Positions 1-34,627 of a stretch of DNA of 34,627 nucleotides are shown here, piece by piece. The notes beneath the pieces were generated by a model. It had not been told where the DNA came from. It saw only the letters and a list, made by a program, of their open reading frames with translations, and ran no database searches. Within the stretch, counting starts at the first letter, position 1; every line of letters starts with the position of its first letter. Where the stretch lies: contig JALZUR010000011.1 in the NCBI GenBank assembly GCA_023301025.1, positions 1 to 34,627 on the forward strand. The letters run 5' to 3'. A program made the position numbers and the translations under genes. Source of the stretch: Bdellovibrionales bacterium (lineage in GTDB: Bacteria; Bdellovibrionota; Bdellovibrionia; Bdellovibrionales; UBA1609).

Positions 1-2
1 TA

Positions 3-434
3 TCAACAGTTTTTTTCTTAGGTCGAGAAAACTTTCCTCAGCACTATTCTAAAGATGTGGAATATAAGCTTTCTGAAGAGGTTATTTTGGTTGATCAAAA
101 GAAACCAAAGGCTTTGGTCTTAACTACAGGTTCGTTAGTACCTCTATCTATTGATTATGCCAAAAATGAGAACTGTACTTTGCTCTCTAAAGCATGCTTG
201 AATGGTTCATTTAGTGCTGTGTTTTTTGACGAGCTTAAAAAAGCTGGTGGCAACCTTATCGTTATAGAAGATCATCAAAAGATAAGTGGTTTTGGTTCTT
301 ATGCTTTAATGAAAACGATTGAGAGTCATGGAGGCAGTGCTGTAAAAACTTTTAAATCTATCTCTGTTGATTCAAAATTTGGAAGAAGTGCATACACTGC
401 AAAAGATCTTTATGAGCATTATCTTACATTTTAA
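3..434 (+). CDS. tkt: Transketolase C-terminal domain, 5' truncated by window edge
   Basis: This is the 3' end of a gene that starts before the window; the frame is open from base 3, so the GTG at 57 is only an internal codon. The visible 143 residues fit the transketolase C-terminal domain: a GRE-type strand-loop at the left edge, a LTTGS turn beginning the Rossmann-like domain, a central strand ending VIEDH, a following GGFG-like segment (SGFGSYA), and a closing FGRSAYT region seen where transketolases have 'FG.SG....L'. Transketolase moves two-carbon units between sugar phosphates in the pentose phosphate pathway, using thiamine diphosphate, in the cytoplasm. The N-terminal and pyrimidine-binding domains are not visible, so I cannot tell a full-length enzyme from a split C-terminal subunit. 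No clear terminator follows. Confidence 0.8.
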   Translation, partial: STVFFLGRENFPQHYSKDVEYKLSEEVILVDQKKPKALVLTTGSLVPLSIDYAKNENCTLLSKACLNGSFSAVFFDELKKAGGNLIVIEDHQKISGFGSYALMKTIESHGGSAVKTFKSISVDSKFGRSAYTAKDLYEHYLTF

Positions 435-530
435 AAGTAGTTTTCTTCTTTAAATGACTGTATCAGCTGGGGGGGTACTAAATCTAGTATGCACCTTTAT
501 TTAAAGCTTATGAGTTTGATTGTTAATTCT

Positions 531-1091
531 TTAGATGTTGCCACAACTGCTGAACTCTAGAGTAGTCTTTGTGGAATCTTTAGACACTATAGTTAGTTTT
601 TCAGCATCTAAGTAAAGAACTACAAAATCAACTCGGTCACCGCCGTCGTAATAAAAGCTTAATTCATTGTGATAAGACTCATAATCCCAACTGCCGCTTA
701 CTGAGTTTTCAACTTCAGCAATGCCATTAAAAAGAATCTGTGCGCCATTAAAGGTAGGTGATATAGAAAGAAGACGTCTTCTACCTTCAGGGTTTTCAAC
801 TTTTTGACACCAAGTGCCCCTAAAGTTATCAATAGAGAGAGCTACTTTTTGTGTGCTCGTATTGCAATTGAGACCTTTAATGATTGAAGTCAAAAATTTT
901 AAATTATTGATTTGATAGCTTGCTTCAAGAGTTCTATGCAATTCAGTTCTGACGTAGGCATCGCCATGACCTTGCTCACAGAGGTCATCTGCTAAGAAGT
1001 TAATATCGCTAATGTTTTGAACGTCGTAGCGAGCATGAGCTGTAAAACTCACAAATAAAGATGTTGATACTAATACTAAAAATACTCTCAT
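531..1091 (-). CDS. Small secreted protein of unknown function
   Basis: I do not recognise this family. The start is set at the ATG at 1091, not seven codons upstream, because an AGAAGG ribosome binding site (minus strand, about 1096-1101) sits just before it and the protein then opens with a classical signal peptide, MRVFLVLVSTSLFVSFTAHA, with predicted cleavage after AHA. The mature part is about 166 residues with four cysteines (two near the middle, around GLNC and TWCQ, one early in DLCEQ, one near the end in FSSCG), suggesting disulfides in the periplasm. The second half looks beta-rich, with repeated hydrophobic-polar strands. It lies downstream of tatA on the same strand with a gap of about 90 bases and may be co-transcribed. 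Confidence 0.7.
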   Translation of the reverse strand: MRVFLVLVSTSLFVSFTAHARYDVQNISDINFLADDLCEQGHGDAYVRTELHRTLEASYQINNLKFLTSIIKGLNCNTSTQKVALSIDNFRGTWCQKVENPEGRRRLLSISPTFNGAQILFNGIAEVENSVSGSWDYESYHNELSFYYDGGDRVDFVVLYLDAEKLTIVSKDSTKTTLEFSSCGNI

Positions 1092-1181
1092 AGGTCCTTC
1101 TAATTTATACAAAGTTAGAACAACCTATATTATTTCTATTAGCTTAATAGTACGACATACATAAAATGTAAATTTTATAAT

Positions 1182-1415
1182 TTATGAAGGATCAGAGTCT
1201 TTAATCTGCTCTTTTTTTACTGAATCTGTTACGTCGATTTCTTTTTCATCTTCGTTTATGCCTTTTTTAAAGCCTCGAATCGCTTCACCCATAGACTTTC
1301 CAAGTCCTGGCAGTCTTTTAGGTCCAAAAAGAACTAAGCCGAAAACAACAATGACTCCAATTTCTAAAGGTCCTAGTCCAAAAATAGCAAGTGAAACTTC
1401 AGGGATGTTATTCAT
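1182..1415 (-). CDS. tatA: Twin-arginine translocase subunit TatA/TatE family
   Basis: TatA oligomerises in the inner membrane to form the pore that passes folded proteins selected by the TatBC receptor. The 77-residue protein has the family layout: a short periplasmic N-terminus, one membrane helix (about residues 12-30), the FGPKRLP hinge, an amphipathic helix (PGLGKSMGEAIRGFKKG) and a charged disordered tail. The FGPK-RLP-GLGKS motif is diagnostic of TatA/TatE over TatB. An AAGGAG site lies 8 bases upstream of the ATG on the minus strand. No tatB or tatC is adjacent, so the other subunits must be encoded elsewhere. It sits between the pcnB-like gene (165-base gap) and a secreted protein gene. 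Confidence 0.92.
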   Translation of the reverse strand: MNNIPEVSLAIFGLGPLEIGVIVVFGLVLFGPKRLPGLGKSMGEAIRGFKKGINEDEKEIDVTDSVKKEQIKDSDPS

Positions 1416-1580
1416 TAGGGATGCTCCTTATGATTTTTAATCGGTTTATAAGTGTCATTAGATGAGTAAAATGTCTATAAAGTTTTTTTTAACTGACCTT
1501 GAGTTAAGAATTTCTAACTTAAAAAAGGCGCTGTAAAACTTAAGTCCTGCACAAGAATGTTTTAATTGTGTCGATTTTTT

Positions 1581-2783
1581 TTACAGCCATCTTTCATAGA
1601 CGTTGATCCAGTCATTGATGTTGACGTTTTGCGGGTCTAGGGAATGCATTGTCAACGCTAGTGGAAAAGACTTTTGCGAAATAAGACCCTCTTGTCTTCT
1701 AACTCCTCTTTTTGAGAACTCTTCAAAGCTTAAAAGTTGAGGTAATATTCTTAAGGCCTGTTCAATTTGTGTGACTTCAACTTTAAAAGTTCCAAGTTCA
1801 GTTTTATAAAACTCTTGAACGTCATCTTTTTTGATCCACTCCATAAGGCTTTCTTCATTAAAATTAATTTTTAAAGCTTTTATCAAAGATAAAGTTATGA
1901 TTCCAAAAAGTTCAGTTGGTTCTAATGAAAGTCTAAAGTAGTGAGGGCTAGTACCTAGCCATTTATAAAATTCTCTTTTTTCATCTGTTGTTTTTAATAT
2001 TTTCATTAATGTTGGCAAACAGGTTTCTAGAATGCCTAAGTCTTCGAGTTTTATAAAAGCCTCAGAATTTGACTTTAAGCGCACAAGTTTAAGCCACTCT
2101 TCTCGTCGTCTTGGAAGGGGTGTGAACTTAAGTTCATCTTTAAATTCTGTAAGACCATTTAAAAGATTAGGCTTCATGGTTAAGCCAATCTTTGTTGCAA
2201 AACGAATGGCTCTTAAAATTCTAATTGGATCTTCAGGCAAGCGGTCGTCAGGGGAGCCAATTAGCTTTAACCAACCTTCTTGCATGTCCTTTAGTCCACC
2301 AGTGTGATCGATAATAATTTGTTTAACTGGATCAAAGAATAAAGCATTACAGGTAAAGTCTCTTCTAAAAGCGTCTTCTTTAGGAGATCCAAAAACATTA
2401 TCACTTTCAAGCACATCTTCATTTGTTTGAACAGTTTTAGGGTTTTTACGAAAGGTTGAAACTTCATACTGCTGATCTTTGTGTCTAACTAAAACAAGTC
2501 TAAACCTTCTGCCAATAATATAAGAGTTTTTAATCAGTCTCTTTATTTGTCTAGGTCTTGCTGTAGTTGAAATATCAAAGTCTTTTGGGTCTAAACCCCT
2601 TAAGAGATCTCTAACAGATCCACCTACAATGTAAGTGGTGTGACCTCTTTCTTGAAGCTTTTTAGTTATTTCTAAAGCACGATCATCCATATGCTCAGGG
2701 CTTAGCTTTAGAAAATTTAGTTCATCTTCAATATCTTTTTGAGTGTAAACAGTTTTAAAAGAGGATTCTGATGCTGAAGAGAT
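1581..2783 (-). CDS. pcnB: PcnB-like poly(A) polymerase / CCA-adding family nucleotidyltransferase, probable ATC start
   Basis: This class II polymerase-beta nucleotidyltransferase adds A tails (or CCA) to RNA 3' ends. Visible landmarks, numbered from the ATC start, are the GGSVRD loop (54-59), the metal-binding DFD (68-70) and the RRDF block (140-143) followed by an EDPIRILRAIRF helix. The GRRFRL motif in the head favours the bacterial PAP I subgroup over pure CCA enzymes. The first ATG is at 2690, but the frame stays open upstream to 2831, and those residues extend the family-like segment before the catalytic head (LSPEH joins the helix starting MDDRALEI). No ATG, GTG or TTG lies in that extension. 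A consensus AAGGAG at 2797-2792 (minus) precedes an in-frame ATC at 2783-2781 by 8 bases. I therefore place the start there, giving 400 residues; the fallback is ATG 2690 (369 residues) with a poor site. Confidence 0.8.
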   Translation of the reverse strand: MSSASESSFKTVYTQKDIEDELNFLKLSPEHMDDRALEITKKLQERGHTTYIVGGSVRDLLRGLDPKDFDISTTARPRQIKRLIKNSYIIGRRFRLVLVRHKDQQYEVSTFRKNPKTVQTNEDVLESDNVFGSPKEDAFRRDFTCNALFFDPVKQIIIDHTGGLKDMQEGWLKLIGSPDDRLPEDPIRILRAIRFATKIGLTMKPNLLNGLTEFKDELKFTPLPRRREEWLKLVRLKSNSEAFIKLEDLGILETCLPTLMKILKTTDEKREFYKWLGTSPHYFRLSLEPTELFGIITLSLIKALKINFNEESLMEWIKKDDVQEFYKTELGTFKVEVTQIEQALRILPQLLSFEEFSKRGVRRQEGLISQKSFPLALTMHSLDPQNVNINDWINVYERWL

Positions 2784-2791
2784 AAAAGAGT

Positions 2792-2797
2792 CTCCTT
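2792..2797 (-). promoter_or_regulatory. Strong Shine-Dalgarno site serving an ATC start codon
   Basis: AAGGAG on the minus strand, 8 bases (ACTCTTTT) before the in-frame ATC at 2783-2781 of the pcnB-like gene. The ATG at 2690 has only a GAG-like remnant upstream. This site is the main reason for the upstream start choice. Confidence 0.55.
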
Positions 2798-2911
2798 GGT
2801 TCTTCTTTGTCGTAAATAACTTTAAAAAGTATTAGTTCTAAATTTCTTTTAAAATTGTAAAATAAAACTCTGTACTATTTATTATACAAAATTTATGTGT
2901 TAGTAAACTCT

Positions 2912-3727
2912 ATGTTTAAAACAATAAACGGTCATCACGTAAAAATTCACTCAGATGAAGAAACTCATAATCACTCATCTCGTCCAAAGCTTGTTTTTAT
3001 TCATGGTTTACTTGGCAACTTATTAAATTGGTCAGGTATTGCACAAACATATACTTCCGATTTTGATATTCTCACTTACGATTTAAGGGGGCATGGTAAA
3101 ACGGGATATTTAACGAAAGATTATGAGCCTGAAGTTTTTGCAGAAGATTTAATTGGTGTGTTAGATGAGCTTAAATGGACTCATGTAATAGCGGTTGGTC
3201 ACTCACTTGGGGCTAGGATTCTTTTTTGCGCAGGTTCTAAGTATCCTAGTAGGTTTTCTAAACTTGTTATTGAAGACATTGGACCTAATAAAACTACAGA
3301 AAGCTCAATGAAAACCTTTAATATGATTAACTATGTTCCAACACCTTTTAAGACGAGATCTGAAGCAAGAGACTTTTTTATGCAAAACTTTCAACCAAAA
3401 TATGGAAAGACTCTTTCTGATTATATGTATAGCAATTTAAATAGAAAAAACGATTCAAGTTTTGATTGGAGATTTGATAAACCAGGTGTAATAAAATGCT
3501 TAGAAATTGGACAAGAAAGAGATTTTTGGAGTGAGTATAAGGACTTAAAGCAAGAGCATTTGGTTTTAAGGGGTGAAAACTCTGAGCATCTTACTAAAGA
3601 TGTTTTAACTGAAATGATAAATCTTAACCCTATGGCCAAAACAAAAGAGATTTCAGGAGCGGGCCATTGGGTTCACTTTGACCAAAGGGTCTCTTTTGTG
3701 AAAGAACTAAATAGCTTTATATATTAA
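2912..3727 (+). CDS. Alpha/beta hydrolase, YbfF/MenH-like esterase
   Basis: This is a cytoplasmic serine hydrolase of the alpha/beta fold, without a signal peptide. From the ATG at 2912 it has 271 residues. The oxyanion-hole segment FIHGLLGN (29-36), the nucleophile elbow GHSLGA with Ser98 and the C-terminal GAGHWVH with His252 are all present. An EDIGP segment puts Asp122 24 residues after the nucleophile, the same spacing as Ser89-Asp113 recalled for E. coli YbfF, and so marks the likely acid. The natural substrate is unknown; YbfF-type enzymes act on short acyl esters and thioesters. A GTG at 2897 is an alternative start; neither has a clear ribosome binding site. The gene ends 8 bases before the DEAD-box helicase and probably shares its transcript. 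Confidence 0.8.
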   Translation: MFKTINGHHVKIHSDEETHNHSSRPKLVFIHGLLGNLLNWSGIAQTYTSDFDILTYDLRGHGKTGYLTKDYEPEVFAEDLIGVLDELKWTHVIAVGHSLGARILFCAGSKYPSRFSKLVIEDIGPNKTTESSMKTFNMINYVPTPFKTRSEARDFFMQNFQPKYGKTLSDYMYSNLNRKNDSSFDWRFDKPGVIKCLEIGQERDFWSEYKDLKQEHLVLRGENSEHLTKDVLTEMINLNPMAKTKEISGAGHWVHFDQRVSFVKELNSFIY

Positions 3728-3735
3728 GGAGTCCC

Positions 3736-5361
3736 ATGTCAGGTTTTGAACCTTTTAAACTGCATCCAAAGATCAACAATAGACTTGAAGCGCTAGGTTT
3801 TAGTGAGCCTACAAAAATTCAAGAAAAGGCCATACCACTTGTTCAGGCAGGAAAAGATGTTTCTGGTCTTGCTCAAACAGGCACGGGAAAAACCGCGGCA
3901 TTTTTAATTCCTATTCTACAAAGACTATATGTCTCGACTGATGTTTCAAAAGCAAATGACGAGGGCTCAGAGAGTGGCAATGAAACTGCAATTAAAGCGT
4001 TTGAATCCTGGACACCAAGAAGTTCTATTTTAATACTTGTTCCAACACGAGAGCTTGCAGAGCAAGTAGCTAATAACTTAAAGGATCTAACTACAGATGA
4101 TGATGTTAGTTATGTAACAATTTATGGTGGTGTACCTTATGAAAAACAAAAAAAACTTTTAGAAAAAGGTGCGACTTTTGTTGTTGCAACTCCTGGGAGA
4201 CTTATCGATCTCTATAAGGACAACTTCTTTGATCCGACACAAGTAAAGTGTGTGGTTTTTGATGAAGCTGATCGTATGTTTGATATGGGCTTTAAAGAGG
4301 ATATGAAGTTTCTTTTGGATCGTATTCCAAAAGATCGTCAATTTTTAGTTTTCAGTGCCACTCTAAATTTTGATGTTCTAACCGTGGCATACGAATACGG
4401 CTCTGATCCAGTAGAGATAGAAATTGACAGATCTCTTCCAAAAACAGATCAGGTTCAAGATGTTATTTTTCATGTAGGCCACAATGAAAAGCCAAAATTT
4501 TTAATGTCGATTGCTAAAAACAAAGATTTTGAACAAGCTGTTATTTTTACAAATTTTGTTCGAAATGTGCCAAAGGTAGAAAAGTTTCTAGAAGCAAATG
4601 GTTTTAAGGCTAAAGGAATTTCCAGTGCATTGTCTCAATCACAAAGAAACAAAGTTATGGAAAGTTTTAGGAGTGGTGAAACAAACATTCTAGTGGCCAC
4701 TGATGTTGCAGCCCGTGGTTTAGATATTGAGAATGTAGACGTCGTTGTAAATTTTGAGCTCCCAGATGATTCGGAAAACTATGTGCATCGTATCGGTAGA
4801 ACGGGCAGAGCTGGTAGAAAAGGACTTGCTTTTAGTTTGGTTTCTGAAAAAGATGTTGAAGCTTTAAAAAGACTAGAGTCGTTTTTAAAAACTAAATTAG
4901 AGATTGGATGGTTGGAAGATAATGAGCTTGAAGATTCTTTTAAGCCTTTTCCGTATACCTATGACCCCCATGGAAAAATGAAAGATCTTTCTGGAAAAAG
5001 AAAAGACTCTAGAAAAGAGTATGGTAAAAAAGGTTCTTCAGGCTATCAATCTGATAAACCCAGAAGGTCCGATAACAACAAATCAAAAAAATATGAGTCA
5101 TCTGATAAGTCTCAAAGGTTTGATTCCAAAAAATCCAAATCAGATGCTAATTATGCTTCAGATAGCTCAAATAAAAATACTTATAAAAAGTCTAAGTTTA
5201 ATAAGAATAAATCTGATTTTAAATCAAAATCTACTGAAAGCGTTAGTAATACCAGTAGAAAATCAAAAGCATCTAAAAGGTATAAAGGCTTTAAAACTGT
5301 AAGTTCAAATAAAAAAAGCAGTGGATCTTTAATCTCTAAAATAAAAAGCTTTTTTAGTTAA
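3736..5361 (+). CDS. DEAD-box RNA helicase with long basic C-terminal tail
   Basis: This ATP-dependent RNA helicase is close to the RhlE/RhlB/DeaD group. All core motifs are seen in order: the Q motif (FSEPTKIQ), motif I AQTGTGKT (46-53), Ia PTRELAEQ, Ib TPGRL, motif II DEAD (176-179), motif III SAT (207-209), motif V ATDVAARGLD (about 321-330) and motif VI HRIGRTGRAG (351-360). A non-standard acidic/serine-rich insert of about 25 residues (67-95) lies between motifs I and Ia. From about 410 to 541 the protein is low complexity, very rich in Lys, Ser, Asn and Tyr and strongly basic, as expected for an RNA-tethering disordered tail; it ends in a short amphipathic ISKIKSFFS. AAGGAG just before the ATG fixes the start. 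The last codons form part of a terminator hairpin. Confidence 0.93.
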   Translation: MSGFEPFKLHPKINNRLEALGFSEPTKIQEKAIPLVQAGKDVSGLAQTGTGKTAAFLIPILQRLYVSTDVSKANDEGSESGNETAIKAFESWTPRSSILILVPTRELAEQVANNLKDLTTDDDVSYVTIYGGVPYEKQKKLLEKGATFVVATPGRLIDLYKDNFFDPTQVKCVVFDEADRMFDMGFKEDMKFLLDRIPKDRQFLVFSATLNFDVLTVAYEYGSDPVEIEIDRSLPKTDQVQDVIFHVGHNEKPKFLMSIAKNKDFEQAVIFTNFVRNVPKVEKFLEANGFKAKGISSALSQSQRNKVMESFRSGETNILVATDVAARGLDIENVDVVVNFELPDDSENYVHRIGRTGRAGRKGLAFSLVSEKDVEALKRLESFLKTKLEIGWLEDNELEDSFKPFPYTYDPHGKMKDLSGKRKDSRKEYGKKGSSGYQSDKPRRSDNNKSKKYESSDKSQRFDSKKSKSDANYASDSSNKNTYKKSKFNKNKSDFKSKSTESVSNTSRKSKASKRYKGFKTVSSNKKSSGSLISKIKSFFS

Positions 5362-5370
5362 AAGCTTTTT
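5343..5370. terminator. Bidirectional intrinsic terminator overlapping the helicase stop codon
   Basis: A perfect 11-base-pair stem (AAAAAGCTTTT / AAAAGCTTTTT) with loop TTAGTT. It is followed by ATTTTTACTTTT on the plus strand and preceded by A-rich sequence, which becomes U-rich on the minus strand. The helicase stop codon (5359-5361) lies in the loop and stem. It separates the convergent helicase (+) and mutY/secreted-protein (-) transcripts, so it can serve both. Confidence 0.75.
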
Positions 5371-5387
5371 ATTTTTACTTTTAGATT

Positions 5388-5849
5388 TTAAGTGTTTTTG
5401 AAACTAAAGAGTGCATCCCTACATACTTTTAGTTCAGAGATTTCTGAGGACCTGCATGTAAGTGTTGTCATTCGTCCATTCTTAACAGAAATAAGCTGTT
5501 GAAATGTGTTGTTAAATTCTTTGTGATAGGCTTCTACAAAGTAAGCAAGTGCTCCGCCTTCAAGTTTTATAGGTTTTTTGTTTTTTATACTAAAGCCATA
5601 AGAAACATAATCTTTTAACCATTGATTAACTTGAGTTTTTAAAAGTCTTTTCTCTTGGACTCTAAAGTTTCTAATTGTTAGGCTACTTTTTTTTGTTGGC
5701 GATTCAAATGCTCTTTCGATTGATGGGTGCAGCTTATTTGGAAGAGGCTTCCAATTTTTCAAGATATTTTTATTAATGCTAGCATGAGCATTTTCAGTGC
5801 CGTAAAATAAGGTAAAAGATAAAATAAAAGACAGTACAAAAACTTTCAT
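5388..5849 (-). CDS. Small secreted protein, possible PsbP/DcrB-like fold
   Basis: A 153-residue exported protein. The ATG at 5849 is preferred to a TTG two codons upstream; both overlap or abut the mutY stop (5858-5856), so translation is likely coupled to mutY. The signal peptide is MKVFVLSFILSFTLFYG followed by an AHA-S type cleavage site. The mature part has mixed helices, then two long strands (ALAYFVEAYHKEFN and QQLISVKNGRMTTLTC), a helix and a terminal ALFSFKN. This order resembles small PsbP/DcrB/DUF1795-type periplasmic proteins, but I rest that only on pattern. Two cysteines (TLTCRSS and LKVCRDA) may form a disulfide. Function unknown. Confidence 0.7.
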   Translation of the reverse strand: MKVFVLSFILSFTLFYGTENAHASINKNILKNWKPLPNKLHPSIERAFESPTKKSSLTIRNFRVQEKRLLKTQVNQWLKDYVSYGFSIKNKKPIKLEGGALAYFVEAYHKEFNNTFQQLISVKNGRMTTLTCRSSEISELKVCRDALFSFKNT

Positions 5850-5855
5850 AATCAA

Positions 5856-6920
5856 TTATATAGTTTCATGAAACTCATGTGACTGCCAAATTTTTTTAAT
5901 TAAAGAACTAGGTGTAACTCTTCCTAGCTCCTTTAAAGTCATATTTCTAGACCTATTGGTAGGCTTTTTGTTTTTTAGGGGCTTTACAAAATCAACAAAA
6001 ATACTGTTATTTGTAATTGAGTGTCTAAAGCTAAAAGTTTTTGGAGGTTCTTTTAGTTTAGTAAATCTACCTAAAGGAAGTAGATTCTTTTTTAAGAAAG
6101 GTTGATTTTTATGGATACAAACCTCAAGACTTTTGTTTTTGGATAAGTCTTCATCAACTTGAGTGCCTTCATTTTTATAAACCTCATATAGCCAGATCTC
6201 TTTTGGTTTAACTTGTTTTTTTATAGGTAAAATTTTTTGAAGATTCTTTTTCTTACTCATGCAGAATTGTTGAATTGGGCACAACATACATGTTGGAGAT
6301 TTTGGGGTGCAAACTGTTGCACCAAGATCCATTAAAGCTTGATTAACTTCTGAGGGTTTTTTTTCAAAGCAACAAAGTGTATTAGAAAAAACTTGTGTCT
6401 TTTTATGAAAGTCTGGCTTCCACCATTCAACAGACTCGCCAAGAAGTCGATTGTAGACCCTTAAAACATTGCCATCGACAACTCCGCACTGTTCTTCATG
6501 GCAAATGCTTGCAATGGCTGAGGAGGTGTAGGGACCTATTCCTGGAAGTTTGATAAGTTCTAATGAGTTTTTAGGAAATGTTGAGTTGTATTCTGAAACT
6601 ATAATTTTTGCGCATTTTAAAATGTTTCTAGCTCTTGAATAGTAACCTAAGCCTTGCCACGCCTCATTGACCTCTTCTTGAGTGGCTTTGCTTAATGATT
6701 TAACATTTGGCCAAAGAGATATAAATTTTTGATAGTAGGAAATTACGGCCTGAGATGTTGTTTGCTGAAGCATTATCTCAGAGATCCAAACTTTATAGGG
6801 ATCTGGAGAGTCCGAACGCCAAGGAAGCGCTCTACTGCTACATTCGTTATACCAAGACACTAAGTCTTTTGAGAGTTCAGAGTGTGTTTTTTTCGTCAAA
6901 ATCGTTAAATCCCAGTTCAA
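5856..6920 (-). CDS. mutY: A/G-specific adenine glycosylase MutY
   Basis: MutY removes adenine mispaired with 8-oxoguanine and so prevents G:C to T:A mutations. The HhH-GPD core is complete: SEIMLQQT with the catalytic Glu48, the helix-hairpin-helix LPGIGPYTSSAI (125-136), VVDGNVLRV with Asp149, and the iron-sulfur loop Cys204-x6-Cys211-x2-Cys214-x5-Cys220. The C-terminal Nudix-like 8-oxoG recognition domain (about 235-350) is short and diverged. There is no ATG near the N-terminus; a TTG at 6920 (used here) and another at 6899 are the only reasonable starts, both with weak ribosome sites. The upstream frame closes at 6950. The gene overlaps or abuts the secreted protein gene that follows. 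Confidence 0.92.
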   Translation of the reverse strand: MNWDLTILTKKTHSELSKDLVSWYNECSSRALPWRSDSPDPYKVWISEIMLQQTTSQAVISYYQKFISLWPNVKSLSKATQEEVNEAWQGLGYYSRARNILKCAKIIVSEYNSTFPKNSLELIKLPGIGPYTSSAIASICHEEQCGVVDGNVLRVYNRLLGESVEWWKPDFHKKTQVFSNTLCCFEKKPSEVNQALMDLGATVCTPKSPTCMLCPIQQFCMSKKKNLQKILPIKKQVKPKEIWLYEVYKNEGTQVDEDLSKNKSLEVCIHKNQPFLKKNLLPLGRFTKLKEPPKTFSFRHSITNNSIFVDFVKPLKNKKPTNRSRNMTLKELGRVTPSSLIKKIWQSHEFHETI

Positions 6921-6987
6921 ATTTAAACAGCTTAAAACAAAGCATATCTAACAAATTTTTGACAAAAATACCTTTTTATGGCACACC

Positions 6988-7959
6988 ATGACAATGGCTA
7001 ATGATTCTTTTTTACCTCTAAGTGGTCGAGAAATGCCCCGTTTTGGCGGGATAAAAACCTTTTTTAGACTGCCATATATCAAACAAGACGATCCAAAGTT
7101 TAAAGAGTTGGACGTAGCACTTTTTGGACTTCCTTTTGATGGTGGTGTTTCTTATCGCCCTGGTGCTCGTTTTGCTCCATCTAAAGTTAGAGAGCTTTCT
7201 TCTTTAGGTCGTGGCTATCACATGTCTAGAAAAGAAAGTGTTTTTAACAATATTAATGTCTCAGACATTGGAGACTGTTCAGTTGTTCCTTTATCGGTTG
7301 AAAAGACCTATGCGCTCATTGAAGATCATGTGTCTAAACTTTTAAACAAGAACAAAAGATTCTTATCTGTGGGTGGAGATCATTCAACAACTCTTGGACA
7401 CTTAAGGGCTGTAAAAAAGAAACTTGGAAAACCTGTCTCACTCATTCACTTTGATGCTCATCTTGATACTTATCCAGCGGCTTGGGGCTGTGAGTACCAT
7501 CATGGCGCATTTGTAAGACACGCCATTAATGAACAGCTTGTTGATCCAGAGTCTTCTATTCAAATTGGTATACGAGGTCCACTTGCTGGACAAGCAGATT
7601 TAAAAATCAACCTAGAACACAAACTAAAGTATACAACTGTAGATGATGTAAGAAAAACTCCTGGTGGTGTCCTAGATTTCTGTAAAGATTTACCTGAGTT
7701 TTTAGATAAACCTGCTTTTTTAAGTTTTGATATCGATTGCTTAGATCCAAGCTACGCTCCAGGAACTGGCACGCCTGTCCCCGGAGGTCTTACCACCTAT
7801 GAAGTTCAAAAAATTTTACAGTCTTTGAATATTAAAAACTTAATTGGTGCCGACCTTGTAGAGATTTGTCCGCCTTATGACCCAACAGAGATAACAGCAC
7901 TTGCGGGTGTTGATATTTGTTTTGAAATCCTTTGTTTGTTTAAAAAATGCTTGGATTAA
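6988..7959 (+). CDS. speB: Ureohydrolase, agmatinase family
   Basis: This manganese enzyme family hydrolyses guanidino compounds to an amine plus urea; agmatine to putrescine is the best-known reaction. The 323-residue protein carries the whole binuclear metal site: GGDH with His132, DAHLD with Asp156, His158 and Asp160, and SFDID with Asp248 and Asp250 followed by DP. The N-terminal FDGGVSYRPGARFAP block and the YHHG segment (170-173) are typical of agmatinase, guanidinobutyrase and related members rather than arginase. Substrate cannot be read from sequence alone, so the symbol is provisional. ATG 6988 and ATG 6994 are both possible and neither has a ribosome site, so a leaderless message is possible. 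The 3' end overlaps the next gene by 13 bases, implying co-translation with the ATP-grasp/dioxygenase protein. Confidence 0.85.
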   Translation: MTMANDSFLPLSGREMPRFGGIKTFFRLPYIKQDDPKFKELDVALFGLPFDGGVSYRPGARFAPSKVRELSSLGRGYHMSRKESVFNNINVSDIGDCSVVPLSVEKTYALIEDHVSKLLNKNKRFLSVGGDHSTTLGHLRAVKKKLGKPVSLIHFDAHLDTYPAAWGCEYHHGAFVRHAINEQLVDPESSIQIGIRGPLAGQADLKINLEHKLKYTTVDDVRKTPGGVLDFCKDLPEFLDKPAFLSFDIDCLDPSYAPGTGTPVPGGLTTYEVQKILQSLNIKNLIGADLVEICPPYDPTEITALAGVDICFEILCLFKKCLD

Positions 7960-9443
7960 AATTTATGTATGGAAAAGTAAAGAATAGACTTCATCATGAA
8001 AACTGGCCATCTCCTGTCTTTTATTTGCCAGTTTTTTTGTACTATTTATACTCATCTTTTAAACACGGTGTAAGATTTAATTATTTTTCTGTTGTGAACC
8101 CAGGGCTTAAAACAGGCGGTCTTTGTGGTTTCTCCAAGTGGGAAAGTTTCAAACTTATAAATTCTAAGTACATTCCTAAAACTTTTCTTTTAAAAAGAGA
8201 AGAGGATCACAACACACTCAAAATTAAAGAGGAGATGCGAGACTTGGGTTTGAAATTCCCTGTTATTTTAAAGCCAGATTGTGGTGAAAGAGGATTTTTA
8301 GTTCACAAGCTAGAAAATCTTCTTGATTTAACAAAAGCTCTAAACCTGTATGCTGATAAAGTTGATTTTCTTATTCAAGAGTACATAGAGGGTGATTTGG
8401 AACTTGGTGTTTTTATAATTAAGAAAAATAAAAAATGGATAATCAGTTCATTGATGTCTAAAAAGTTTTTGTCTGTTGTTGGTGATGGTGTTTCTACTTT
8501 GTCTGAGTTGTGCAAGAAAGACATTAGAGCAGAAAAGTTTTTCTTAAGTGGTGTAAATAATAAAACAGTAGATATGTCAAAAATTCTTAAAAAAGATGAA
8601 TCTATGGTGTTAGAGCACATTGGAAATCACTGCAGAGGTACGGAATTTATCAATGAGATGAATCATAATGATGAAAACTTAAGAGAAGTCTTTTCTGGTG
8701 TTGTTGAAAAACAAACTGATCTAAATTATATAAGACTAGATATTCGTACTAAAAGTTGGGATCATTTAAACGATGGTGATTTTAAAGTTTTAGAGGTTAA
8801 TGGAGTTTCAGCTGAGCCGGGACACATATACGACACAAACTTTACTTTAACAGAAGCCTATAAAGATTTATTTCACCATTGGATGGAGATGTCAGAGATT
8901 GCTGGTGAGCAAATCAACAAGGGTTTTGAGCCTGAAAAGTTAGCTGACACAATTAAAGATGTATTCAGTCATCTTGCAAACAAAAAGAGGCTCATGAGCT
9001 TACAAAAACAAGATGAAGATGAATGTTTATTTTCTCCACCAGCTGATATTGATACTCTTTCAATTGATGAGGTTATGGAACATGCAAAAAACTCTTTACC
9101 TGAAAACATAGAACCTTTATTTGAAAAATCTCTAGATTTAGGTGGATATTTAAGATTCTGCATGTACAAAGATTCTAACTATGAAGTTGTTCTTTGCAAG
9201 TGGAAGCCTCATAAAGGCTCTGATGAGCATGATCATAAAGGCAAAGACTGTTGTTTCGAGGTTTTGTCAGGTGAAGTGAACGAATACCGAAAAGTTGGTG
9301 ATGAGACAATTGTTTTGAATAAAAATTCAAGAGGTTATATCTGTGACAAACAAGGCCCGCACATTATGTCTAATAAAACAGATATAGATGCAATCACATT
9401 ACATATCTATAAAAATAAAGCTCTTTTAGACACTCAATATTAA
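7947..9443 (+). CDS. Fusion of ATP-grasp domain and cysteine dioxygenase-type cupin
   Basis: The N-terminal half (about 1-315) is an ATP-grasp ligase-like domain: FPVILKPDCGERG (104-116) with Lys109, IQEYIEGDLE (143-152), RLDIR with Asp265, and LEVNG with Glu283 and Asn285 as likely Mg ligands. It begins with a hydrophobic FYLPVFLYYLY patch seen in D-Ala-D-Ala ligase-like proteins of unknown role. The C-terminal part (about 385-498) matches thiol dioxygenases: Y401-x-R403 (substrate-carboxylate Arg), HDH with His428 and His430, Cys435 exactly five residues on (the Cys93 position that can form the Cys-Tyr cofactor), His472, and THIY-like T484-L-H486-I-Y488. Arg rather than Gln at 403 points to cysteine over 3-mercaptopropionate. 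So the C-terminus should oxidise cysteine to cysteine sulfinate; the ligase substrate is unknown. ATG 7965 is an alternative start. Confidence 0.85.
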   Translation: MLGLKFMYGKVKNRLHHENWPSPVFYLPVFLYYLYSSFKHGVRFNYFSVVNPGLKTGGLCGFSKWESFKLINSKYIPKTFLLKREEDHNTLKIKEEMRDLGLKFPVILKPDCGERGFLVHKLENLLDLTKALNLYADKVDFLIQEYIEGDLELGVFIIKKNKKWIISSLMSKKFLSVVGDGVSTLSELCKKDIRAEKFFLSGVNNKTVDMSKILKKDESMVLEHIGNHCRGTEFINEMNHNDENLREVFSGVVEKQTDLNYIRLDIRTKSWDHLNDGDFKVLEVNGVSAEPGHIYDTNFTLTEAYKDLFHHWMEMSEIAGEQINKGFEPEKLADTIKDVFSHLANKKRLMSLQKQDEDECLFSPPADIDTLSIDEVMEHAKNSLPENIEPLFEKSLDLGGYLRFCMYKDSNYEVVLCKWKPHKGSDEHDHKGKDCCFEVLSGEVNEYRKVGDETIVLNKNSRGYICDKQGPHIMSNKTDIDAITLHIYKNKALLDTQY

Positions 9444-9463
9444 AATAAAAAAAGGCACGCCCT

Positions 9464-10876
9464 GTGAATTTAGATCTATTCAATACTATACTTGAAAAAG
9501 CCTACACTTTAAAAGATGAAAAAAAAATAACTGATCCAAAAACTGCACGTCAGCTAAGAGGTAGTTTTGATTTTGAGTTAACAGAAACACCCATGAAAGA
9601 TATGGGTCAAAAAAAAGAACTACTACTAAACATCATTAAAGAATCGGTTAACACTCAAAGTCCAAGATTTTTAAATCAACTCTATGGAGGGACTAGTGAT
9701 GTAACATGGTTAGGGGAGCTTCTAACTGCAGTTTTGAACACTTCCATGGCTACCTATGAAATAGCGCCTTTGTTTACCTTGATGGAAAAAGAGCTGATTA
9801 AAGCCATGAACGATAAAGTTTGTTTTAAAGAAATGGATGGCATCATGGTTCCTGGTGGAAGTTACGCCAATATGTATGCTATCCATTGTGCGCGTCTTGC
9901 AAAAGATAAAGAGAATAAAACAAAAGGTCTTTTTGGTAGAAAACCATACGTTGCTTTTGTGTCAAAAGCTGCTCACTACTCAACAGAAAAAGCGATGAAT
10001 CTCTTAGGCTTTGGCGTTGAAAGACTTATCACAGTTAACACAGACAGTGATCATAGGATGAAGATAGACTCTTTAGAAGAAGCCATAGTAAAATCACAAC
10101 AAGATGGCTTTGAGCCTTTTTGTATTGTCTCAACTGCGGGTACTACTGTGTGGGGGAGCTTTGATCCTATTTTAGAGATACAAAATCTTTCAACAAAGTA
10201 TAACCTTTGGCATCACGTTGATGCGGCTTGGGGTGGTCTTGCTTTGTGGTCTGATAAAAAAGACGAAAGTTTTTATAAAGGCTTAGACCAAGTTGACTCA
10301 ATCACTTTAGATTTTCATAAACTCATGGCCTCCTCTTTAACAAAAGCAATTTACATCTGTTCAAGACCTGAGATTTTTTATGAAGCCTCCTCGGGCGGTG
10401 GCTCTGAATACATATTTCACTCTAAAAAAGAAGACGAGATGAATGATACAGGAGTTTATGCGCTTCAGTGTGGTAGAAAAGTAGACTCATTATCTCTATG
10501 GCTTCAGTGGAAGTTTAATGGTGGAGAGCAGTTTTCTAATAAGTTTAAAGAGTTAGAAAAAGTAAGAGACTATACGGTTGATAAAATAAAAGAAAAACCT
10601 GCGGACTTTAAAATTTTACATGATCCTGAGTTTATGAATATATGCTTTCAAGTGCTTCCAAAAGATTTCGATAAAGACAGCCCAATCCCATATTCTTATA
10701 ACCAAGAGATTAGGTCTGAACTTATGAAAAGGGGAAATTTTATGGTGAACTTTTCTAAGAGTGAAGAACACGGTACATTTTTTAGACTGGTTCTAAATCA
10801 CTGGCTTGTAAGTGAGAGTATTATTGATGAATTTTTAAAAGAGCTTTTAGATATTAAAGAAGCTCTTTTAAAATAA
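9464..10876 (+). CDS. PLP-dependent decarboxylase, cysteine sulfinate/glutamate decarboxylase type
   Basis: A group II amino acid decarboxylase of 470 residues. It reads along its whole length like animal CSAD/GAD: SPRFLNQLYGG (66-76), NTSMATYEIAPLFTLME (92-108), VPGGSYANMYA, His171 in the HYS segment that stacks on PLP, HVDAAWGG with Asp253, DFHKLMASS with the Schiff-base Lys286, and QCGRKVDSLSLWLQWK. Because the gene upstream encodes a cysteine dioxygenase domain, I infer cysteine sulfinate (or cysteate) as substrate, giving hypotaurine (or taurine). Aspartate to beta-alanine or glutamate to GABA remain possible. The GTG start at 9464 lies 20 bases after the previous stop, with a modest AAAGG site. 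It is the last gene of the operon. Confidence 0.85.
   Translation: MNLDLFNTILEKAYTLKDEKKITDPKTARQLRGSFDFELTETPMKDMGQKKELLLNIIKESVNTQSPRFLNQLYGGTSDVTWLGELLTAVLNTSMATYEIAPLFTLMEKELIKAMNDKVCFKEMDGIMVPGGSYANMYAIHCARLAKDKENKTKGLFGRKPYVAFVSKAAHYSTEKAMNLLGFGVERLITVNTDSDHRMKIDSLEEAIVKSQQDGFEPFCIVSTAGTTVWGSFDPILEIQNLSTKYNLWHHVDAAWGGLALWSDKKDESFYKGLDQVDSITLDFHKLMASSLTKAIYICSRPEIFYEASSGGGSEYIFHSKKEDEMNDTGVYALQCGRKVDSLSLWLQWKFNGGEQFSNKFKELEKVRDYTVDKIKEKPADFKILHDPEFMNICFQVLPKDFDKDSPIPYSYNQEIRSELMKRGNFMVNFSKSEEHGTFFRLVLNHWLVSESIIDEFLKELLDIKEALLK
10837..10869 (+). terminator. Candidate terminator hairpin inside the end of the decarboxylase gene
   Basis: A perfect 10-base-pair inverted repeat (AAAAGAGCTT / AAGCTCTTTT) spaced by 13 bases, lying in the last codons of the decarboxylase gene. 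The right arm ends in four T but is followed by A-rich sequence, so termination strength is doubtful. It is the only hairpin at the 3' end of the operon before the convergent gene. Confidence 0.4.
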
Positions 10877-10903
10877 AATTATACAATACAGATAAGTTTG
10901 TTT

Positions 10904-11437
10904 TTATTTTCTAATATTGCACTCTGTTAAGAGTTTATCATTGTGATCAGTTAAAGACAGATATGAATCTTTAAAGCCTTTGGCTTTTATTTTAGTTCCG
11001 TAAAACTCATACTCACTTACCTTGTATAAACCATGAGAGATATCCAGCAAGCCTTCAGCAGTGATATTAAAACTTACAAATGTTGAGACTTTATCCTTCC
11101 AGCCCCGTTGTGAAGTAAATTTATCTCTGACAATACTTCTCGTATGATTGAAGTTAGACATAACTATCGCTTGATTATCTAGCACAAAAAATGTGTCTCG
11201 TCCTTCATTAGGAAAAACTCTTCCAGAATAAATAGATTTACCGTAGGTTATTTCAGCACCAGGATTTTGTGGTTTAATTGTACAATAAATATCTGAATTT
11301 TTAAAAGTACTTCTATCACTAGTTGCAATTTTTCGAGTGTTTGAGTGATTAGATACACTTTTACTATTCTGACTTTTTTAAAATGTTGAACATGATGTTA
11401 ATGATAAACAAATAGTTATAAATAATATTTTTTTCAT
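10904..11437 (-). pseudogene. Lipoprotein gene interrupted by an in-frame TAA
   Basis: Translating the minus strand from the ATG at 11437 gives a lipoprotein signal, MKKILFITICLSLTSC, with lipobox LTSC, then STF and a TAA at 11380-11378. The same frame continues without further stops for 157 codons to the TAA at 10904, starting KSQNSKSVSNHS and going through IYCTIKPQNPG and the segment from the GTG at 11185 onward. Because both parts are in one frame, a single base substitution explains the break, not an indel. The intact product would be about 177 residues with a low-complexity linker after the lipid anchor and a beta-rich body with two cysteines. I do not recognise the family. It may be a pseudogene, a read-through stop or a sequencing error; a shorter protein from GTG 11185 would lack export signals. 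Confidence 0.65.
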
Positions 11438-11506
11438 TCTTTTATTAAACATCCTATACTGTGGTTTAGTAAATCTATTATTAAAAAATTGCCTTAATTA
11501 AAAGAA

Positions 11507-11532
11507 CTTTAAAACCTAGGTCTTTTTTAAAG
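11507..11532 (-). terminator. Weak candidate terminator after the Uup-type gene
   Basis: An 8-base-pair AT-rich stem (CTTTAAAA / TTTTAAAG) with a 10-base loop containing CCTAGG, just beyond the ABC-F stop on the minus strand and followed by TTCTTTTAATT. The stem has little GC, so the call is tentative. Confidence 0.35.
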
Positions 11533-11541
11533 CACTATTAC

Positions 11542-13359
11542 TTAAGACTCTAGCTCTTCCCATTTGGCATAGTGGTCTTTAATATTCTTCTGGATATAAG
11601 AGATCTCAATAGAAAGCTCTTTGATCTGTTCAGTGTCTTTTTTTGAAGAGGCTTCTGTAAGTTTAGAGTTCAGAGCATTTAATTTTTCTTCTTCTTTTTC
11701 AATAAGTTTCTCAACTTTATTTAAAAACTTTTTATCAAGGTAGGAGAGTTTTTGTTTGGATTTTGATTGCTCTTCGTACTCATTGTTTAAGACATTGTCT
11801 TTAGATATATTTATACTCTCATTAGTTTTGTTTTTCTTTTTATTTTTTAAATGGTCTAGACATTGACCTAAGCTTGCATAAAAAGTCCAATCTTTATTTC
11901 CAGAAAGATATAAAAATTTTGAGCATAGTTTTTTTAAAAATTTTCTATCATGAGATACTAGTATGCAAAGGCCGTTAAACTGCTCAATGATATTTTCTAA
12001 AACTTCAATGGTTTCAACATCAAGATCGTTTGTGGGTTCATCTAAAATCAAAACATCGCATGGTTTTAAGAGTATTTTTGCTAAACTTAGTCGTGCTCGT
12101 TCACCACCTGAAAGCTCACTTATTTTTATTGTCATTTTATCTGAACCAAATAAAAACTGACTGGCGTAAGAGGCTACATGAATATTTTGATCTTTAAAAA
12201 TCACGTATCTTGAGCCATCACCAAGGTAGTCCATTAGGTTTGAGTCCTCTGGAAGACTTTCACGATCTTGACTAAAATATACAATTTGAATGTCTTTTGC
12301 ATGTTTTACGCCTTTTCTGTCGGGCGAGAGTAGTGCTCGTATTAAAGAGGTTTTGCCACATCCGTTGTGCCCTACAAGGCCAAGAGTGGTTTTAGGCCCT
12401 AAGGTGAAAGTTAAAGAGCCTATTAGTTTTAAATCAGAGTAGCCTACATTTAGGTCTTTTACTTCAATAAGTTTTTTAGTCTTTCTATCAGAAGCCTGAA
12501 TTGTAATTTGAGATCTTTTTAAAACACTGTTATTTCTTTGCTTTAAATCATCAAGGTCATTAAAAAGTTTGTGAGCTTCTTTGATACGACCTTGGTTTTT
12601 TGTAGTTCGCGCTTTAACTCCAGCCTTTAACCATTTGTCCTCTCTTAAGGCTGTATTTTCTAAAGACTTCTGTGTGCGTCTTTGTGTGTTCAGAAGCTCT
12701 TCTTTTTGTTCAATAAATTTATAGTAAGGCAGAGGAAAGCTTAAGTACCCTTTCTCAAAAGCTTTACCAATCTCAATAGTTTTGTTTGTGAGGTTGTTTA
12801 TAAAATCCCGGTCATGACTTATTACAATAAACGATGGGTGGTTGTTTTTTAAGGTGTTTTCTAGCCAAAAAATCCCCTCCCAATCTAGATGGTTTGTGGG
12901 CTCATCGAGTAGCAAAAGATCGGGTTCATGTGCAAAAGCTTTGGCTAAGGAGAGACGTTTTTTCCAACCACCAGAGAGCTGCGAGACAGGCTCAGAAAAA
13001 TCTTCAAATCCACAAAAACTTAAGTGTATTTGAGTCCGCGTTTCTATTTCTTCTTTGGATAAGATTTCGCTTGATTCTGTTAGTGCATTTTTTAGCACAT
13101 CAGAGATGGAGTCTTGATTTAAAAACTCTTCTTCTTGTGGCACATAAGATATTTTTATTTTATTGCGATAAATCAGTTCCCCAGAGTCACTGTCTATTTC
13201 TTGAGATAAGATCTTCAGAAGTGTAGATTTTCCGGCTCCATTTGTACCGATTAGTCCAATGCGTTCTTTTTCATTTACTCCAAAAGACAGATCTTCGAAC
13301 AAATTTTTTGTTCCTAGGGTTTTTGAAATTTCACTAGCAGTAATAAATGGAGTTGGCAT
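11542..13359 (-). CDS. uup: ABC-F ATPase, Uup subfamily
   Basis: A soluble tandem ABC ATPase with no membrane domain. ABC-F proteins act on ribosomes; Uup is also linked to DNA precision and branched DNA. The first cassette has Walker A GTNGAGKST (38-46), signature LSGGW (127-131) and DEPTNHLD (151-158). The linker contains REDKWLKAGVKARTTKNQGR, the form typical of Uup. The second cassette has GHNGCGKTS, LSGGERARLSL and DEPTNDLD. A Lys/Glu-rich coiled coil (about 525-603), the Uup C-terminal domain that binds DNA in E. coli, closes the protein. An AAGGTAG site precedes the ATG. It is the larger of two ABC-F proteins in the window. Confidence 0.9.
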   Translation of the reverse strand: MPTPFITASEISKTLGTKNLFEDLSFGVNEKERIGLIGTNGAGKSTLLKILSQEIDSDSGELIYRNKIKISYVPQEEEFLNQDSISDVLKNALTESSEILSKEEIETRTQIHLSFCGFEDFSEPVSQLSGGWKKRLSLAKAFAHEPDLLLLDEPTNHLDWEGIFWLENTLKNNHPSFIVISHDRDFINNLTNKTIEIGKAFEKGYLSFPLPYYKFIEQKEELLNTQRRTQKSLENTALREDKWLKAGVKARTTKNQGRIKEAHKLFNDLDDLKQRNNSVLKRSQITIQASDRKTKKLIEVKDLNVGYSDLKLIGSLTFTLGPKTTLGLVGHNGCGKTSLIRALLSPDRKGVKHAKDIQIVYFSQDRESLPEDSNLMDYLGDGSRYVIFKDQNIHVASYASQFLFGSDKMTIKISELSGGERARLSLAKILLKPCDVLILDEPTNDLDVETIEVLENIIEQFNGLCILVSHDRKFLKKLCSKFLYLSGNKDWTFYASLGQCLDHLKNKKKNKTNESINISKDNVLNNEYEEQSKSKQKLSYLDKKFLNKVEKLIEKEEEKLNALNSKLTEASSKKDTEQIKELSIEISYIQKNIKDHYAKWEELES

Positions 13360-13458
13360 TTTTTGAATCTACCTTAGTTTTAACTCTGTTCAAGATTCTT
13401 TTGGAGCTTTTGCCACTTTGTATGCTAAAAATGACAGTAAACTTTTATTAAATTTATT

Positions 13459-15213
13459 CTAAAATTGTGTTACGTGCCAGTCGATTTTATTTTTGTGAGA
13501 GAGAAACAGACTTTGCCAATGAGAGCCTTCTCGTTTCATCAGAACTCTAAAGGAGCTGTTACCTGGTTTTATCTCATGTTTGTCTTTGTGTTTCTTCTTG
13601 GTTGTGAGGTTTCTTATTCCGTTTCTACCATTTTCTGCAGTAAAGCCATTTAGTAGAGGTTGTATAAAAATACTTTGTCTCAAGTTGTGTTTTTTTAGAT
13701 CATTAAGAGTTTCTTCATTAAAAATAATTGTCTGTTCAGGCTTTTCAGGGTGTCTTAAGAAACTAAAAGAGTATAAAACCCCAGGTTCAAGATTGGCATC
13801 TGCAGTAAGTGGTATGGCGCCAGAAGTGTTTTTTGGTATCAAATCTTCTTTGTCTGAAAGACTTTGGCTTTTTAAGGTTTCATCATTTGTATTGCTTTTA
13901 TTATTTCTTTTTTTTGGGTTCTTACGAGTTGAAAAACTGTCTTTTCTTTGATTTGGATACCAGTCTTGGTTGTATACAATTTGTAAACTATCAGGGGTTT
14001 TTTTCTGCGAGCTTTTAGGCTCTTCTTTATCACTTGTCGACAGTGTTTTATAGGTTTCACTTTTTAGAGGTAGAAGAGTTCTTTTTGCACTTGTCACTAA
14101 TGCATCGATAGTTTCAGTGGCTGTAAAGCGTTTTTTAACATCAAAAATGTAACTGTCCATAAAGTCTATAAAAGACTCTATATTTCTCTGATCAACTTGA
14201 TAGTCTATCATTACTGACTCAAGAGCGTCTAAAAAAAACAATCTAAAATCAAAATCACTTGATTTTAGTATCATAAGTTTATCTAAGGTGTCATTGTAGC
14301 TTTCTGAAACACTGTAAAGTTGATTTTTTATATTTTTATCGTTGTTGTATGCTCTAAGCTCTTCTAAAATTGTTTCGTAGGTTTTTCCTGAGTCTGCTTC
14401 AATTATTCCAAACACCTCCTTTAGAGTAATTGATAGAGCATTGCCAATAAAAACTTTAAGGCGTGTAAGAGATTTGAGGTTTTTTTCTATTTGAATCTTT
14501 TTTGATGATTTAATTTCATTAAAGACTTTTACAGTGCTAGGACTTCTTTGTATTGTAGATTTCTCTTCAGCTTCATAGTCCAAAAAAATTTTTCTAAAGT
14601 TAGAATCATTTATTGTGTTTGACCATTGTCTCCGATTTTCTAAAGTCTGTAAAAAGCCTTCAAGAATTTTGGTTGATCTCTCACTTGGAACAAGACTGTT
14701 CTTATCAAATTCCATGCTTCTGTTAGTTTTATATTGAATCCTTAAACTACTTTGTGTGATGAGGGTTGCTGTATAAAAAATTTCTTTTTCCGACAGATAT
14801 GCTGAATCTAAGTTTCGTTTTAGCGCAAAATAAGCATGTTTGATCTTTTCTTCAGCGGTATCTTTAACTAAGATGCTAGGGGCGTTGTCCCAGTACTTTG
14901 AAAATATATCTAGCTCTTCAGTTGTTGGTGGCATGAATTTAAAATTGTAAATTCTAAATGAGTTTCGAGTTAGGTCAATTAGTACTGGATCTCTTATTGC
15001 TTCAAAAAGAGAAGCAAGTGTTTTTAAAAGTTCAGCATGTCCACTTTCGCCAAGCACCGTACTGGTTCTGCTTTTTACCTTCAATTCGGATGGAAAGTTT
15101 ATGACTTCAGATGTATTCTTTAAACTTAAAAGATCAAGGCAGGTTTGATTTGGGTATGCTTTTGCGACGCTAAAAAATAAACATGTATTTATGAAAAGTC
15201 TAAGAAGCGTCAT
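13459..15213 (-). CDS. Large secreted protein of unknown function, C-terminus loosely RelE/ParE-like
   Basis: The ATG at 15213 is chosen over one 15 codons upstream because GGAG lies 9 bases before it and the protein then begins with a signal peptide (MTLLRLFINTCLFFSVAKA, cleavage before YPNQ). Numbering below is from that start, 584 residues. Residues 40-390 look mostly helical with no motif I know. Residues 400-470 are low complexity, rich in Lys, Ser and Asn. The last 100 residues differ: GIRNL, then KHEIKPGNSSFRVLMKR, then SLFLSHKNK, an order of turns and strands reminiscent of RelE/ParE/HigB toxins (G-hydrophobic-KL, ElR, yRvlY, LLhgF-KK). That similarity is weak. Function is unknown; export plus a possible nuclease-like tail suggests an extracellular or periplasmic effector. 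No gene with an antitoxin look lies next to it. Confidence 0.75.
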   Translation of the reverse strand: MTLLRLFINTCLFFSVAKAYPNQTCLDLLSLKNTSEVINFPSELKVKSRTSTVLGESGHAELLKTLASLFEAIRDPVLIDLTRNSFRIYNFKFMPPTTEELDIFSKYWDNAPSILVKDTAEEKIKHAYFALKRNLDSAYLSEKEIFYTATLITQSSLRIQYKTNRSMEFDKNSLVPSERSTKILEGFLQTLENRRQWSNTINDSNFRKIFLDYEAEEKSTIQRSPSTVKVFNEIKSSKKIQIEKNLKSLTRLKVFIGNALSITLKEVFGIIEADSGKTYETILEELRAYNNDKNIKNQLYSVSESYNDTLDKLMILKSSDFDFRLFFLDALESVMIDYQVDQRNIESFIDFMDSYIFDVKKRFTATETIDALVTSAKRTLLPLKSETYKTLSTSDKEEPKSSQKKTPDSLQIVYNQDWYPNQRKDSFSTRKNPKKRNNKSNTNDETLKSQSLSDKEDLIPKNTSGAIPLTADANLEPGVLYSFSFLRHPEKPEQTIIFNEETLNDLKKHNLRQSIFIQPLLNGFTAENGRNGIRNLTTKKKHKDKHEIKPGNSSFRVLMKREGSHWQSLFLSHKNKIDWHVTQF

Positions 15214-15336
15214 TTTGCTTAACTCCGGCTTGATAATCTGTATTTGAGTCCTCAACATACAAAATTTTGTGTTTGGAATTTACTGATGATTTATAAATTG
15301 TAAAAAATTTAAGTCAAACAAAGCTTTAAATGCATC

Positions 15337-15364
15337 TTGAGAAGACTAATATTTAGTGTATAAA
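15337..15364 (+). promoter_or_regulatory. Probable sigma-70-type promoter for the glyQS-ppdK-smc operon
   Basis: TTGAGA (15337-15342, five of six to TTGACA) and TATAAA (15359-15364, five of six to TATAAT) are separated by 16 bases in the 189-base gap upstream of the glycyl-tRNA synthetase gene. Transcription would start about 15371, leaving a leader of about 30 bases that holds the AGGAGG ribosome site at 15391-15396. The rest of the gap is AT-rich with nothing else I can name. Confidence 0.55.
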
Positions 15365-15402
15365 TCTCTTATTGAGGTTGAAAACTACCTAGGAGGGCTG
15401 CC

Positions 15403-16776
15403 TTGTCTGCATCTGGATCACATTTTTTAAGCTATGACTCGCTATCTGATGTCGTTGCTTTATGTAAAAGTAGAGGTTTCATCTTTCAAAGCAGTGAAAT
15501 CTATGGCGGCTTAGCAAGCTGTTGGGACTATGGCCCTTTAGGTTCTTTGCTAAAGCGAAATGTAAAAGAGTCTTGGTGGCAGGCTATGACTAGGCGGCTT
15601 GATGTTGTTGGTTTAGATGCTTCTATTTTGATGCATCCTAAAACCTGGGAGGCCTCTGGTCATTTAGAAGGCTTCACAGACCCTTTGGTGGACTGTAAAA
15701 GCTGTAAAACTAGATTTAGAGAAGATCACGCTCCTAAAAGTGATTCAGGTAAAATGGAGTGTCCTAGCTGTGGATCAGAAGACCTTACGGACACTCGAAA
15801 CTTTAATCTGATGTTTAAGACTCATATGGGCCCTGTACAAGATGGAGGCTCTGAAGTCTTTTTAAGACCTGAGACAGCTCAAGGTATTTTTGTTAACTTT
15901 GAAAATGTTAGGCAAAGTACTAGAAAAAAACTACCTTTTGGAATTGCTCAAATTGGAAAATCCTTTCGAAATGAGATCACGCCTGGGAACTTTATCTTTA
16001 GAACACGTGAATTTGAACAGATGGAGATGCAATACTTTGTTTCCCCTGGTGAGGATGAAAAGTTTTTCGACTATTGGAAGAGCCAAAGAATGAGTTTTTT
16101 AACTAAAACTTTAGGTTTATCAAAAGACAAACTTAAATTTTCTGAGCATGGCCCAACAGAGCTTGCCCACTACGCAAAAGCTGCTTTTGATGTTGAGTTT
16201 GAGTTTCCTTTTGGTTGGGGTGAGCTAGAGGGGATTCATAACAGATCAGACTTTGATTTGAAACAACATCAGGAGTTTTCTGGTAAAAAACTTGTTTATT
16301 TTGATGAAGAGAAAAAAGAAAAGTACACGCCATATGTTATTGAAACAGCAGTTGGCGCTGATAGACTAACTTTAGCTGTTCTCTGTGATGCTATGGTTAA
16401 AGAAATGGATACAGCAGAAGATAAAGAGATTAGAAATGTTTTTAAAGTTTCACCGAAGCTATCACCTTATAAAGCGGCCATACTACCGCTATCTAAAAAA
16501 CCGCATTTACTAGAGCAGTCTCATCAAATTTTTAATGAACTAAGCCTTGGAATGTCAGTTGATTATGATGAGGCTGGAAGTATCGGAAAGCGCTACAGGC
16601 GACAAGATGAGGTGGGCACACCTTTTTGTGTCACAGTTGATTTTGATACAGAAACAGATCATAAAGTTACAGTTAGACACCGGGACAATATGTCTCAACA
16701 GCGTGTAAGTTTAGAAAGATTAGAAGATTTTATTAAAGAGGGGTTAGAGTCTTATGATGAATTTGGAGGAGAGTAA
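15403..16776 (+). CDS. glyQS: Glycyl-tRNA synthetase, homodimeric (alpha2) type
   Basis: This enzyme charges tRNA-Gly with glycine. The 457-residue protein is the eukaryote/archaea-like alpha2 class II form, not the alpha2beta2 GlyQ/GlyS form. The N-terminal block has [12 protein letters not shown] and DYGPLG; two CxxC pairs (CKSC and CPSC, residues about 99-127) fit the zinc-like insertion; motif 2 is [19 protein letters not shown]; motif 3 is around [10 protein letters not shown]; an anticodon-binding domain follows from about 350. The start is a TTG served by a perfect AGGAGG six bases upstream; the upstream residues are not open in a useful way. The stop overlaps the ribosome site region of ppdK, so the two are in one operon. 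Confidence 0.93.
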
Positions 16777-16777
16777 A

Positions 16778-19444
16778 ATGAATGGAAAGTATCTTTATTT
16801 TTTTTCAAAAGATAAAACAGAAGGGTCAAAATCTGATAAGCTTTTATTGGGTGGAAAGGGTGCCAATTTAGCTGAAATGTCTAGCTTAGGAATCCCAGTT
16901 CCTCCAGGGTTTACCTTAACAACTGAGCTTTGCATGAGCTTTCAAAAAACAGGTCGCTTGAATGCTGAAATTAAAGAGCAAGTAAAACTTGGCATGGAAG
17001 AGATTGGTCAAGTTGTTGGAAAGTCTTTTGGAAGTAAAACAAATCCTCTTTTAGTAAGTGTTAGGTCGGGTGCTCCTGTAAGTATGCCAGGTATGATGGA
17101 TACGGTTTTAAACCTTGGTTTAAATCTTGAGACTGTCGAAGGTATTTCTAATAAATCTGAAAATCCAAGGTTTGCTTATGACTCTTACAGGCGTTTCATA
17201 CAGATGTATTCAAATGTTGTGATGGGTATGAATCATTCAGTGCTTGATGTCTTTATGGAGGATTTAAAAGATGAAAAAAAATACAAATCAGATACTGAAC
17301 TTACAGTAGATGACTTAAGAACCCTTGTTGAAAAGTTTAAAATTGAAGTGCTTCAAAGCACAGGTAAAAAATTCCCCGACGATCCATGGGATCAGCTTTG
17401 GGGCGCTATTGAAGCTGTCTTTAGTAGTTGGAACAACCCAAGAGCTATAACTTATAGAGAGCTTAATGAAATAGATGGTGCTATGGGCACTGCTGTTAAT
17501 GTGCAAGCCATGGTCTTTGGAAACTTAGGAGAGACTTCTGCAACTGGTGTTGCCTTTACAAGAGATCCATCAAATGGGGAGAAGATTTTCTATGGGGAGT
17601 ATTTAAAAAATGCTCAAGGTGAAGATGTTGTAGCGGGCATAAGAACCCCCCAACCTTTGTGCATAAATAAAGAGGAAAAAGGGCAGGAGAGTTTAGAGAA
17701 AGCCATGCCTAAGATCTATAAAGAATTAGAAGATGTTTATAAAAAGTTAGAATCTCATTACAAAGATATGCAAGATATTGAGTTTACTGTTGAAGAGGGC
17801 AATTTATGGATGCTTCAAACACGCTCAGGAAAAAGAACAGTATCTGCTTCTTTAAAAATAGGTTTAGATATGCTTGGTGAAGGTTTAATTTCTGAAAAAG
17901 AGTTGATACACCGCTTATCTCCACAAAGTTTAGATCAGCTTTTGCATCCAAGGTTAGATGAAGATGCTGAAAAAACTCAAATTGCAAAAGGGCTTCCTGC
18001 AAGTCCTGGTGGTGTGAGTGGTAAGGTTGTGTTTACAAGTGAAGAGGCTGTTTTACTTAAGTCACAAGGTGAGAAGTGTATTTTAGTAAGACCTGAAACC
18101 TCACCTGAAGATATTGAAGGCATGATTGCAGCTGTTGGAATTTTAACCTCTCGTGGGGGAATGACCTCACACGCTGCAGTAGTAGCGAGGGGAATGGGAA
18201 AGTGCTGTGTGGCAGGTTGTGAAAGCGCTCAAGTGAATTTAAAAGACGAAGTTCTTAAGTTTTCTGGCTACACTATACTGAAACACGACTACATAACTTT
18301 AGATGGCTCTACAGGTGAAGTTTATTTAGGTCAGGTTCCCACTAAAGATCCTGAACTTGGTGAAGATTTTGAAAAGGTTATGTCTATTGCTGATAAGTAC
18401 AGACGCATGGGTGTAAGAGCAAATGCTGACAATCCAAAAGATGCTGAAGTGGCAAGAAGTTTTGGAGCTGAAGGTATTGGGCTTTGCCGAACAGAACATA
18501 TGTTTTTTGGTGGCGAGCGTATCGATTCTGTAAGACAAATGATCTTAGCAGAAACAAGACAAGAGAGAAAAGAGGCTTTGGCAAAACTTAAGCCTTTTCA
18601 AAAAGAAGATTTTGTTGGAATTTTTAAGGAGATGAAAGGCTTGCCAGTGACGGTAAGGTTACTCGATCCACCTCTTCATGAGTTTTTACCTCACACAAAA
18701 GAAGAGGTAGAAACACTTTCTAAAAACCTCTCTATTCCTGTTCAAAAGCTCACCCAAAGATTAGAAAATTTAAAGGAGTTTAACCCTATGCTTGGCCATA
18801 GAGGCTGCAGACTCGGTGTCACTTATCCTGAAATTTATGAGATGCAAATTGAAGCCATTGCGGAGGCTTCTATTTTAGTATCATCTGAGATTAGCGATAC
18901 AGTTAAAGTTGAAGTTATGATTCCTTTAGTTTCTACTAAAGGGGAGCTTAAAAGGCTTAGGGCTTTAACAAAAAGAACCTTTGATAAGATCGTCGATGAA
19001 TCAGACTCTGCTTCAAAAGTGGATTACATGATTGGAACTATGATTGAACTACCAAGAGCTGCTCTAACCGCTGATGAAATTTCAGAGTATGCCGATTTCT
19101 TTAGTTTTGGAACAAATGATCTAACTCAAACAACCCTAGGTCTTTCAAGAGATGATTCAGGAAGGTTTTTGTCTACTTATGTTGCAGATGGACTTTATGA
19201 GTCTGACCCTTTTGTTTCAATAGACAGAAAAGGAGTTGGCAAACTTGTAGAAATTGGGGTTCAATTAGGTAGAGGTCAAAACCCAGACTTAAAGGTTGGG
19301 GTTTGTGGTGAGCATGGTGGAGACGCTAAGAGTATAGAATTTTTAGAGTCTGTAGGTCTTGATTATGTAAGCTGTTCTCCTTTTAGAGTGCCTGTTGCAC
19401 GTTTAGCTGCAGCTCAGGCCTCACTTAGGAAAATGTTGAGTTAG
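16778..19444 (+). CDS. ppdK: Pyruvate, phosphate dikinase
   Basis: PPDK interconverts pyruvate, ATP and phosphate with PEP, AMP and pyrophosphate, serving glycolysis or gluconeogenesis in the cytoplasm. From the ATG at 16778 it is 888 residues, the usual length. The N-terminal nucleotide-binding domain opens with GGKGANLAEMSSLGIPVPPG. The swivelling phosphohistidine domain carries GGMTSHAAVVARGMGKCCVAG with the catalytic His465. The C-terminal PEP/pyruvate barrel has GLCRTEHMFF, LGHRGCRLG, FGTNDLTQTTLG and VCGEHGGD with the acid/base Cys843. An ATG eight codons upstream is inside the glyQS gene; GGAGGAG before 16778 supports the later start. The gene lies between glyQS and smc on one strand. 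Confidence 0.95.
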   Translation: MNGKYLYFFSKDKTEGSKSDKLLLGGKGANLAEMSSLGIPVPPGFTLTTELCMSFQKTGRLNAEIKEQVKLGMEEIGQVVGKSFGSKTNPLLVSVRSGAPVSMPGMMDTVLNLGLNLETVEGISNKSENPRFAYDSYRRFIQMYSNVVMGMNHSVLDVFMEDLKDEKKYKSDTELTVDDLRTLVEKFKIEVLQSTGKKFPDDPWDQLWGAIEAVFSSWNNPRAITYRELNEIDGAMGTAVNVQAMVFGNLGETSATGVAFTRDPSNGEKIFYGEYLKNAQGEDVVAGIRTPQPLCINKEEKGQESLEKAMPKIYKELEDVYKKLESHYKDMQDIEFTVEEGNLWMLQTRSGKRTVSASLKIGLDMLGEGLISEKELIHRLSPQSLDQLLHPRLDEDAEKTQIAKGLPASPGGVSGKVVFTSEEAVLLKSQGEKCILVRPETSPEDIEGMIAAVGILTSRGGMTSHAAVVARGMGKCCVAGCESAQVNLKDEVLKFSGYTILKHDYITLDGSTGEVYLGQVPTKDPELGEDFEKVMSIADKYRRMGVRANADNPKDAEVARSFGAEGIGLCRTEHMFFGGERIDSVRQMILAETRQERKEALAKLKPFQKEDFVGIFKEMKGLPVTVRLLDPPLHEFLPHTKEEVETLSKNLSIPVQKLTQRLENLKEFNPMLGHRGCRLGVTYPEIYEMQIEAIAEASILVSSEISDTVKVEVMIPLVSTKGELKRLRALTKRTFDKIVDESDSASKVDYMIGTMIELPRAALTADEISEYADFFSFGTNDLTQTTLGLSRDDSGRFLSTYVADGLYESDPFVSIDRKGVGKLVEIGVQLGRGQNPDLKVGVCGEHGGDAKSIEFLESVGLDYVSCSPFRVPVARLAAAQASLRKMLS

Positions 19445-19468
19445 TATGGTGCATGGGGAGTTTTTAAC

Positions 19469-22400
19469 TTGAGAATCAAACGCTTAGAGCTATTGGGCTT
19501 TAAATCATTTAAGGATCGTACAGTAATTTCATTTGATGAAGGGATTACGGGTATCGTTGGACCGAACGGTTGCGGAAAATCTAATATTGTTGATGCTTTG
19601 GTGTGGGTGATGGGTGAGATGTCAGCCAAACACCTAAGAGGCTCTACAATGGAAGATGTCATCTTTGCAGGTTCTCAAGATTATGCACCTATGGGTATGG
19701 CTGAAGTCTCTTTAACATTAGAAAATGATGGTGGAGCTTTTCCGGTTAAGTATCTAAATCACACAGAAGTTATGATCACTAGACGACTTCATCGTGGTGG
19801 AGATTCTGAATATTTTATAAACAAAGAGCCTTGTAGATTAAAAGACATTCATGAAATTTTTATGGACACAGGAGCTGGTTCAAAAGGTTTTAGTATAATT
19901 GAGCAAGGGCAAATTGGTAAGATCATTACTTCAAAGCCTTCTGAACGTCGCTCGCTTATTGAAGAGGCTGCGGGAATTACAAAATTTAAGGCCAGAAAAA
20001 AGGAATCTGAACGAAAACTTAAGTCGACAGATCAAAACCTTTTAAGGCTTTCTGATATTATCCGAGAACTTAAAAGACAACTTGATTCTTTAGAGCGACA
20101 AGCGCAAAAAGCTGAACGCTATAAAAAGTTAAAGACACAGTTAAAAGATGTTGATCTTTGGCAGTCTTCTTGTGAAATCTCTGAAGGACAAGAAAAACAT
20201 TTAGGTCTTCAGGAAAGCCTCACTGAGGGAGAAGACAAAAGACAAACGCTCTCTTCTGAAATCTCAGAATTAGAGTCAAATATTGAAGTGGAACGCTCAA
20301 AAACACTAGAGCAAGAAAAAGATTTAGAGACAAAGCAAGTAGATTTTAAAGTCTTTTCAGACAAGATATTAAACGAAGAAAACGAACTTCGTGAACTTAC
20401 TTTTGAAATTGAGCAGTCCAAGCGAAGTTCTGAGATAAAAGGTGGAGTTTTTGAACAAAATTTATCTCGTTTAAACATCATCCAAGAAGAAAAAGCTGAA
20501 GCTAGTGAAAAGCATGAGCACTTAAGTTTAGAGTTTGAAACTTTAGATGAAAGTTTTAGAGCTATTGAAGAGAGTTATTTAGAGCGCAAGTCTTCTATTG
20601 AAGAAAGAGAGAGCTCTTTATTTGCAGCAAGAAAATCTCAACTAGAAGTAGAGCAAGGGCTTATTCATATTGAAGCAGGTGTTGAGGGTCTTCAAGATAA
20701 AATTAAAGATGCAAAAGCTTTAAAGACCACTCATTTTGAGCAAAAAGAAGAGATTCAAAATAGCTTTAATGAGATTGATAAAAGGTACAAGGAGCTTTCA
20801 AAAGCCTATGAAGATGAAAAGCAGATTAAATTAGAGTTTTTAAAAGACTCTGATTCTTTAGAAGAGAACTTAAAAACATTTAAAGAGTCTAAAGAACAAA
20901 CTGCATTAAAAATTGACGAAGAAAAGCAGTTTTATAACAAAAGCCTTTCTAAGTTAGAGAGTTTAAAAGAGCTTCAAGATCAATTTGAAGGCTATCAAGA
21001 TGGTATAAAAAAACTTCTGCTTTCTAAAAAAGAAAAAGGCATAAAAGAGTCAGGCCTTCCACTTTCTGATTTTATCAAAACCCCTGAAGGGTATGAAGAG
21101 TCACTTGAGAGCTGCTTAAGTGATGGACTTCAAGGGCTCTTTGGTGTTTCAAGTTTAAGTGATATTTCGGAGTCCTTAAAGATACTCACAACGGGTGAGA
21201 AAAGATCACGTGCTCAGTTTTTTGTAAGCGAATTTATTAATAGATCTGCTAAAGCGAATGCAGCATCAGGCAGTGTTGCTGGCACGAAGAATCTAGGTCA
21301 GTTTTTAAATAGACAGGATGATGCACTTAAAGAAACACTTTCTATGTTCTATTTAGTTGAAGATTTAAATGAAGCAAAAACTATTTTTAATGACCATCAT
21401 GGATTTTGTATCACTAAAAATGGTGAGTTTGTAAGTTCTTTAGGCCAAGTTTTTGTGGGTGCGCAATCTAGCGGAGCAGGCTTGTTTTCTAGAAAGCAGC
21501 TTATTGAAACACTTACTCAAGATGTTGCCGTTAAACTTACAAGTTTAGAAACTTTAGAGAAGCAATTTAAATCTGTTAAGCAGCAGATTGATCAAGCAGA
21601 AACTGACTTTTCGTCAGCTAAGACAAAAGACAATGAGCAAGAGTTTAAAGTTTTTGAACTTAAAAAAGACTTAGAGCGTTCTGAGTTTGAAAAGTCTAAG
21701 GCTGAAAACGAACTTTCTAAGATCAACACTCTAGTAACAGAAGTAGATCAAAAGTTAGAAGAGCTAGGGTCTAAAAGTGAAGAGATGACTTCAAAGTCTA
21801 TTGAGCTTTCATCTAAAAAACGTGATCTTGAAGATGAGGTTTTTAAATGGGATGAAGAGCTTCTAAATTTTAAGGGTCAGTACCAGGGGCTTCAAGATGA
21901 GGTTACTGAAAAAAAGATACAACACGCATCTTTAAAGTCTGAACTTTCTGCTGTAACAGAAAAACTCACAACCCTTACAGAAAGAGAGTCTGAGTTAAGT
22001 TCTGAGATTGAATCTTTAAAAGAAGAGACACAAAATTCAGAGTCTTTTATCACATCAAACAGCTCAGAGCTTGGTAAGAGAAAAGCTCAATTAGAAAGAG
22101 ATTTGGAGCTTCGTCATGAGATGGAGACCTCTTTATCCTCTATGAGAGATGACTTTGAAAAGCTCACGCAAAGTGAAAGAGAGATGAGTGATAGGCTTTC
22201 AGAAGTTAAGATTCAATTCTCAAAAGTTGAGTCTTCAGTAAATGAATCAAAGATTAAGTTAGAGCAGGTGCAAGAAAATCTTCAAACTGTTGTTAACTCA
22301 ATCTTTGAAAAATACAGCGAAGATTTAACTGAAAACTATAAAAACTATTTAGACCTCTTTAAAGCTGATGAAAAAGAGGACCTTAAGTTTAAAGCTAAAG

Positions 22401-23044
22401 ACTTAAAAGATAAGATCTCTAGAATGGGTGAAGTGAATGTCTCTGCTTTAACGGAGTTTGATGATGTTAAAACGCGCTATGAGTTTTTAAGTGAGCAAGA
22501 AAAAGATTTGATTAAAGCGAAGAATCAATTAGAGCGTGTTATTATTAGAATTGATAAGATTTGCTCTACAAGGTTTAGAGAAACCTTTGAAGCTGTTAAT
22601 GATAGGTTTAAACGAGTTTTTCCCGTGCTTTTTGGTGGTGGGGAAGCACGGCTTATTCTTATTGAGCATGAAGATGAAACTAAAGAGCCTGGGATTGATA
22701 TTGAAGCTAAGCCACCTGGTAAAAAGGCGCAAAATGTGTCTTTACTTTCTGGTGGAGAGAAAGCCCTTACAGCTGTGTCATTAATATTCTCAATCTTTTT
22801 AGTTAAGCCTTCGCCTTACTGCTTGTTAGATGAGGTGGATGCTCCACTTGATGATGCCAATGTCTTTAGATTCAATGACCTAGTAAAAGAGATGGCTAAA
22901 AGAAGTCAGATCATTATTGTAACCCACAACAAAAACACTATGGCTGTAAACAACAAACTCTATGGAGTAACTCAAGAAGAGCGTGGAGTTTCAAAAATGG
23001 TGTCTGTGGATTTAAATCAACAGCCAACAGAAGCTACCGCATAG
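19469..23044 (+). CDS. smc: Chromosome segregation protein SMC
   Basis: SMC forms the ring-shaped condensin that organises and separates chromosomes with ScpA and ScpB. The 1191-residue protein has the standard plan: head with Walker A GPNGCGKS (31-38), a long coiled coil (about 170-500), a hinge (about 505-665, with GVSSLSDI and a glycine-rich turn GAQSSGAG), a returning coiled coil (about 670-1000), and the second head half with LSGGEKALTA (about 1094) and Walker B LLDEVDAPLDD (about 1118). The TTG start at 19469 has a GGGGAG site 8 bases upstream. It follows ppdK by 24 bases, so a shared operon is likely. No scpA or scpB gene is in the window. Confidence 0.95.
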   Translation: MRIKRLELLGFKSFKDRTVISFDEGITGIVGPNGCGKSNIVDALVWVMGEMSAKHLRGSTMEDVIFAGSQDYAPMGMAEVSLTLENDGGAFPVKYLNHTEVMITRRLHRGGDSEYFINKEPCRLKDIHEIFMDTGAGSKGFSIIEQGQIGKIITSKPSERRSLIEEAAGITKFKARKKESERKLKSTDQNLLRLSDIIRELKRQLDSLERQAQKAERYKKLKTQLKDVDLWQSSCEISEGQEKHLGLQESLTEGEDKRQTLSSEISELESNIEVERSKTLEQEKDLETKQVDFKVFSDKILNEENELRELTFEIEQSKRSSEIKGGVFEQNLSRLNIIQEEKAEASEKHEHLSLEFETLDESFRAIEESYLERKSSIEERESSLFAARKSQLEVEQGLIHIEAGVEGLQDKIKDAKALKTTHFEQKEEIQNSFNEIDKRYKELSKAYEDEKQIKLEFLKDSDSLEENLKTFKESKEQTALKIDEEKQFYNKSLSKLESLKELQDQFEGYQDGIKKLLLSKKEKGIKESGLPLSDFIKTPEGYEESLESCLSDGLQGLFGVSSLSDISESLKILTTGEKRSRAQFFVSEFINRSAKANAASGSVAGTKNLGQFLNRQDDALKETLSMFYLVEDLNEAKTIFNDHHGFCITKNGEFVSSLGQVFVGAQSSGAGLFSRKQLIETLTQDVAVKLTSLETLEKQFKSVKQQIDQAETDFSSAKTKDNEQEFKVFELKKDLERSEFEKSKAENELSKINTLVTEVDQKLEELGSKSEEMTSKSIELSSKKRDLEDEVFKWDEELLNFKGQYQGLQDEVTEKKIQHASLKSELSAVTEKLTTLTERESELSSEIESLKEETQNSESFITSNSSELGKRKAQLERDLELRHEMETSLSSMRDDFEKLTQSEREMSDRLSEVKIQFSKVESSVNESKIKLEQVQENLQTVVNSIFEKYSEDLTENYKNYLDLFKADEKEDLKFKAKDLKDKISRMGEVNVSALTEFDDVKTRYEFLSEQEKDLIKAKNQLERVIIRIDKICSTRFRETFEAVNDRFKRVFPVLFGGGEARLILIEHEDETKEPGIDIEAKPPGKKAQNVSLLSGGEKALTAVSLIFSIFLVKPSPYCLLDEVDAPLDDANVFRFNDLVKEMAKRSQIIIVTHNKNTMAVNNKLYGVTQEERGVSKMVSVDLNQQPTEATA

Positions 23045-23052
23045 TATTTTAG

Positions 23053-23074
23053 TTTAGCTTAAAACCAAGCTGAA
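23053..23074. terminator. Weak hairpin between convergent smc and ABC-F genes
   Basis: An 8-base-pair stem with one G-U pair (TTTAGCTT / AAGCTGAA) and loop AAAACC in the 52-base gap between two converging genes. There is no T-run on the plus strand, so function as a terminator is uncertain. Confidence 0.3.
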
Positions 23075-23096
23075 TGAGTGTGTGTAAATTTGAGTT

Positions 23097-24839
23097 CTAA
23101 AGTTCAAGCATTAGAGATTCAATCTCTTGATAAAGCTTGTCTATTTTTTTTTGTATCTGTTTGTTTTGGATATTCAGGTTCTTATCATCAGCACTCATAG
23201 TCACAGTATTTTTTTTCATTTGCTCTTCGAGTGAAATAATTTTTGCACTTAAATCATCTATGCGTTTTTCAACTCTACTGGTGTTTGCATCTAAAATTTC
23301 TGTATTGTCACTTGAGGTGTTTTTAGTGTTGCCTTGATCCTTAGGTCTTACCTCTTCATCTTCCCAACCTTCTTTTTCTAAAAACTCTTTGTATCGACCA
23401 TTAAAAACAGAGGCTTTTCCCTTTTTAAAGACTACAAGCTTTGTTGCTACTCGCTTTAAAAAATCTTCGTTATGGGTTACAAAAAACACTGGTCCATCAA
23501 ATGAATTCACCTCTTCAATCAAAGCATCGATAGACTCGATGTCTAAGTGATTCGTTGGTTCATCCAGTAAAAGTAGGTTTGTAGGGTGTGCTAAAACTTT
23601 ACCTAAAAGTACACGGCTCTGTTCTCCACCGGATAAAACTTTGATTTTCTTTTTTGCAGCATCTCCTGAAAACATCATGGCTCCGCATATGCCACGTATT
23701 TCAGATAAGCCAAGTTGTGGGTTTTCTGATCCAATCTCTTCTATAATGCTTAGGTTTGGGCTTAAGTCTTTTCTGTTTGTCTGTTGGTAGTAACCCACAA
23801 GAGTTGAAGGGTGAAACTCCGTGCCTCCTGTTAGAGGGGAGAGCTTGCCTGAAACCACGTTTAAAAGTGTTGTTTTGCCCTTTCCATTTTTACCAATAAC
23901 TGCAATGCGATCTTTTGATTTTATTTCTAAATTTAAATCTGAAAACAAGATTTTATCTTTATCAAATCCAAAGCTTAAATCCTTTATTTTGGCCAATGCT
24001 TTAGCATGAGTCTTTGCGTAAGAAAATTTAAAACCAAGGCGTTTTTCAGCTCCTAAATTTTCACCGATGTTTAATTTTTCAATCTGTTTCATTTTCGATT
24101 GAGCTTGTGTTGCTTTAGAAGCTTTTGCTCTAAACTTTTCAACAAACTTCTCTAAGTCTTTTTTCTTTTTGATTTGATTGTCTCTAGTTTTTAAGTAGAT
24201 GTCTTCATCTAAAGAAACCTGTTCATAATACTTGTTAGTTTTTCCTTTGATCTTTTTTAAGACGCCTCTGTGAATACCAGCAGTGTGTGTGATGACAGAA
24301 TCCATAAAAGACTTATCATGGGTGATAAGTAAAACTTCTCCGGGGTAGTTTCTTAAAACTCCTTTCATCCAATTTATACTTAAAATATCTAAATAGTTTG
24401 TTGGTTCATCTAAAATTAAAAGATCAGGCTCATTAATCAAACACTTTGCTAAATTTATTCGTAACTGATAACCACCAGAAAAGTCTCCCGGAGATTTTTT
24501 TAAATCATTTTTTGTAAAACCTAAGCCGAAAAGTATCTTTTCAGCCTTGTAAGTCATCATCTGTTGATCTTTGGGAAGAACAGAACCTACCTCTGACACC
24601 ACTGTAGGATGTGTAAAGTTAATGTGCTGATCTAAATGACCAAGCTTGTAGCCTTTAGGTATAGAAACCGTACCTTCATCTTCGGTTTCAAAACCTAAAA
24701 TAATTTTTGTTAGTGTTGATTTGCCGCAACCGTTTCTGCCTACAAGTCCTATGACTTCTCTTGGTCCTACCGCAAAAGTTAAGTTTTCAAATAAGAGACG
24801 GCCACCATAAGATTTTGAAAGATTTGTAGTTTGTATCAT
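23097..24839 (-). CDS. ABC-F ATPase, YheS-like
   Basis: A second soluble tandem ABC ATPase (580 residues) expected to act at the ribosomal E site during stalled translation. The first cassette has GRNGCGKS (34-41), FSGGYQLRINLAKCL and DEPTNYLD; the FSGG-x-LR-NLA form matches the YheS branch more than Uup or EttA. The P-site tRNA interaction linker holds FVEKFRAKASKATQAQSK. The second cassette has GKNGKGKTT, LSGGEQSRVLL and DEPTNHLD. The C-terminal region (about 500-580) is an acidic then coiled-coil extension. Only a GAG-like site precedes the ATG. It converges on smc. Confidence 0.87.
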   Translation of the reverse strand: MIQTTNLSKSYGGRLLFENLTFAVGPREVIGLVGRNGCGKSTLTKIILGFETEDEGTVSIPKGYKLGHLDQHINFTHPTVVSEVGSVLPKDQQMMTYKAEKILFGLGFTKNDLKKSPGDFSGGYQLRINLAKCLINEPDLLILDEPTNYLDILSINWMKGVLRNYPGEVLLITHDKSFMDSVITHTAGIHRGVLKKIKGKTNKYYEQVSLDEDIYLKTRDNQIKKKKDLEKFVEKFRAKASKATQAQSKMKQIEKLNIGENLGAEKRLGFKFSYAKTHAKALAKIKDLSFGFDKDKILFSDLNLEIKSKDRIAVIGKNGKGKTTLLNVVSGKLSPLTGGTEFHPSTLVGYYQQTNRKDLSPNLSIIEEIGSENPQLGLSEIRGICGAMMFSGDAAKKKIKVLSGGEQSRVLLGKVLAHPTNLLLLDEPTNHLDIESIDALIEEVNSFDGPVFFVTHNEDFLKRVATKLVVFKKGKASVFNGRYKEFLEKEGWEDEEVRPKDQGNTKNTSSDNTEILDANTSRVEKRIDDLSAKIISLEEQMKKNTVTMSADDKNLNIQNKQIQKKIDKLYQEIESLMLEL

Positions 24840-24883
24840 TTAAACTCTATAAAAGTAGTTTTTAAGTCTTTTGACAAGTAACT

Positions 24884-25546
24884 TTAAAGCTCAAGAAAAT
24901 CACGCAGTCTTTCGTTGCGATCTGCTTTGTATATCAAAAGTTCTGAAAAGTTTTCTTGAAATGTTAAAGCCTCTTGAAGCGAGTCTTGAAGAAAATTAAG
25001 GATGTCCAAATGTTCAAACGTTGCATGCTCCAAATTTGATACAGCCTGTACACCACCAAAAAGATCTAAAACTTGTTGGCTGTAGCTAAGAAGTAGATCT
25101 ATTATGTGCTGATTTGCACGGTAGGTGATTTTAATACTCTCATCAGAGCGTCTGATAAGTGCTGCTAAACTTAAACCTGATTCTACATTCAAAGCTTCAA
25201 AAGGTATCGGGTTGTTCGGCTCAACAGGTTTTAGCCCAAAAAGTAAATGATTAAGAGCATTTTGGTCTTGAATGTGCCTATCTAATACAGACTCTTCTTC
25301 TAAGAAGCGTGTCGCTAAGACTCTTGATAGATGTTCTAATGTCGAAGCTTCATCTAGTCTTAAGGCATCGTATTCGATGGTTAAAATTTTATTTGAAATC
25401 TCTTCTAGTTGTGTCAGGACTTCAGACGTTGTGACCACACCAACTGTTGTGCTCTTTAAGATTGAGTTGCAGGTGTTTGCAAAAGCTTTAGGGCTAAGAA
25501 AAAGAGTTAAAAAAAGTGATATTACATCAAGACGAAGGTTTTTCAT
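24884..25546 (-). CDS. Secreted, helix-rich protein of unknown function
   Basis: I do not recognise this family. The ATG at 25546 is chosen because it gives a signal peptide (MKNLRLDVISLFLTLFLSPKAFA, cleavage before NTCN); an upstream start seven codons earlier adds nothing typical. The mature 197 residues are almost entirely predicted helix, rich in Leu and Glu, with no motif and one cysteine near the new N-terminus. A TATACT box about 15 bases upstream with no ribosome site suggests a very short or absent leader. It follows the divergent ftsY gene and sits upstream of the YheS-like gene with a 44-base gap, so the two may be co-transcribed. Confidence 0.7.
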   Translation of the reverse strand: MKNLRLDVISLFLTLFLSPKAFANTCNSILKSTTVGVVTTSEVLTQLEEISNKILTIEYDALRLDEASTLEHLSRVLATRFLEEESVLDRHIQDQNALNHLLFGLKPVEPNNPIPFEALNVESGLSLAALIRRSDESIKITYRANQHIIDLLLSYSQQVLDLFGGVQAVSNLEHATFEHLDILNFLQDSLQEALTFQENFSELLIYKADRNERLRDFLEL

Positions 25547-25645
25547 TGATAGTATTAGAGTATACAATTGCTAAAAATATTAAGCCTTAATTTAGTTTTT
25601 CTTCAAACTGTGGATTTTTTACAAAAGTTGTGTTACGAAACTTAA

Positions 25646-26773
25646 ATGGAACAGTTTGAAATCATCACATTCATTACACTTGGTATATCAGGTCTAGGGG
25701 CAACAGCATTTTACTATTTTTTTAGATTCTATTTTTATAAAGAAAATCAAGAACTTAAAGAGACTAGTGAAGATAAAACTTTAGCAAAGAATGAATCAAA
25801 AAAAGCGACTCTAGCGACAGAAAAAAACACGGACTCAAGCTTTAAACAGGGCGCAAAAAAAACACTGACCTTAAATGAAGCCCTTTTAAAAAGCAAAAAA
25901 AGCTTCTGGTCTAAGCAAGGGTCAAGCAATGAAGAAGAGGTTAAAAGTTTAGATGAGTTGGAAGAGTCTCTTTATATGGCAGACATTGGTCCTCAAACTG
26001 TTCAGTATCTTTTAGATAAAGTTAGGGCTCAGTCAGAAGGAGAAAGTTTTGATCTAGGTTCAATCAAAAAGCTTTTCAAAAAAGAGATGCTCAGTTTTTT
26101 TGATGAAGATGAGGGCTCTAATGTTTTTAAAAGAATGCTTGAGAAAAGTTCTGAAACTTCTGGACCCTATGTAGTTTCAGTCGTTGGAGTAAATGGGGCT
26201 GGAAAAACAACCACCATTGGAAAACTTGCAAATAAGCTCTCAAAAGAAGGCCTTAAAGTCATGGTTGCTGCCGGGGATACTTTTAGAGCTGCTGCAGAAA
26301 ATCAGCTTAATGTGTGGGCTAAAAGATCAGATGCATTGATTTTTAAAGCTCCCAAAGAAACCAAAGACCCAAGTGCCGTGGCTTTTCAAGCCTACGAGAA
26401 GGCTAAAAAAGAAGACGTAGATGTACTTTTAATAGATACAGCCGGCAGACTTCACACCCAAGATAACCTTATGAAAGAGCTTGAAAAAGTGGGGAGAGTT
26501 CTTAAAAAGCATGATGAAAATGCTCCGCATGAGTGTTTTATGATTCTTGACTCTAATACAGGTATGAATGCGGCCTTTCAGGCTGAAAATTTTCACAAAA
26601 CTTTAAGCCTTACAGCTCTTATTCTTACAAAACTTGATGGCTCAGCTAAGGCTGGTATGACTCTAGGGGTGAGAAGATCTCTAGGGGTGCCAGTAATGAT
26701 GGTGGGTCTGGGTGAAGGTATAGAAGACTTGAGGCTATTTGAGCCATCGGCTTTTGTAGAGTCTTTAGTTTGA
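25646..26773 (+). CDS. ftsY: Signal recognition particle receptor FtsY
   Basis: FtsY is the GTPase receptor that docks SRP-ribosome complexes at the membrane. The 375-residue protein has an N-terminal membrane segment (about 5-30, FIITLGISGLGATAFYYFF-like), a charged linker (31-100), the helical N domain (100-165) and the G domain with GVNGAGKT (181-188), DTFRAAA (211-217), DTAGR (264-268), TKLDG (328-332) and the closing GLGEGIEDL. The membrane helix replaces the amphipathic A domain of E. coli FtsY. No ribosome site precedes the ATG. It begins the long plus-strand cluster that runs to the DUF1499 gene. Confidence 0.94.
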   Translation: MEQFEIITFITLGISGLGATAFYYFFRFYFYKENQELKETSEDKTLAKNESKKATLATEKNTDSSFKQGAKKTLTLNEALLKSKKSFWSKQGSSNEEEVKSLDELEESLYMADIGPQTVQYLLDKVRAQSEGESFDLGSIKKLFKKEMLSFFDEDEGSNVFKRMLEKSSETSGPYVVSVVGVNGAGKTTTIGKLANKLSKEGLKVMVAAGDTFRAAAENQLNVWAKRSDALIFKAPKETKDPSAVAFQAYEKAKKEDVDVLLIDTAGRLHTQDNLMKELEKVGRVLKKHDENAPHECFMILDSNTGMNAAFQAENFHKTLSLTALILTKLDGSAKAGMTLGVRRSLGVPVMMVGLGEGIEDLRLFEPSAFVESLV

Positions 26774-26788
26774 ACAGATTGACCAAAA

Positions 26789-26813
26789 ATTAAAATTGTT
26801 TTACAATTTTAAT
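26789..26813 (+). terminator. Perfect AT-rich hairpin between ftsY and zapA
   Basis: A perfect 10-base-pair stem (ATTAAAATTG / CAATTTTAAT) with loop TTTTA, starting 15 bases after the ftsY stop. It is followed by AGTTTATATAGG. It could attenuate read-through from ftsY, or overlap the promoter region of zapA (a TATATA box lies at 26818-26823). Confidence 0.45.
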
Positions 26814-26841
26814 AGTTTATATAGGTTATAGGTGATTCTAC

Positions 26842-27141
26842 ATGACCGCAAATAAAAGCGTCGAAACTATTTCTAAACATGATCTGTCCCTTGGGGGACA
26901 CTCACTGGTTATCAGTTCTGATCTTACTAAAGAGAAGATTGATAAGATCGCTAAGCTTGCTAATACAAAAATATCTTATTCTTTAAATAACAATGTGTCC
27001 TTTCAGCGAGGTTTAATGCTCTCTTTACTACAGTCTTGTGAAGAGATTTTAGAGCTTAAATCTGAGATGAGGTCCAGAATTGAAGAGTTAGAAAAGCAAG
27101 CCGAAGTTGTTTTAGATAAATTCAATGCTTCTTTAGGTTAA
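26842..27141 (+). CDS. zapA: Cell division protein ZapA
   Basis: ZapA bundles FtsZ filaments at mid-cell. The 99-residue protein has the family layout: a short beta N-terminus with LGGHSLVISSDLTKEKIDKIAKLAN (the start of the globular head), then a long helix ending in a coiled coil (about 60-95, LQSCEEILELKSEMRSRIEELE). Length and order match ZapA; the identity is moderate because the family is small and diverged. AGGTGA lies seven bases before the ATG. The next gene is 5-formyltetrahydrofolate cyclo-ligase, and zapA-fcl neighbourhood is widespread in bacteria, often with 6S RNA between. Confidence 0.8.
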   Translation: MTANKSVETISKHDLSLGGHSLVISSDLTKEKIDKIAKLANTKISYSLNNNVSFQRGLMLSLLQSCEEILELKSEMRSRIEELEKQAEVVLDKFNASLG

Positions 27142-27255
27142 CTCCTAAAGACTAAAGATTTTTTGGCTTTAGGTTTTTCAATTAGATCAGCCAATCTAAA
27201 AAATCTCAGTTACTTTTGCGATTCAATTAAGAGCTTTATGACCACTTTTGCGGAG
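27142..27255 (+). ncRNA. Candidate structured RNA in the zapA-cyclo-ligase gap (6S RNA position)
   Basis: Bases 27156-27206 can form a strong extended hairpin: left arm AGATTTTTTGGCT (27156-27168) pairs with AGCC (27189-27192) and AAAAAATCT (27198-27206), with a small bulge of AATCT on the right side. A lower pairing ACTCC (27141-27145) with GGAGT (27252-27256) could close a bulged central region, a layout like 6S RNA (closing stem, open bubble, terminal stem). The total is about 115 bases, shorter than the usual 160-200. No convincing promoter is seen within the zapA 3' end. If the lower stem forms, it would also hide the ribosome site of the downstream gene. Position and pairing are the only evidence. 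Confidence 0.25.
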
Positions 27256-27261
27256 TGTGTT

Positions 27262-27834
27262 TTGGATCAGAGTATTGTTAAAGAAAAGAGCAATCTTAGA
27301 AAAGAGCTTAAAGGGTTAAAAGCCCAGAGTTCTTCAGTGGATCTATCTTTGTTTTTTAATTTTTACCCTCAACTCACTAATTCTTATATTGGTCTTTATA
27401 AGCCCATGTCAGACGAAATGACTTTTAAAGATCTGTCTGATCTTTCTTATAAAGCTTGGCCTCAAATTCAAAGAACCAGTCAAAACTTAAAAGACAATTT
27501 TAAAAGTAAAGTAATGACTTTTGTAGAGTCTGAGTCATTTAAGGTTTCAGCTCTTGGTTTTTTAGAACCAGAGCTTTTAAAGTCCAGAGAGATTGAGAAA
27601 AAGAATATGAAAGTGGTTTTTGTCCCAGGTTTAGCCTTTGATTACAAAGGTGCACGTCTTGGGCGAGGTCAGGGTTACTATGATCGATATTTAAGTGGTT
27701 ATACAGGTGTAAAAGTGGGTGTGTGTCATCACACTAAATTTTTGAATCGCCCAATACCCATGGACTCGGGCCATGACGTTTACATGGATTTAATATTAAC
27801 AGACAAGCACTTATACAAAGCTAAAAGTGCTTAA
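27262..27834 (+). CDS. ygfA: 5-formyltetrahydrofolate cyclo-ligase
   Basis: This enzyme converts 5-formyl-THF to 5,10-methenyl-THF with ATP, recycling folate one-carbon units. Family hallmarks are SNLRKELKGLK near the N-terminus, YKPMSDEMTF, VPGLAFDYKG and GRGQGYYDRYL (the ATP-binding loop), ending with HD-x-YMDLILTD. The frame is open upstream to a TTG at 27163 and an ATG at 27238, but the family N-terminus begins about ten residues before the LRKEL helix; a TTG at 27262 with GGAG six bases upstream fits best, giving 190 residues. It is followed 29 bases later by rny. Confidence 0.88.
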   Translation: MDQSIVKEKSNLRKELKGLKAQSSSVDLSLFFNFYPQLTNSYIGLYKPMSDEMTFKDLSDLSYKAWPQIQRTSQNLKDNFKSKVMTFVESESFKVSALGFLEPELLKSREIEKKNMKVVFVPGLAFDYKGARLGRGQGYYDRYLSGYTGVKVGVCHHTKFLNRPIPMDSGHDVYMDLILTDKHLYKAKSA

Positions 27835-27863
27835 AGCAGAAAAAAAGAGAAGAGAGGTACAAG

Positions 27864-29435
27864 ATGTCCCCCCTAGCAATTGGAATTGGAATAGTAGGAT
27901 TGATTTTAGGTTTTGGATTTTCATTTATAATCCAAAAGATATTAAACAATAAGGTTTTAAATTCAGCTCAATCAGAGGCTGATAAAATTGTTCAAAGAGC
28001 AAAGTCAAAGTCTTCAAAGATGGAAAAAGACTCTAAGGATAAGGCTAGACAATTTGAAAAAAAATCTAGAAGAAATGCAGAAGAAGATATAAAAAGAGAA
28101 AAACAAAAGGCTAAAGACTTAGAACGAACCTACACGCAAAAGCTTGATGGACTTAAGAAAAAAGAACAATCTGCAGAGGATAGGTTTCAAGGTCAGCTTA
28201 AAAAAATTGAATCAAAAGAAAAAGAAATCATAAATCGTGAAAAGCGTGCAGATAATAAAGTAGTAGAGCTTGAAGAGTACAAAACTCAACTTAAACAAAA
28301 GTTAGAGTCTGTTGGTTCATACACACAAAACCAAGCAAAAGATGAGCTCATCCGCTCTATGGAAGAAGAAGCCAAGGCTGATTTTTCAAAAACACTTGTA
28401 AAGCTTGAAGAAGAAACAAAAGAGCTTTCTGAAAAGAAAGCGAAAAGGATTGTAAGCTTGGCAGTAAGTCGTTTTGCAGGTGAGTATGCTTCTGACAAAA
28501 CCTCATCTCTTATTCAACTTCCTAATGAAGACATGAAGGGTAAAGTTATTGGTAAAGAGGGCAGAAATATAAGAGCTTTCGAAACCATGTGTGGAGTAGA
28601 TCTTATTTTAGACGAAGTGCCTGATGCTGTTGTTATCTCGGCTTTCGACCCTGTAAGACGTGAAGTTGCAAGACGTGCACTAGAGGTTATGTTTGAAGAT
28701 GGTCGAATTCATCCGCAAATGATTGAGCAGTCTGTTAAAAAAGTTAAAAAAGAACTCTTTAAATCTATTCGTGAAGATGGGGAGAAGGCCTGCGATGAAC
28801 TCGCTTTAACAGGAGTTCACAAAGATATCTTAGATCTTATTGGAAGTTTAAGATACAGAACTTCTTACACACAAAACAACTACACGCACAGTATTGAAGT
28901 TGGAATGTTTGCCGGGATGATGGCGGCAGAAATGGGTGAAGATGTGAAAACAGCAAGACGTGCAGGGCTTCTGCATGATATTGGAAAAGCCCTTGATCAC
29001 TCAATTGAGGGAAGCCATGCTGTTATCGGTGCAGATTATGCTAAAACAAGAGGCGAGTCTGAGGCTGTTTGTCATGCCATTAGATCGCATCATGATGATG
29101 AAAAGCCGAATACAGTTATTGCTCATTTAGTTTCAGCAGCGGATGCTATTAGTGGTGCACGTCCTGGAGCAAGAAAATCTACACAAGCAAACTATTACAA
29201 ACGTTTAGAAGATTTAGAAACTATTGGAAACAGTTTTGATGGTGTTATGAAAACATTTGCAGTTCAGGCGGGGCGTGAAGTTAGGGTTATCGTAGATAGT
29301 GCAAAAATCACTGATGAACACTCGGTTATGCTGTCAAAAGACATTGCGAAGAAAATCACAAGAGAGATGAAGTTTCCAGGACAAATCAAAGTTACAGTGG
29401 TTAGAGAAACCAAAGCTGTAGAACACGCAAGGTAG
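27864..29435 (+). CDS. rny: Ribonuclease Y
   Basis: RNase Y is a membrane-anchored endoribonuclease that initiates mRNA decay. The 523 residues run: N-terminal membrane helix (about 5-27), a long charged coiled coil (35-200), the KH domain with GKVIGKEGRNIRAFE (226-240), and the HD domain with LLHDIGKALD (metal-binding His371-Asp372) and the SAADAISGARPGARK segment. All domains are in the family order and length. A GAGAGG site precedes the ATG by about 7 bases. The tyrS ATG follows after only 6 bases, so the two are in one operon. Confidence 0.96.
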   Translation: MSPLAIGIGIVGLILGFGFSFIIQKILNNKVLNSAQSEADKIVQRAKSKSSKMEKDSKDKARQFEKKSRRNAEEDIKREKQKAKDLERTYTQKLDGLKKKEQSAEDRFQGQLKKIESKEKEIINREKRADNKVVELEEYKTQLKQKLESVGSYTQNQAKDELIRSMEEEAKADFSKTLVKLEEETKELSEKKAKRIVSLAVSRFAGEYASDKTSSLIQLPNEDMKGKVIGKEGRNIRAFETMCGVDLILDEVPDAVVISAFDPVRREVARRALEVMFEDGRIHPQMIEQSVKKVKKELFKSIREDGEKACDELALTGVHKDILDLIGSLRYRTSYTQNNYTHSIEVGMFAGMMAAEMGEDVKTARRAGLLHDIGKALDHSIEGSHAVIGADYAKTRGESEAVCHAIRSHHDDEKPNTVIAHLVSAADAISGARPGARKSTQANYYKRLEDLETIGNSFDGVMKTFAVQAGREVRVIVDSAKITDEHSVMLSKDIAKKITREMKFPGQIKVTVVRETKAVEHAR

Positions 29436-29441
29436 ATTTTA

Positions 29442-30686
29442 ATGTCTCCATCAAAAATAAACTTCTCTTTGGAGCCTCAGGCCCAATTAGAAGTTATTAA
29501 ACAAAACACAGTCGATTTAATTTCTGAAGAAGATCTTTTAAAAAAACTTCAAAAATCTTATGACTCAAATACACCTCTAAAAATTAAATTAGGGGCTGAC
29601 CCCTCGCGCCCTGATCTGCACTTAGGCCACTTAGTGGTTTTAAAAAAGTTAAGACAATTTCAAGATTTGGGTCATGAAGTTCAATTTATCATCGGAGATT
29701 TTACAGCTCTCATTGGAGATCCTACAGGTAAAAACGAAACCCGCCCTTCTCTGTCAGAAGACGAAATTAAAAAAAATGCTGAAAGCTATAAAGAGCAAGT
29801 TTTTAAAATTCTAGACCCTAATAAGACAACTGTTTATTTTAATTCAGATTGGTTTTCAGAATTTAAAGCTACCGATTTTATAAAACTATCTGCACAGTAT
29901 ACCGTGGCTAGAATGATTGAACGCGATGATTTTGAAAAGCGTTACAAGTCGGGAAAACCCATAGCTTTACATGAGTTTCTCTATCCACTTGTTCAAGGGC
30001 ATGACTCTGTTGTTTTAAAATCAGATGTTGAGCTTGGTGGGACTGATCAAAAGTTTAATCTTTTAGTTGGGCGAGATTTACAAAAAAACAATTCAATGGC
30101 TCAGCAGTCTGTTTTAACATTGCCTTTATTAGAGGGTTTGGATGGAGTTAAAAAAATGTCTAAAAGCTTAGATAACTACATTGCATTTACAGACAGCCCG
30201 AAAGATATATTTGGAAAGTTTATGAGTGTTACAGATGAATTGATGTTTAAGTATGCAAAGCTTATATTTTTAAAAACTGATGAAGATATTAAGTCTATTC
30301 AAGCTAAAATCTCAAGTGGTGAAGTGCATCCAAAAGCAGTAAAAACAAACTTTGGAAAAGATTTGGTGGAGCTTTTTTATTCAAAAGCTGAGGCAGAAGC
30401 CAGTGCTAAAGAGTTTGAAGCTGTTTTTACAAAAGGTGGACTTCCAGATGATATAAAAGAAGTTGTTTTAGACAGCCAAGCTGAAGCTCATTGGGTCTGT
30501 AAAGTGATTGTTGAGGCTGGTTTTGCTGACTCAAACTCACAAGCAAGAAGACTTGTAGAGTCTAAGGCTGTAGAGTTTGATGGATCTAAAATTTTAGATT
30601 CAAAATTTAATTTAGAACTTAAAGTTGGAGAACCTAAACTCTTAAAGGTTGGCAAAAAGAAATTTGCTTATTTGGTGCTCTCATGA
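29442..30686 (+). CDS. tyrS: Tyrosyl-tRNA synthetase
   Basis: This class I synthetase charges tRNA-Tyr. The 414 residues contain the HIGH signature in the form HLGH (60-63) after [22 protein letters not shown], the KMSKS loop (about 239-243, KKMSKSLDN) and a C-terminal S4-like RNA-binding domain (about 345-414). The sequence belongs to the TyrZ-like branch (the [13 protein letters not shown] form) rather than the E. coli TyrS branch. A GGTAG lies before the ATG. The stop overlaps the ATG of the ferredoxin gene by four bases (ATGA). Confidence 0.94.
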
Positions 30687-31324
30687 AAGTAAAGTTTATG
30701 CCTCAAGATATTGAGGTTGAAATAAAACCGGGTCAATCTGTGTTAAATGTTGCTCAAGACAATGACATACACATTCAAAGTGTATGTAAAGGGATTCCTT
30801 CTTGTGCTGAGTGTAGAGTTCAAGTTCTGGACGGGGCTGGAAACATTTTACCTCCTATGGATGAAGAGCTTGATTTGATTGGCACAGCTCATTTTGTTAA
30901 TAGCAGTAGACTTTCGTGTCAGATGCGATGTTTTGGAAGTGTTACAGTTGATCTAACTGAACAGATAGGAAAAGAAAATGAATCTTCAAAACAACCCCAA
31001 GGTCGTGTTGTTAAAAAAGAGGGGGAGGAGTCTTTTGCTGTGATGGGTAATATTTTAGAAGAGAATGCTTCAAGTAATGATCCTGTTAAAATAGATGTTG
31101 AAGGTGATAAACCTAGAAACTCATCTTCTAAAAAGAGCTCGTTACGAACAGGTGTAAATTTTGGAAAATCCTCTAGTGATCGATCATCTCATAATAAAAA
31201 AGCTTCTAATAAAAAGTCAAAAAACTCAAGAAGACATAAAAACACTTCAAAAAATAAAAGTAGCTCTCAAAGTGGTGCTAAAAATTCTAATCAAAGAAAA
31301 TCAGATTCTAAAAACAACAGATGA
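30683..31324 (+). CDS. [2Fe-2S] ferredoxin with a long basic disordered tail
   Basis: Residues 1-95 form a ferredoxin fold with cluster ligands Cys35-x5-Cys41-x2-Cys44 and Cys79, the adrenodoxin/ISC-type spacing rather than the plant type. It is likely an electron carrier, for example in iron-sulfur assembly or hydroxylation, but its partner is unknown. Residues 96-213 are unlike any ferredoxin: a linker, then a Ser/Lys/Asn-rich strongly basic tail that resembles the tail on the DEAD-box helicase elsewhere in this window. Basic low-complexity tails often bind RNA or membranes. The ATG overlaps the tyrS stop by four bases and its own stop overlaps the next ATG in the same way, so co-translation is likely. 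Confidence 0.88.
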
Positions 31325-31716
31325 TTTTAAGTCTATTTTTTCTTTCACTTTCTTATGCAACAGGAGTTGAATTTATGTCAGTCAGTAAATGTTTGAATAA
31401 ACCAAACTGTGTTTCTTCAACTGATAAAAGAGAAGAATTTTATGTTGATCCTTTGGTCGTAAAAGATTTTGATTTGGTTGTCAGTAAGATAAAAAAACTT
31501 AGTGGTGCCAAACTCAAAAGTCATGACAAGACTAAAAAGACCGCTCACTTTGTATTTGTAACAAAACTTATGAAATTCAAAGATGATGTTTGGCTTGAGA
31601 TGAATGTTGAAGAAAATCATATTGAAATAAAATCAGAGTCTCGATTGGGCTACTCTGACCTTGGTGCTAATAGAAAAAGAGTTGTGAAGATAAGAGCTTT
31701 AATAGAAGCTTTATAA
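31321..31716 (+). CDS. DUF1499 family protein, probably exported
   Basis: The N-terminus ([15 protein letters not shown]) is a short signal peptide-like hydrophobic segment. The rest fits DUF1499: CVSS near residues 30-33, a mid-protein LMKFKDDVWLEM strand (the family F.DDVEF), then the conserved block IEIKSESRLGYSDLGANRKR with SR-x-G-x-SD-x-G-x-NR. The family function is unknown. The protein is 131 residues. Its ATG overlaps the ferredoxin stop by four bases, tying it to the tyrS operon. A 195-base gap follows. Confidence 0.85.
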   Translation: MILSLFFLSLSYATGVEFMSVSKCLNKPNCVSSTDKREEFYVDPLVVKDFDLVVSKIKKLSGAKLKSHDKTKKTAHFVFVTKLMKFKDDVWLEMNVEENHIEIKSESRLGYSDLGANRKRVVKIRALIEAL

Positions 31717-31911
31717 TATTAATTTAAAAACCATTGTAGTATCAAATTTAGGCATTTTAAATATAGTGCAACCGTAATGTGTTGTTTTTTACCTTGATTG
31801 AATCAATCTGAGATTTAAATTTAGAAACTGTAAACAATAAGAAATTCTTGAGTGCCTCATAGGGGGTTGGCTTCAAGTTTGTTGTTATTTTCATCGATAT
31901 AACAAGTAGTT
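31717..31911. other. Intergenic region upstream of the large lipoprotein gene
   Basis: 195 bases, AT-rich. A perfect 13-base palindrome TTGATTGAATCAA lies at 31794-31806 and is the only symmetrical element I see; it could be an operator. No confident promoter pair, tRNA or small gene is visible. There is no ribosome site in front of the ATG at 31912. Confidence 0.4.
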
Positions 31912-34627
31912 ATGTTTTTTAATTTAATTTCGCGCTTAGGTGTTATTTTTATATTACTCTTTTTGACAGCTTGTAATAGCAATTTGGATGTTGAGTTTAA
32001 TGCCTTTAGCTTGGTTGATTCTTTAGGAAATCTTCTACCTCCAGAGCAAATAACAATTATTGACCCTAGTGCAAATCAAAGCATAGACAATACACCTATT
32101 GTTAGGGTTGATGGCTTAATCAACAACACTGTTGTTAGATTGTATTCAGACAGATTTTGTCAAAATGAAATCATGAGATCAATTTCAGAAAGTGATGCCC
32201 TAGACTTTAATGTTTCAGCTTTACCTCTTGGTGTTCACTATTTTTATGCTACACAAGAGACAGAGGCCTTAAATCGTTCTGTTTGTTCAACTGCTTTTGA
32301 TTCTTACGAAGTTATTAGGGCTCCAAATGCTCCACTAAATTTAGTTTTGATTAACCCTGCATCTAGTCCTGGAACTGTTGCTACACCAACAATACGGATC
32401 AGTGGAGTTGCAAGTGGCAACATAGTGCGGCTTTTTACAGACAGTTCATGCAGCAGTGAAGTTTCAAATGGAATAGCAACTGGTGCAAGTATAAATTTAG
32501 TTTCTCAAGCTTTAGCTGCAGGCGTATATAATTTTTATGCATCACAAACTTCTCGTGTTGCTGGTTCTTCTTCATGTTCAACAGCTACCGTGGCCTATGA
32601 GTATGTAGTTCCGCTCCCAGCGCCGACAACATTAACACTTCAAAACCCTTCAACAAGCCCCGGAATAGATCCAACACCAACTATAAGAGTTGGTGGTGTT
32701 TTAAGTGGTGAAAGAGTTAGGCTTTACGCAAACAATACATGTTCTGTGCAAGTTGCAAATGGTGTAGCTTCAGGAGCTAGTATAAATCTAACCTCATTAG
32801 CTTTAACATCAGGTGTTTACAATTTTTATGCAACTCGAGAAACAAGTGCATTAAATAGATCAAACTGTTCAGTTGCAACTGTTCAATACCAATTGATTTC
32901 AGTGCTTGCTGCACCGACAACTTTAACTTTACAAGATCCAACTTCAAGTCCAGGAATAGATCCAACACCAACTATAAGAATTGGTGGAGTTTTAAATGCC
33001 GAGACGATTAGATTATACACTAACAACACTTGTACTATTCAAGTTGCAACTGGTGTAGCTTCAGCAACTAATATAGATTTAACATCACCGGCTTTAGCTG
33101 CAGGTACTTATAATTTTTATGCAACAAGAGAAACAAGTGCTCTTGATCGTTCAAGTTGTTCAACTGCAACTGTTCAGTATGCATATACTCCAGTTTTAAG
33201 TGCACCAACAACTTTAACTTTACAAAATCCATCAACAAGTCCAGGAATTGATTCAACACCAACTATAAGAGTTGGTGGAGTTTTGAATGGTGAAACAGTA
33301 AGACTTTACACTAACAATACCTGTACTGTGCAAGTCTCTAGTAGTGTATCTTCTGGAGCCAGTGTTGATTTAACGTCATCAGCTTTAGCGGCCGGCACTT
33401 ATAATTTTTATGCTACTCGAGAAACGAATGCAGTAAATAGATCAAACTGTTCTTTTGCTACAGTTCGATATGAATTGATTCCGGTGCTTGCTGAACCTAC
33501 AGCTTTAACTCTTCAAAATCCTGCAACAAGTCCAGGAACAGATTCAACACCTACGATAAGAGTGAGTGGAGTTTTAAATGGTGAAACAGTAAGGCTTTAT
33601 AGAAACAATACGTGTACTACAGAGGTTGCTAGTGGTGTCGCTTCAGCTGCAAGCATAGACCTAACATCATCAGCTTTATCACAAGGTACTTATAATTTTT
33701 ATGCGACTCGAGAATCGAGTGCACTTAATAGGTCGAACTGTTCGACAGCAACAGTTCGGTATGTCTACGCAAACAATCCAATGATTTTGGTTTTTAGAAC
33801 ATCTTCTGCAAATCAGTCGGTTACTTTACCGTTACCTAGTGGTTACACTTATAATTTTACAGTTAACTGGGGTGATGGTTCTCCAATAGATACAGTAACA
33901 TCTAATTCAAGTTCACATGTATACTCTTCTGCTGGAAGCTATACAGTTAATATTCTTGGAACTTTGCAAGGTTTTTCTTTTGGAGATGTCCCTGCAAGTG
34001 CTTCACTAATTACTGCTGTCACGAACCTTGGAAATACAGGGCTTGTGTACATGGATCATGCTTTTATGAACTGTTCAAACCTTAGGTCTGTAAGTGGAGG
34101 AAACACCAGCGGTGTGACCAGTATGGTTGAAGTTTTCAGAGGCGCCTCTTCTTTTTCATCAGGTAATATATCTGGTTGGAACACTTCAAATGTTGTCAAT
34201 ATGGATTCAATGTTTATGGATGCAACTTCATTCAATCTAAACATAAGCAATTGGCAAACAGGGAATGTTACAAATATGCAGGACTTGTTCACTCGTGCAA
34301 GAGTTTTTAATCAACCTATTGGTTCGTGGAATGTAAGCCAAGTTGTCAATATGAGGGCTACATTTTTTATAGCAGAAGCTTTTAATCAACCTTTAAACTC
34401 TTGGCAGGTAGGTAATGTCACAGACATGCGTCATATGTTTTGGAGTGCTGATTCTTTTAATCAGGACTTAAACTCTTGGGATGTTAGGAGAGTTGTTAAT
34501 ATGTATGGTATGTTCTATTTAAATAGAGTTTTTGACGGAAATATTTCAAGTTGGAATACAAGAAGTCTTGAGGTTATGGGACGAATGTTTGCATTGGCTT
34601 TAAGATTTAATCAAAATCTTTCATCTT
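31912..34627 (+). CDS. Large surface lipoprotein with tandem Ig-like repeats, PKD domain and BspA-type repeats, 3' truncated
   Basis: The frame runs open from the ATG at 31912 to the window end (over 905 residues). It opens with a lipoprotein signal (MFFNLISRLGVIFILLFLTAC, lipobox LTAC). Residues 43-624 are six tandem 97-residue domains, each with a TPTIR-V-GV core, RLY....C and YNFYATRE...NRS-CS strands; two conserved cysteines per unit suggest a disulfide. About 640-690 is a PKD-like domain (NWGDGSPID ... AGSYTVNI). The rest is a BspA-type (DUF285) array of about 25-residue units with FN..ISxW..xNVxNMxxMF. Such proteins are surface-exposed adhesins or mediators of contact with other cells. 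No ribosome site is seen. In a predatory host it could take part in prey attachment; that is inference. Confidence 0.88.
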   Translation, partial: MFFNLISRLGVIFILLFLTACNSNLDVEFNAFSLVDSLGNLLPPEQITIIDPSANQSIDNTPIVRVDGLINNTVVRLYSDRFCQNEIMRSISESDALDFNVSALPLGVHYFYATQETEALNRSVCSTAFDSYEVIRAPNAPLNLVLINPASSPGTVATPTIRISGVASGNIVRLFTDSSCSSEVSNGIATGASINLVSQALAAGVYNFYASQTSRVAGSSSCSTATVAYEYVVPLPAPTTLTLQNPSTSPGIDPTPTIRVGGVLSGERVRLYANNTCSVQVANGVASGASINLTSLALTSGVYNFYATRETSALNRSNCSVATVQYQLISVLAAPTTLTLQDPTSSPGIDPTPTIRIGGVLNAETIRLYTNNTCTIQVATGVASATNIDLTSPALAAGTYNFYATRETSALDRSSCSTATVQYAYTPVLSAPTTLTLQNPSTSPGIDSTPTIRVGGVLNGETVRLYTNNTCTVQVSSSVSSGASVDLTSSALAAGTYNFYATRETNAVNRSNCSFATVRYELIPVLAEPTALTLQNPATSPGTDSTPTIRVSGVLNGETVRLYRNNTCTTEVASGVASAASIDLTSSALSQGTYNFYATRESSALNRSNCSTATVRYVYANNPMILVFRTSSANQSVTLPLPSGYTYNFTVNWGDGSPIDTVTSNSSSHVYSSAGSYTVNILGTLQGFSFGDVPASASLITAVTNLGNTGLVYMDHAFMNCSNLRSVSGGNTSGVTSMVEVFRGASSFSSGNISGWNTSNVVNMDSMFMDATSFNLNISNWQTGNVTNMQDLFTRARVFNQPIGSWNVSQVVNMRATFFIAEAFNQPLNSWQVGNVTDMRHMFWSADSFNQDLNSWDVRRVVNMYGMFYLNRVFDGNISSWNTRSLEVMGRMFALALRFNQNLSS
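32038..33783 (+). repeat. Six tandem 291-base repeats encoding Ig-like domains
   Basis: Equivalent codons start at 32038, 32329, 32620, 32911, 33202 and 33493, an exact spacing of 291 bases each time. Units 3 to 6 are very similar in DNA as well as protein, for example around CAACACCAACTATAAGAG; units 1 and 2 are more diverged. This gradient suggests recent duplication or gene conversion among the later units. Confidence 0.9.
34147..34627 (+). repeat. BspA-type (DUF285) repeats, period 75 bases
   Basis: After a first unit of 78 bases starting at 34147, units begin at 34225, 34300, 34375, 34450, 34525 and 34600, exactly 75 bases apart, and continue beyond the window. The consensus is FNxxISxWxxxNVxNMxxMFxxA. 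Here protein pattern is kept while DNA has diverged more than in the Ig-like array. Confidence 0.85.

Follow-up and report, generated by a model that had tools for sequence, protein, structure and literature searches.

A likely AUC start codon for a PcnB-like gene in an uncultured Bdellovibrio-like bacterium and apparently recurrent AUU/AUC starts in its genome

The window (the whole stretch of 34,627 nucleotides that was analysed) stems from an uncultured Bdellovibrio-like bacterium and contains a gene for a poly(A) polymerase-like protein next to a divergent alpha/beta-hydrolase gene (Table 1). The product passed the cut-offs for the nucleotidyltransferase head PF01743 (106.9 bits, cut-off 23, match beginning at residue 50 of the 400-residue product) and the RNA-binding domain PF12627 (26.9 bits, cut-off 22), and E. 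coli poly(A) polymerase I (PAP I; 3aqm, E 2.9e-48) is the closest match among solved structures. NCBIfam TIGR01942 (pcnB) was by far the best family model, yet its 257.3 bits stayed under the curated cut-off of 305.65, and we therefore call the gene PcnB-like. A second, distant gene of the PolyA_pol family is located on C33 of the same genome and could be the CCA-adding enzyme. The genome is the only one in its genus, and the nearest family member is ~50% identical; two scans of genome contigs for close relatives gave none above ~46% identity, and a search of plasmids gave none. Most of the relatives used for comparison come from metagenome-assembled Bdellovibrionales genomes, with Bdellovibrio, Bdellovibrionales, or Pseudobdellovibrionaceae as the record name. 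The genome of the window is itself a 55-contig draft, in which a single wrong base is possible.

Table 1. Features at the 5' end of the PcnB-like gene and in its surroundings (window coordinates).
Feature	Position	Strand	Remark
PcnB-like nucleotidyltransferase, proposed CDS	1581..2783	-	400 codons from ATC 2783, fMet at first position
First in-frame ATG	2688..2690	-	aligns with I of conserved W-I-D; read as internal Met
KLSPEH codons directly above ATG 2690	2691..2708	-	match conserved N-terminal block of relatives
ATG in +1 frame	2723..2725	-	a start only given the loss of one base right behind it; read by eye
ATT, rival start without Shine-Dalgarno sequence	2730..2732	-	in frame, at -35 from VGG
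ATC, most likely start codon	2781..2783	-	52 residues before V of VGGSVRD
Shine-Dalgarno AAGGAG	2792..2797	-	8 nt before ATC; spacing within range of the genome's other Shine-Dalgarno sequences
Divergent alpha/beta-hydrolase gene	2897..3727	+	start in ORF list GTG 2897; ATG at 2912; bounds the upstream region

The PcnB-like frame, which ends at position 1581, is preceded by a TAA (2834-2832) and then runs through 47 open codons (2831-2691) before it reaches its first ATG (2690-2688). An earlier note on this DNA had claimed that none of these 47 codons is ATG, GTG, or TTG, and this is exactly what the sequence contains; the AAGGAG hexamer and the in-frame ATC, separated by 8 nt (2791-2784), also lie precisely where that note had placed them. 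An open 47-codon frame without canonical start arises in ~1% of Markov sequences, an AUH codon behind a Shine-Dalgarno (SD) match of at least 6 nt at a distance of 5-10 nt in 0.85% of Markov sequences with the same dinucleotide make-up, and the same pair plus an open frame free of canonical starts in 0.73%. Among the AUH codons of the frame, only AUC 2783 has an SD. RNA structure around this SD is weaker than in shuffled sequences (z +1.6), which points to an accessible site and gives no sign of a structured leader. A scan for promoter consensus sequences upstream of the gene returned no match.

In the relatives, the N-terminus consists of a short variable stretch followed by the block x-L-[HSN]-x-x-[WF]-I-D. 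The window's KLSPEHM(DD) aligns without gaps to KLSPEYI (L186), LLSPEWI (L009), and NLSPKWI (L007), and also to the form.LHxDWI, and its frame offers no canonical start able to encode this conserved N-terminus. Translation must consequently begin above ~2708, in a part of the frame that has no canonical start. An automatic annotator would call ATG 2690, the first ATG, GTG, or TTG in frame, which gives a protein of 369 residues with a complete catalytic head domain. The block above it would then be untranslated, however, although KLSPEHM and KLSPEYI match residue by residue, which is not expected of untranslated codons; moreover, none of the relatives examined starts as far down, and neither SD nor promoter box precedes this ATG. 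These alignments make it very improbable that translation starts at ATG 2690, and the gene almost certainly begins above it. The earlier note had described the whole extension as family-like, which holds only for the last six to eight codons above ATG 2690; the ~25 codons from the ATC downward have no detectable similarity to the relatives.

Of the codons above the conserved block, the AUC behind the SD is the best candidate, as previously proposed, and we consider it the likely start on the combined sequence evidence. The stretch from the ATC to 2733 has a mean codon log-odds of +0.19, which is coding-like and within the top 6% of open intergenic stretches, while the codons above the ATC are not coding-like (-0.09); with 17 codons, codon usage between ATC and 2733 counts as weak evidence. 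A start at the AUC places 52 residues before VGG, and similarly long N-termini are found in L006/L175 and L185/L233, with ATG at -50 and -54. Against the AUC speak the ~25 residues after it, which are not conserved, and the position of the start in most relatives, ~15-20 residues further down. A search for homology between the stretch ISSASESSFKTVYTQKDIEDEL and the relatives found none, and an initial likeness of TQK to the VTQKP of some relatives was lost on alignment.

Two other starts below the AUC would give an N-terminus closer to the usual length. The in-frame AUU at 2732-2730 is situated nine residues above the conserved L-S block and at -35 from VGG, the usual Bdellovibrionales start being at ~-34; it has no SD, a feature that pcnB of the relatives generally lacks as well, and is preceded at a distance of 9 nt by TACACT, a weak -10-like hexamer. 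However, the best score for a whole promoter at this position is only 6/12, leaderless or SD-less initiation at a non-AUG codon should have a very low efficiency (as deduced from PMC2268962), and the SD before the ATC would be left without explanation, which makes this AUU an improbable start. Alternatively, one base might be missing just after the +1-frame ATG at 2725, either as a polymorphism or as an assembly error, and a conventional ATG would then be the true start and give an N-terminus of the usual family length (cf. MKNKPYLHKDFI, L022). Such an indel would have to fall in a short run of an otherwise intact 416-codon frame and would reduce the AAGGAG-ATC pair to coincidence, whereas the frame from ATC to 2733 looks coding and another gene of the genome has the same kind of AUH start where its relatives have ATG, without any indel. 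We thus regard a lost base as unlikely, too.

The starts of pcnB in ~50 Bdellovibrionales relatives are ATG or GTG (or TTG), usually 28-40 codons before VGG, and AUC was present in none of the relatives compared. Judged by this comparison, the AUC is lineage-specific, and the notion that a rare AU-type start is a conserved trait of pcnB has to be abandoned. The relatives differ from the window in a further respect. An SD of at least 4 nt precedes only 3 of 54 Bdellovibrionales pcnB starts compared to 87 of 199 (44%) other genes on the same loci (Fisher p=2e-8, uncorrected for relatedness). Instead, a -10-like hexamer ending 6-9 nt before the start is found in 49% of the relatives, compared to 13-17% of other genes. 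A whole promoter with at least 9/12 matches precedes the start in 26%, compared to 1.5-5% of other genes. These promoters just before pcnB are sigma-70-like, e.g. TTTGAC...CATTATGCAAGAGTG (L180) and CTATACTGCCGACTGAATG (L196) in the L174-L226 set. The missing SD and the -10 box 6-9 nt before the start make the pcnB mRNAs of the relatives look leaderless, with transcription probably beginning at the start codon or a few bases upstream. The window's pcnB at the ATC does not have this arrangement. Neither an AUC at pcnB nor a leaderless pcnB in Bdellovibrionales was found reported in the open-licence literature.

The AUU, AUC, or AUA start of infC (IF3), autoregulated by IF3, is the classical rare start of this factor. 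In the genome of the window, infC also has an AUC behind an SD (TAAGGAGG-6-ATC; full reading ggattaaggaggacgtgtATCgcacgc), and the infC loci examined in the family (L034-L063) have AUU or AUC behind an SD, from which we conclude that AUC can initiate in this genome. Nothing unusual was seen in IF3 or the initiator tRNA that might account for relaxed initiation: the C1:A72 mismatch and three G-C pairs are present in the initiator tRNA, and IF3 looks ordinary.

Further AUU and AUC starts were sought in a 1.09-Mb sample taken as stretches, ~54% of the genome with between 865 and 910 ORFs, according to the length cut-off applied. Apart from spurious cases, just three genes in this sample, pcnB, infC, and a cysK-like gene, combine an AUH codon behind an SD of 6 nt or more with a first canonical start well downstream. 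When calibrated on 200 kb of E. coli K-12, the AUH-plus-SD scan missed both infC and pcnB and yielded two false matches, which were followed by a canonical start after 6-19 codons. Taken by itself, the scan is therefore neither complete nor specific, and weight was given to cases in which the canonical start lies inside a conserved domain. One of them is the cysK/cystathionine beta-synthase-like gene (L079:3964 = G000:C17:3964, +), where AAGGAG-7-ATT is the apparent start, the relatives examined have ATG at or a few codons from the place of the ATT, and 40 codons separate the ATT from the next canonical start, which falls within the PALP domain. Its ATT overlaps the stop of the preceding ORF (ATTAA), which suggests coupled re-initiation at the AUU. 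In a gene for an integral membrane protein resembling a CTP-transferase or dolichol kinase (L107:2767 = G000:C25:2767, +), a name read by eye as a Pfam search of the product gave no match, the frame opens one codon before an ATT with AAGGA 8 nt upstream, the conserved block LHLARKIWH follows directly, and no ATG, GTG, or TTG precedes this block. The genome thus appears, from these two genes, to have at least two further well-constrained AUU starts, and beginning genes at AUU or AUC seems to be a minor but recurring practice in the window's lineage.

Less constrained candidates were also encountered. An Rsm22-like gene (PF09243; L098:11694-12773, G000:C20, +) directly after an HU/IHF-like gene has its first canonical start at codon 230, with a candidate ATT overlapping the upstream TAG (ATTAG) and an ATC shortly after. 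The signal peptide KSHKIHKSFIILTLTFITVFFQNC of a lipoprotein-like ORF (L115:15629, G000:C33, -) would be complete only if translation began at an ATC, whose SD is weak (TAAGG). In G031, the genome of the nearest family member, a SrkA-like kinase (L156:10060, -) and a RecJ-like exonuclease (L167:15873, +), both names being assigned by eye, look as if they began at ATC behind AAGGA/AGGAG; their first canonical starts lie 18 and 31 codons deeper in the frame.

The apparent use of AUU in other, unrelated genes speaks against a mechanism specific to pcnB, and the AUC might be tolerated drift rather than regulation, in a lineage that accepts AUU or AUC in a number of genes, a reading that is compatible with the AUC being the start and to which we give an even chance. 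It is favoured by the half-genome sample, with AUU starts in the cysK-like and CTP-transferase-like genes and candidates in the Rsm22-like gene and the lipoprotein, and by the lack of conservation of the AUC at pcnB. On the other hand, only a handful of genes have AUH starts, and two of them, infC and pcnB, are the E. coli genes with the same trait (PMC9410913), although this might be coincidence.

E. coli pcnB starts at ATT, as previously asserted and as read directly in its sequence (accgaggtgtactATTTTTACC); for the AUU start, PMC9410913 and PMC13009471 cite Binns and Masters 2002. Both genes belong to the same enzyme family and have an AU-type start behind an SD, but the window has AUC instead of AUU and belongs to a distant lineage. 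Common descent of the two rare starts is unsupported because the relatives of the window have ATG, GTG, or TTG. With infC, the PcnB-like gene shares an AUC behind an SD (a strong one at infC) within one genome, while the rare start is kept across the family at infC and not at the window's pcnB. In Staphylococcus aureus, infC, cvfC1, and ccpN start at AUU or AUA behind extended SDs, with reporter yields below those of AUG (PMC13009471). There, too, a good SD directs an AUH start, but these are other genes, their starts are conserved among staphylococci and not lineage-specific as here, and the SD of the window comprises 6 nt and is not extended. Leaderless mRNAs (PMC2268962) resemble the present case through the leaderless-looking pcnB of the relatives, with the window's pcnB apparently having a leader and an SD, and we connect the two by inference.

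Given an AUC start, transcription would begin in the ~130-nt gap to the divergent hydrolase gene, AAGGAG would recruit the ribosome on a leadered mRNA, the initiator tRNA would decode AUC 2783-2781 as fMet, and ATG 2690 would be an internal methionine. The mispairing between AUC and the anticodon of the initiator tRNA should lead IF3 to discard a large share of the initiation complexes, and we propose that enzyme yield would stay low for this reason and depend on the level of IF3, in the same way as for infC in this genome. According to the discussion in PMC2268962, IF3 acts against non-canonical starts and leaderless mRNAs alike, so that IF3-sensitive initiation may, as a prediction, be a shared theme. 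Poly(A) polymerase of Bdellovibrionales might be held low in this manner by changing means, i.e. by a leaderless, SD-less mRNA in most genera and by SD plus AUC here, in parallel to the AUU of E. coli; we consider this doubtful. The idea that a rare start serves as a conserved limit on poly(A) polymerase is only partly supported.

For annotation, a restriction to ATG, GTG, and TTG would, given these starts, lose conserved residues of the PcnB-like protein and 40 codons of the cysK-like enzyme. If the AUC is indeed the start, infC and pcnB, the known AUU-start genes of E. coli, would share an AU-type start once more in a distant lineage, and the need for a poorly initiated poly(A) polymerase would, if this is true, become testable by comparison.

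Follow-up and report, generated by a model that had tools for sequence, protein, structure and literature searches.

A conserved gene cassette coupling a cysteine dioxygenase-type enzyme and a decarboxylase to an ATP-grasp ligase in a Bdellovibrionales bacterium and its relatives: a possible route to (hypo)taurine conjugates

Gene content of the locus

We analysed a stretch of 34,627 nt from a Bdellovibrionales bacterium (GCA_023301025.1, JALZUR010000011.1); this whole stretch is called the window in the following. Its forward strand carries three closely packed genes. They code for a ureohydrolase of the agmatinase type (6988-7959, 323 aa), for a protein which joins an ATP-grasp ligase domain to a cysteine dioxygenase (CDO)-type thiol dioxygenase domain in a single open frame (7947-9443, 498 aa) and for a PLP group II decarboxylase resembling cysteine sulfinate decarboxylase (CSAD) and GADL1 (9464-10876, 470 aa, GTG start). 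The ureohydrolase and fusion genes overlap by 13 bases, and the decarboxylase gene starts 20 bp after the fusion gene. A preliminary description had placed the three genes at these coordinates, and the reading frames and Pfam matches bear this out; likewise the residues named there are all present, in the fusion Y401, R403, H428, H430, C435, H472 and Y488 and in the decarboxylase K286. A mutY-like gene on the reverse strand (5856-6920) is a conserved neighbour in related genera and marks the locus, with synteny in L034 and L150 and, together with the ureohydrolase, in L164-L167. Elsewhere in the window, a 599-aa protein is encoded on the reverse strand (13459-15258) which has no Pfam match at 1e-5.

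The preliminary description counted the ureohydrolase among the members of the system, and this part of it does not hold. The protein (Arginase PF00491, 3.5e-83) reaches 198.4 bits against the NCBI equivalog TIGR01230, agmatinase, whose cut-off is 174.3, and its orthologues (58-64%) in G020, G069, G081 and G104 are neighbours of mutY at loci lacking the cassette. None of the other cassettes contains an orthologue, and the arginase found in L055 is a different one. In the window, in G015 (L034) and in G002 (L150) the decarboxylase is found at the same mutY locus. In our view the ureohydrolase is probably an older neighbour outside the conserved cassette. We also considered it as a supplier of ornithine and dropped this idea, as it is of the agmatinase type and a mutY neighbour.

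The ATP-grasp half of the fusion

The ligase domain (residues 1-348, 7947-8990, forward strand) has an N-terminal helix and the family motif E-[NFY]-W-P. Neither Pfam nor NCBIfam has a model for this family. A RimK ATP-grasp match to residues 64-149 is weak and below the Pfam cut-off, all matches stay far under the NCBIfam cut-offs, and the domain does not reach the curated family scores of RimK, cyanophycin synthetase, Ddl or LysX. The AlphaFold (AF2) model has a mean pLDDT of 91.5. With Foldseek, cyanophycin synthetase is its nearest relative (E 6e-11, probability 1.00), and glutathione synthetase and D-Ala-D-Ala ligase are found as well; a sequence profile of 59 relatives points to the same ATP-grasp ligases as the fold search. 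The motifs K109-P-D-x-G-E-R-G, R263-x-D265 and E283-x-N285 are invariant or nearly so in the 59 relatives, the exception being E114, where either E or Q is found.

Cyanophycin synthetase, glutathione synthetase and D-Ala-D-Ala ligase are amide-bond ligases and share the ATP-grasp fold and the catalytic motifs with the window protein. However, the identity to them is about 11-19% with TM-scores of 0.32-0.55, and the N-terminal segment with E-[NFY]-W-P, which is only moderately hydrophobic, is the window family's own. Motifs and predicted fold suggest that the ATP-grasp half is a ligase of the amide-forming type from an uncharacterised family, and its product would be an amide. The peptide-ligase operons of PMC2922099 were also considered and do not match, as their cupins differ.

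The dioxygenase half of the fusion

The second domain (residues 371-498, 9057-9443, forward strand) matches CDO_I (PF05995) on residues 394-489 with 9.8e-7 and 28.9 bits, the Pfam cut-off being 23. The set of CDO residues is complete with the three-histidine metal site H428/H430/H472, the carboxylate-binding R403 and the Cys-Tyr pair C435/Y488. To the residues listed in the preliminary description H486 can be added, the equivalent of CDO His155. The AlphaFold (AF2) model of this half (pLDDT 83.6) has a cupin fold; its matches include generic cupins and, in the PDB, the Bacillus subtilis CDO with bound cysteine. The B. subtilis CDO YubC (PDB 4qm9, PF05995) and the window domain have the cupin fold, the three histidines and the equivalents of Arg60 and Cys93/Tyr157 in common, whereas the window domain is fused behind an ATP-grasp ligase. 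By Pfam score and residues we assign this half to the cysteine dioxygenase type and predict that it oxidises cysteine.

The decarboxylase

The Pyridoxal_deC match (PF00282, 1.6e-63) and the PLP lysine K286 point to the fold of the PLP group II decarboxylases. The best solved relatives in the PDB are CSADs (E 3.6e-82), slightly ahead of GAD1 and GADL1. At two positions which we take to determine the selectivity of CSAD, GADL1 and GAD, the window enzyme has Tyr74 and Ser94 and follows the Tyr/Ser pattern of GADL1, compared with Phe/Ser in CSAD and Ser/Asn in GAD. The Ser/Asn pattern is found in none of the aligned cassette sequences, so that a GAD identity of the cassette decarboxylases is unlikely. 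The animal enzymes CSAD, GADL1 and GAD (PDB 6zek, 6enz, 3vp6) share the PLP lysine and align almost over the full length with E about 1e-76 to 1e-82. The window enzyme differs from CSAD in having Met-Ala in place of Gln-Tyr and, unlike the animal enzymes, clusters with stand-alone bacterial decarboxylases. In the tree it groups with the stand-alone enzymes of G019 and G214 (about 50% identity) and then with the mutY-locus enzymes of L034 and L150. This grouping makes the substrate less certain than one would conclude from the motifs; we regard the enzyme as CSAD/GADL1-like with cysteine sulfinate as its putative substrate.

A conserved cassette within the phylum

Scanning the genome contigs with the single protein gave no relatives; these came from profile searches. 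In a comparison set of 369 genomes from one phylum (probably Bdellovibrionota), a profile search found the ATP-grasp family in 27 genomes. The decarboxylase adjoins the ATP-grasp gene in 23 of the 27 loci, and a CDO-type domain is located beside or fused to the ATP-grasp protein of the cassette in 18. Counted anywhere in the genome, the decarboxylase is present in 25/27 carriers and in 49/342 of the other genomes (Fisher p 2e-17, kinship ignored). In 15 carriers the ATP-grasp domain is fused to a VTT/DedA domain, and in 7 such a domain is encoded by a separate neighbour (22/27 in total); the window cassette has no VTT beside it. Genes for YHS and DoxX proteins often accompany the cassette, and sigma factors or MsrA/MsrB occur at some loci. 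In the alignment, the CDO-like domains of the relatives all have the three histidines and the His-x-Tyr, and most have the cysteine.

Many of these components are tightly linked. CDO/decarboxylase fusions are found in 10 relatives and a DoxX/YHS fusion in L047. In L047, L049 and L052 there are three separate genes in the order ATP-grasp, CDO, decarboxylase; the first two overlap by 4 bases in L047 and L052, and the last two by 4 and 14 bases, respectively. The run in L047 (G167) comprises six genes with overlaps of 1-4 bases: ATP-grasp, CDO, decarboxylase, DoxX-YHS, VTT and a PlsC-type acyltransferase. Since the ATP-grasp and CDO genes adjoin in the relatives, the window fusion joins proteins which are neighbours elsewhere.

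The preliminary description had suggested looking for further proteins with both domains and for their neighbours. Such a comparison reveals that the gene association is conserved and that the ATP-grasp/CDO fusion itself is seen in the window alone, with no second instance among the 369 genomes. This singularity would also be explained if two adjacent genes of a real operon had been joined by an error of assembly or sequencing; in L047 and L052, where the two genes overlap by 4 bases, a small frame change would fuse them. The window gene, however, has an uninterrupted frame without internal stops and a plausible linker, and we consider an error of this kind very improbable. In the tree of the ATP-grasp family, the window protein is placed with L034 on a long branch, a position flagged as a possible long-branch artefact.

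A CDO-decarboxylase fusion or pair also exists in genomes in which the ATP-grasp family was not found, for instance in G038 (L156:6578-8245) and G009 (L159:5920-7880). Such cases would fit an explanation in which CDO and decarboxylase produce hypotaurine or taurine that stays free, while the ATP-grasp half serves an unrelated or regulatory purpose. We regard this as decidedly unlikely in view of the 23 ATP-grasp genes adjoining a decarboxylase, the window fusion and the tight overlaps elsewhere.

The cassette is real, conserved and probably undescribed, at least in the literature searched. On sequence grounds, the window carries a variant of it which consists of known enzyme kinds in a new arrangement and a member of an uncharacterised ligase family.

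Some loci deviate from this scheme. In L033:6879-7376, L048:7727-8197 and L045:6980-7543 a different HxH cupin replaces the CDO between ATP-grasp and decarboxylase, and the two of these cupins that were searched have no Pfam match. At L035:1102-4382 (G016) an EgtB-like ergothioneine enzyme is encoded immediately upstream of CDO and decarboxylase. Genes for the methionine sulfoxide reductases MsrB and MsrA lie within the cassette at L050:7885-9020 and L051:4363-5498, which hints at oxidative stress.

Acyltransferase genes

Some of the cassettes include acyltransferase genes. The run in L053 (G259) consists of CDO, an OlsB-like GNAT (PF13444), decarboxylase and PlsC; in L055 (G262) an arginase, PlsC and GNAT are found near the decarboxylase and CDO; and in L043 (G081) a GNAT follows the CDO-decarboxylase fusion. 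PF13444 (OlsB/GlsB-type) is present in 24/27 carriers and in 183/342 other genomes (Fisher p 2e-4, kinship ignored), and adjoins an arginase-family gene in seven carriers. In three carriers (G167, G216, G269) the GNAT was not found, one of them having PlsC in its operon. The window genome has, by homology only, an OlsB-like GNAT at C46 and an OlsA-like PlsC at C47 (5e-48 to the cassette PlsC), both unlinked to the cassette. A further match of this OlsB-like GNAT (L140:6997-7824, reverse strand) is the N-acyl amino acid synthase FeeM.

Relatives in Bacteroidota

In named genomes the ATP-grasp family has 545 confirmed relatives, and the best 80 of the 545 are almost all from Bacteroidota. The neighbourhoods there contain YHS, DoxX, a 162-aa protein, TANGO2 and a LysE-type gene, without CDO or decarboxylase. 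In L093:6320-10658, and similarly in L061-L139, AhpC/TSA, YHS, DoxX, the 162-aa protein, TANGO2 and the LysE-type gene stand in a row. By eye the 162-aa protein looks DinB-like; it has no Pfam match. A close CSAD was found in none of the 14 Bacteroidota carrier genomes checked. As these carriers have neither CDO nor a close CSAD, hypotaurine would not be the general substrate of the ATP-grasp family.

Discussion

We suggest that the cassette attaches hypotaurine or taurine to the carboxylate of a lipid. The CDO half would oxidise cysteine to cysteine sulfinate, from which the decarboxylase would form hypotaurine. The N-terminal segment could anchor the ATP-grasp half to the membrane, a role that would fall to the fused VTT/DedA domain in the relatives. 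The ATP-grasp half would activate a carboxylate as acyl-phosphate, and the amine of hypotaurine, or of taurine if an oxidation comes first, would then form an amide bond with the activated carboxylate. N-acyl amino acids, and ornithine lipid in particular, would be the likeliest source of the carboxylate, and the product would be a cerilipin-like lipid of ornithine and (hypo)taurine. Two points make ornithine lipid our preferred partner: several genomes have OlsB/OlsA-like genes and arginases grouped with the cassette, and an ornithine-taurine lipid is known in nature. We put the probability of an amide link between (hypo)taurine and a lipid carboxylate, foremost that of ornithine lipid, at a little over one third.

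The enzyme identities are taken from sequence and predicted fold, and from these together with the gene neighbourhoods we infer substrates, amide product, membrane location and lipid. In favour of this lipid conjugate are the fusions and overlaps which chain ATP-grasp to CDO, CDO to decarboxylase, VTT to ATP-grasp and DoxX to YHS, the fold of an amide-forming ATP-grasp ligase and the catalytic residues of CDO and decarboxylase. Against it we count the carriers lacking a GNAT, the unlinked GNAT and PlsC and the missing VTT in the window, the Bacteroidota pattern, the grouping of the decarboxylase, the modest hydrophobicity of the N-terminal segment and the shared ancestry behind the Fisher counts; moreover, a hypotaurine oxidase was not identified. 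Of the pathway put forward in the preliminary description, the CDO plus CSAD-like route to hypotaurine and its coupling to an ATP-grasp ligase stand, the ureohydrolase being left out. The idea of a conjugate is likewise supported; among the relatives, the linkage between CDO, decarboxylase and ATP-grasp is conserved.

The conjugate could also be small and soluble, for instance a dipeptide-like compound in which hypotaurine or beta-alanine is linked to an amino acid, and could serve as osmolyte or antioxidant in a logic similar to carnosine. The nearest folds are indeed peptide ligases, the GADL1-like Tyr/Ser of the window decarboxylase also fits aspartate, the methionine sulfoxide reductase, DoxX and YHS genes of some cassettes suggest redox stress, and a LysE-type gene adjoins the ligase at the Bacteroidota loci. 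But membrane chemistry is favoured by the fused or adjacent VTT/DedA domain in most carriers and by the cassette acyltransferases, and the linked CDO favours the sulfinate over aspartate. A soluble product appears rather unlikely to us.

It is further conceivable that N-acylation is the task of the ATP-grasp enzyme itself, which would join a fatty acid, 3-hydroxylated or not, to hypotaurine, with the PlsC/OlsA-like enzyme adding a second chain. The result would be a (hypo)taurine acyloxyacyl lipid without ornithine. This would suit G167, where ATP-grasp, CDO, decarboxylase and PlsC lie together in an operon and an OlsB-like GNAT was not found in the genome. A Legionella ATP-grasp enzyme joining a fatty acid and histidine is cited in PMC11631085, and planctomycetes use a GH3-like enzyme in place of OlsB (PMC12493201). 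Roseobacters make a sulfur-containing aminolipid by the SalA pathway (PMC8319176) which resembles the lipids proposed here in its amino-sulfonate head, its acyl chains and its PlsC-like acyltransferase; its head group is, however, a C3 sulfonate, and the passages covered of PMC8319176 mention no CDO, CSAD or ATP-grasp. Direct acylation would leave without a role the GNAT which most carriers possess and which lies in or beside the cassette in L043, L053 and L055, and we hold it to be unlikely.

An ornithine lipid conjugated to (hypo)taurine, our preferred product, has a counterpart in cerilipin, the ornithine-taurine lipid of Gluconobacter cerinus (PMC4484230, PMC12493201, PMC6669457). Cerilipin exists in nature, whereas the lipid of the window organism is proposed from its genes. 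Within the text covered of the literature searched, no ligase is named that joins the amine in cerilipin, and for flavolipin PMC10191378 states that the enzyme of the joining step is unknown. Both lipids have in common with the proposed product that they are aminolipids whose amino-acid carboxylate bears a second amine. One might speculate that the ATP-grasp family provides the missing enzymes for this step in general. It would then add (hypo)taurine to ornithine lipid in Bdellovibrionota, with its own supply by CDO and CSAD and a lipid-moving VTT/DedA domain, and another amine in Bacteroidota. The odds of this wider scheme are poor.

Should the product really be a sulfur-containing aminolipid, the cassette would offer a candidate for a ligation step to which the literature searched assigns no enzyme, and it would suggest what a large ATP-grasp family does (more than 500 relatives in one scan).

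Most of what is known about taurine-type metabolism comes from animals, and examples from bacteria are few; a cassette which ties taurine-type synthesis to a probably membrane-associated ligase would reveal a bacterial use for it. A prokaryotic CDO-CSAD taurine route is that of Synechococcus sp. PCC 7335 (Agnello 2013, cited in PMC8153620). There as in the window a CDO is followed by a CSAD-like decarboxylase; in contrast, the route of the window is coupled to an ATP-grasp ligase, and the relatives of the window cassette add VTT, DoxX, YHS and acyltransferases.
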